Shown here: positions 1 to 38,338 of the stretch, piece after piece
How the letters are laid out: each line of letters begins with the position of its first letter
How positions within the stretch are numbered: the stretch's first letter is position 1
Origin: Deltaproteobacteria bacterium
GTDB lineage: Bacteria; Desulfobacterota; Binatia; UBA9968
DNA length: 38,338 nucleotides
Assembly (NCBI GenBank): GCA_009692615.1
Contig: SHYW01000043.1
Location: forward strand, 1-38,338
Direction: 5' to 3'
The notes under the pieces: generated by a model
What the model saw: the letters and a program-made list of their open reading frames with translations, nothing else
Database searches by the model: none
Told to the model about the DNA's origin: nothing
Translations under genes and position numbers: made by a program

Positions 1-4
1 AACG

Positions 5-149
5 ACGCACACACTTGGCCTATATCGAACCAACTCCAACAAGGTGGGGTTCCGCTATGGCCAGGTTTCTAACTTACGACCTCAACCCAACGCACTACCC
101 TGACATAATCGCGTTGCTGTTAACATGACATATTGACGTTGCTACGACA
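5..149. repeat. Left terminal inverted repeat, probable insertion-sequence end
   Basis: These 145 bases are the reverse complement of 38194-38338, with one mismatch seen at position 143. The plus strand has an open frame from position 2 to a TGA at 101-103, about 46 bases before the repeat edge. This is how the 3' end of a transposase gene usually sits near an insertion-sequence end, but the 33 residues are not matched to any family here. The motif ATGTCA recurs near the inner edge. The likely reading is that the contig breaks inside a multicopy element. A fold-back assembly artefact is the alternative. Confidence 0.7.
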
Positions 150-172
150 TTAAAATTCGCCGCCGGCCGAAG

Positions 173-212
173 CAAAAAAATCCCCGCACAGCTAACGCTG
201 GCGGGGATTTGG
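173..212 (-). terminator. Rho-independent terminator of the double-cupin gene
   Basis: On the minus strand a strong hairpin with arms AATCCCCGC and GCGGGGATT (inner CAGC/GCTG pairing) is followed directly by a run of T residues. It lies about 20 bases past the cupin stop codon. This is the classical intrinsic terminator arrangement. Confidence 0.85.
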
Positions 213-231
213 AACAATTCACGAATTAACT

Positions 232-1323
232 TTACGGCCGCTTGTAAAAATTCGGATCCATCTTGGTACTGGTGCCGGACTTTGCAAGCTCTTCTTCGAA
301 CATCTTACGGATGTTTGCATCCTCGTCGAAATATTCGATCTGATTGCCGCCGGCTTTGACATCCTTGTCGACTTTGGTGATGTCTCCGAAGCCTTCGCCC
401 AAGCTGTACTTGATCCCGCCCAAACGCGGCGGCAGATAGCGTGCGCCGGTGGCGCCGGTGTTGAAATGTTGATGCCACATCATCGCTGGCGGTGTAAACA
501 CGCTGCCATCCTGCCAATCGTAACGCTTGGGCTCTTCGCCCTGGCGCCAAAACATCGAGAAGCCTTTGCCCTTGATGATGATGACGTTGAAGCCGGGGCC
601 GTGACGATGGGCTTTCTTATAAGTACCGATGGGAAATTCCGAGATATGCGCCGCCATGGAGCCGCTGGCCATTTCCAACATGACGTTCTTGCCGCCGCCA
701 CCGCGCTCGACCCAATCTTCCAGGGCGAAACTGCGCGCGTCGGCGATGAAATTGGTATCCCATACGCGGCCCGGATAGGCTTTGCCCTTGCCGCTAAAAT
801 ATTCCGGATCGCCATCGAAGCGATCTTGGAAATCGCGCGGCGTGTTGAAAATAAAATCGGCGTCATGAAAAAGATTGAAAACGATCGGCATGCTGTTGAC
901 CGAGAAAAATCGCGCCGGCTCGTCGCCCGAACCGTTGAAGTGCTGATAGGTGCAGTTGAGCGGCAAAGCGAACAGACTACCGTCGTGCCATTCGAACGTC
1001 TGCTTGGCGCCCTTATCGTTCCAAATCGTCGTCGCACCCCGTCCCTTGAGAACGAAATGGAGATCCTCGTAGAGATGCTTCATGGGATTGAGCTTCTTAC
1101 CGGCGGCGATCTCGCTGACATAGGCGCCGGTGGCGCCTTCCGCGCCTTCCATGTTAATAAACGCGCCGCTACCGCCGGTCCTAGCCCAGGGTTTGAGATC
1201 GACTTTTTTTAGATCCGAAACGAAAAAAGTTTTGGTAATCGGAATCCCCTCGCCCAATTGCCACTTATCGTAAAAGGGAATGTTATCCATCACGTTATCG
1301 GCTTGTTCCGCTGGTTTCGACAT
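232..1323 (-). CDS. Double-cupin (bicupin) protein, possible metal-dependent dioxygenase or isomerase
   Basis: A 363-residue cytosolic protein with two cupin beta-barrels. The first covers roughly residues 60-140 and has a His/Glu-rich segment KHLYEDLHFVL and a distal QHFN. The second covers roughly residues 220-300 and has HRH plus a distal WHQHFN. The second barrel keeps three metal-binding histidines, but the usual Glu of the HxH...E motif is not evident. Gentisate-dioxygenase-like enzymes share this two-barrel plan, but the substrate cannot be read from sequence. I chose the ATG at 1323 because GGAGG lies about 6 bases upstream; an in-frame extension to 1380 lacks such a site. It diverges from the decarboxylase operon and ends at a clear terminator. 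Confidence 0.75.
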   Translation of the reverse strand: MSKPAEQADNVMDNIPFYDKWQLGEGIPITKTFFVSDLKKVDLKPWARTGGSGAFINMEGAEGATGAYVSEIAAGKKLNPMKHLYEDLHFVLKGRGATTIWNDKGAKQTFEWHDGSLFALPLNCTYQHFNGSGDEPARFFSVNSMPIVFNLFHDADFIFNTPRDFQDRFDGDPEYFSGKGKAYPGRVWDTNFIADARSFALEDWVERGGGGKNVMLEMASGSMAAHISEFPIGTYKKAHRHGPGFNVIIIKGKGFSMFWRQGEEPKRYDWQDGSVFTPPAMMWHQHFNTGATGARYLPPRLGGIKYSLGEGFGDITKVDKDVKAGGNQIEYFDEDANIRKMFEEELAKSGTSTKMDPNFYKRP

Positions 1324-1441
1324 GATTATCCTCCGAGAAAAACTCTCTGGTTCAATATCGTATAGGTGGGCCGAAATCAAGTTGCGCCGACGGCAACCGC
1401 CATGGACCTCGGTGGAAAAGCCTAGTAGCCGCCAAGAAGCA

Positions 1442-1470
1442 TTGACAACTAACGGGAAACTCTACTAAAT
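1442..1470 (+). promoter_or_regulatory. Candidate sigma-70 promoter for the decarboxylase operon
   Basis: A perfect TTGACA at 1442-1447 is followed after 17 bases by CTAAAT, a weak -10 match. It sits about 80 bases before the TTG start at 1549, in the gap between the diverging cupin and decarboxylase genes. The -35 and spacing are good and the -10 is poor, so this is only a candidate. Confidence 0.35.
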
Positions 1471-1548
1471 GCACGTTAATGTCGGCGCCGCGGTTAGGCG
1501 TTAGAGCGACCGGCAACCGCTCAGTTTGGGAAATAAAGGAGAATCAAT

Positions 1549-1764
1549 TTGGCAACGACTGTTGAAGCACCCATGGTGGGCAAGATTTTAAAAATCGAGA
1601 AGAATGTCGGTGAACATGTCGAAGAAGACGATGTCGTGATTGTCATGGAAGCGATGAAAATGGAGATTCCGATCGTCGCGCCCGCTTCCGGAACCGTCAA
1701 GGAAATAAAAGTGGCGCCCGGCCAAGCCGTCGAAGCCGAACAAGCTCTCGCAATCATCGAATAA
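1549..1764 (+). CDS. Biotin carboxyl carrier subunit of a Na+-pumping decarboxylase
   Basis: A 71-residue biotinyl/lipoyl-type domain with the biotin acceptor motif EAMKM (lysine at about residue 37). It carries the carboxyl group between the carboxyltransferase and the membrane pump encoded downstream. It starts at TTG, supported by AAGGAGA 6-7 bases upstream; no ATG fits. It lacks the long Ala/Pro-rich linker found in the carrier subunits of classical methylmalonyl-CoA and glutaconyl-CoA decarboxylases, so it is a minimal free-standing carrier. First gene of a four-gene operon, with about 50 bases to the next start. Confidence 0.88.
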   Translation: MATTVEAPMVGKILKIEKNVGEHVEEDDVVIVMEAMKMEIPIVAPASGTVKEIKVAPGQAVEAEQALAIIE

Positions 1765-1814
1765 GCGCGGCAGAGCTTTTTCTCCCGCGTCTTCATTAAA
1801 TCTAAGGAGAACCG

Positions 1815-1943
1815 ATGGATATCTGGACCTTCGGCTGGACGGTGGCGTTGATCGGCATGGGTGGCACGATGCTCGTCCTGTGGATCTTGAGTCTGCTAAT
1901 TTTAGTGATCAAAAAAGTTTTTCCCTACCAGCCGGAATCATAG
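1815..1943 (+). CDS. Small single-span membrane subunit (OadG/MmdD-like position)
   Basis: A 42-residue open frame starts at an ATG with AAGGAGA 4-5 bases upstream and ends at TAG 1941-1943. It begins MDIWTFGWTVALIG, continues with a strongly hydrophobic helix (about residues 8-34), and ends in a short basic/polar tail KKVFPYQPES. It lies exactly where small gamma/delta subunits lie in sodium-pumping decarboxylase operons, between the biotin carrier and the beta subunit. In those complexes the small subunit anchors the carboxyltransferase to the pump. Assignment rests on position, size and one membrane helix, since the family has little conserved sequence. Confidence 0.7.
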   Translation: MDIWTFGWTVALIGMGGTMLVLWILSLLILVIKKVFPYQPES

Positions 1944-1980
1944 TCTCCTTAGAGACTTAGAAAAGGTTAACCATATCACC

Positions 1981-3129
1981 ATGGAATCAGCGTTAATTAC
2001 TGGCCTACAGGGCCTAGTCGCCGGCATCGTTGGTCTCACCCTCGGCCAAGTCTTCATGATCACAGTCGCCTGCGTGCTGCTCTATCTCGGCATCGCCAAA
2101 GGTTACGAACCCTTGTTACTCGTCCCCATCGGCTTCGGTGCTATCATGGTTAACATTCCCTTGGCCGACATGATGGGCAAGGATGGCTTCCTGCGATTTT
2201 TCTATGATGCCGGCGTGCTGACAGAAGTGTTTCCACTGCTCATTTTCGTCGGCATCGGCGCCATGACCGACTTTCAGCCGTTGTTGCAGAATCCCAAAAT
2301 TATCTTGCTCGGCGCGGCCGGACAGTTTGGCATCTTCATAACGCTCTTGCTCGCCTTGGCACTGGGCTTCGATAAGCTCGACGCCATCGCCGTAGCGGTC
2401 ATCGGCGCTTGCGATGGACCAACTGCTATCTACGTCAGTTCGAAGTTCGCGCCGCATATGTTGGGTGCGGTATCGGTGGCGGCGTACTCTTACATGTCCT
2501 TGGTACCCTTGATTCAACCACCGATCATGCGCGCTCTCACCACCGCAAAAGAGCGAGCGATTATCATGAGCGCAGCCAAGTCAGCACCCATTTCCAAAAA
2601 TGCGAAGATCGTTTTCCCCATTGCCGTCACCATCTTCGCATCCATCTTGGCGCCCAAAGGCGCGCCCTTGATCGCCACCATCATGCTTGGCAATCTGCTG
2701 CGCGAAAGCGGCTGCGTCGACCGGCTCAAGAGTTGCTCCGAGAACGAGCTCACCAACATCGTTACGCTGCTGCTTGGCCTGTGCATCGGCGCCACCATGG
2801 AAGCCGATAAGTTCTTGAAGGCGCAGACCCTGCTGGTTCTCCTGCTCGGCTTCATCGCCATCACCCTCGACACCGCAGTGGGCATTCTGTTCGGCAAGTT
2901 GATGTGCCTCATGACCGGCGGCAAGATCAATCCATTGATCGGCGCCGCCGGCATCTCGGCGTTTCCCATGTCAGCCCGCGTCGTCCAAGCCGAAGGGCAG
3001 AAATACAATAAGAAAAGTTATCTGCTCATGCATGCCATGAGCGCCAACGCCGCCGGCCAGATCGGTTCCGTCATCGCCGCGGCAGTGATGCTTTCGGTAC
3101 TAAAAGGAATGGGAATTGTCGGCGGCTGA
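1981..3129 (+). CDS. Na+-transporting decarboxylase beta subunit (OadB/MmdB/GcdB family)
   Basis: A 382-residue integral membrane protein with about nine to eleven hydrophobic segments. It decarboxylates carboxybiotin and couples this to Na+ export. The family signature CDGPTAIY is present near residue 145; it contains the Asp implicated in Na+ and proton handling in OadB. The polar stretch SAPISKNAKIVFP (about residue 203) and the terminal NAAGQIGSVIAAAV also match the family. Length is usual for the family. The gene lies 37 bases after the small membrane peptide and 13 bases before the carboxyltransferase start. The ribosome-binding site is weak. Confidence 0.9.
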   Translation: MESALITGLQGLVAGIVGLTLGQVFMITVACVLLYLGIAKGYEPLLLVPIGFGAIMVNIPLADMMGKDGFLRFFYDAGVLTEVFPLLIFVGIGAMTDFQPLLQNPKIILLGAAGQFGIFITLLLALALGFDKLDAIAVAVIGACDGPTAIYVSSKFAPHMLGAVSVAAYSYMSLVPLIQPPIMRALTTAKERAIIMSAAKSAPISKNAKIVFPIAVTIFASILAPKGAPLIATIMLGNLLRESGCVDRLKSCSENELTNIVTLLLGLCIGATMEADKFLKAQTLLVLLLGFIAITLDTAVGILFGKLMCLMTGGKINPLIGAAGISAFPMSARVVQAEGQKYNKKSYLLMHAMSANAAGQIGSVIAAAVMLSVLKGMGIVGG

Positions 3130-3142
3130 TTAGGCGGTGCCC

Positions 3143-4696
3143 ATGTCAAAATCGCGCGAAGAGCTAGAAAAAAAACTTGCCGGTCTGGAGCAGAAAGTCG
3201 CCGGCGGCGATGCCAAGACCACCGCGAAACTGCATGAACAGGGCAATTTAAATGCCCGCGAGCGCATCGACAAACTGCTCGACCCCGGAACTTTCGTCGA
3301 AGAGTTCATGTTGGCGGAAACCCCCTGCATGGACTTCGGCATGGCCGAGCGCAAGCAGCCCTCCGACGGCGTCGTCGTCGGCTTCGGCAAAATCGACGGC
3401 CGGCCGGTTTATGTCTACTCGCAAGATCGTTCAATTTTAGCCGGTAGCGTCGGCGCAGCCCACGCCGAGAAGATCGCCTACGCGATTCAGACCGCGCGCA
3501 AGGTCGGCGTGCCGGTGATCGGTCTCAACGACTCCGCCGGCGCGCGCATCCAAGAAGGGCTGAGCGTCACTTCCGCCATCGGCAAAATCTTTTTTGAGAA
3601 CAGCATCGCTTCGGGCTGCATTCCGCAGATCTCCGCGATCATGGGGCCGTGCATCGGCGTCGGCTCATATTCGCCAGCTCTCACCGATATTATTTTGCAA
3701 GTGCAAAACTCCGGGCAGATGTTCATCACCGGCCCGGCGGTGATCAAGGAAGTCTTGGGCGAAACCGTCACCATGGAAGAGTTGGGCGGCAGCAAAATTC
3801 ACTCGGAGATTTCCGGCGTCACCGATCTGGTGGCGAAAAACGATGACGAATGTTTGGCGATGATTCGCCGCTTGGTCGGTTTTTTACCGGCGAGCTTCGA
3901 AGAGAAACCGCCGCGCAAAACCGCAACCGACGATCCCAACCGCATGCTCGACAACTTGGAGAAGCTCGTGCCGGAGGACATGAAGCGCGCCTACAACATC
4001 ACACAGGTAATCAAAGCCATCGTCGACGATGGCGATTTTTTCGAATTGAAAGCCAAGTTCGCGCGTAATCTAGTCATCGGCTTGGGCCGGCTGAATGGCG
4101 AACCGGTGGGCTTCGTCGCCAATCAGCCGATGTTTCTTGCCGGCAGCCTCGACGTCGACGCCTCAGACAAAGCCGCGCGCTTTATTCGATTCTGCGATGC
4201 CTTCAACGTGCCGATCGTTACACTGATGGACGTACCAGGTTTCTTCCCTGGCAAACAGCAGGAAGAAAAAGGCATCATCCGCCACGGCGCTAAGATGCTC
4301 TACGCCTACGCTGAAGCGACAGTGCCTAAAATCACTATCGTATTGAGAAAAGGCTATGGCGGCGCCAAGCAAGCGCTGTGCACCCGCGAGATGGGCGCCG
4401 ATCAGTTATTCGTTTGGCCTGGTGTTGAGCTTGCGGTCATGGGCGGCGGTGGCGCGGTCAACGTGCTCTACAAAAAAGAAATCGACCAATCCGCCGATCC
4501 GGCGAAAACCCGCACGGAGAAACTTGCCGAGTATCTCGAACGCTTCAGCGGTCCCTTCGAAGCGCTTGCCAAACAGTTCGCCCAGGCGGCGATCCGGCCA
4601 GCCGACACCCGCAGGCGTTTGATTCAGTCTCTGGAAATGCTCCGCAACAAAAAGGAACAACGGCCGCGCAAGAAGCACGGCCTCATGCCGGTATAA
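3143..4696 (+). CDS. Acyl-CoA carboxyltransferase subunit, methylmalonyl-CoA decarboxylase alpha-like
   Basis: A 517-residue protein of the PccB/MmdA carboxyltransferase family with two crotonase-like halves. It transfers CO2 from an acyl-CoA to the biotin carrier. Visible landmarks are [32 protein letters not shown] and [10 protein letters not shown]. Length fits MmdA (about 510) better than the longer glutaconyl-CoA subunit. Start: ATG at 3143 has GGCGG 5-6 bases upstream; GTG at 3137 is an alternative. No biotin carboxylase is nearby, so operation as a decarboxylase with the pump is more likely than carboxylation. Methylmalonyl-CoA is the favoured substrate but is not proven. The 3' end overlaps the convergent kinase gene by 14 bases. 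Confidence 0.85.
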
Positions 4697-4940
4697 GAAA
4701 TTCGCTCGCTTCCGCCGCCCCTGGCAACGCGAAGTAAAACGTACTGCCTTTACCAAGTTCGCTTTCAACCCAAATCCGCCCGCCATGGGCTTCGACGATC
4801 TTTTTGCAGATCGCCAGTCCGAGTCCCGTCCCGCTGAGCGAACTGCCGGGATTGCTCTGCCCCTGGCGATAGATCTCGAAAATCGTATCGATGTCTTGTG
4901 GGGCAATGCCGACGCCGGAGTCCTTCACCCAGACCACCAC
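4683..4940 (-). pseudogene. C-terminal ATPase part of the frameshifted histidine kinase
   Basis: This frame encodes the nucleotide-binding half of a GHKL ATPase: [10 protein letters not shown] (G1 box), [19 protein letters not shown] (G2 box) and [11 protein letters not shown] (end of the fold). It belongs to the gene upstream on the same strand. Read in this frame, the sequence extends back to about 5012 as [20 protein letters not shown], directly continuing the NLM of the upstream frame if one G is restored. The fragment alone lacks the N box and would not act as a kinase. Confidence 0.85.
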
Positions 4941-4954
4941 CTCTGAGCCATCGC

Positions 4955-7324
4955 CTAGGCACGCGCCGACCCGGATCGTGCCGCCGGCCTCGGTAAACTT
5001 ACAGGCGTTGCCATGAGATTCATCAGCACTTGATCGATACGCTGGCGATCGAGATAGACCAGATTCAGGCGCGGATCGATTTCCGCATTCAAGCGAATCC
5101 GCCTACTTTCAGCGGCAAAGCCATACTCCTGTAATCGATCCTGCACCAAGGCGGTGAGATCGACCTGGCCCTTGTTCAGTTGTAACTTGCCGGCATCGAT
5201 TTTTGAGAGATCAAGAAAATCGCTGACATGGGCAAGCAGCCCTAGACAACTCAAGCGCACCTTGGCCAGCCACTTCTTTTGTAATTCCGGCACTGGGCCG
5301 AACAAGCCATCGTGCACCGACTCGATAATGGAAGATATATTGGACAGCGGCGAACGCAGATCATGGGCGACCATGGCGGTAAAATCGGCCAGGCTGCGTT
5401 CCGCCCGCTTGCGTTCGTCGATCTCCCGGCGCAGCTCTTCGTTGGCTTGCAATGACGAAGTGTAAAGTCGAGCGTTCTCCAGAGCAAGGGCGATTTGACG
5501 CGCCAGGGATTGCAGATATTGGCGCTCCTCGGGACCGAAGGATCGCGCGCCGCTGCTCAAAAGCGTCAACGCCGCCGAACCATGCTCGCCGCCCTGACCC
5601 ACCGGCAATACCGCAACGGCGCTGATGACGCCTGCGCCAGCGCAGCCGGCGAGCTCCGGCACCGCGGCGAGATTGTCGACGTACCAAGGATTAACGCACT
5701 GGGAAGCGCACTGGGCAAAATCACCGCCCAGGCTTTGCCACACGCTCTCGAGTTCTTCGAGCGACAGCCCCGCCTTACTGGCACCGAACGTTTCACGACC
5801 GCCGATGGCTTGGCTAAAGCGCGCAAAGACATAATCGAATCCGCCATCCGAGACCAAACGGTTGAGCGCGCGATCGATGAGATCGTTCACCGAGAGCGTT
5901 CCAGCGATGTCTTGGGCGACGCCATGGAGCATCTCCAGCCGGTTCGCATGTGACTTCAACTGCTCCGCGCCGGTGCGCAGCAGCGTGATGTCGCGGGCGA
6001 TCTGCGAAGCGCCGATGACGGCGCCGGACGGATCGTGAATCGGCGACAGCGATGCCGAAACGAAGAAGCGCTGGCCGTTGCGCTTGATCCGCTCGGTCTC
6101 GATGCGATTGATGCCCTTGCCGCTCTTGACGTACTCAAGATATTCATAAATCTCACCGGCGTGATCGGACGGCACCAGGAGCGCAATTTTCCGGTCTAAA
6201 ACCTCAGCCGCTTGGTATCCGAACATGGACTCGGCGCCGTTGTTCCAACTGGTAATGGTGCCGTCCAACGTCATGCTGACGATCGCATCTTCGGAAGATT
6301 CGACGATCGCCGCCAGCCGCGATTTAACTTCACCGGCCTCGGCGCGAATCTTGACAAAATCGATGACGAACTTGCTGCCGATCAGCCAAGCGACACTGGT
6401 GGCGATCAAGGCAACGACAAACAGTAGCAAGAGATTGCGCACCAAGTCGCGCGTAACCGGACCGAACGCGACATCTTTGGGAACGCCCACCATGATATAA
6501 ATTTGTCCGCTTGCCGATGCCACGGTCAACGGTTTGAAGGCGTAGAGCCGGTCGACGCCGTCGAGACCGACCAAGTTATTCGCCAACTGGCTGCGCAATT
6601 GCAGCATCTCGAAAAGCGCGGCGTCGGGAACATGCTCGCCGGCCCAGCGCTCCGGTTCGGGAAAGCGCGCTAGAATCGTGCCCTTGCTATCGAGAATCGA
6701 CAATGCGGCGCCTTCGGGCAACTTATGTTCCGATGCCAGCTGACCGATCCAGGCGACGTCCAAGGCGGCAAAAATCACCGCCGAAGTCGCGCCATCTCGA
6801 TCGACGATTGGATAGGCGAAGTTTAAAACTTTGCGCCGCGCCGAACCATGGCGCTGATAATCGCCGATGGCGAATTTTTGCGCTTTGATGGCGGCGCGAA
6901 AATGGCTGGTTTTCGCCAGGCTCAAACCCGATTGACCATCTTCGTCAGCACGGCATTGGACATCGCCATTGGCGTCGGCGACACCGAGATCGACGTAGAT
7001 TCGATTATGCTCGGTAAGTTGCTTGAGAAAGCCGTTGCAGCTTGCGCCATCGCCGCGCGTCACTTCCGAAATGTCGGCGAGCAAGGTCAAGAGCTGCTTT
7101 GCCGAATCGATGAAGCGCGCCTCGCGAATCGCCACGCTTTCGACGATCGCCCAGGAATCCTCCAGCGCTTCGCTGAGCTGCACATCGCGAGCCAGCTTGC
7201 CTTGGTAAAGGATCGCTCCCAGGATCGGCACCACCGCGACCAAGATGATGCCAAGCAAACGGCGCCGCAGTTGGCGCAAAAAGTCGCCGCTCGGCAGGTG
7301 GTGAATGGTATCGATGTTCCTCAT
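4955..7324 (-). CDS. Membrane sensor histidine kinase (PAS-GAF-HisKA), frameshifted before the ATPase domain
   Basis: As it stands the product is 789 residues. A membrane helix at about 24-42 precedes an extracytoplasmic sensor region to about 295. A second helix lies at about 297-320, then a PAS domain (about 335-450, with [19 protein letters not shown]), a GAF-like region (about 470-640), and a HisKA domain with phospho-acceptor His654 in [10 protein letters not shown]. After DQVLMNLM the frame goes wrong and stops 22 codons later. One missing base at about 5011-5012 explains this: restoring it gives a single 880-residue kinase ending at 4683. It is either a real mutation or an assembly error. 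No response regulator is next to it. Confidence 0.85.
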
Positions 7325-7399
7325 CGCTCAACTATCGGCTCGTCAACCGCTGCGTAATTATTTTTTTAAGCGAGTCTGCTTTCGCGCGACGGCGCTGCG

Positions 7400-7618
7400 T
7401 CAATCGCCGCGCGCCTGGCTTGAACGTGCGGTTTGCCCTTCGCGCCGTTGGATCCATTCGGTCAACTGACTTTCGCGCAGACGCCATTGGCCGCCGACTT
7501 TGAGCGCCGGCAGGTCGGTGCTGCGAATCATGCGCTGCAACGTGCGTGTCGAGACATGCAGCAGCCGCGCCGCTTCGGCCAACGTCAACAAACGAATCTG
7601 CTCCGAGCTTGGTTCCAT
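7400..7618 (-). CDS. Small excisionase-type helix-turn-helix DNA-binding protein
   Basis: A 72-residue protein with one MerR/excisionase-like winged helix domain: LTLAEAARLLHVSTRTLQRM followed by LPALKVGGQWRLRESQLTEWI, the HTH_17 pattern. The ATG at 7618 lies 10 bases after AGGAG; a TTG at 7624 is also possible. Such proteins can be excisionases or local repressors. No integrase is adjacent, and the next genes on the same strand make molybdenum cofactor. A regulatory role for the molybdenum/tungsten genes is therefore plausible, but it is inference. Confidence 0.7.
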   Translation of the reverse strand: MEPSSEQIRLLTLAEAARLLHVSTRTLQRMIRSTDLPALKVGGQWRLRESQLTEWIQRREGQTARSSQARGD

Positions 7619-7888
7619 GGACAAGACACTCCTAGCGCTTTACTTCCGCAATGGCGGTGCCAAGCGCGACGATGCTGGAAGTCGCTGATTTGCTTGAGAC
7701 AGACAGCGGAAAAAATAATCGGCTGAGTACAGAAATGGACAAGCCAAGACGGCTCGGGGCAGGTTCGCAATTGGCCGCGCCGCGAACTTAGAATTGCCGC
7801 CCTTTTTTAGTCGTTACGAGACCTTTTGCCGGCGTGTTTTTAACGCGCCGACTTGAGCGCAAAGCAAGCGAGGATTTGGGAAATCTGG

Positions 7889-9820
7889 CTACTGGCGGTA
7901 AAGAACGAGTCCGGCTTTGGCGGTGTCGTAACCGCCGAGGCTATTGACCGCTTGTTTGAATCCCGCGGAGCCAATCACTTTGAGCAGTTCGGCGCCGCGG
8001 GCGGATTCAAAAAAATTACGGTCGATGATCAAGTCATATTCTTCGTTGGCGACCGGAATGAAGTCGAGACGCAAGGCGTTGGCCGCCGCGCGCACACCCA
8101 AGCCGGCATCGGCGAGGCCGCTGGCGATCGCCACGCCCACCGCCATGTGGGTGAACTCTTCGCGCTCGTAGCCGGCAATGGCAGCGCCATCGATGGATAA
8201 TTTTTTCAACTCGTAATCGAGCAACACACGGGTGCCGGAACCGGCTTGGCGGTTGACGAAACGAATATCATTTCTGGCAAGATCCTTGAGACTTCGTATC
8301 GATTTCGGATTGCCGCCAGCGACCAGAATCCCTTGTTCGCGCTGCGCCAAATGCACCAGCACGGCGGGAACTTTGGGAATCGCGCGCTGGATATCGGGTA
8401 TGTTGTAAACGCCAGTCGCAGGATCGAGCAGATGGGTGCCGGCGATATGGGTCTCGCCGCGCTGAAGTGCCAGCAAGCCACCGAGACTACCGACGTTGGT
8501 GGCGGCGATTTTTAGTTCCGGGTGGCGCTGCTTCAATTGATCTTCCAGCACGCCGATGGCCAAATCGTGGCTGCCGGTGCAAAGAATGGTATTTTCGATA
8601 TCGGCGATGGGACGCAGCAGTTCGACATCGGCGCTTTCGCCGGCGTTGAGCCCTTCGACCAAACTCGGAATGCGCAGCAAACCGTCGGCATGAACCATGG
8701 TGGTGATCACACCGGCGCCGCGCGCCAAAGGCACGGCGACTAATTTCTCGCCCACCCGACCCAAGGTCACGCGGATGAATTCTTCCAGACCTAAATGGGA
8801 CGCGATCTTTTTTGGCACGATGGCGCGCACCGTCGGATGGGTCGGCGCCGCGATGCTCAAATATTTTTCCAGCGCAGGACGGAGAATCTCGCGGGCGATG
8901 ACGATGGCCGACACCGGATAGCCGGGCACGCCAAGTACGGGTTTGCCGGCGGCGCAACCCAACACCGCGGGCTTGCCTGGCATCACGTCGATGCCGTGCG
9001 CCAGCAACTCGCCGGCGTCGGCAACCACGTCGGCAGTCAGATCATGCTCGCCCGCCGACGACCCGGCGATGATCGTCACCAAATCGCATTCAGCGAGCGC
9101 GCGCAATAACGCCGCCTTGAGCAAAGCCGCGTCGTCTTTGGCGCGTGGATATTTTACCGGCGTGCCGCCCCACTCACGGACGAAGGCGGCGAGCACGGTG
9201 GAATTGAAATCGATCACCGCCCCCGGCGTCGGTTCCTCGCCCGGCTGAATGATCTCATCGCCGGTGGGAATGATGCCAACCCTGGGCCGCGCCTTGACGC
9301 GCACGGTGGTGTGCCCGCCGGCCAGCAGCGCGCCCAAATCGTACGGCCGCAAACGATGGAAGCGCGGCAGCAACGATTCGGTCGCGACGACATCTTCGCC
9401 GACCAAACGCACGTGACTCCACGGCGCGACGGATTCGAAAATCTCAATCGTGTGGAAATCGATCTCGTGCACCTTCTCGATCATGATCACCGCGTTGGCC
9501 CAGGACGGCAGCGCGTTGCCGGTGTCGACGTATGTGAATGAATCCGGCCCAGCCGAATCGCCATCGGCGAGAGTGAGTTTCTTGCCGACAAACTCAGTGG
9601 CGCCAAAAGTCTCTGCGGCGCGCACGCAGATGCCGTCCATCGCCGAGGCGTGATAATGCGGCGAGGAAATTTTCGCGAACACCGGCGCCGCGGTGATGCG
9701 GTCGAGGGCGTCGTCGACCAAAATCTCTTCAACCGCGAGGCGCGACGGATCGACGGCCGACAGAAATAATTCGCGCGCTTCGATCAGCGGAGTTTTTTTG
9801 AGGTAACGTTTGCGGGCCAT
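7889..9820 (-). CDS. MoeA molybdopterin molybdenumtransferase fused to a PBP-like domain
   Basis: A 643-residue cytosolic fusion. Residues about 1-410 are MoeA, which inserts molybdate or tungstate into adenylated molybdopterin. Landmarks are HASAMDGICV, VDTGNALPSWANAVIMIE, AGSSAGEHD and PGKPAVLG/LGVPGYPVSAIVI. Residues about 425-640 form a PBP_like (COG1910) domain related to periplasmic binding proteins, with TGSHDLAIGVL, GSLGGLLALQRGE, NRQAGSGTRVLLDYEL and THMAVGVAIASGLADAGLG. It may bind the oxyanion or act as a sensor. The fusion is known in anaerobic bacteria and archaea. It starts 29 bases after the neighbouring moeA. The start ATG has no strong ribosome-binding site. Confidence 0.88.
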   Translation of the reverse strand: MARKRYLKKTPLIEARELFLSAVDPSRLAVEEILVDDALDRITAAPVFAKISSPHYHASAMDGICVRAAETFGATEFVGKKLTLADGDSAGPDSFTYVDTGNALPSWANAVIMIEKVHEIDFHTIEIFESVAPWSHVRLVGEDVVATESLLPRFHRLRPYDLGALLAGGHTTVRVKARPRVGIIPTGDEIIQPGEEPTPGAVIDFNSTVLAAFVREWGGTPVKYPRAKDDAALLKAALLRALAECDLVTIIAGSSAGEHDLTADVVADAGELLAHGIDVMPGKPAVLGCAAGKPVLGVPGYPVSAIVIAREILRPALEKYLSIAAPTHPTVRAIVPKKIASHLGLEEFIRVTLGRVGEKLVAVPLARGAGVITTMVHADGLLRIPSLVEGLNAGESADVELLRPIADIENTILCTGSHDLAIGVLEDQLKQRHPELKIAATNVGSLGGLLALQRGETHIAGTHLLDPATGVYNIPDIQRAIPKVPAVLVHLAQREQGILVAGGNPKSIRSLKDLARNDIRFVNRQAGSGTRVLLDYELKKLSIDGAAIAGYEREEFTHMAVGVAIASGLADAGLGVRAAANALRLDFIPVANEEYDLIIDRNFFESARGAELLKVIGSAGFKQAVNSLGGYDTAKAGLVLYRQ

Positions 9821-9849
9821 GGTAGTTGGGAAGTCTCGGGTTAAAATCT

Positions 9850-11088
9850 CTAGAACAGAATTACGTCCACATCCTCACCCTGTTCGAGGCCATCTTGATT
9901 CATCTCGATGCGCACCATGCCGTCGGCTTTGACCAGCGTGAAGATCGCCCCCGACTTGCTCGGTAACGGCGTGGCAATGAAGCCCGTGCCAGCGGCCTCC
10001 AAAACCACGCGCACATAATCCTCGCGGCCGATTTGCGATGCGATGTTGGTCTTCAACTTCGCCCGCACGGTGCGGCTAAAGCGCTGCAACGTAGCGACAC
10101 TCTCGCCGCCCAAGCGGCGCACCATGGGCGCGCCGAACAGGTCGAAGATCACCAGCGCGGAGACCGGATAGCCGGGCAAACCGAGAATCGGCTTGCCGCA
10201 AGCTTTGGCGAAAATCGTCGGCTTGCCGGGCGCGATCGAGATGCCGTGAAAAATAAATTCCGAATCGGGAAAGGACAGAATCGTCTCAAGAGCGATATCC
10301 TTGGCACCCATCGAGCTGCCGCCGGATAAGAGCACGAGATCGCCCCAGGCCAACGCCGCGCCGATCGCGTCGGTCAGCTGGACGCGGTCGTCGCGCACCA
10401 CGCCCCAATCTTTCAACTCGCCGCCCGCTTCTTCGATCAAGCCGGCGAGAGAATGCTGGTTGATGTTGCGCACCTGGCCGGGCCGCGGCTCAACGTCAAC
10501 GTCGACAATCTCGTCGCCGGTGGAAAGCAGCGCGATACGCGGCCGTTTATAAACTGCGACGGAAGAAATGCCGACGCCGGTAAGCGCGCCCAAGTCATGA
10601 CCGCGCAGCCGCCGTCCCCGAGAAAAAACCGGCTCGCCCTTTTTGATATCGTCGCCGATCTGAATGACGTTTTGCCAGGGCGAAACGCCGCGATGAATTT
10701 CCACCAAGCCGCCGTCGGTCTCATCGGTGTACTCGACCATCACCACCGCGTCAGCTTCAGGCGGCATCATGCCGCCGGTGGAGATGCGGATCGCCTCGCC
10801 CTTGGTAACCGGCTGGAACGCCTCCTTGCCCATCTCGACGACGCCGGCCAGTTTTAAATAGGCCGGCAGACTTTGACTGGCGCCGAAGGTGTCTTTCGAA
10901 ATCACCGCGTAACCGTCCATCGCCGCGCGGTGAAAATGGGGCAGATCGACCGTCGAATGAAGATCCTCGGCCAACACCCGCCCGCGCCCATGCACCGAGC
11001 GAATCGTCTCACTGCCCACCGGCTGCACCGCCAACAGCAAGGCGAGAGCTTCTTGCGGCGTCAAAACTTTGAAGAATGTCTGTGCCAT
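9850..11088 (-). CDS. moeA: MoeA molybdopterin molybdenumtransferase
   Basis: A 412-residue MoeA of normal length, the last step of molybdenum/tungsten cofactor synthesis. Landmarks are FHRAAMDGYAV, STGGMMPPEADAVVMVEYTD, STGDEIVD, LSGGSSMGAKD and PGKPTIFAKACGKPILGLPG. It is clearly diverged from the fused MoeA downstream, for example SGGSSMGAKD against AGSSAGEHD. The two genes form one transcription unit with 29 bases between them. Paired MoeA proteins often serve distinct metals; the AOR-family genes in this window would be natural clients. It diverges from the VOC gene, leaving about 120 bases for promoters. Confidence 0.92.
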   Translation of the reverse strand: MAQTFFKVLTPQEALALLLAVQPVGSETIRSVHGRGRVLAEDLHSTVDLPHFHRAAMDGYAVISKDTFGASQSLPAYLKLAGVVEMGKEAFQPVTKGEAIRISTGGMMPPEADAVVMVEYTDETDGGLVEIHRGVSPWQNVIQIGDDIKKGEPVFSRGRRLRGHDLGALTGVGISSVAVYKRPRIALLSTGDEIVDVDVEPRPGQVRNINQHSLAGLIEEAGGELKDWGVVRDDRVQLTDAIGAALAWGDLVLLSGGSSMGAKDIALETILSFPDSEFIFHGISIAPGKPTIFAKACGKPILGLPGYPVSALVIFDLFGAPMVRRLGGESVATLQRFSRTVRAKLKTNIASQIGREDYVRVVLEAAGTGFIATPLPSKSGAIFTLVKADGMVRIEMNQDGLEQGEDVDVILF

Positions 11089-11207
11089 CCGCTGCGAATC
11101 TTAAGCAGAAGACTTCCCCGGAAGCAAATCTGCCGGCCGGTCGCTTGACAGACCTGCCGCTTCGGACGAGAATCACGCCCGCAATCGCCGCAATAGGAGA
11201 ATCACTC

Positions 11208-11648
11208 ATGAAGTTACAAAAAGTTTATCACATGGGCATTCCGGTCGATAATTTGGATCGCGCCAAAGAGTTTTACACCGGCGTTCTCGGTATGACCTAT
11301 ATCGGCCGGGTCGGCGGCAACCCCAACAATCCCGATTCGTTTCCCGTGCACGGCGTGGCGCAAAAGCTCGACCGTTACAGCTGCGGCAGTGACGATGTCG
11401 TGTTATTCGAGCGGCCCCGGCCGATCGAGCGTGACTCGTTAGATGAGGACGGCATTTTTCATCAAGCCTTCGACATGGCGTGGGAAGACTACGCTGAAGC
11501 ACTCACGCAAGCCAAAGCTTTGGGGAAATTTCATCGCAGCGTCGAACGCGACAGCGGCAACACCATTTACATGTTCGACAGCGAAGGCAACTATCTCGAA
11601 CTGCACTTCCCGCGTCCCGGCGGCCGGAGCGCGCGTGCGACAAATTAG
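11208..11648 (+). CDS. VOC-superfamily protein (glyoxalase/extradiol dioxygenase fold)
   Basis: A 146-residue protein with the paired beta-alpha-beta-beta-beta modules of the VOC fold. It begins VYHMGIPVDNLDRAKEFYTG and ends GNTIYMFDSEGNYLELHFPR. Metal ligands can be guessed as His at about residue 8 and Glu near the end (NYLELHF). Family members open or isomerise small substrates, or bind them. The ATG at 11208 is supported by AGGAGA 7 bases upstream; a longer in-frame start at 11076 has no such support and would run into the moeA promoter region. It heads the binding-protein array, with the next gene 48 bases later after a short palindrome. Confidence 0.8.
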   Translation: MKLQKVYHMGIPVDNLDRAKEFYTGVLGMTYIGRVGGNPNNPDSFPVHGVAQKLDRYSCGSDDVVLFERPRPIERDSLDEDGIFHQAFDMAWEDYAEALTQAKALGKFHRSVERDSGNTIYMFDSEGNYLELHFPRPGGRSARATN

Positions 11649-11696
11649 TGTAGGGGCGACCGACGGTCGTCCGGTTCGAATCATTCAAGGAAAATC

Positions 11697-12644
11697 ATGA
11701 AACCACCGATCAAACTCTCCATCGCCGCGACTTCCAAACGCGTCGAGATCGCCAACCTCGTCGGCTTCACATTTTTTAACAATGTCGAATTGCCGCGCCA
11801 ATCCCAGCTCGACATCGCCATGGGCTGGCGCGATTCCGAACTGGGCGGCACCGGTCCGGCGATTCTAGTCGGCAAGAAGAAATATTCCTTCGGTTTTGGC
11901 AATCCGGTCGGCTTGTCGGCGATGGCGTATCTCGGCTGCGGATTTTACAAAAAGAAAATTCCCCTGCGCGCCATCGGCGTATTTCCCACTTGGGATCGTT
12001 TGATCTTCGCCGTGCGCCCAGACATCGGCATCGAGTCACTCGAAGATATTAAAAAACAGAAATATCCGCTGCGCATCTCGACACGCCGGCGCGGCAAACT
12101 GGCGACGACCATCTACGCCATCGAAGAAGTACTCAAAGCCTACGGCATGAGCTATCGCGATATCGAAAAGTGGGGCGGCAAGATCATGGAAGCGCCCAAC
12201 CCCAGCGGCTCGGTGCGCAAAGATCATATTCAATCCGGCAAAGCTGACGCGGTGTTCGACGAAGGCGTCAAAAGCTGGGGCCCGACGGCATTGAACGCCG
12301 GCATGCGCTTTTTGCCGATCGATGACAACGCGGCAAAACATATGGCCAAGCTCGGCTTCCCCAGCGCCATGCTCACGCGCAAACACTACCCGAAGTTGGA
12401 ACAAGACATTCGCTGCGTCGATTTTAGCGGCTGGACATTTTTCTGCCACTCCGATCTGTCCAATGAGATCACCTACCAAATGGCCAAAGCCGTCGACCTT
12501 TGCTACAAACAAATTCCCGTCGACCACTTCGACAAACGGCCGATGACCATGCGCGAATTCTGCCGCGGCGGCGAAGCGGGCCAGTTGAATATCCCGCTCC
12601 ATCCGGGGGCAAAGAAATATTTTCGCGAGAAAGGCTACCTCTAG
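11697..12644 (+). CDS. TAXI-type solute-binding protein without signal peptide
   Basis: A 315-residue protein resembling TAXI/NMT1-type binding proteins, including the C-terminal signature IPLHPGAKKYFREKGYL. The N-terminus (MKPPIKLSIAATSKRVEIAN) lacks the hydrophobic core of a signal peptide, so the product is probably cytosolic. A classical TAXI protein feeds a TRAP membrane subunit, but none is encoded in the window. It could be a cytosolic receptor or an enzyme built on the binding-protein fold. The stop lies 3 bases before the start of the next binding-protein gene. Confidence 0.75.
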   Translation: MKPPIKLSIAATSKRVEIANLVGFTFFNNVELPRQSQLDIAMGWRDSELGGTGPAILVGKKKYSFGFGNPVGLSAMAYLGCGFYKKKIPLRAIGVFPTWDRLIFAVRPDIGIESLEDIKKQKYPLRISTRRRGKLATTIYAIEEVLKAYGMSYRDIEKWGGKIMEAPNPSGSVRKDHIQSGKADAVFDEGVKSWGPTALNAGMRFLPIDDNAAKHMAKLGFPSAMLTRKHYPKLEQDIRCVDFSGWTFFCHSDLSNEITYQMAKAVDLCYKQIPVDHFDKRPMTMREFCRGGEAGQLNIPLHPGAKKYFREKGYL

Positions 12645-12647
12645 CCA

Positions 12648-13634
12648 GTGCCGCACCGACTTAAATCAATTGTTTTCGTTTTAGCCCTCGTCGCGGCGTC
12701 CGCCAACGGAGCATTCAATGCCCGCGCTGAACTATTCCGTGTCGCGCTCTCGACCAAAGACTTCGGTTACCTGCCGCTGTTCGTCGGCATGCGTGCCGGC
12801 TTGTTCGCCCAGGAGAATCTGGAAATTCAGTGGATTGTCGTCAACAGCAACGTCGTGGTCACTGCGCTGCTCGCCGGCGAGATCGATGTCGCCGGCATCG
12901 CCGGATCGTCGATGCGCGCGGCGGCGCGCGGCGCGCCGTTGAAAGCCAATTTTTTCCCCTACGATAAATCGCTCTTTGTATTGATGGGCGCGCCCAACAT
13001 CAAGCGCGTGCAAGATTTGAAAGGCAAGGTGATCGGCACCACCGGCCCGGGCGCCACCACCGAGGTCGCTGCCTCCATGGTCTTGCAGCACCACGGCATG
13101 GACCCAAAAAAAGATGTCACCTTCATGACCATCGGCGGCGCGGAAACTTCCATCGTCGCCATGCGCAACGGCATCATTCACGCTCGCGCCTTCAATCCCG
13201 ACGCCGCCTACATCATGAAGAAACAGGGCTTCAACGAGCTCGGCGTGCTCGCCGACATGGGCCCATGGCCCTGGGCCGGCTATTCCACTTCCGACGCGCT
13301 CCTGGCCAACCGGCGCGACAAACTTAAACGCTGGACCCGGGCGATGGTGAAGAGCTTGCAGTTCATGCTCAACCGCAAAGAAGACACTTACAAATTCGCC
13401 CAGGCGGATTTTTCCCACTCGCGCGATGTCATCGAAGGCGCGGCGAATATTTGCATCAAAGCGATCGATGCCGTCAATCCCGGAGGCGCCACCGACGACG
13501 CCATGCGCAAAAATATCGATTTGACTATCACCCAGCCGTTAAAACTGCCGGCCAGCCCGCCGATGACGCAACTGGTCGACTTCTCCTTGCTAAGGGAAAT
13601 CCACAAAGAGCTTGGCATCCCAGGACGAAAATGA
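12648..13634 (+). CDS. NMT1/THI5-type (TauA-like) substrate-binding protein, exported
   Basis: A 328-residue periplasmic binding protein. The signal peptide covers about residues 1-27, with hydrophobic core SIVFVLALVAASANGAF and likely cleavage after ARA. No lipobox Cys is seen. The mature part has family features: GYLPLFVGMRAGLFAQENL, LLAGEIDVAGIAGSSMRA and DLKGKVIGTTGPGATTEV. The start is GTG at 12648. The stop TGA overlaps the next ATG (ATGA at 13631-13634), so the two are translationally coupled. The ligand is unknown; relatives bind sulfonates, nitrate, pyrimidine precursors or aromatic acids. Confidence 0.85.
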   Translation: MPHRLKSIVFVLALVAASANGAFNARAELFRVALSTKDFGYLPLFVGMRAGLFAQENLEIQWIVVNSNVVVTALLAGEIDVAGIAGSSMRAAARGAPLKANFFPYDKSLFVLMGAPNIKRVQDLKGKVIGTTGPGATTEVAASMVLQHHGMDPKKDVTFMTIGGAETSIVAMRNGIIHARAFNPDAAYIMKKQGFNELGVLADMGPWPWAGYSTSDALLANRRDKLKRWTRAMVKSLQFMLNRKEDTYKFAQADFSHSRDVIEGAANICIKAIDAVNPGGATDDAMRKNIDLTITQPLKLPASPPMTQLVDFSLLREIHKELGIPGRK

Positions 13635-14695
13635 CCCGAAACGTCGTCAGCGCAATTTTCGCCGCGATCTTGCTGCTCGCACCCTACAAAGTTCAAGCGC
13701 AGAGCACTGAAGCCAAGCTTGCGGCGTTGGAAAAATTTTTGCCGGCCGAACGCCAGCAACGTTTGCTCGACGCCGCGAAAGCCGAAGGTGAAGCGGTGAT
13801 CTACGCCAACATGGACGTCACCGCGATGAAACCGCTCGCCGACGGCTTCATGAAAAAATATCCCGCGGTCAAGGCCACTAGCGTGCATTTCTCCGGCGCC
13901 GCGATCATTACCCGGATCGAATCCGAAAGCCGTGTCGGCAAACCCATGTCCGATGTCGTCCTGAGCGGCCAGTTGGGCGTGCTGGCATCCATCGAAAAGC
14001 GCATCGCCATGCGCTACCGCTCGCCGGAGCGGGAATCCTTGCGCGATAACTTCAAGGACAAAGACGGCCTGTGGACCGCCTACATGACCAACGTCATGGT
14101 CAGCGCCTACAACACCCGCTTAGTGAAAAAAGAAGAACTGCCGCGCAGCGTCGAAGATTTGTTGAAGCCGCGCTGGAAAAATAAACTGGTGATGGACAGC
14201 CAGTCCTACGTTTGGTTCGGCACCATGATGCAGTACCTCGGAGAAGAAAACGGCCTGCGCTTCATGAAGCGCTTGAACGAGCAAAATCTACAGCACTCCC
14301 GCGGCCGCCGCTTGATGACCCAACTGCTCGCCGCCGGCGAACACGACCTGGCGGTGGAAACCAATTTGAATTCGGTCTTGAGCTTGAGCAAGCAAGGCGC
14401 ACCGCTCGCTTTCGCGCCGAGCCAACCGTACTTTCTCAGCCCAAGCTTGATGTTCATGAGCGCCAACGCGCCCCATCCCTTCGCCGGCGCGTTGTTTAGC
14501 GATTATCTGCTCTCCGAAGAAGGCCAGAAGATTATCGTCACGACAAATAGAATGCCCGCCCACCCGAAAGTAAAATCGCCGGAGAGCCAATTATTGGAAG
14601 GCCAAGATGTGCGCATGCCGGACATTTTCGATATAGGACGACGCTATCAACTGATCGGCAACCGCTACCGGGAGATTTTTCCCGGCGCACGATGA
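13631..14695 (+). CDS. Iron(III)/polyamine-type extracellular solute-binding protein
   Basis: A 354-residue exported protein of the AfuA/FbpA-like solute-binding fold. The signal peptide covers about residues 1-23 (VSAIFAAILLLAPYKVQA, then QS). Recognisable stretches are EGEAVIYANMDVTAMKPLADGF, VEDLLKPRWKNKLVMDSQ and LLSEEGQKIIVTTNRMP. The start is fixed by the ATGA overlap with the preceding gene; a longer in-frame reading from 13451 would overlap that gene extensively. No permease or ATPase follows. A large AT-rich palindrome lies directly after the stop. Confidence 0.83.
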   Translation: MTRNVVSAIFAAILLLAPYKVQAQSTEAKLAALEKFLPAERQQRLLDAAKAEGEAVIYANMDVTAMKPLADGFMKKYPAVKATSVHFSGAAIITRIESESRVGKPMSDVVLSGQLGVLASIEKRIAMRYRSPERESLRDNFKDKDGLWTAYMTNVMVSAYNTRLVKKEELPRSVEDLLKPRWKNKLVMDSQSYVWFGTMMQYLGEENGLRFMKRLNEQNLQHSRGRRLMTQLLAAGEHDLAVETNLNSVLSLSKQGAPLAFAPSQPYFLSPSLMFMSANAPHPFAGALFSDYLLSEEGQKIIVTTNRMPAHPKVKSPESQLLEGQDVRMPDIFDIGRRYQLIGNRYREIFPGAR

Positions 14696-14697
14696 AT

Positions 14698-14777
14698 AAT
14701 TCCAAATTTCAAATTACAGATTCCAAATTGCCGGAATCGGACTTCAATCTGGAATTTGGAATCTGTAATCTGGAATT
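14698..14777. repeat. AT-rich palindrome between two binding-protein genes
   Basis: The segment 14713-14729 is the exact reverse complement of 14753-14769 (17 bases). Looser pairing extends outward through AATTCCA and TGGAATT, and the loop is about 23 bases. Related short units (CAAATTTC, CAAATTAC) repeat within the left arm. It begins 3 bases past the stop codon of the upstream gene, so it probably forms a transcript hairpin. No T-run makes it a standard terminator. Confidence 0.75.
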
Positions 14778-14806
14778 CGCAAATTAGAATTAAGAAAGGA
14801 ACAAGC

Positions 14807-15787
14807 ATGGCAAACAAGACCCGCATCACCCTCGGCCTCCCCGACCACCCCCGCTGCCAAGCGATCATCGACGGCAAAGTCGGCATCGAAGGCTATGATC
14901 TCGACGTCGACCCCAACTTCGTTTCTTCCGGCGAGCGCCATTACAAATATCTCCATGATCAATGGGATATCGGCGAAGTCTCGGCGGCGAGCTTGATGCG
15001 CGCCATTGAGAACGGCCAAGAGCTGCTGGCAATTCCGGTTTTCTTCGAGCGCGGCCCGCGCCAGCGCAATATTTATCACTGCGACAAACATCTGAAATAT
15101 CCATCGGATCTCAAGGGCAAAAAGTTTGGCTGCTTTCGCTACGGCGCCACCGCCGTAGTTTGGGCGCGCGGCTATTTGCTCGATGCCCACGGCATCAAGA
15201 CCACCGACATGCAGTGGTTCGTCTCCGGCAGAGAGGTTTTCATCGGCCATGAGTTGCAGGTTAAAGTGCAGCGCATCGATCCGCCGCCGCCCTTCGGCGG
15301 CGAAAAGCTCGTGCTGTCCAAAATGCTCAGCGAAGGCGAACTGCACGGCGCGGTGGTTCCCGGCGACAACGGCTATGCCGGCTTTTTCGGCGGCGGCGAG
15401 ACCCCGCCAATGATGGCCGCCTACGCGGGAGTCAAACCGCTCTTCGATAACAACCAAGAGATTCTCGATTACGTGAAAAAAACCGGCATCAACCCGATCA
15501 TGCATGTGCTGTCGATCCGCAAGAAAGTCGTCGAACAGCATCCCGACCTGCCGGCAAAGCTAACGCGTGCCTTCATGGAAGCGCGCGATGTCGCGTCGCA
15601 GTACATGCCGGCGGCAGAAATCGCCGGTTACCAGAAAGAACGCGATGCGCTGGGCGAAGATCCCTATGACTACGTGATGCACGATAACGAAAAACGCACC
15701 CTGGCGGCGATGAACCGCTACCAGATCGAGCAGGGCTTGATGAAAACCACGCTGCCCATGGACGAGATCTTTATCGGACACGTCTGA
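14807..15787 (+). CDS. 4,5-dihydroxyphthalate decarboxylase-like / NMT1-fold protein without signal peptide
   Basis: A 326-residue protein of the binding-protein fold that includes Pseudomonas 4,5-dihydroxyphthalate decarboxylase. It starts directly with the first beta strand (TRITLGLPDHPRCQAII) and has no signal peptide, like that enzyme. Other stretches are DQWDIGEVSAASLMRAIENG, DLKGKKFGCFRYGATAVVWARG, FIGHELQVKVQRIDPPPP and the C-terminal RYQIEQGLMKTTLPMDEIF. The ATG at 14807 has GAAAGGA 6-7 bases upstream. It may decarboxylate an aromatic or dicarboxylic acid, or bind one in the cytosol. The enzymatic reading is inference from family and location. Confidence 0.75.
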   Translation: MANKTRITLGLPDHPRCQAIIDGKVGIEGYDLDVDPNFVSSGERHYKYLHDQWDIGEVSAASLMRAIENGQELLAIPVFFERGPRQRNIYHCDKHLKYPSDLKGKKFGCFRYGATAVVWARGYLLDAHGIKTTDMQWFVSGREVFIGHELQVKVQRIDPPPPFGGEKLVLSKMLSEGELHGAVVPGDNGYAGFFGGGETPPMMAAYAGVKPLFDNNQEILDYVKKTGINPIMHVLSIRKKVVEQHPDLPAKLTRAFMEARDVASQYMPAAEIAGYQKERDALGEDPYDYVMHDNEKRTLAAMNRYQIEQGLMKTTLPMDEIFIGHV

Positions 15788-15800
15788 GACGCCAAGAGTG

Positions 15801-16766
15801 ATGATGCTGCGATCGACCTTGGTCCTATTCGTCCTATCTGTCCTATTCTCCTTAGCCCGCGCCGAGGACGAGGTCGTTCTCTACAGCTCACTCAACAACG
15901 AGCAGATCGTCACGCTGGTCGACGCCTTCAAGAAAAAATATCCGGCGATCAAGCCGTCCTTCTACCGCGGCACCAGCGAACGCGTCTTACAGCGCGCCAG
16001 CACCGAAGCGAAAGCCGGCCGCTTCGCCGTCGATGTCCTCACCTCCGCGGGATTTCAGGTGCAGTTAATGAAAGAGACCGGTCTCACCCAGCGTTTCGTG
16101 CCGCTGGAAGCCGCGGCCTATGACGAAGGCTTTAAAGATCCCGATGGCCATTGGGTCAACGTTCACTCGCTGCTCAACTCCATGGCGTATAACACCCAGC
16201 ATGTGAAATCGAATGAAGCGCCGAAGAAATACGAAGATCTTTTGGCGCCGCGCTGGAAAGGCCGCATCGGCGTCAATCTTTTAGACCCCGAGTGGTACGT
16301 CAGCCTGCAGCGGCGCTGGGGCAAGGACAAAGCGCGAAATTATTTGAAAGCGCTCGCCGCTCAACAACCGGCATTGCGCGACGGTCACAACATCACGGCG
16401 CAACTTCTAGCCGCCGGCGAATTTCACGTCGTCAGCAACACCTACGCTCACATTGCCGCGCGCATCAAGGGCCAAGGCGGCCCGGTGCAATATGTTTTCG
16501 ACGAGCCGGTGATTACCTACGTCCATCCCATCGCGTTGGCCAAAGGCGCGCCCCATCCGGGCGCTGGCAAACTGCTGATCGGCTTCATTCTATCCGTAGA
16601 AGGACAACGCATGTTGCGCAAGCAGGGACGAATCCCCAGTCATCGCGACATCGACCCGCAAATTTTCTCCCTGCGCAACGTGAAACTACAAGCAAGCGAT
16701 CCGCGCCAAGCGAAAGAATATGGTCCAGCGGGCGAAGAGTTCCGCGCAATCTTCGGCGCGCGATAA
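15801..16766 (+). CDS. Iron(III)-type extracellular solute-binding protein
   Basis: A 321-residue exported protein. The signal peptide is about residues 1-21 (LVLFVLSVLFSLARA, then EDEVVLYSS). Family features are EQIVTLVDAFKKKYPAIK, YRGTSERVLQR, NSMAYNTQ, YEDLLAPRWKGRIGVNL and LSVEGQRMLRKQGRIP. It is a second, clearly different member of the same fold as the gene at 13631. The start is ambiguous among GTG 15798, ATG 15801 and ATG 15804. It ends 9 bases before the first AOR-family gene and is likely co-transcribed with it. Confidence 0.83.
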   Translation: MMLRSTLVLFVLSVLFSLARAEDEVVLYSSLNNEQIVTLVDAFKKKYPAIKPSFYRGTSERVLQRASTEAKAGRFAVDVLTSAGFQVQLMKETGLTQRFVPLEAAAYDEGFKDPDGHWVNVHSLLNSMAYNTQHVKSNEAPKKYEDLLAPRWKGRIGVNLLDPEWYVSLQRRWGKDKARNYLKALAAQQPALRDGHNITAQLLAAGEFHVVSNTYAHIAARIKGQGGPVQYVFDEPVITYVHPIALAKGAPHPGAGKLLIGFILSVEGQRMLRKQGRIPSHRDIDPQIFSLRNVKLQASDPRQAKEYGPAGEEFRAIFGAR

Positions 16767-16775
16767 GGAAACACG

Positions 16776-18671
16776 ATGAACCTATTCCCTGCCCTGCGAA
16801 CCACTCCCCTCCCCGGCGGCTACATGGGAAAAATTCTCCGCGTCAATTTAACCGACGGCAAGCTCACCGACGAGAATCTGCCCGAAGAACCGATCTTAAA
16901 AAAGTTCATCGGCGGCCAGGCGCTGGCTTTATACATTTTAATGAATGAGTTGCCGCTCAACGCGACGCCCTTCGGCCCGGAAAATAAAGTTGTCATGATG
17001 ACCGGCCCGCTCACCGGCAACGGATTTACGCCCGGCGGCACGAAGATGACCGCGGTCTACTTGAGCCCGCTCACCAACACCACACTCGGCCGCGGCGCCA
17101 CCAGCGGCTACTGGGCGACTTATCTCAAAGCCGCCGGCTACGACGGCGTCATTGTCGAGGGCGTTTCGCCGAAGCCGGTCTATCTCTACATCAAAGATGG
17201 CCATGCCGAATTGTGCGACGGCGCCAAAGTCTGGGGCCTCGGCACCCGCGACACCGAAGATCGCCTGCGCGAGATCGTCGGCAACCGCGACGCTAGAGTT
17301 CTGTGCATCGGCCCAGCGGGAGAAAACCTGAACCGTGGCGCGATGCTCGCCAACGACTACAACCATTTCGCCGCCCATAGCGGCGGCGCCGTGCTCGGTT
17401 CGAAAAAATTGAAAGCCATCGTCGTCAGCGGCACGTTGCGGCCGGGCCATCGTGATAAAGCCAAACTCGCCGACGCCGGTTTGCGTTGGCGCAACGTCTT
17501 GCAGCAACACGATGTCAAGAAAAAGAAAACCAAATACGGCCACGGCGACGCCTGGGGCGCGCTGAATAATTTAAATTGGCGCAGCACCGACATCCAGCCG
17601 GCGCACATCGCCGGCTTCGCCGACAACGACGTCGTGCTCCGTCCCTGCTTCCAATGCGCGCGCATGTGTCCCTGGGACGCCAAGTTGGGCGCCGGCGAAT
17701 TCAAAGGCACCGTCGTTCACTTCAACGCCGGCGGCGAATGGCTCGACAGCTTTTTTAATCTCGGCATCAAAGGCAACGCCGTGCTCTACTTAGCCGAGAA
17801 GATCAACAATCTCGGCATCGAGTGCAGTCACTTCTCCTGCGGCGCCGGCGTCGCGTTTGAAGCATGGGAGAAGGGCTTACTCGGTCCGGATCGAACCAAC
17901 GGCTTGAAACTCGAATGGGGCAACGTCGAAGCTGTAGACAAATTGCTCGACATGGCGGCGCGGCGCGAAGGCTGGCTCGGTAATCTGCTCGCCGAAGGTC
18001 CCAAGCAACTCGCCGAGGCGCTCGGCGGCGACGCGCCCAATTGGGCGGTGCACACCAAAGGCGGCACGCCGGCAATGCACGAATGGCGCCCATTGCTCGG
18101 CCAAATGTTGAGAGAACTAGTCGCCAGCGGCGGCATGAAACCGCAGGGCGGCGGCTCGAAAAATCCCCCACCCGATCTGCGCGACAACGAAAATTGGGGC
18201 CCGTTGGAAATGGACAACCCAGAAGGTTGGGTCTGGTCCCATGTGCTTTCAGAACAGTACCGCCAGTTCACCGGCATCTTCGGTGGCTGCTGGTTCGCCC
18301 AGGAGGTGCACAAGAAAGATGGATTGAATTCCATCGTCGATGCTTTCAATGCCATCACCGGCTGGAATTTTTCCATGGAAGAAGCATTGCAAGCCGGCCA
18401 CCGCAGCATGATCTTGCAAAGCCTCTTCGGTACTCAACGCGGCTGGATCGCCGACTTCGACTGGCAAGACGTCGGCCCAAGATTCTTAGAACCGATCCCC
18501 GACGGCAAGTACAAAGGCTTCACCATCGCCAAATGGCTGCCGGACATGATCTGGGACTACTACAAAAAATCCGGCCGCCATGAGCGCACCGGCCGGCCGT
18601 TCAAAGACACCTTGGAGAAACTTGGGTTGGAAGAATTCGCAGTGTGGAGTCAGGAGGCCGGACAGCTTTAG
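16776..18671 (+). CDS. Aldehyde:ferredoxin oxidoreductase (AOR) family, tungsten/molybdenum-pterin enzyme 1
   Basis: A 631-residue AOR-family protein of normal length. The N-terminal domain begins GGYMGKILRVNLTDGK and contains GPLTGNGFTPGGTKM, GRGATSGYWATYLKAAGYDG and GPAGENLNRGAMLANDYNH. The [4Fe-4S] ligands are C291-x2-C294-x3-C298 (CFQCARMC), with a fourth Cys at about 505 in GGCWFA. Glu321 in GGEWLDSF aligns with the active-site Glu of Pyrococcus AOR. The enzymes oxidise aldehydes to acids, or the reverse, with ferredoxin. AAGGA precedes the ATG. The segment matching the pterin-binding DxxGLD motif reads NNLGIECSHFSCG, which is unusual. The product is about 70% identical by eye to the second copy over the central third. 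Confidence 0.88.
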   Translation: MNLFPALRTTPLPGGYMGKILRVNLTDGKLTDENLPEEPILKKFIGGQALALYILMNELPLNATPFGPENKVVMMTGPLTGNGFTPGGTKMTAVYLSPLTNTTLGRGATSGYWATYLKAAGYDGVIVEGVSPKPVYLYIKDGHAELCDGAKVWGLGTRDTEDRLREIVGNRDARVLCIGPAGENLNRGAMLANDYNHFAAHSGGAVLGSKKLKAIVVSGTLRPGHRDKAKLADAGLRWRNVLQQHDVKKKKTKYGHGDAWGALNNLNWRSTDIQPAHIAGFADNDVVLRPCFQCARMCPWDAKLGAGEFKGTVVHFNAGGEWLDSFFNLGIKGNAVLYLAEKINNLGIECSHFSCGAGVAFEAWEKGLLGPDRTNGLKLEWGNVEAVDKLLDMAARREGWLGNLLAEGPKQLAEALGGDAPNWAVHTKGGTPAMHEWRPLLGQMLRELVASGGMKPQGGGSKNPPPDLRDNENWGPLEMDNPEGWVWSHVLSEQYRQFTGIFGGCWFAQEVHKKDGLNSIVDAFNAITGWNFSMEEALQAGHRSMILQSLFGTQRGWIADFDWQDVGPRFLEPIPDGKYKGFTIAKWLPDMIWDYYKKSGRHERTGRPFKDTLEKLGLEEFAVWSQEAGQL

Positions 18672-18680
18672 TCAGTTAAC

Positions 18681-18707
18681 GGCTTGCAATCACCGGCAAG
18701 CCCTTTT
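18681..18707 (+). terminator. Candidate intrinsic terminator after the first AOR gene
   Basis: A 7-bp stem GGCTTGC/GCAAGCC with an 8-base loop is followed by CTTTT. It lies 10 bases past the AOR stop codon. The T-run is short, so termination may be partial. It would separate the AOR operon from the toxin-antitoxin pair. Confidence 0.5.
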
Positions 18708-18738
18708 ACCATTAAAGCCGTCTTTGCAGGAGAGTAAA

Positions 18739-19017
18739 ATGAGCATACCAGAGGTAAAGGTCAACCACCCTTACATCATGTCACACAAGGACTACTGCGG
18801 CGGCAGCCCGGTCATTCGCGGTACACGCTTCCCCGTACGATCGGTGGTCAACTATGTTCTCTATCAAGGACTATCGCCCGAAGAACTGGTCAAAGAGTTT
18901 TCTCATCTGAATCTCGCCCAAGTTTACGATGCGCTGTCTTATTACTACGATCACAGAGAAGCCATCGACCACGATATTCTCGAAAGCTCCGAAGCACCGA
19001 ACGATTCTGCCGGGTGA
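18739..19017 (+). CDS. DUF433 family antitoxin
   Basis: A 92-residue protein with the DUF433 pattern: CGGSPVIRGTRFPVRSVVNYV, then LSPEELVKEFSHLNLAQVYDALSYY. This is a small helix-turn-helix domain that usually pairs with a DUF5615 PIN-like toxin. The ATG at 18739 has GGAGAG 4-5 bases upstream; longer in-frame starts run back into the AOR gene. The toxin gene follows after 3 bases. Antitoxins of this type normally repress their own operon. Confidence 0.85.
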   Translation: MSIPEVKVNHPYIMSHKDYCGGSPVIRGTRFPVRSVVNYVLYQGLSPEELVKEFSHLNLAQVYDALSYYYDHREAIDHDILESSEAPNDSAG

Positions 19018-19020
19018 AAC

Positions 19021-19368
19021 GTGGCTGCCATCTCACTCCTTTTGGATGAGGATGTGCGGCCGTTGCTTGGCGAAATTCTTCGCGACCGGGGCTACGATGT
19101 TGTCCATGTCGCAGACAGGAGTCGTGCCGGCCTGATTGACGTCGAGCAACTCGCGTTTGCGGTGATCGAGCGGCGTGCGATCTTGACCTACAACGTCAAA
19201 GATTTTGTCCTCCTGGACAAAACCTATCGCGGAACGGGCAAAGAACACTGCGGCATCATCCTATCTAAGCAAATTCCTTTTAGAGATTTGCTGCAACGCA
19301 CCCTGCGATTTCTAAACCGACATACCCGTGAATCGCTGCACAACAATCTCTTCTGGCTCACGGATTAA
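19021..19368 (+). CDS. DUF5615 PIN-like toxin
   Basis: A 115-residue protein of the DUF5615/COG4634 PIN-like group, probably a ribonuclease toxin. It begins AISLLLDEDVRPLLGEILRDRGYDVVHV, in which Asp and Glu residues provide the acidic centre. It continues with RRAILTYNVKDFVLLD, the typical second acidic motif region. It starts at GTG 19021, directly after the antitoxin stop. The pair lies between two metabolic transcription units and points the same way as the AOR genes. Confidence 0.83.
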   Translation: MAAISLLLDEDVRPLLGEILRDRGYDVVHVADRSRAGLIDVEQLAFAVIERRAILTYNVKDFVLLDKTYRGTGKEHCGIILSKQIPFRDLLQRTLRFLNRHTRESLHNNLFWLTD

Positions 19369-19400
19369 CGTCTGCGAGCCAAAGCGCGTGAACAACCAGC

Positions 19401-20129
19401 CTACGGCAACGCCTCCAAAAGACGGCTCGCCCCCGTCAACGGATTTTTAATTTTCAACAGCTTCTGCACATACCAAACTCGCGCGGCGACGGGATGGACG
19501 ACCGGCACGCCGAGATCGTTTTCCGCCGTGACGATGTCTTTGATTCCCCAAGCACCGGAACCCAGTAAGTAAATTCCCTGCGCCGTCGGATGTTTGTTGA
19601 ATGACGCTTTCAAATGCCGATAGATCGTTTCGCTAGAAATCCCGTCCGCTTCGCTGGGCGAAGTATCCATGCCTTCCATGCCCAGCACTTCAAATCCGCA
19701 ATCGCTAAAATAGCGCGTGAAGACATCGTTCATCTTCTGATCGCGGAAGTAAGTGCAACCGACGAATTTTTTGATTCCGAGCGCGCGCAATGCTTGCGCT
19801 TGTGACATGCCGGAAGTGAAGATTGGAATTTTATATTTCGCTTCCCAGCCGCTGACGATCTCCTGTTCCGCCTTGTGGCCGCGCACCATGAACGGCGGGC
19901 CGCCCTCGGGATGCATCAGATCGACGCCGATCTCCGCCAGCTCCGCGACCTTGGCGTGATAAGTTTCCATCGCGCCGAGATAGCCGCGCTCCGAATGTTC
20001 CTTGATGCCGGCGTACATAGGAATGCAGCCGACGCCTTCGGGCAACAGTCGAATAAACTCCACTAGCGATCCCGAACCGTACGTCGGTTTAATCACGCCG
20101 ACAATGCCGCGCCATGTTCCTGAAGCCAT
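19401..20129 (-). CDS. Asp/Glu racemase-superfamily protein (maleate isomerase/arylmalonate decarboxylase-like) lacking the catalytic Cys
   Basis: A 242-residue protein matching the two-domain fold of maleate cis-trans isomerase and arylmalonate decarboxylase. The first active-site region reads LMHPEGGPPF. The second reads GIYLLGSGAWG, where arylmalonate decarboxylase has LLSCGG. By this alignment the second catalytic Cys is Ser191, and the first position also lacks Cys. Cys125 (VGCTYF) is elsewhere in the fold. AAGGAG is 9 bases upstream of the ATG. Its role is uncertain: it could act by another mechanism or bind a dicarboxylate. It is transcribed against the surrounding genes. Confidence 0.75.
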   Translation of the reverse strand: MASGTWRGIVGVIKPTYGSGSLVEFIRLLPEGVGCIPMYAGIKEHSERGYLGAMETYHAKVAELAEIGVDLMHPEGGPPFMVRGHKAEQEIVSGWEAKYKIPIFTSGMSQAQALRALGIKKFVGCTYFRDQKMNDVFTRYFSDCGFEVLGMEGMDTSPSEADGISSETIYRHLKASFNKHPTAQGIYLLGSGAWGIKDIVTAENDLGVPVVHPVAARVWYVQKLLKIKNPLTGASRLLEALP

Positions 20130-20286
20130 GAGAGGTCTCCTTATTTATTCGAATTCAAAGTCGAAGCCACGCTAGTCGCTACCGACGATAAAAAACAAGA
20201 GCCTTTTACCGCCATTCAGTTGACGGCGGCAAAAGGTAAGTGGTACATCCACGCTGTTAGCGCACAAGTAAGCCGAAAGGACCCGC

Positions 20287-21093
20287 ATGGCCAACAAACC
20301 GACCGACACTCTCATTCAAGAATACGGCAACCTGGTGCCCACAGGCCGGCTGCTCGACGGCAAGCCGCGCAGCATTTTATTCGACGCGACCAAGTGCATC
20401 GGCTGCCGCCACTGCGTGCAGGCGTGCAAAGACTGGAACGATCACGACCGCACTAGCTTGTATGAATTGTCCAGCACCAATTGGATCACCATGGAGCCGC
20501 CGGTGCTCGAAGGGTTGTCGCCGCTGTGGGCGAGAAACAGTTGCATGCACTGCGACTTCGCCGCCTGCGCCGCCGTGTGTCCGGTGGAAGCGATCACCAA
20601 ATATGAAGAAGGTCCGGTGGTCATCAACAAAGATGTCTGCATCGGCTGCGAGTACTGCATTCACGCCTGCCCCTGGGAAGTCATCACCAAGAATGAAATC
20701 ACCGGCAAAGCGAGCAAATGCACCATGTGCAGCGACCGCATCAGCGAAGACAAGCAGCCCTTCTGCGTCCAGGCCTGTCCGGTCGATGCTCTCGACTTTG
20801 GCCTGACCGAAGAGATATCGGCAAAAGCGAAGCAGCAAGCCGAAACGGTGGGCGGCTACACCTACGGCGAAAAAGAAGCCGGCGGCGGCAGCGTCGTCTA
20901 TGTCTTGAAAGAAGGCAAAGAAAACTATGGCCTGCGCGACATCGCCGCGGGCAGATTTCCCAAGCACAAGATCCCGCTCGGCCTGATGTTGAAAGATCTA
21001 TTCACGCCGCGCTGCGGCATCGCCGGCAAGATGCGCGCGCTCTGGCTCGCGGTCACGCATCCAAAGCGGCTTATCTACCGGTATTTCTCGTGA
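20287..21093 (+). CDS. Four-cluster [4Fe-4S] ferredoxin-type electron-transfer subunit (FdhB/AorA-like)
   Basis: A 268-residue soluble iron-sulfur protein with sixteen Cys in four cluster motifs: CIGCRHCVQAC, CMHCDFAACAAVC, CIGCEYCIHAC, and CTMC followed by CVQAC. It resembles the beta subunits of formate dehydrogenase and DMSO reductase families and the ferredoxin subunit used by some AOR enzymes. No N-terminal signal and no C-terminal membrane anchor are evident, so it is likely cytosolic. GAAAGGA precedes the ATG. It lies between the two AOR genes and is the obvious electron partner in the window. Confidence 0.88.
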   Translation: MANKPTDTLIQEYGNLVPTGRLLDGKPRSILFDATKCIGCRHCVQACKDWNDHDRTSLYELSSTNWITMEPPVLEGLSPLWARNSCMHCDFAACAAVCPVEAITKYEEGPVVINKDVCIGCEYCIHACPWEVITKNEITGKASKCTMCSDRISEDKQPFCVQACPVDALDFGLTEEISAKAKQQAETVGGYTYGEKEAGGGSVVYVLKEGKENYGLRDIAAGRFPKHKIPLGLMLKDLFTPRCGIAGKMRALWLAVTHPKRLIYRYFS

Positions 21094-21138
21094 CCCGAAA
21101 ATTGCGGAGCAATCGTCAGTGAGCTGCTCTTTCTTAGT

Positions 21139-21248
21139 TCCTTCTCCCCTTGCGGGAGAAGGTTAGGATGAGGGGTATTTTGTAGGGGCGTATTGCATAC
21201 GCCCTCCGGCACCCTCACCTCAATCCTCTCCCATCAAGGGAGAGGAGG
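21139..21248. repeat. Composite palindromic intergenic repeat with three hairpins
   Basis: Three hairpins lie in a row. The first (21140-21162) has arms CCTTCTCCC and GGGAGAAGG. The second (21186-21204) is a perfect 8-bp stem GGGCGTAT/ATACGCCC with loop TGC. The third (about 21224-21246) has arms CCTCTCCC and GGGAGAGG. The GGATGAGGGG after the first and CCCTCACC before the third also pair, giving an outer stem. It fills most of the gap before the binding-protein gene at 21269. Confidence 0.75.
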
Positions 21249-21268
21249 TCGGAATTAATGCGCTGCGA

Positions 21269-22261
21269 ATGAAAATATTCCATACCACGATTGCAGTTTT
21301 CATGCTCTTCGCGCTCGCGACAAGCGTCGCCCACGCCGAAAAAATCCGCACGGCGATCCCGCAGGCTAACTTAAACTATCTCTCGATCTACGTCGCCGAC
21401 GCGCGCGGCTTCTTCAAAGACGAAGGGCTCGATAATGAAACCGTGGTCATCTCCGGCCCGCTGTCCATCGCCGCGTTGCTCAGCGGCGACGTTGACTACA
21501 GCGGCGCCGGCGGCAGCGGCATGCGCGCCGCGCTCAAAGGCGCACCGCTCAAGGGTTTCTATTTTCAATCGGAGAAGGTTACTTTTTACTTGGTCGCCGA
21601 TCCGAGCATAAAATCCACCGCCGACTTGAAAAGCAAAAGAGTCGCCATCGGCAGCGCCGGCGATACGCAGGACCGGATGATCACCATGTTCGCCGAACGC
21701 GGCGGAGTGAGCAGCCGCGACATCGTCCGCATCGCCGTCGGCGCCGATACCGCGACGAGAATTCTCACGATCAAAAGCGGCAATGCCCATGCCACCACTG
21801 TCGATCCCGGTGGGTTGGTTTTCGCGCAGAAAGAAGGTCTCGTTTCGCTCGGCTTTCTCGGTGATCTATTTCCTATGCCGTTTCAAGGTTTTGTCACCGC
21901 GGAAAAAAAGCTGCGTGACAATCCGGCGCAGGTCAAACGCTGGCTCAAGGGCGCGATCCGCGGCTTGATGTTCGTCCGCGATCGACCTGAAGAAGCTGTC
22001 GACCTCGGCATCAAAAAACTTCAGTTGGGCAAAGCCACCCGCGCCATGGTCGTCGAAGGTGTGAAGAACTACGTCCGCGCCCTACCCCAAGGCGTGCCCG
22101 GACTACCGAGCGCCGAAGGGGTGAAAAATTTCCTCGAATACGACATCAAGATTCCCCTCGGCATCAAAGAGGATATTCCCGCCGAGCGTTTGTTGAACTT
22201 GCAACTCGTCGAAGAAGTCAAAAAAGAACTGGAAGCCGCGCAAAGGAGAATTAGCAAATGA
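21269..22261 (+). CDS. NMT1/THI5-type (TauA-like) substrate-binding protein, exported
   Basis: A 330-residue periplasmic binding protein. The signal peptide is about residues 1-23 (TTIAVFMLFALATSVAHA, then EK). Family stretches are NYLSIYVADARGFFKDEGL, LLSGDVDYSGAGGSGMRAALKG and DLKSKRVAIGSAGDTQDRM. It is related to the genes at 12648 and 26395 but not a recent copy. Its TGA overlaps the ATG of the class II aldolase gene (ATGA at 22258-22261), so the two are translationally coupled. No transporter membrane genes are nearby. Confidence 0.85.
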   Translation: MKIFHTTIAVFMLFALATSVAHAEKIRTAIPQANLNYLSIYVADARGFFKDEGLDNETVVISGPLSIAALLSGDVDYSGAGGSGMRAALKGAPLKGFYFQSEKVTFYLVADPSIKSTADLKSKRVAIGSAGDTQDRMITMFAERGGVSSRDIVRIAVGADTATRILTIKSGNAHATTVDPGGLVFAQKEGLVSLGFLGDLFPMPFQGFVTAEKKLRDNPAQVKRWLKGAIRGLMFVRDRPEEAVDLGIKKLQLGKATRAMVVEGVKNYVRALPQGVPGLPSAEGVKNFLEYDIKIPLGIKEDIPAERLLNLQLVEEVKKELEAAQRRISK

Positions 22262-22986
22262 CCTCGGAACAAGATCTACGCGAACAGTTGGCGCTGTGCA
22301 CGCGCATTTTTGCCATGCAAAGCATGATCGGCCTGTTCGGCCACGTGAGCGTGTACCAGCCGGAGACCAAGACGGTTTTCATCACGCCGGGCATGGGCTC
22401 GGACAAGGGCAGCCTCACGCCGGAAGAGATAGTGCCCTGCGACTTGAGCGGCAAACCGCTCGCCGGCAAAGAAGGGCCGCCGGTGGAATGGCCGATTCAC
22501 ACCGCGCTGCACGGCGCCCGCGCCGATGCTCTGGCGGTGGCGCACTTGCATACACCCCACGCGACGCTGTTCGCCATCGCTAAAAGAAAATTTCAACCCG
22601 TCACGCTGCAAGGAGCGATCTTCGCCGACGGCGTGCCGCTCTATCCCGAAGCGCAGTTGATCACCAATCCGCAACGCGGCGACGCATTAATGAAGGTCAT
22701 CGGCGACAAACGCGCCGCGCTCTTGCGCGGCCACGGCATCGTCGTCGTCGGGCAAAATCTCCAAGAAGTGCTTTACAGCGCGCTAGTCTTGGAAGACGAC
22801 ACGAAAAAAACTTTGCAAGCCGCCACCCTCGGCGAAGTCGGCACCATCAGCGCTGAAGAGTGCAAAGAGTTCGCTGCCGAGATCGCCTTGGAGCGACGCG
22901 CCGGCCGAGCCTGGAATTATTTTCGCAGTTTGGAAGCGCGCTGGGATCGTCAACCGTCGACGGGGCGGAGCGAGTTGTTTCCGTAG
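22258..22986 (+). CDS. Class II aldolase/adducin family protein
   Basis: A 242-residue class II aldolase-fold protein. Zinc ligands appear as HLHTPH (about residues 99-104) and the distal RGHGIVVVG; an acidic residue in PPVEWPIH is a candidate catalytic base. Members split or decarboxylate hydroxy-acid or sugar-phosphate substrates. AAAGGAGA lies 7 bases before the ATG, and the start overlaps the preceding stop. The substrate is unknown. Coupling to a binding protein suggests uptake or sensing of the same compound. Confidence 0.83.
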   Translation: MTSEQDLREQLALCTRIFAMQSMIGLFGHVSVYQPETKTVFITPGMGSDKGSLTPEEIVPCDLSGKPLAGKEGPPVEWPIHTALHGARADALAVAHLHTPHATLFAIAKRKFQPVTLQGAIFADGVPLYPEAQLITNPQRGDALMKVIGDKRAALLRGHGIVVVGQNLQEVLYSALVLEDDTKKTLQAATLGEVGTISAEECKEFAAEIALERRAGRAWNYFRSLEARWDRQPSTGRSELFP

Positions 22987-23009
22987 GCGTTTGAGCATGG
23001 CGTTAGCAG

Positions 23010-23101
23010 AATCCCTCGATACGACCCTACGGGTCTACTCGGGAAATCGGAATGCCAATCCGTTTCCCCGAGTAAGCCCGAAGGGCTGTATCGAGGGGTT
23101 C
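23010..23101. repeat. Palindromic repeat, family P, copy 1
   Basis: An approximately 90-base near-perfect palindrome. The outer arms read ATCCCTCGATACG and TGTATCGAGGGGTT, the inner arms CTACTCGGGAAATCGG and CGTTTCCCCGAGTAA. It lies between the aldolase and BNR genes. Copies with the same core are at 24226-24330 and 27495-27589. Confidence 0.8.
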
Positions 23102-23164
23102 CGATCGGCCTGTTGAACACCAAGCGCATGTCGAAGGATCAATCAGATTCTCATCGGAGGTTGT

Positions 23165-24220
23165 ATGAGCGAAGGCGTTAGACTCTACGCCGGCACCCAA
23201 CATGGGTTGATCACTTGGAAGTCGACGAGTTCCGGATGGCAAGAAGTCTCGCGCCACTTCGAAAACGGCATCATCGACTCGATCCACGGCTGCAGGCGGT
23301 CGCCGGAAATAGTTTTCGTCGGCGTCACCCATGACGGACTTTATCGAACCATCGACGGCGGCAAGAGCTGGGCGAAAGTCTTCGATGGCGATATCCGCTC
23401 GGTCACCGTCGATTCCACCGATGACAAAATTGTCTACACCGGCATCGAACCGGTCGGGCTATTTCGCAGCGAGGATGGCGGCGACAGCTGGCAGGAAGTC
23501 GCCGCGTTGAAAAAGTTGCCGCAGTCGGTGCGCAAAAACTGGTGGTACCCGCAAGCGCCGCACCATGGCCATGTGCGCAATATTCATATTCATCCCGACG
23601 ACTCGAACATCATCTATCTCTGCCTCGAACACGGCGGCATCGTGCGCAGCTTCGACCGCGGCGCCACCTGGGAGGATGTCAGCAAAGGCATCGACTATCT
23701 CGACATCCATGTCATCGCCAACTTTCCTAAACGCAACGACCTTTACTACGTGGCGAGCGCGCGCGGCTTCTTCACCAGCGAAAAACCGGAAGACGGCTGG
23801 ACTCGCGCCGAAGACGGTATGACGCGCGACTACTTTCACGATTTTCTTTTTTTGAATCCGCAGCGCGAAGGCGAGAAGGCGACCATGCTGATCGCCACCG
23901 CCGACGCTTCGCCAGATTTTTGGCGCAGAGAAAACCGCGGCGCACGCGCGGCGATCTTCAATAGCACCGATGGCGCAAAATCTTGGTCGCGCATCGCCAA
24001 TGGCCTCGCCGAAGAACTCGACTCGATGGTTTGGGCGCTGGTGCATCACCCGACCGATCATAATTCAGTCTTAGCCGGCTTCGGCAACGTCGCCCGCGGC
24101 CACGCGTCGGGCGCCGGTGGCGCCGGCGATCTAATGATCAGCCGCGACCGCGGTGATAGTTGGGAGAGATTGGATATCGATCTGCCCGCCGATCGAGTTC
24201 TCTGGGCGGCGGCTGATTAA
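23165..24220 (+). CDS. BNR/sialidase-type beta-propeller repeat protein, probably cytosolic
   Basis: A 351-residue protein made of repeated beta-propeller blades. At least five Asp-box-like motifs are visible: TIDGGKSW, SEDGGDSW, SFDRGATW, STDGAKSW and SRDRGDSW. Family proteins include sialidases, VPS10-like receptors and photosystem assembly factors. No signal peptide is seen (it starts MSEGVRLYAGTQHG), so it is unlike secreted sialidases. GGAGG lies 5-6 bases before the ATG. A ligand-binding, lactonase-like or assembly role next to the AOR gene is possible, but no catalytic set is recognised. Confidence 0.8.
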   Translation: MSEGVRLYAGTQHGLITWKSTSSGWQEVSRHFENGIIDSIHGCRRSPEIVFVGVTHDGLYRTIDGGKSWAKVFDGDIRSVTVDSTDDKIVYTGIEPVGLFRSEDGGDSWQEVAALKKLPQSVRKNWWYPQAPHHGHVRNIHIHPDDSNIIYLCLEHGGIVRSFDRGATWEDVSKGIDYLDIHVIANFPKRNDLYYVASARGFFTSEKPEDGWTRAEDGMTRDYFHDFLFLNPQREGEKATMLIATADASPDFWRRENRGARAAIFNSTDGAKSWSRIANGLAEELDSMVWALVHHPTDHNSVLAGFGNVARGHASGAGGAGDLMISRDRGDSWERLDIDLPADRVLWAAAD

Positions 24221-24225
24221 TCAAG

Positions 24226-24330
24226 AATCCCTCGCTACGCGCTGCGCGCTACTCGGGAAATCGGTCTTTGAATCAGACCGGACTGCAATCCGATTCCCCG
24301 AGTAGACCCGCAGGATCGTAGCGAGGGGCT
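24226..24330. repeat. Palindromic repeat, family P, copy 2
   Basis: An approximately 105-base palindrome. The outer arms read AATCCCTCGCTACG and CGTAGCGAGGGGCT, the inner arms CTACTCGGGAAATCGG and CCGATTCCCCGAGTAG. An extra inner hairpin is GGTCTTTGAATCAGACC. It lies 5 bases after the BNR stop and 35 bases before the second AOR gene. Confidence 0.82.
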
Positions 24331-24365
24331 CCGACATCCGAGCAACCATTTATCAAGGAACCGTA

Positions 24366-26273
24366 ATGGCCAACTCCGACTACACAAACTTCTTCCCAAC
24401 CACACGCACAACCCGCCTCCCCGGCGGCTACATGGGAAAAATCCTGCGCGTCGACATGACGACGGGAAAACTCACCGACATAAATCTTCCCGAAGAACCG
24501 CAGCTGCGCAAGTATTGGGGCGGGCAACTTTTCGCCGAGTATGTCTTACTCAACGAACTGCCGCTCGACATCGATCCCTACGATGCGAAAAATATTATCG
24601 TCGGCATGACCGGCCCGATCACCGGCACTGGTTTCACACCTGGCGGCACCAAGATGTGCTTCGTCTATTTAAGCCCGGCGACGAAATATACTCTCGGCCG
24701 CGGCGCCACCAGCGGCTACTTCGGCACTTCGCTAAAAAACGCCGGCTACGACGGCATCATCGTCACCGGCGCGGCGCGAACGCCAAAATATCTTTACATC
24801 GGCGAAGACAAAGTCGAACTGCGCGACGCGAGCCATGTCTGGGGCAAAGGTATTCGCGAGACCGAAGACACGCTGCGCAAAGAGTCCGGCCATCAAGATG
24901 CGCGTGTCGGCTGCATCGGTCCCGCCGGGGAAAATCTTGTCCGAGCCGCCATGTTGGTCAACGATTACAATCACACCGCGGCCCATGGCTTGGGTGCGGT
25001 GATGGGCTCGAAAAAACTCAAAGCCTTGGTCGCCTGGGGCACCAAGCGGCCGCGCTTGCACGACAAAAATAAACTGATCGACGCCGGCGCGCGCTGGGCC
25101 AAAGCGATCGCCTCGCGCAAAACGACGGTGAAAAAACGTTTGACCAGCGTCGGCCACGGCGAAGATTGGGGCGCGATCACGAAATTGAATTGGCGCAGCA
25201 CGATCATCACCGACGAAGCCAAAGGGCTCGATCAGAACCGCGTCACTCTTCGTCCCTGCTTCCAATGTCCCCGCATGTGCCCGTGGGACGTTGAAATCGG
25301 CGAGGGCCGCTTCAAAGGCAAGATCGGCCACTTCAACGCCGGCAGCGAATGGATGGACACTTTTTATAATCTCGGCTTCAAGGGCAACGATGTGCTTTAC
25401 CTCTCCGAGCGCATCAACGACCTTGGCATCGAGTGCAGCCACTTCGCCTGCGGCGCTGGCCTCGCCTTCGAAGCCTGGGAGAAAGGCGTGCTCGGCCCCG
25501 ACAAAACCGACGGCTTGAAGTTGGAATGGGGCAACATGGAAGCGGTCGAGACGTTGCTCGAACGCTGCGCCCGGCGCGAGACGTGGCTCGGCAACATTCT
25601 CGCCGACGGGCCGAAAGAATTGGCCGAAGAGTTAGGCGGCGAAGCGAAGAATTGGGTAGTGCACACCAAAGGTGGCACGCCGGCGCAACATGAGTGGCGT
25701 CCGATGCTGAGCCAAATGCTGCGCGAGCTGGTCGCCAGCGGCGGCATGAAGCCGCAAGGCGCCGGTGGCAAGGAACCTCCCGACGATTTGAAGTATCGTG
25801 AAAAGTGGGGACCGCTCGATCCTAATCAGCCCGACGGCTGGACGAGTTCGCATCTGATCACCGAAAAAGTCCGCCAAGCCTGCGGCATCATGGGCGGCTG
25901 CTGGTTCGCCTTGAACGACAAGCCGCGTGACGGCGTGCAGAGCATGCTCGACGCGCTGAACGCCACCACAGGATGGGATGTAAGCCTGGATGAACTCATC
26001 GACGCCGGCCACCGCGCGATTATTTTACAAAGCGTCTTCGGCACTCAGCGCGGCTGGATCGCCGAACATGACTGGCAAGATGTCGGCCCGCGCTTTTTGG
26101 AACCGATCCCCGACGGCAAATACCAAGGCTTCACAATTGCGAAATGGTTGCCCGGCTTGGTTTATGAATATTACAAAATCTCCGGCCGCCACGAACACAC
26201 CGGCCGGCCGTTCATGGACACGCTGGAAAAATTGGGGATCGAGGAATTCAAAGAGTGGAGCCAGTTAGATTGA
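24366..26273 (+). CDS. Aldehyde:ferredoxin oxidoreductase (AOR) family, tungsten/molybdenum-pterin enzyme 2
   Basis: A 635-residue AOR-family paralogue of the gene at 16776. It shares GGYMGKILRV, the GFTPGGTKM and GRGATSGYFGT loops, and long identical stretches near the C-terminus such as WIAEHDWQDVGPRFLEPIPD. The [4Fe-4S] ligands are C298-x2-C301-x3-C305 (CFQCPRMC), with the fourth Cys at about 512 in GGCWFAL. The same unusual NDLGIECSHFACG segment replaces the pterin-binding DxxGLD motif. The second copy may differ in substrate. AAGGAACCGT precedes the ATG. Electrons probably pass to the four-cluster ferredoxin encoded upstream. Confidence 0.88.
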   Translation: MANSDYTNFFPTTRTTRLPGGYMGKILRVDMTTGKLTDINLPEEPQLRKYWGGQLFAEYVLLNELPLDIDPYDAKNIIVGMTGPITGTGFTPGGTKMCFVYLSPATKYTLGRGATSGYFGTSLKNAGYDGIIVTGAARTPKYLYIGEDKVELRDASHVWGKGIRETEDTLRKESGHQDARVGCIGPAGENLVRAAMLVNDYNHTAAHGLGAVMGSKKLKALVAWGTKRPRLHDKNKLIDAGARWAKAIASRKTTVKKRLTSVGHGEDWGAITKLNWRSTIITDEAKGLDQNRVTLRPCFQCPRMCPWDVEIGEGRFKGKIGHFNAGSEWMDTFYNLGFKGNDVLYLSERINDLGIECSHFACGAGLAFEAWEKGVLGPDKTDGLKLEWGNMEAVETLLERCARRETWLGNILADGPKELAEELGGEAKNWVVHTKGGTPAQHEWRPMLSQMLRELVASGGMKPQGAGGKEPPDDLKYREKWGPLDPNQPDGWTSSHLITEKVRQACGIMGGCWFALNDKPRDGVQSMLDALNATTGWDVSLDELIDAGHRAIILQSVFGTQRGWIAEHDWQDVGPRFLEPIPDGKYQGFTIAKWLPGLVYEYYKISGRHEHTGRPFMDTLEKLGIEEFKEWSQLD

Positions 26274-26308
26274 GCTGAAACTTATCGACGCATTACCTTT
26301 TTCTTATT

Positions 26309-26384
26309 CCGTCATTCCCGCGTACGCGGGAATCCAGGTTTATTCCTTACCTGGGCTCCCGCTTTCGCGGGAGCGACGACTGAC
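26309..26384. repeat. Double hairpin repeat (dRS3-like)
   Basis: Two hairpins lie 21 bases apart: ATTCCCGCGTACGCGGGAAT (26314-26333) and GCTCCCGCTTTCGCGGGAGC (26355-26374). They are flanked by the pairing segments CCGTCATTCC and CGACTGACGG, and joined by CCAGG/CCTGG. The first matches the ATTCCC-N8-GGGAAT pattern of Neisseria dRS3 elements and of similar repeats in many proteobacteria. It ends 10 bases before the next start codon, so it lies in that gene's leader. Confidence 0.8.
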
Positions 26385-26394
26385 GGAGACCTGA

Positions 26395-27393
26395 ATGAAA
26401 AACAGACCAAAGTCCCGATTGAGAATGTTCATCGTAATTCTGCTCGTGGCACAATTTCTACTCGCAGCCGCCGCGCACGCCCAAGCGTTAAAAAAAATCC
26501 GCCTGGCCAGCTCGTCGACCAACGTCTCGTTCCTCGCTCTCTACACCGCGCTCCATCGCGGCTTCTTCAAAGACGAAGGCATCGATCTGGAAATCATTTT
26601 TATGCCGGCCAATCTCGCCAGCACGGCGGTACTGAACGGCGACGTCGATTTCAACGGCGCTGTCACCGGCACCATCGGCGCCGCGGTGCAAGGCCGGCCG
26701 ATGAAGGTCCTGCTCTTCACCGTGTCCAAGCCGTTGCTGTTCTTGGTAAGCCAGAAAAACATCAAAGACGTAAAACAACTCAAAGGCAAAAAAATCGCCG
26801 GCAGCTCGCCTGGCGGCTCGGCGACGCTGCTGGCGAACCAAGCGCTCAAACAAATCGGTTTGGAACCTGGCAAAGACGTCTCGGTTTTGCAAATGTCCGG
26901 CAGCGCCGCCAGCCGCTACGCAGTTTTAGAATCCGGCGTGGTCGAAGCGTCGTTGTTGTCCGTACCGGAAAATATCATCGCTGTCGAAAAAGGTTACAAC
27001 GAGTTGCTGTTTCTCGGCGATGTCGTCGAGTTTCCCCAAAACGGCTTCGGCACTTCGGATAAACGCATTCGTGAAAACCCGGACGAAGTCTACCGCATGG
27101 TGCGTGCCACGCTGCGCGGCCTGCAATTCATCTGGGATAAAAACAACAGCGAAGCAGTGACCAATGTCCTGATGAAGCAATGGAAAGTCAGCGACCGCAA
27201 GATGGCCGCCGAGATGTCGCGCCAAGTTGGCCGAGTGCTGACCAAAGACGCCTACGTCAAACCGGAATCCGTGCAAGTATTGATCGACCTCGCCCGCGAG
27301 AGCGCCAAAGTCAGCAAACCGGTTTCAGTCTCAGATGTCGTCGATTACAGTTTCTTGGATCGAGCAAGGAAAGAGTTGGGGATCGGGAAATAG
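26395..27393 (+). CDS. NMT1/THI5-type (TauA-like) substrate-binding protein, exported
   Basis: A 332-residue periplasmic binding protein. The signal peptide is about residues 1-30, with basic start KNRPKSRLR, core FIVILLVAQFLLAAAA and cleavage after HAQ or AHA. Family stretches are VSFLALYTALHRGFFKDEGI, VLNGDVDFNGAVTGTIGAAVQG and QLKGKKIAGSSPGGSATLL. It follows the second AOR gene after a hairpin repeat. No transporter membrane subunits are nearby. Confidence 0.85.
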   Translation: MKNRPKSRLRMFIVILLVAQFLLAAAAHAQALKKIRLASSSTNVSFLALYTALHRGFFKDEGIDLEIIFMPANLASTAVLNGDVDFNGAVTGTIGAAVQGRPMKVLLFTVSKPLLFLVSQKNIKDVKQLKGKKIAGSSPGGSATLLANQALKQIGLEPGKDVSVLQMSGSAASRYAVLESGVVEASLLSVPENIIAVEKGYNELLFLGDVVEFPQNGFGTSDKRIRENPDEVYRMVRATLRGLQFIWDKNNSEAVTNVLMKQWKVSDRKMAAEMSRQVGRVLTKDAYVKPESVQVLIDLARESAKVSKPVSVSDVVDYSFLDRARKELGIGK

Positions 27394-27447
27394 ATTTTTG
27401 GGGTTCGAGTGTTGGGTTTCGGGTGGATGACCGAACGGAGCTATGTA

Positions 27448-27468
27448 GGGGCGCGATTCATCGCGCCC
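27448..27468. repeat. Short GTAGGGGC-type hairpin
   Basis: A perfect 8-bp stem GGGCGCGA/TCGCGCCC with loop TTCA, preceded by TGTAGG. It belongs to a set of short hairpins with the same flank but different stem sequences. Others in this window are at 11650-11672, 21186-21204, 31069-31088 and 37257-37307. Confidence 0.7.
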
Positions 27469-27494
27469 TCTTGGCGGTGCGGTAGGACGGGGGG

Positions 27495-27589
27495 ACCCCT
27501 CGATGCGCGGCCGATGACGGCCGCTACTCGGGGAATCGGATTGGATTTTCCGATTCCCCGAGTAGCCCGTAAGGGCGTAGCGCGGGGCG
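27495..27589. repeat. Palindromic repeat, family P, copy 3
   Basis: An approximately 95-base palindrome. The outer arms read ACCCCTCGATGCGC and GTAGCGCGGGGCGT, the inner arms CTACTCGGGGAATCGGA and TCCGATTCCCCGAGTAG; the last pair is a perfect 17-bp match. It lies between the last binding-protein gene and the convergent alcohol dehydrogenase gene. Confidence 0.85.
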
Positions 27590-27622
27590 TCCGATAATTC
27601 CAGACGCTAGACTCAATACGCG

Positions 27623-28654
27623 CTAAAGCAACGGATCGATAATCACCTTGATCGAATCCAGCCCACTCGCCGTCAGCTGAAAACCGACGCCGGTTTCCGC
27701 CAACGGCAAGCGATGCGTCACCATGTCGGCAACGCGCACCTTGCGTCCGCGAATCAACTCCAGCGCTTCTTTCAAATCGTCGCCGCTGCCGGCGTAGGAA
27801 GTGACCACGTTAATCTCGTCGCGCCAGAAATCGAACAGCGGGATCGGCACATCGACGCCGGCCGTCGTCGGCGCGAAAAACAATAGCGTACCGCCGCGGT
27901 CGACCGACTTAACCGCCTGCTGAATCGCCGCCATGGCGCCCGTGCAAACGATCACCAGATCCGCCAAGCGGCCGTCGTTCAACTCTTTGAGCCGCGCTGG
28001 CACGTCTTCAGCGCCGTGAATAGCGGCATCGGCGCCGAACCGTTTCGCCGCGTTCAAACGATACTCACTGATATCGGTGGCGATGACGCGCGCCGCGCCG
28101 CGCGAGCGAGCGAGTTGAATGTGTAGCAAACCGGAAATCCCGCTACCGATGACCAAAACCGTCTGCCCCGCAGCAAGCTTGGCAAAACGCTGCGCCCGCA
28201 CGACGCAAGCCAGCGGCTCGATGAACGAACCCTCGTCAAACGTCATCGAATCGGGAATGGGCAGCGTGCCGAGTTCGACGTTGATCTTCGGCACGCGAAT
28301 ATATTCGGCGAAGCCACCAGGCTCGAAGTGAGTCGCGCGCAGTAAATCACAGACGGATTGATGCCCTGCTGTACAGTAGCGGCAGGTGCCGCAAGACACA
28401 TGATGCGTCGAAAAGATCCGATCGCCGACTTTGAATCCTTCAACACCCGCGCCAACTTCGACGACTTCCGCGGTGATCTCATGGCCGAGGACAAGAGGTG
28501 CTTTCCTGACTCGGTACCACTCCATGAGATCGCTGCCGCAGATTCCGCTCGCACGAGTTCGAATTAAGATCTCACCAGCGCCGATTTTCGGCACTGGCAA
28601 TTCTTCCAACCGCACATCACGGTTGTTGTAGTACATAGCGACGCGCATGCTCAT
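27623..28654 (-). CDS. Zinc-dependent medium-chain alcohol/polyol dehydrogenase
   Basis: A 343-residue MDR-family dehydrogenase. Catalytic zinc ligands are the Cys of GICGSD and the GHE motif. The structural zinc site is CGTCRYCTAGHQSVC. The Rossmann nucleotide-binding motif is VIGSGISGLLHIQLA, followed by an acidic residue (ATDIS) that suggests NAD preference. The group includes threonine 3-dehydrogenase and sorbitol dehydrogenase; the substrate here is unknown. I chose ATG 28654 (or 28648), since the protein proper begins MRVAMYYNNRDVRLEEL; an upstream in-frame start would add 37 unrelated residues. It probably shares a transcript with the aldolase gene upstream, 34 bases away. Confidence 0.87.
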   Translation of the reverse strand: MSMRVAMYYNNRDVRLEELPVPKIGAGEILIRTRASGICGSDLMEWYRVRKAPLVLGHEITAEVVEVGAGVEGFKVGDRIFSTHHVSCGTCRYCTAGHQSVCDLLRATHFEPGGFAEYIRVPKINVELGTLPIPDSMTFDEGSFIEPLACVVRAQRFAKLAAGQTVLVIGSGISGLLHIQLARSRGAARVIATDISEYRLNAAKRFGADAAIHGAEDVPARLKELNDGRLADLVIVCTGAMAAIQQAVKSVDRGGTLLFFAPTTAGVDVPIPLFDFWRDEINVVTSYAGSGDDLKEALELIRGRKVRVADMVTHRLPLAETGVGFQLTASGLDSIKVIIDPLL

Positions 28655-28688
28655 TGTCCGCGGAATAAGTTGCAGTAGCCTTATTTTT

Positions 28689-29492
28689 TCAGCTCGCTTT
28701 ACGTGCCTTGGAGCTTTTCTCACTCCCGTAAATCTTGAATGCTTCTTTAACCGATACATTGTCATGCACGATCGCGCGCACCGCTTTGATCATCCCTACA
28801 GGAGAATCGGACTGAAAAATATTCCGGCCCATGTCGACGCCGACGGCGCCGTAGGTAACCGCATTATGCGCCAATTCGAGCGCTTCCAACTCCGGCGTCT
28901 TCTTGCCGCCGGCGACGATGACGGGGATCGGACAGCTGCCGATCAACTCTTCGAAGTTGTCGCAATAATAAGTCTTGACGATATGCGCGCCCATTTCCGC
29001 GGCGATGCGGCAGGACAATCCTAAATAGCGCACGTCACGCGCCATGTCTTTGCCGACGGCAGTGACGGCGAGCACCGGGATGCCGTATTTCTCGCCTTCG
29101 TCGACCAGCTTGGCGAGACTGACCAAAGTCTCTTTCTCGAACTCCGAGCCGACGAAGATCGACAGCGCGATCGCTGAGACGTTCAAGCGAATGCACTCTT
29201 CCATCGAAACAGTAATCTCTTCGTTGGACAATTCTTTGAGAATGCTCGTGCCGCCGGAGACCCGCAGGACAATCGGCTTGTCCGCCTTGGCGTCCACCGA
29301 AGTTCTGAGTACGCCGCGCGTCAGCATGATCGAGTCGGCGTGGGGCATCAGTGGTTCGATGGTTTTGCGCGGCTCTTCCAAACCGCTGGTCGGTCCGAGA
29401 AAGTAGCCGTGGTCGACGGCGAGCATCACGGCCCGTCCATCCGCTTTTATAATTCGCGCCAAACGATTGGCCATTCCCCAGTTCATCGACAT
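28689..29492 (-). CDS. DhnA-type class I aldolase, LsrF-like
   Basis: A 267-residue class I aldolase closely resembling E. coli LsrF. Shared segments include VMLAVDHGYFLGPTSGLEE, LTRGVLR, ELSNEE, RIAAEMGAHIVKTYY, IVAGGKK and VDMGRNIFQSD. The Schiff-base lysine is expected in HIVKTYY. LsrF degrades phospho-AI-2 products by thiolysis, but no lsr transporter, kinase or LsrG is present. A different small phospho-sugar or ketone substrate is therefore likely. GGGAGGG lies 2-6 bases before the ATG. It diverges from the small cupin gene across 123 bases. Confidence 0.85.
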   Translation of the reverse strand: MSMNWGMANRLARIIKADGRAVMLAVDHGYFLGPTSGLEEPRKTIEPLMPHADSIMLTRGVLRTSVDAKADKPIVLRVSGGTSILKELSNEEITVSMEECIRLNVSAIALSIFVGSEFEKETLVSLAKLVDEGEKYGIPVLAVTAVGKDMARDVRYLGLSCRIAAEMGAHIVKTYYCDNFEELIGSCPIPVIVAGGKKTPELEALELAHNAVTYGAVGVDMGRNIFQSDSPVGMIKAVRAIVHDNVSVKEAFKIYGSEKSSKARKAS

Positions 29493-29615
29493 AAGCCCTC
29501 CCGAGAGTAGGAATGATTTCGCCGAAAACTATCACAAAAAGGATTTGAATGTGAACCGGCAATTTGACAGCACGGCGCTGGAATTGTAGGTTCAACGGCA
29601 AAGCCAGGAGGAACT

Positions 29616-30029
29616 ATGCCAATTGAAATCATCGATATGGTCAAGAAGGCGGGCGAAGGCAAACGCCAAGTGATCTTCAACACCAACCGTTTTCACGCTT
29701 GGGTCCATGTCTATCCAAAAACCGGCGATGCCGACGACATGCACTGTCACAACGCCGATCAAACTTTCTACGTCATCGACGGCGAGTGCACCATGCATTT
29801 CCCCGACGGCGGCAAGGCGCTCATGACGCCGGGCATGGCGGCGACCATCACCGGAGGTTCGTTCTATCAGCTGGAAAATAGCGGCAGCGGACCGATGGTC
29901 TTGATGGGCAACCGCTCCGGACCGTCGGAAGCGATCCAGCACATCAACTATGAGCTGCGCACAGACATTAAGAAACTGTCCAAAGAAGAGGCGGAAAAAA
30001 TTCGCCATCCCAGTAACACGGGGGTTTAG
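29616..30029 (+). CDS. Small single-domain cupin protein
   Basis: A 137-residue cupin. The first cupin motif reads DDMHCHNADQTFYVIDGE: the HxH pair is kept, but Gln stands where the usual Glu ligand is. The second motif, TPGMAATITGGSFYQLEN, lacks the expected His. Only two of four usual metal ligands are therefore visible, suggesting weak metal binding or a non-catalytic role. AGGAGG precedes the ATG by 4-5 bases, a strong site. It is divergent from the LsrF-like aldolase. Confidence 0.8.
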   Translation: MPIEIIDMVKKAGEGKRQVIFNTNRFHAWVHVYPKTGDADDMHCHNADQTFYVIDGECTMHFPDGGKALMTPGMAATITGGSFYQLENSGSGPMVLMGNRSGPSEAIQHINYELRTDIKKLSKEEAEKIRHPSNTGV

Positions 30030-30044
30030 GGCGGAGTTGGTAGG

Positions 30045-30923
30045 TCAATTTACCGCATCTTCTCGCCGATGCATGATCGGCCAAAGATAGCGCCCACCCA
30101 AGCCGAGCAGAATCAGCGCGCCGCCGGTTAAAGTCGCGCGGGACGGAATTTCACCGACGGTCAACGCCACCCACAGCGGATTGAGCACCGGCTCGATCAG
30201 CGCGATCAGCGACGCCTCCTGCAACGAAACCGTTTGCAGCCCCTTGGAAAAAAGAAAATAGGGCATGCCGAGCTGCACGGCGCCCATGATCGCGAGTATC
30301 GCCGCTTGCTGCCAAGTCAACGCGAGCCGCGAGCGAACCACCAACAGCAGCAACAGCGCGCAAACCATATTGTTGATCCAAGTTAAATAAATCGGGCTGA
30401 CATTTTTCGTGCGGCCGAGATTGATCATGTAAGCGGCGAACAACACGCCGCTCAAGAGCGCGAGCAAGACGCCCCTCATCTCCGGCGCGCCGGCGCTGTC
30501 GAATGAAATAATCGCCACACCGACCATCGCGACGCCGAGAGCCAGGCCGTTTAAGCGAGAAATTTTCTCGCCCAACACCAGCCGAGAAAAAAGAAAGACG
30601 AACACCGGCGCCGTGTACTGCAAGACTATCGCATTGGCCGCCGTGGTGAGCTTGTTGGCCGCGACAAACGCGCTGATCGCCGCCGTGTAGGTCACGACTG
30701 AAACGAATATCGCCGGCGAAAGGCGCAGCTGACTCGGCCGCACAAAGGGCAAAAAGACCAACGACGCGAACAGGCTACGATAAAAGACGATGGTCAACGG
30801 ATGGAGATCGAGAAATTTTATGAAGACACCGGCAAGGCTCCAAAGAAACGCCGCGGCAAGAATGAGCCAGCGGCCGCGCTCAACATCGCGCCGGCTCGGC
30901 AGATAGAAATTCGAATCAGTCAT
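30045..30923 (-). CDS. EamA/DMT-family permease
   Basis: A 292-residue inner-membrane protein with ten predicted helices in two EamA repeats. The first starts at about WLILAAAFLWSLAGVFIKFL and the second at about GVLLALLSGVLFAAYMINLG. Family members export metabolites, often amino acids. The ATG at 30923 gives the usual length; an in-frame start at 31136 would read through a repeat hairpin (30993-31014) and give an unusual 71-residue leader. It is convergent with the cupin gene, 15 bases apart. The substrate is unknown. Confidence 0.85.
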   Translation of the reverse strand: MTDSNFYLPSRRDVERGRWLILAAAFLWSLAGVFIKFLDLHPLTIVFYRSLFASLVFLPFVRPSQLRLSPAIFVSVVTYTAAISAFVAANKLTTAANAIVLQYTAPVFVFLFSRLVLGEKISRLNGLALGVAMVGVAIISFDSAGAPEMRGVLLALLSGVLFAAYMINLGRTKNVSPIYLTWINNMVCALLLLLVVRSRLALTWQQAAILAIMGAVQLGMPYFLFSKGLQTVSLQEASLIALIEPVLNPLWVALTVGEIPSRATLTGGALILLGLGGRYLWPIMHRREDAVN

Positions 30924-30992
30924 CGCGAGAGCCAGACCGTAGCAGCACCACCACCGCGCCGCAATGCAGCAAGCGCGCGCCCCCACCTTCAT

Positions 30993-31088
30993 CCTCCCCC
31001 GCTTGCGGGGGAGGAAAGAGGAGGGGGATTTACCGCGAACTACAGAATAAATAATTTGACATTCGTTGGGGCCGGTCGCGACCGGCCC
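30993..31088. repeat. Two intergenic hairpins upstream of the EamA gene
   Basis: At 30993-31014 the arms CCTCCCCC and GGGGGAGG enclose GCTTGC, a relative of the hairpins at 21139-21248. At 31069-31088 is a perfect 20-base palindrome GGGCCGGTCGCGACCGGCCC preceded by TTG, of the GTAGGGGC class. The stretch lies between the EamA start and the rplI terminator. Confidence 0.7.
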
Positions 31089-31112
31089 TCTGAACGCAAG
31101 CGCACGGCGGCA

Positions 31113-31152
31113 CAAAAAAAAGGGACGAAACGCCAAGCGTCTCGTCCCTTTG
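31113..31152 (-). terminator. Rho-independent terminator after rplI
   Basis: On the minus strand the arms AAGGGACGAGACGC and GCGTTTCGTCCCTT form a long stem with a small loop, followed by a run of eight T residues. It lies about 30 bases past the rplI stop and ends the ribosomal protein operon. Confidence 0.92.
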
Positions 31153-31184
31153 AATGAAAATTTAAAAAGCCGATCGGTAAACCG

Positions 31185-31634
31185 CTATTGGCGGTCGGAA
31201 ACCACCGAGACCTTGAGAGTCACCGTCAGGTCAGCGGACAGGCGCACCGGCACGTCGTAGTCGCCGGCGACTTTGATGGTTTCGGCGAGATGAATCTTAC
31301 GCCGGTCGACGGTGAGACCCTTGGCCTTGAGCGCCTTTTCGATCTGAATGTTGGTCACCGAGCCGAACAACTTGCCTTCTTCGCCGACCTTCATCGGGAT
31401 CACCAGCGCCACGCCGTTCAACTGGTCGCCCACCGCTTGGGCTTGACGCAGAACTTTCTGCTTTTGGTCGCCGACGATTTTCTTGTGGTGATCGAGGGTT
31501 TTTAAGTTCTTCTTGTTGGCTTCGAGCACCAAGCCGCGCGGCAATAAAAAGTTGCGCGCGTAGCCGTCGCGCACACGGACGATCTCGCCGATCTTGCCGA
31601 GATTGACGACGTCTTCTTTCAAAATAACTTCCAT
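31185..31634 (-). CDS. rplI: 50S ribosomal protein L9
   Basis: A 149-residue L9 of normal length. The N-terminal domain begins MEVILKEDVVNLGKIGEIVRVRDGYARNFL, and the long connecting helix and C-terminal domain follow. It binds 23S rRNA near the L1 stalk. GGAGG is 4 bases before the ATG. It is the last gene of the rpsF-rpsR-DUF2232-rplI unit and is followed by a strong terminator. In Geobacter-like genomes dnaB follows here; it does not in this window. Confidence 0.97.
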   Translation of the reverse strand: MEVILKEDVVNLGKIGEIVRVRDGYARNFLLPRGLVLEANKKNLKTLDHHKKIVGDQKQKVLRQAQAVGDQLNGVALVIPMKVGEEGKLFGSVTNIQIEKALKAKGLTVDRRKIHLAETIKVAGDYDVPVRLSADLTVTLKVSVVSDRQ

Positions 31635-31644
31635 GGTTCCTCCA

Positions 31645-32601
31645 CTAAGCTGCTTCGTTGGGCGTGAGGTTGTCTTTGCTCAAACGGCGAAAATCGCCCC
31701 ACAGATCGAACAGACCCAGCCCCACCACCAGCAGCGTAAAAATTTGTTGAAACACGATCAGCACATAGGTCAAGCCGCGTAAAAAGCGCGGCACTTTGTT
31801 CTTGTGAAAAAAAAACCCGATCACCGCCAGCCCCTGGGCGAAATAGTACGCGCTAATCACCAGCAACAGATTCGCCGCCACCACTCTCGCCGCGCCCGGC
31901 GCCGGAACGAAAAGCGTGAAACCGCAAGCTATCAAACCCCACACCAGCGGCTCTGGGCCCTTCCACTCGCGCAGGTTCGTCAAGGTAAACCAGCTCGCGC
32001 GCTGTTCGGGATAGCGCCGGCCAAGATAGAGAATATTGACCAGCGCGATGAACGCGAAACTGAGCAGCAACAAAGCCGGCAGCACCTGCAAGAGCATGTC
32101 GATGATCTGCGGCGCTCTCTCTTTGAGCAGCGCAATGCCGTCCTGCGGAAAGCCCATTTTTTCCTGCATGCGCACGGCGGCTGCCATTTTCTGGGTCATG
32201 CCTTGGCGAAAGTCGTTGAACATCGCCGACCACGAACCGAAAAAAAACCATGAGATGGCTGCGGTCAACGCCAGCATCACACCCGCCACGCCGGCAACTA
32301 AATGGTCGATCACGCGCAGCCAACCCAACAAGCTCAACAGCATCGCCGCCATGACGGCAAAGATGCCATAGATCAAGGCCAGCTCCTCGCCGGCTAAAAT
32401 GATCAACGCGACGATGGCGACTCCCAAGAGCGCCATGCCGCCGGCGGCGCCGAACTTGAAACCGAACATCAGCACGGGCTGGACGACAAAGGGCAGGAGA
32501 ATCACGCCCAGCGGCGGCACGCCAATCGCGCTCATGAAGATGAAAACGCTGGCGGCCAAAGCCAAAAGAAACTTACTGATGACTTCGAGCCGCCCCATCA
32601 C
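31645..32601 (-). CDS. DUF2232 membrane protein (YybS-like)
   Basis: A 318-residue integral membrane protein with about eight hydrophobic segments, for example FLLALAASVFIFMSAIGVPP and IIDMLLQVLPALLLLSFAFIALV. It matches the DUF2232/YybS family, which often lies between rpsR and rplI in deltaproteobacteria and Firmicutes. Its function is unknown. The stop is 10 bases before rplI, so the genes are co-transcribed. Confidence 0.85.
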   Translation of the reverse strand: MMGRLEVISKFLLALAASVFIFMSAIGVPPLGVILLPFVVQPVLMFGFKFGAAGGMALLGVAIVALIILAGEELALIYGIFAVMAAMLLSLLGWLRVIDHLVAGVAGVMLALTAAISWFFFGSWSAMFNDFRQGMTQKMAAAVRMQEKMGFPQDGIALLKERAPQIIDMLLQVLPALLLLSFAFIALVNILYLGRRYPEQRASWFTLTNLREWKGPEPLVWGLIACGFTLFVPAPGAARVVAANLLLVISAYYFAQGLAVIGFFFHKNKVPRFLRGLTYVLIVFQQIFTLLVVGLGLFDLWGDFRRLSKDNLTPNEAA

Positions 32602-32619
32602 ATAGATCCAAGAAAAAGC

Positions 32620-32913
32620 TTAGGTATTGGCGGTGGTAAACGGCAGTAACGCCACGCTACGTGCCCGCTTGATGGCGGTGGTCAGCAGACGTTGATGGCC
32701 GGTGCAATTGCCGGTGATGCGGCTCGGCGTCATCTTGCCCCGTTCGGTGACGAACTGCGTCAGCATGCGCAAATCTTTATAGTCGATCTTGAGCGTTTTA
32801 TCGGCGCAAAACCGGCACACCTTACGCCGAAACATCGGCCGGCGGCGCTGTCCACCCCTGTCTTCATCCGATCGCTCGCGGCTCGGGCGCGCGCTCCGTT
32901 CGTATTGTGCCAT
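32620..32913 (-). CDS. rpsR: 30S ribosomal protein S18
   Basis: A 97-residue S18. The core is [20 protein letters not shown], then [18 protein letters not shown] and [20 protein letters not shown]. The CRFC pair suggests a form that may bind zinc. The N-terminal 25 residues are a basic, Arg-rich extension. It pairs with S6 on the 30S platform. It lies downstream of rpsF with about 96 bases between, and upstream of the DUF2232 gene. Confidence 0.96.
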
Positions 32914-33009
32914 AGATTAAACTACCTCTTTCTCCAAATTAAACCGTCACTGCCATCCACCGACGAATATGCAGCAGTCGAATCAATGACTAGCGGCATG
33001 TAAAAATTG

Positions 33010-33414
33010 CTATTCCGCAGGCGGTTCGGCGGGCTTCGCTACGGCCGCCTCTTCGGTGTGACGCCGCGGATCTTCATTGCGCCGTGGATCTTCGACATAA
33101 CGCGGCGTCGAAGGACTCACGGTGGGCGTGGTTTCGTCGGCGCGCACGGTCAGATAGCGCAGAATCCCGTCAGTGAGCCGGATATTACGTTCTAGTTCAT
33201 CCACCGCTTTGCCGGTGGCCTGGTAACGTATCAAGGTGTAGAAGCCGCGACCTTGCTTTTCGATGCGATAAGCGAGGTCGCGAGCGCCCCACTCATCGAC
33301 GGCAGTCACGGTGCCTTCCTGGCCTTCGATGACCTTCTTGAAACGCTCGATGAACTCTTTGTTGCGCGGCCCTTTTTCGGGATGAACCACAAAAAGGGTT
33401 TCATATAGAATCAC
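33010..33414 (-). CDS. rpsF: 30S ribosomal protein S6
   Basis: A 134-residue S6. It begins ILYETLFVVHPEKG and contains GARDLAYRIEKQGRGFYTLI and LERNIRLTDGILRYLTVRAD. A polar C-terminal tail of about 35 residues is rich in Pro, Arg and Glu. The start is GTG at 33414, supported by GGGAGGG about 10 bases upstream and by the conserved MxxYETLF beginning. S6 and S18 are known to regulate this operon in other bacteria; a 6-bp hairpin lies in the leader, but I cannot confirm the known S6:S18 motif. Confidence 0.96.
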   Translation of the reverse strand: MILYETLFVVHPEKGPRNKEFIERFKKVIEGQEGTVTAVDEWGARDLAYRIEKQGRGFYTLIRYQATGKAVDELERNIRLTDGILRYLTVRADETTPTVSPSTPRYVEDPRRNEDPRRHTEEAAVAKPAEPPAE

Positions 33415-33483
33415 AGTATTCGTACCCTCCCTAGCAAGACGTTTTTTCTAACATAGCCACCCGCTGTTTACAACGTAAGCGGG

Positions 33484-34053
33484 CTAGCCATCGGCCCGGT
33501 TATAGTGCTCCATGGCGCGCTGCGCTCCGTCCTGCAGCAGGCAGCCAACGGCAGCTGCGGTGCGGTCGAGGATGGCGCCGAGCCGGTTTTTCTCCTCGAT
33601 GCTAAACGAATCCAAAACAAAGGGCGCGGCGTCCATACCCATCGGCGGCCGGCCAATGCCGACTCGAATGCGGCCAAAGGGCGCTCCCGCCAAATTTTCT
33701 AAAATCGACGCAATGCCGCGATGACCGCCGGCGCTGCCATGGGTGCGAATCCTTATCCGGCCGAAGGGTAAATCCAAATCATCGTAGACGACCCAAAGAT
33801 CTTCGCTGGTGCCGTGATATTTTTCCAACACGCCCTTCACCGCGGTGCCGCTCCGATTCATGAAGGTCTGCGGCTTGGCAAGAACCACTTGCTCGCCGTT
33901 AACGCTCCACTCGCCGATCAGGGCGTCGCAATGTTGGCGGCTGATTACGATCTGATTCTGCTGCGCCAGCCGGTCGACAACAAAGAAGCCGAGATTATGC
34001 CGCGTGTGCTGGTACTTCTCCCCCGGATTGCCGAGACCGACGATTAACTTCAC
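33484..34053 (-). CDS. pth: Peptidyl-tRNA hydrolase
   Basis: A 189-residue Pth that releases peptides from stalled peptidyl-tRNA. The motif GLGNPGEKYQHTRHNLGFFVVD contains the catalytic His and neighbouring Asn. DDLDLPFGRIRIRTHGSAGGHRGIASI is the second signature, with the catalytic Asp. It starts at GTG. It lies between rplY and rpsF as in deltaproteobacteria, but ychF, common between pth and rpsF there, is missing. Confidence 0.96.
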   Translation of the reverse strand: MKLIVGLGNPGEKYQHTRHNLGFFVVDRLAQQNQIVISRQHCDALIGEWSVNGEQVVLAKPQTFMNRSGTAVKGVLEKYHGTSEDLWVVYDDLDLPFGRIRIRTHGSAGGHRGIASILENLAGAPFGRIRVGIGRPPMGMDAAPFVLDSFSIEEKNRLGAILDRTAAAVGCLLQDGAQRAMEHYNRADG

Positions 34054-34088
34054 CGAGCCATCCCAGCCGAACCGGAATCATGAACCGT

Positions 34089-34733
34089 CTACGCTGCGCC
34101 TTCCTTCTTCGCTTCCGGTGCCACTGGTGCAGCCACGGCTTCCGCCACCACGGCGGGAGTCGGCGCCTCTTCAACCGTCGGCGTCACCACCGCGACCAAA
34201 GCCAGATGCGGCTCGGCCAGCGCCGTGACGCCCGAAGGCATCGCCAACTGTTCGATGTGGATGGAATCGCCGATATCGAGCCCGCTGACATCGACGTTGA
34301 AAAATTCCGGAATATCCAAGGGCAAACATTCGACTTCGAGTTCGCGCACGATGGGCTGAAGAATACCGCCGCGGATCACGCCCACCGCTTTGCCGGTAAA
34401 ATGCAAAGGCACGTGAACCTGAATCGTCGCGGTCAAGTCCACTTCATAGAGATCGGCGTGGATCACGTCGCCGCTGATCGGATGATATTGCATGCTTTTG
34501 ACCAGCGCGACCTTTCCCGCCAAATTGCTGGCCGAAGATTTCAGACGGACCAGATGGGAACCTTCCAGACCGGCGACCCGGCTGGTGAATTCACGTTTGT
34601 CCAATTCTAACGAAACCGTTGCGGTCTTCGGTCCGTAAAGGATGCCGGGGATTTTGCCGCTGCGGAGTAACCGTTTGGCGTCGCGCTTGCGCTTTATGTC
34701 ACGGGCATCGGCTTGTATTTCTAAAGTTTCCAA
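34089..34733 (-). CDS. rplY: 50S ribosomal protein L25/general stress protein Ctc
   Basis: A 214-residue L25 of the long Ctc type that binds 5S rRNA. The N-terminal L25 domain is about residues 1-95 (KRDAKRLLRSGKIPGILYGP), and the C-terminal TL5-like domain is about 100-185. An Ala/Pro/Val-rich tail follows. The start is TTG at 34733, supported by AGGAGGT 7 bases upstream and by the normal N-terminus METLEIQA. It lies directly after prs on the same strand. Confidence 0.95.
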   Translation of the reverse strand: METLEIQADARDIKRKRDAKRLLRSGKIPGILYGPKTATVSLELDKREFTSRVAGLEGSHLVRLKSSASNLAGKVALVKSMQYHPISGDVIHADLYEVDLTATIQVHVPLHFTGKAVGVIRGGILQPIVRELEVECLPLDIPEFFNVDVSGLDIGDSIHIEQLAMPSGVTALAEPHLALVAVVTPTVEEAPTPAVVAEAVAAPVAPEAKKEGAA

Positions 34734-34748
34734 GGAATCTACCTCCTG

Positions 34749-35702
34749 CTATACGAAAAGCGAACTGATCGATTCTTCTTCATGAGTGCGGCGAATCGCT
34801 TCGCCGATGAGATGCGCCACCGAGAGAGTTTTAATCTTACGGCAACCTTGCGCTTGTGGGCTGAGGGGGATGGTGTTGGTCACGATCAGTTCCTCCAACG
34901 CCGAACCTTCGATGCGTTTGATCGCCGGACCGGAAAGCACCGCGTGGGTGCAACAACCGATAATTCTTTTCGCCCCTTCTTTTTTCAGCGCCGCCGCCGC
35001 CATGGTCAGCGTCCCCGCGGTATCGACCATGTCGTCGATGAGAATCGCCACCTGGTCATGAACCTCACCGATGATGTTCATCTCGGCGACCTCGTTGGGC
35101 CCCACTCGCCGCTTATCGATGATCGCCAGCGAGGCATCCAAACGTCTGGCGATGGCGCGGGCCCGCTCGACGCCGCCGGCATCGGGCGAAACGATCGTTA
35201 CTTCTTTGTGGTCCAACTGCTTGCGCAAATGTTCGAGCAACACCGGCGTCGCATAAACATTATCCACCGGGATATCGAAGAAGCCCTGAATCTGCCCGGA
35301 ATGCAGATCCATCGTCAGCATCCGCGACGCGCCGGCGGTGGTGATCAGATCGGCCACCAGCTTGGCGCTGATCGGCACCCGCGGCACGACTTTGCGGTCC
35401 TGGCGCGCGTAGCCGTAGTACGGCATGACCGCGGTGATGCGCATCGCCGAAGCGCGCTTGAAGGCGTCGAGCATGAGCAATAGTTCCATCAAGTTGTTGT
35501 TGCCCGGCGCCGAAGTCGACTGCAAAACGAACACGTCGGCGCCACGCACGTTCTCGTTGATCTCGACCTTGATTTCACCGTCGCTAAAAGTGTCCACGGT
35601 GGCTTTGCCCAGCGGCACTTCGAGATATTGACTAATCTCCGCGGCCAAAGGCGGATTCGAGTTGCCAGCAAAAATTTTTATTCGAGCCGTATTCTGTGCC
35701 AT
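34749..35702 (-). CDS. prs: Ribose-phosphate pyrophosphokinase
   Basis: A 317-residue PRPP synthetase that converts ribose 5-phosphate and ATP to PRPP for nucleotide, His and Trp synthesis. Features are [30 protein letters not shown] (ATP binding), [15 protein letters not shown] and the PRPP loop [15 protein letters not shown] 35702 matches the usual N-terminus; a TTG at 35717 is in frame but has no better ribosome-binding site. It lies about 120 bases after tRNA-Gln. Confidence 0.95.
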
Positions 35703-35750
35703 GTTGACCAACCGCAAACTTGAGTTAATTAAACCTCGCCGAAAACAACC

Positions 35751-35777
35751 AGCGCCGTTCCTCGGTGAACGGCGCCG
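35751..35777 (-). promoter_or_regulatory. Strong hairpin in the tRNA-Gln/prs spacer
   Basis: On the minus strand the arms GGCGCCGTTC and GAACGGCGCT enclose a short loop, followed by GGTTGTTTTCGG. The T-run is broken, so it could be a weak terminator or a processing/attenuation hairpin between tRNA-Gln and prs. Confidence 0.5.
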
Positions 35778-35823
35778 ACAAAAACCTGGAGAAAATTCAG
35801 AACCAGCTAAACCCGCGATGAAT

Positions 35824-35898
35824 TGGCTGGGCGGGAAGGATTCGAACCTTCGAATACCGGCTCCAAAGGCCGGGGCCTTACCACTTGGCGACCGCCCA
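35824..35898 (-). tRNA. tRNA-Gln (anticodon UUG)
   Basis: A complete 75-base cloverleaf with encoded CCA. The acceptor stem is TGGGCGG/CCGCCCA with discriminator G. The D stem is GCC/GGC. The anticodon stem CCGGC/GCCGG has loop CTTTGGA and anticodon TTG. The T stem is GAAGG/CCTTC with loop TTCGAAT. It lies between spoVG and prs, as in Geobacter-type genomes. Confidence 0.97.
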
Positions 35899-35946
35899 TC
35901 CCCGAACTTCGTCGCGGAAGTTCACTCGGCTATGCGGAGTTCCCGC

Positions 35947-36234
35947 TCACTCATCGTCCACCGCGCCGGTGCTGCCGCCGTCGGCAAGAACCTTGTGATA
36001 CTCAGCGATGACTTTCTCTTCGATCATGCGGCGCGTTTCATTGTTGATCGGATGAGCGATGTCCTTATACGTTCCGTCCTTGCGCTTCTTGCTCGGCATC
36101 GAGACAAAAAAGCCGGTAGCACTATGTATGATCTTCAAGTCACGGATCACGAAGCAGTGATCGATCGTGATCGTGACATAAGCCTTAAGTTTTTCTTCAT
36201 CGACAGGAAAGACCCGAACCTCTGTAACCTGCAT
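35947..36234 (-). CDS. spoVG: SpoVG family RNA/DNA-binding regulator
   Basis: A 95-residue SpoVG. It begins MQVTEVRVFPVDEEKLKAYV, continues CFVIRDLKIIHSATGFFVSMPSKKRKDG and ends with the conserved DIAHPINNETRRMIEEKVI. It is a small nucleic-acid-binding protein. In sporeformers it affects division and gene expression; outside them it is thought to act as a general RNA-binding regulator. Next to ispE it marks a conserved gene neighbourhood. Confidence 0.93.
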   Translation of the reverse strand: MQVTEVRVFPVDEEKLKAYVTITIDHCFVIRDLKIIHSATGFFVSMPSKKRKDGTYKDIAHPINNETRRMIEEKVIAEYHKVLADGGSTGAVDDE

Positions 36235-36297
36235 AGGGACCCCCAGTAGCAGTCAGATGTCGTTTTTCGCGGTTAGGCTAGGCTTTCTCGATTGATC

Positions 36298-37167
36298 CTA
36301 ACTTAGCACATGCACCAGAAACGCTTGGAACTCCTCCTCTTGCCGCAACCGATGAAAAGCCTCCTCGGCCTTTCGTTTCGATTCGAATATACCGAATACT
36401 GACGAGCCGCTGCCGGACATCAAACTTCCGGCCGCCCCCGCGCGCAGCAAAGCTCGCTTCAGTGAGCCAATTTTTTTATATCTGCTGAGGCTCACCCGTT
36501 CAAGATCGTTAACGAGTAAATCCGCGAGATCGCTTACTCCCGTCAGTAAGGACGCAATGCTAGTATTTACGCTAGGTTTTGTCAACTTTGCCGGCAGTTT
36601 TCCGTACACCCAGCCGGTCGCCACGGGAAATCCTGGATAAAGGATCACCAGGCAAAACCGGCGCAGCGGGCCGAACTGCTGCAAGCGTTCGCCGATGCCG
36701 CGCGCCCGCGCCGGCCGGCCGCGAATAAAAAACGGCACATCGGCGCCGAGCTTGAGGCCGAGCCTTTCGAGTTGCGTGTCGGTGAATCCTAATTTTAACA
36801 ATCGGTTCAACCCGACCAGCGTCGCCGCCGCGTCGGTACTGCCGCCGCCCAAGCCGGCGCCGACCGGAATCCGCTTGCGAATACGAATCTCTATCGGTTG
36901 CGTGCATTTGGCCTTGTCTAACAATAAACGCGCCGCGCGGTAGACGAGATTATTTTCATCGTTCGGCACCAATGGATGATTGCAAATAACTTTGATCAAT
37001 GGCGGCGCGAGCTTTTTATTTTTAGCGAAAGCCCGAACTTTGCGGATGTCGATGTCGTCATAGAGCGATACCGGCAGCATAATCGTGTCGAGCAAATGAT
37101 AACCATCGGCGCGCCGGCCGACGACGCGCAAGCTCAAGTTAATCTTCGCCGGTGCTCGAATCTTCAC
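36298..37167 (-). CDS. ispE: 4-diphosphocytidyl-2-C-methyl-D-erythritol kinase
   Basis: A 289-residue GHMP kinase of the MEP isoprenoid pathway. N-terminal APAKINLSLRVVGRRADGYH, the ATP loop PVGAGLGGGSTDAAA, GADVPFFIRG and C-terminal SLMSGSGSSVFGIF are all present. It starts at GTG 37167, with no strong ribosome-binding site. It heads the minus-strand block leading to the ribosomal genes. Confidence 0.95.
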   Translation of the reverse strand: MKIRAPAKINLSLRVVGRRADGYHLLDTIMLPVSLYDDIDIRKVRAFAKNKKLAPPLIKVICNHPLVPNDENNLVYRAARLLLDKAKCTQPIEIRIRKRIPVGAGLGGGSTDAAATLVGLNRLLKLGFTDTQLERLGLKLGADVPFFIRGRPARARGIGERLQQFGPLRRFCLVILYPGFPVATGWVYGKLPAKLTKPSVNTSIASLLTGVSDLADLLVNDLERVSLSRYKKIGSLKRALLRAGAAGSLMSGSGSSVFGIFESKRKAEEAFHRLRQEEEFQAFLVHVLS

Positions 37168-37232
37168 GCGCCATTAGGTAACATAGCCGTGATTTAATTT
37201 ATAGGTTATTCAGAGTTTCCCGAAGAAATATT

Positions 37233-37339
37233 CACCACAGAGACGGAGTTCGGTAAGGGTGGACCTATGTGTCCACCCGTCCGGAGGGCCGACACGCAGG
37301 TCGGCCCCTACACTCTGAGCTCTCAGCGTCTCGGCGGTG
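37233..37339. repeat. Nested palindromic repeat in the ispE/suhB gap
   Basis: The outer arms CACCACAGAGACGG and CGTCTCGGCGGTG pair imperfectly. They enclose two perfect 8-bp hairpins: GGGTGGAC/GTCCACCC (37257-37278) and GGGCCGAC/GTCGGCCC (37286-37307). The second is followed by CCTACA, the GTAGGGGC flank in reverse orientation. Confidence 0.7.
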
Positions 37340-37394
37340 CAATCTCCTAGCCCTGCTGTGCACAAAAGCCTGAAGAACTTTAGAGCCAACGCTG

Positions 37395-38261
37395 ATGAAA
37401 GATGAAATGAGTGAATTGCTCGGCGTTGCGCGGGAAGCCGCTGATGCCGCCGGTGAAATTATTCGCGCCGGTTGGGATCGACCGAAAACCATCGGCTACA
37501 AAGGCGCCATCGATCTGGTTACATCAGTGGACCGCGACTGCGAACGGAAAATCGTCGAGATCATCCAGCGCAACTTTCCCAATCATTCGATCCTCGCCGA
37601 AGAAGCAACCAACTTCGCAGGCTCGCAGGATGAGTTCCGCTGGATCGTCGATCCCCTCGACGGTACCACCAACTTCGCTCACGGCTATCCGCAATTTTGC
37701 GTTTCGATTGCGTTGGAGCGCGCCGGAGAAATAATCCTCGGCGTCGTCGACGATCCGATCCGGCGCGAGCGCTTCAGCGCGGTTCGACAACAAGGCGCGA
37801 CACTCAACGGCAAAGCGATTCGAGTGTCGACTGTGAATGAATTAGACAAATCCCTGCTCGCCACCGGCTTCCCCTACGATCAGCGCGAGCACGCCGATTT
37901 TTATCTGAACTATTTCAAAGCATTCATGACGCGCAGCCAAGGCATCCGCCGCGCTGGCTCCGCGGCGCTCGATCTTTGCTACGTCGCCTGTGGACGGCTC
38001 GACGGATTTTGGGAACTGAAACTCAAACCTTGGGATACCGCCGCCGGCGCATTGATCGTCGCCGAAGCCGGCGGCAGGCTCAGCGATTTTCCCGGCAGGC
38101 CATTTTCAATTTGGGGGACGGAAACGTTGGCATCGAACGGCAGCATTCACAACGAAATGGTCCAAATCGCGCGCGCTATCGCACAACCACACGTGTCGTG
38201 GCAACGTCAATATGTCATGTTAACAGCAACGCGATTATGTCAGGGTAGTGCGTTGGGTTGA
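37395..38261 (+). CDS. Inositol monophosphatase family protein (SuhB-like), 3' end altered by terminal repeat
   Basis: A 288-residue inositol-monophosphatase-fold phosphatase. Metal-binding motifs are EEA (about residues 71-73), WIVDPLDGTTNFAHG (about 84-98) and WDTAAGALIVAEAGG. It may act on myo-inositol 1-phosphate or another sugar phosphate. ATG 37395 is used; ATG 37407 is an alternative. The last 22 codons (from about 38193) lie in the terminal inverted repeat, so the native C-terminus has probably been replaced by repeat-derived sequence. Confidence 0.88.
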   Translation: MKDEMSELLGVAREAADAAGEIIRAGWDRPKTIGYKGAIDLVTSVDRDCERKIVEIIQRNFPNHSILAEEATNFAGSQDEFRWIVDPLDGTTNFAHGYPQFCVSIALERAGEIILGVVDDPIRRERFSAVRQQGATLNGKAIRVSTVNELDKSLLATGFPYDQREHADFYLNYFKAFMTRSQGIRRAGSAALDLCYVACGRLDGFWELKLKPWDTAAGALIVAEAGGRLSDFPGRPFSIWGTETLASNGSIHNEMVQIARAIAQPHVSWQRQYVMLTATRLCQGSALG

Positions 38262-38338
38262 GGTCGTAAGTTAGAAACCTGGCCATAGCGGAACCCCACC
38301 TTGTTGGAGTTGGTTCGATATAGGCCAAGTGTGTGCGT
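38194..38338. repeat. Right terminal inverted repeat, probable insertion-sequence end
   Basis: Reverse complement of positions 5-149. It overlaps the 3' end of the phosphatase gene. The frame seen at the left end occurs here on the minus strand and also points into the contig. Confidence 0.7.

Follow-up and report, generated by a model that had tools for sequence, protein, structure and literature searches.

A new REP family with REPIN-like doublets, and no partner transposase identified, in a genome of the Binatia

A stretch of 38,338 nucleotides from a Deltaproteobacteria bacterium (Desulfobacterota; Binatia; UBA9968; GenBank assembly GCA_009692615.1, contig SHYW01000043.1), referred to here in its entirety as the window, carries three palindromes of about 100 bases in three gaps between genes, and the question is what kind of element they are and how they came to be there. 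In the original prediction, made from the sequence alone, the three were described as a family with a shared core, shared outer arms and differing middles, and were taken for a non-autonomous mobile or REP-type element. The palindromes are indeed present at 23010-23101, 24226-24330 and 27495-27589, all in intergenic gaps. The 16-base core CTACTCGGGGAATCGG, with up to 3 mismatches allowed, matches the 38-kb window six times, twice in each palindrome; 100 shuffles average 0.35 matches and never exceed 3. As single-stranded DNA, the three palindromes fold with energies of -32.9, -32.2 and -39.4 kcal/mol (z = -7.0, -5.7 and -5.9).

Each palindrome consists of two inverted copies of a unit of about 40 nt, with the CCG-tagged 5' tails facing each other, and the covariance model described below finds exactly six such units in the window at E <= 1 (Table 1). 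The consensus of the unit is CCG(A/T)TT-Y-CC(C/T)-GAG-TA-[hairpin]-G-TA-KCGA-(G/A)GG-R, where K is T or G. The core and the outer arms of the original prediction are real and are recast here as parts of the two inverted copies of this one unit; the differing middles are real as well and correspond to the spacers together with interchangeable apical hairpins. The variable apical hairpin comprises 4-8 pairs and a loop of 3-4 nt in 41 of 49 units. These hairpins are diverse, some of them combining with either outer stem, and the commonest one in the genome, GCGC-GCA-GCGC, is found in 9 of 89 units.

Table 1. Palindromic doublets, their spacers and neighbouring genes in the window, and nested units elsewhere in the genome
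Feature	Position	Strand	Details
Class II aldolase/adducin-like gene, upstream of doublet 1	22258..22986	+	PF00596
REP-like unit, doublet 1 left half	23012..23050	-	hairpin GACCC-GTA-GGGTC, outer pair T-A; 58.7 bits
Doublet 1 spacer	23051..23059		9 nt, between both CCG tags
REP-like unit, doublet 1 right half	23060..23098	+	hairpin AGCCC-GAA-GGGCT, outer pair C-G; 57.8 bits
Sortilin/BNR-type repeat protein gene, between doublets 1 and 2	23165..24220	+	
REP-like unit, doublet 2 left half	24228..24264	-	hairpin GCGC-GCA-GCGC; 57.3 bits
Doublet 2 spacer	24265..24289		25 nt
REP-like unit, doublet 2 right half	24290..24328	+	56.4 bits
Aldehyde ferredoxin oxidoreductase-like gene, downstream of doublet 2	24366..26273	+	AFOR_N, AFOR_C
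NMT1-like substrate-binding protein gene, upstream of doublet 3	26395..27393	+	
REP-like unit, doublet 3 left half	27496..27539	-	hairpin GCGGCCG-TCAT-CGGCCGC; 46.0 bits
Doublet 3 spacer	27540..27549		10 nt
REP-like unit, doublet 3 right half	27550..27587	+	46.3 bits
Zinc alcohol dehydrogenase-like gene	27623..28765	-	convergent with the NMT1-like gene, doublet 3 between
Nested unit	C20:44896		
Nested unit	C84:19701		
Nested unit	C111:14111		

The structure of the unit is borne out by covariation. Of 49 units fitting a strict pattern (a loose pattern had given 78), 46 served to train the covariance model, R1 (39 positions); the omission of the other three, which have irregular or nested hairpins, introduces a slight bias favouring structure, and the columns fixed by the training pattern, namely GAGTA, GTA and part of the outer stem, count as no evidence. 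In the alignment of these 46 units (44 distinct), 99.1% of the cells are paired, 83 cells carry double-sided changes compared to 24.5 after shuffling, and the covariation score is 0.432, as against 0.127 for the shuffled alignments and at most 0.077 when the partners are slid. Among the positions that the training pattern left free, the outermost pair is C-G in 30 cases and U-A in 10, with others besides, and apical hairpin columns 17-33 hold C-G 28 times, G-C 14 times and A-U twice. The matches in six other genomes (55, of which 48 are distinct, drawn from 19 loci, some overlapping, with identical rows counted once) give 97.0% paired cells, 101 double-sided cell changes compared to 36.7 in shuffles and a score of 0.480 compared to 0.178, in an alignment that was fitted to the model and so leans towards the model structure; two of five covariation measures for the relatives are near the shuffles (pairs changed on both sides, 56/500; pair types, 198/500). 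Compensatory changes, by which REP stems are recognized, are thus found both in the units of this genome and in those of its relatives. The internal loop formed by GAG and KCGA might represent tandem G-A mismatches within a CGAG/CGAG context, with a C-G and a G-C pair on either side.

The core is also present elsewhere in the genome, as the original prediction required: when one mismatch is allowed, the half-site TACTCGGGNAATCGG occurs 58 times in the 5.05-Mb genome, 29 times on each strand, compared to none for the reversed control. A search of the genome with R1 at E <= 0.1 yields 89 units, of which 70 score at least 40 bits and 82 begin with CCG; a palindrome of 20-40 nt in high copy number is what the general definition of a REP describes. 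Clustered at 150 bp, the units fall into 44 sites, namely, 28 doubles, nine singles, five triples, one site of four and one of five, and two of the single-unit sites, on C5, are separated by 157 bp. Facing tags characterize 32 of the 45 neighbouring pairs, with 17 of these 32 spaced by 10-12 nt and 24 by 5-17 nt. In each of the 27 facing doublets with spacers of up to 30 nt, the minimum-energy DNA fold pairs more between than within units (the narrowest margins being 18 vs 16 and 21 vs 18), so that the inverted doublet forms one hairpin, as a REPIN does. The spacers of these 27 doublets are rich in A and T (222 of their 348 bases). Most are unrelated in sequence; the string ATTTACC is common to three. 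Palindromes of about 90-100 bp with matching ends would also be expected of palindromic MITEs, elements of about 100 bp with CCCCTCG terminal inverted repeats that are moved by a DDE transposase. The nine sites with a single unit, the pairs in other orientations (six '--', two '++' and five '+-'), the spacing that ranges from 5 to 109 nt and the location of the covarying structure inside each unit all argue against such elements, which we consider very unlikely.

All 44 sites lie wholly outside predicted genes, though 80% of the stretches that contain them is coding, as judged by gene calls from a simple codon-usage predictor trained on 16 genes of the window. Tandem gaps hold 25 sites, convergent gaps 14 and divergent gaps 2, with 3 sites at stretch edges, so that 39 of the 41 classed sites are in tandem or convergent gaps, the intergenic placement by which REPs are recognized; the background gaps in the same stretches number 82 tandem, 23 convergent and 20 divergent. 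The distribution of REPs among gaps elsewhere, in the part of the survey that describes it, matches this placement (PMC3733652). The avoidance of divergent gaps (2 of 41 classed sites against 20 of 125 background gaps) would also fit units kept mainly for work at the RNA level, that is, transcribed 3'-end hairpins that stabilize, process or terminate messages and whose spread is incidental, and the covarying stems would suit RNA as well as DNA. However, a terminator search of 20.0-30.0 kb called 22 sites (shuffle mean, 14.7), which include none of the three palindromes, so that intrinsic terminators were rejected, and the units have no Rfam match at gathering thresholds, where the only hit is a tRNA, so that a known RNA family was rejected too. 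Considering, in addition, that units are missing beside the same conserved genes in sister species, as described next, a primary role in RNA appears improbable.

The region that holds the three palindromes, 20.2-30.0 kb, is collinear in three of the four other genomes of the genus (G002, G003 and G004), with about 77-87% identity, and is partly present in the fourth. The designation of this region as an accessory island is therefore not supported within the genus. None of the 13 orthologous gaps that were compared contains a unit. The comparison took in the three gaps of the window in G002, G003 and G004 and two further sites examined in G001/G004 and in G002/G004: with R1 at E <= 1 on the compared stretches, no unit is found in any compared gap, and one weak match (E 0.3, in L089) lies outside these gaps. 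When the two further sites were scanned loosely, with one mismatch allowed, G001, G002 and G004 each yielded a single match that looks like chance. The orthologous gaps are too diverged for a junction or a target duplication to be read, and none was resolved at the compared gaps.

The occurrence of the units is patchy. The same search (E <= 0.01, stricter filters) detects 88 units in the genome studied here and 34, 6, 0 and 0 in the four other genomes of the genus, G003, one of the two with zero, being 67% complete; unit number is very uneven between sister species. At E <= 0.01, at least one unit is found in 10 of 24 other genomes of the family, including 26 units in G012 and 17 in G017, and beyond the family, 3 of 33 genomes have one unit each. 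A scan of the phylum (395 genomes), which is thin, with 16 candidates scored per genome, and thus gives a lower bound, shows matches in at least one of the 394 other genomes. The pattern of the whole unit is found in two named records, both MAGs of 'Deltaproteobacteria bacterium'. Exact searches with this pattern in viral contigs and with doublet 1 in plasmids both came up empty, and carriage by phages or plasmids was rejected on these grounds.

The units are not only scattered but also nested and reshuffled. In three cases, a whole CCTGAG..CGAAGG unit is contained within the apical hairpin of a CCCGAG..CGAGGG unit (Table 1), through either insertion into the hairpin loop or step-by-step growth. 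The apical hairpins of the two halves differ in 22 of 22 parsed doublets, and the outer stems in 19 of 22 compared to 14.9 expected (P = 0.02); hairpin distance gives P = 0.04, whereas hairpin identity and length difference are not significant. These are four uncorrected tests, with 10 of 32 doublets unparsable, and the preference for heterodimers is only weak. Because spacers and apical hairpins mostly differ between doublets, copying of whole doublets would be insufficient on its own. One could envisage that no transposase is involved, and that the units multiply and swap hairpins via template switching or gene conversion between folded single strands at replication, which would account for the wide shuffling of apical hairpins and spacers, for the units nested within unit hairpins and for the fact that no partner transposase was found in the genome. 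Such a process, however, does not readily bring units to dozens of unrelated sites, and the presence of dozens in one species with none detected in two sister genomes suggests bursts of dispersal instead; we therefore regard it as unlikely.

Dispersal by a transposase was approached through the Y1_Tnp genes. The matching TnpA-REP transposase that the original prediction proposed to look for was searched for and not found in this genome, which encodes two Y1 proteins in open frames of about 290 aa, with no R1 unit at E <= 0.5 within stretches of about 5 kb around either gene. One of the two genes is bounded by 28-nt terminal inverted repeats (TIRs). The search gave no TIR for the second gene at the threshold applied; this gene has a short CCTGAG..CGAAGG match some 265 nt upstream of it. 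Among the Y1 genes tested, four of seven have TIRs, which begin with GTGTCAGACTTGCC, GGGGTCAG or GGGTCAGG; in the relatives, these are three of five genes, one starting with GGGGTCAG and two with GGGTCAGG. The unit does not resemble the TIRs of these four genes, a resemblance that would be expected of TIRYT element ends. The C-termini of the Y1 proteins include one Bac_DnaA_C-like and one HTH-like match, both below the Pfam cut-off. Neither a RAYT flanked by repeats, the arrangement that defines a REPtron, nor the cognate RAYT expected of REPINs was found in this genome.

Some units lie close to Y1 genes in other genomes, in terms of raw proximity. In G010, two of four units follow the stop codon of a Y1 gene (L194) at a distance of about 95 nt, but this gene has its own TIRs and the units are outside them, so that a REPtron was rejected. 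In G011, three of seven units lie no more than 3 kb from an IS200-like gene, about 415 nt in the closest case, and sit, by eye, in a longer repeated block; an IS200 parent was rejected in this case, the TnpA of L196 being a separate IS200-like gene. Single cases of a unit and a Y1 gene, about 1.3 and 2.5 kb apart, are found in G012 and G001. The numbers of Y1 genes and of units do not track each other: G009 has 18 Y1 matches and 0 units, compared to 2 Y1 genes and 88-89 units in the genome studied here.

Reported REPs, in the part of the defining survey considered here, are mostly tagged with GTAG or CGTC, with loop variants, inverted dimers and heterodimers known (PMC3733652). The units resemble the GTAG-REPs, BIMEs and REPtrons (TnpA-REP/RAYT systems of Escherichia, Stenotrophomonas and Marinomonas), as far as these are covered by the relevant parts of the two reports, in the hairpin of 20-40 nt with a conserved unpaired 5' tag, the stem irregularities seen in some families, the within-family loop variants, the inverted dimers and heterodimers, the high copy number and the location in tandem and convergent gaps (PMC3733652, PMC8266576). 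They differ in the tag, which is CCG(A/T)TT, in having no flanking RAYT found in this genome and in the spacers of the facing doublets, mostly unrelated and 10-12 nt long in 17 of 32, whereas most described spacers measure 20-100 bp. The TnpA-REP of E. coli, according to the portion of the report that deals with it, requires GTAG and an irregular stem (PMC8266576). No unpaired GTAG is found at the foot of the hairpin, where CCG stands in 82 of 89 units; a GTAG string does occur inside the unit; its last G takes part in a pair, and 5 of the 44 distinct units have an A there that pairs with U.

In the REPINs of Pseudomonas, and specifically of P. fluorescens SBW25, as described in the corresponding part of the source, inverted doublets that fold into a hairpin likewise predominate and the spacers are less conserved than the REPs (PMC3116915); unlike those REPINs, the doublets studied here combine halves with different apical hairpins (22 of 22 parsed) and mostly different outer stems (19 of 22), and have no RAYT linkage in this genome. 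The CGTC-REPs, in the part of the paper defining them that was considered, are alike in having a non-GTAG tag and no dedicated transposase, and their mover is left open there (PMC3733652). The stem, loop and tag are all different, and the anatomy of the unit does not correspond to the CGTC tag, the 8-9-bp stem starting with AT and the CCA end that characterize them. A CGTC-REP look-alike, separate from the units, is located at 26308-26380 of the window. Y1 genes bounded by TIRs have been described as TIRYT, largely within subclass 2.1, in the sections of the reports consulted (PMC3733652, PMC6006769), and TIR-bearing Y1 genes like those of TIRYT/TnpA-REP subclass 2.1 (RAYT group 1), as outlined in part in PMC6006769, are present in this genome and its relatives; their ends, however, are TIRs of the GGGGTCAG, GGGTCAGG or GTGTCAG type, not the units of about 40 nt. 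Literature searches by exact string, with members of both forms of the unit, turned up no relevant paper, and searches by topic returned none that describes the unit in its title or abstract.

We conclude that the palindromes belong to a new REP family that is REPIN-like in layout and for which no partner transposase has been identified. The REP-type designation in the original prediction is supported by the 89 units with their covarying imperfect palindromes, by the extragenic location of all 44 sites and by the prevalence of inverted doublets. The other designation, non-autonomous mobile, is consistent, though indirectly, with the unit numbers that vary in the genus, the empty sites in relatives and the nesting; that copies move, that they do so as single-stranded hairpins and which enzyme moves them are inferences. 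On balance, we favour, with some reserve, the reading that the three palindromes represent paired units of a non-autonomous REP family, likely dispersed as folded single-stranded DNA by a Y1-type (HUH) transposase that acts in trans or has since been lost. The unit itself is an imperfect hairpin of DNA, in which an unpaired CCG(A/T)TT tail at the 5' foot is followed by an outer stem, an internal loop that is conserved and an apical hairpin that can be exchanged. Inverted pairs of units, for which spacings of 10-12 nt are the most frequent, make up a long REPIN-like hairpin. Under the favoured mechanism, the transposase would recognize the folded single-stranded unit through the tail and the irregular hairpin. 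Counted in favour of the Y1-dependent origin is the location of some units near Y1 genes in two relatives with few units, G010 and G011; counted against it are the absence of a REPtron in the genome studied here, the lack of a link between the numbers of Y1 genes and units, the absence of a resolved junction and the tag, which is not GTAG.

The units might belong to a broader class. A short CCTGAG..KCGAAGG pattern, with the same internal loop as the long units, has 136 matches in the genome compared to 1 for the control; among the 100 matches listed, 78 are 15-19 nt long and 22 are longer. The CCG tag is present at the equivalent place in the short hairpins at L022, L034 and L038 and absent there from others, such as those at L079, L169 and L214. 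It is conceivable, although we would put this forward only tentatively and rather doubt it, that CCG-tagged elements with the GAG/KCGA internal loop represent a third class of REP tag beside GTAG and CGTC, and that short-loop members and long members with swappable hairpins form one superfamily, which would grow as whole hairpins are placed in the loops of its own members and would spread with no dedicated transposase linked to it.

REP families that lack a partner transposase continue to pose a puzzle. With a range from 0 detected units to about 89 within one genus, nested units and interchangeable hairpins, the gain and loss of units in this family could be counted between close strains, and the covariance model would be of use for annotating uncultured relatives.

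The two ends of the window, which are the ends of its contig, carry the same sequence of ~145 bp in opposite orientations. This sequence recurs in at least 40 places at 99-100% identity, in every checkable case at a contig end, so the assembly probably stopped at these two points on account of a mobile element present in many copies. The window also contains two similar genes (74-78% identity over the matched stretches) separated by 7.6 kb, the second of which is AOR-like (aldehyde ferredoxin oxidoreductase).

Separate from the three REP-like doublets, the window harbors a palindrome pair that resembles the CGTC class of REPs and has many matches in two genomes of the same genus, G002 and G004. 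The Y1 transposase gene on L092, another stretch of genomic DNA, is TIRYT-like, together with the inverted repeats that bound it.

Coordinates of the features discussed
Stretch	Positions	Feature
Window	5-149; 38194-38338	inverted end copies
Window	16776-18671	first similar gene
Window	24366-26273	second similar gene
Window	26308-26380	palindrome pair CGTCATTCCCGCG..CGCGGGAATCC..
L092	1671-2600	Y1 gene, 28-nt inverted repeats GTGTCAGACTTGCCTAA..TACTAACT at both ends

In G012, another genome of the family, the small contig C140 (L094, 7459 bases) contains 13 strong units of R1, the covariance model of the ~40-nt REP-like unit, within about 5 kb, an unusually high density. By eye, pieces of a gene for a LysR-type regulator appear to recur beside this array. 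The window family may have simpler relatives in short hairpins of the form CCTGAG..KCGAAGG, a pattern with 136 matches in the source genome versus 1 for the control.
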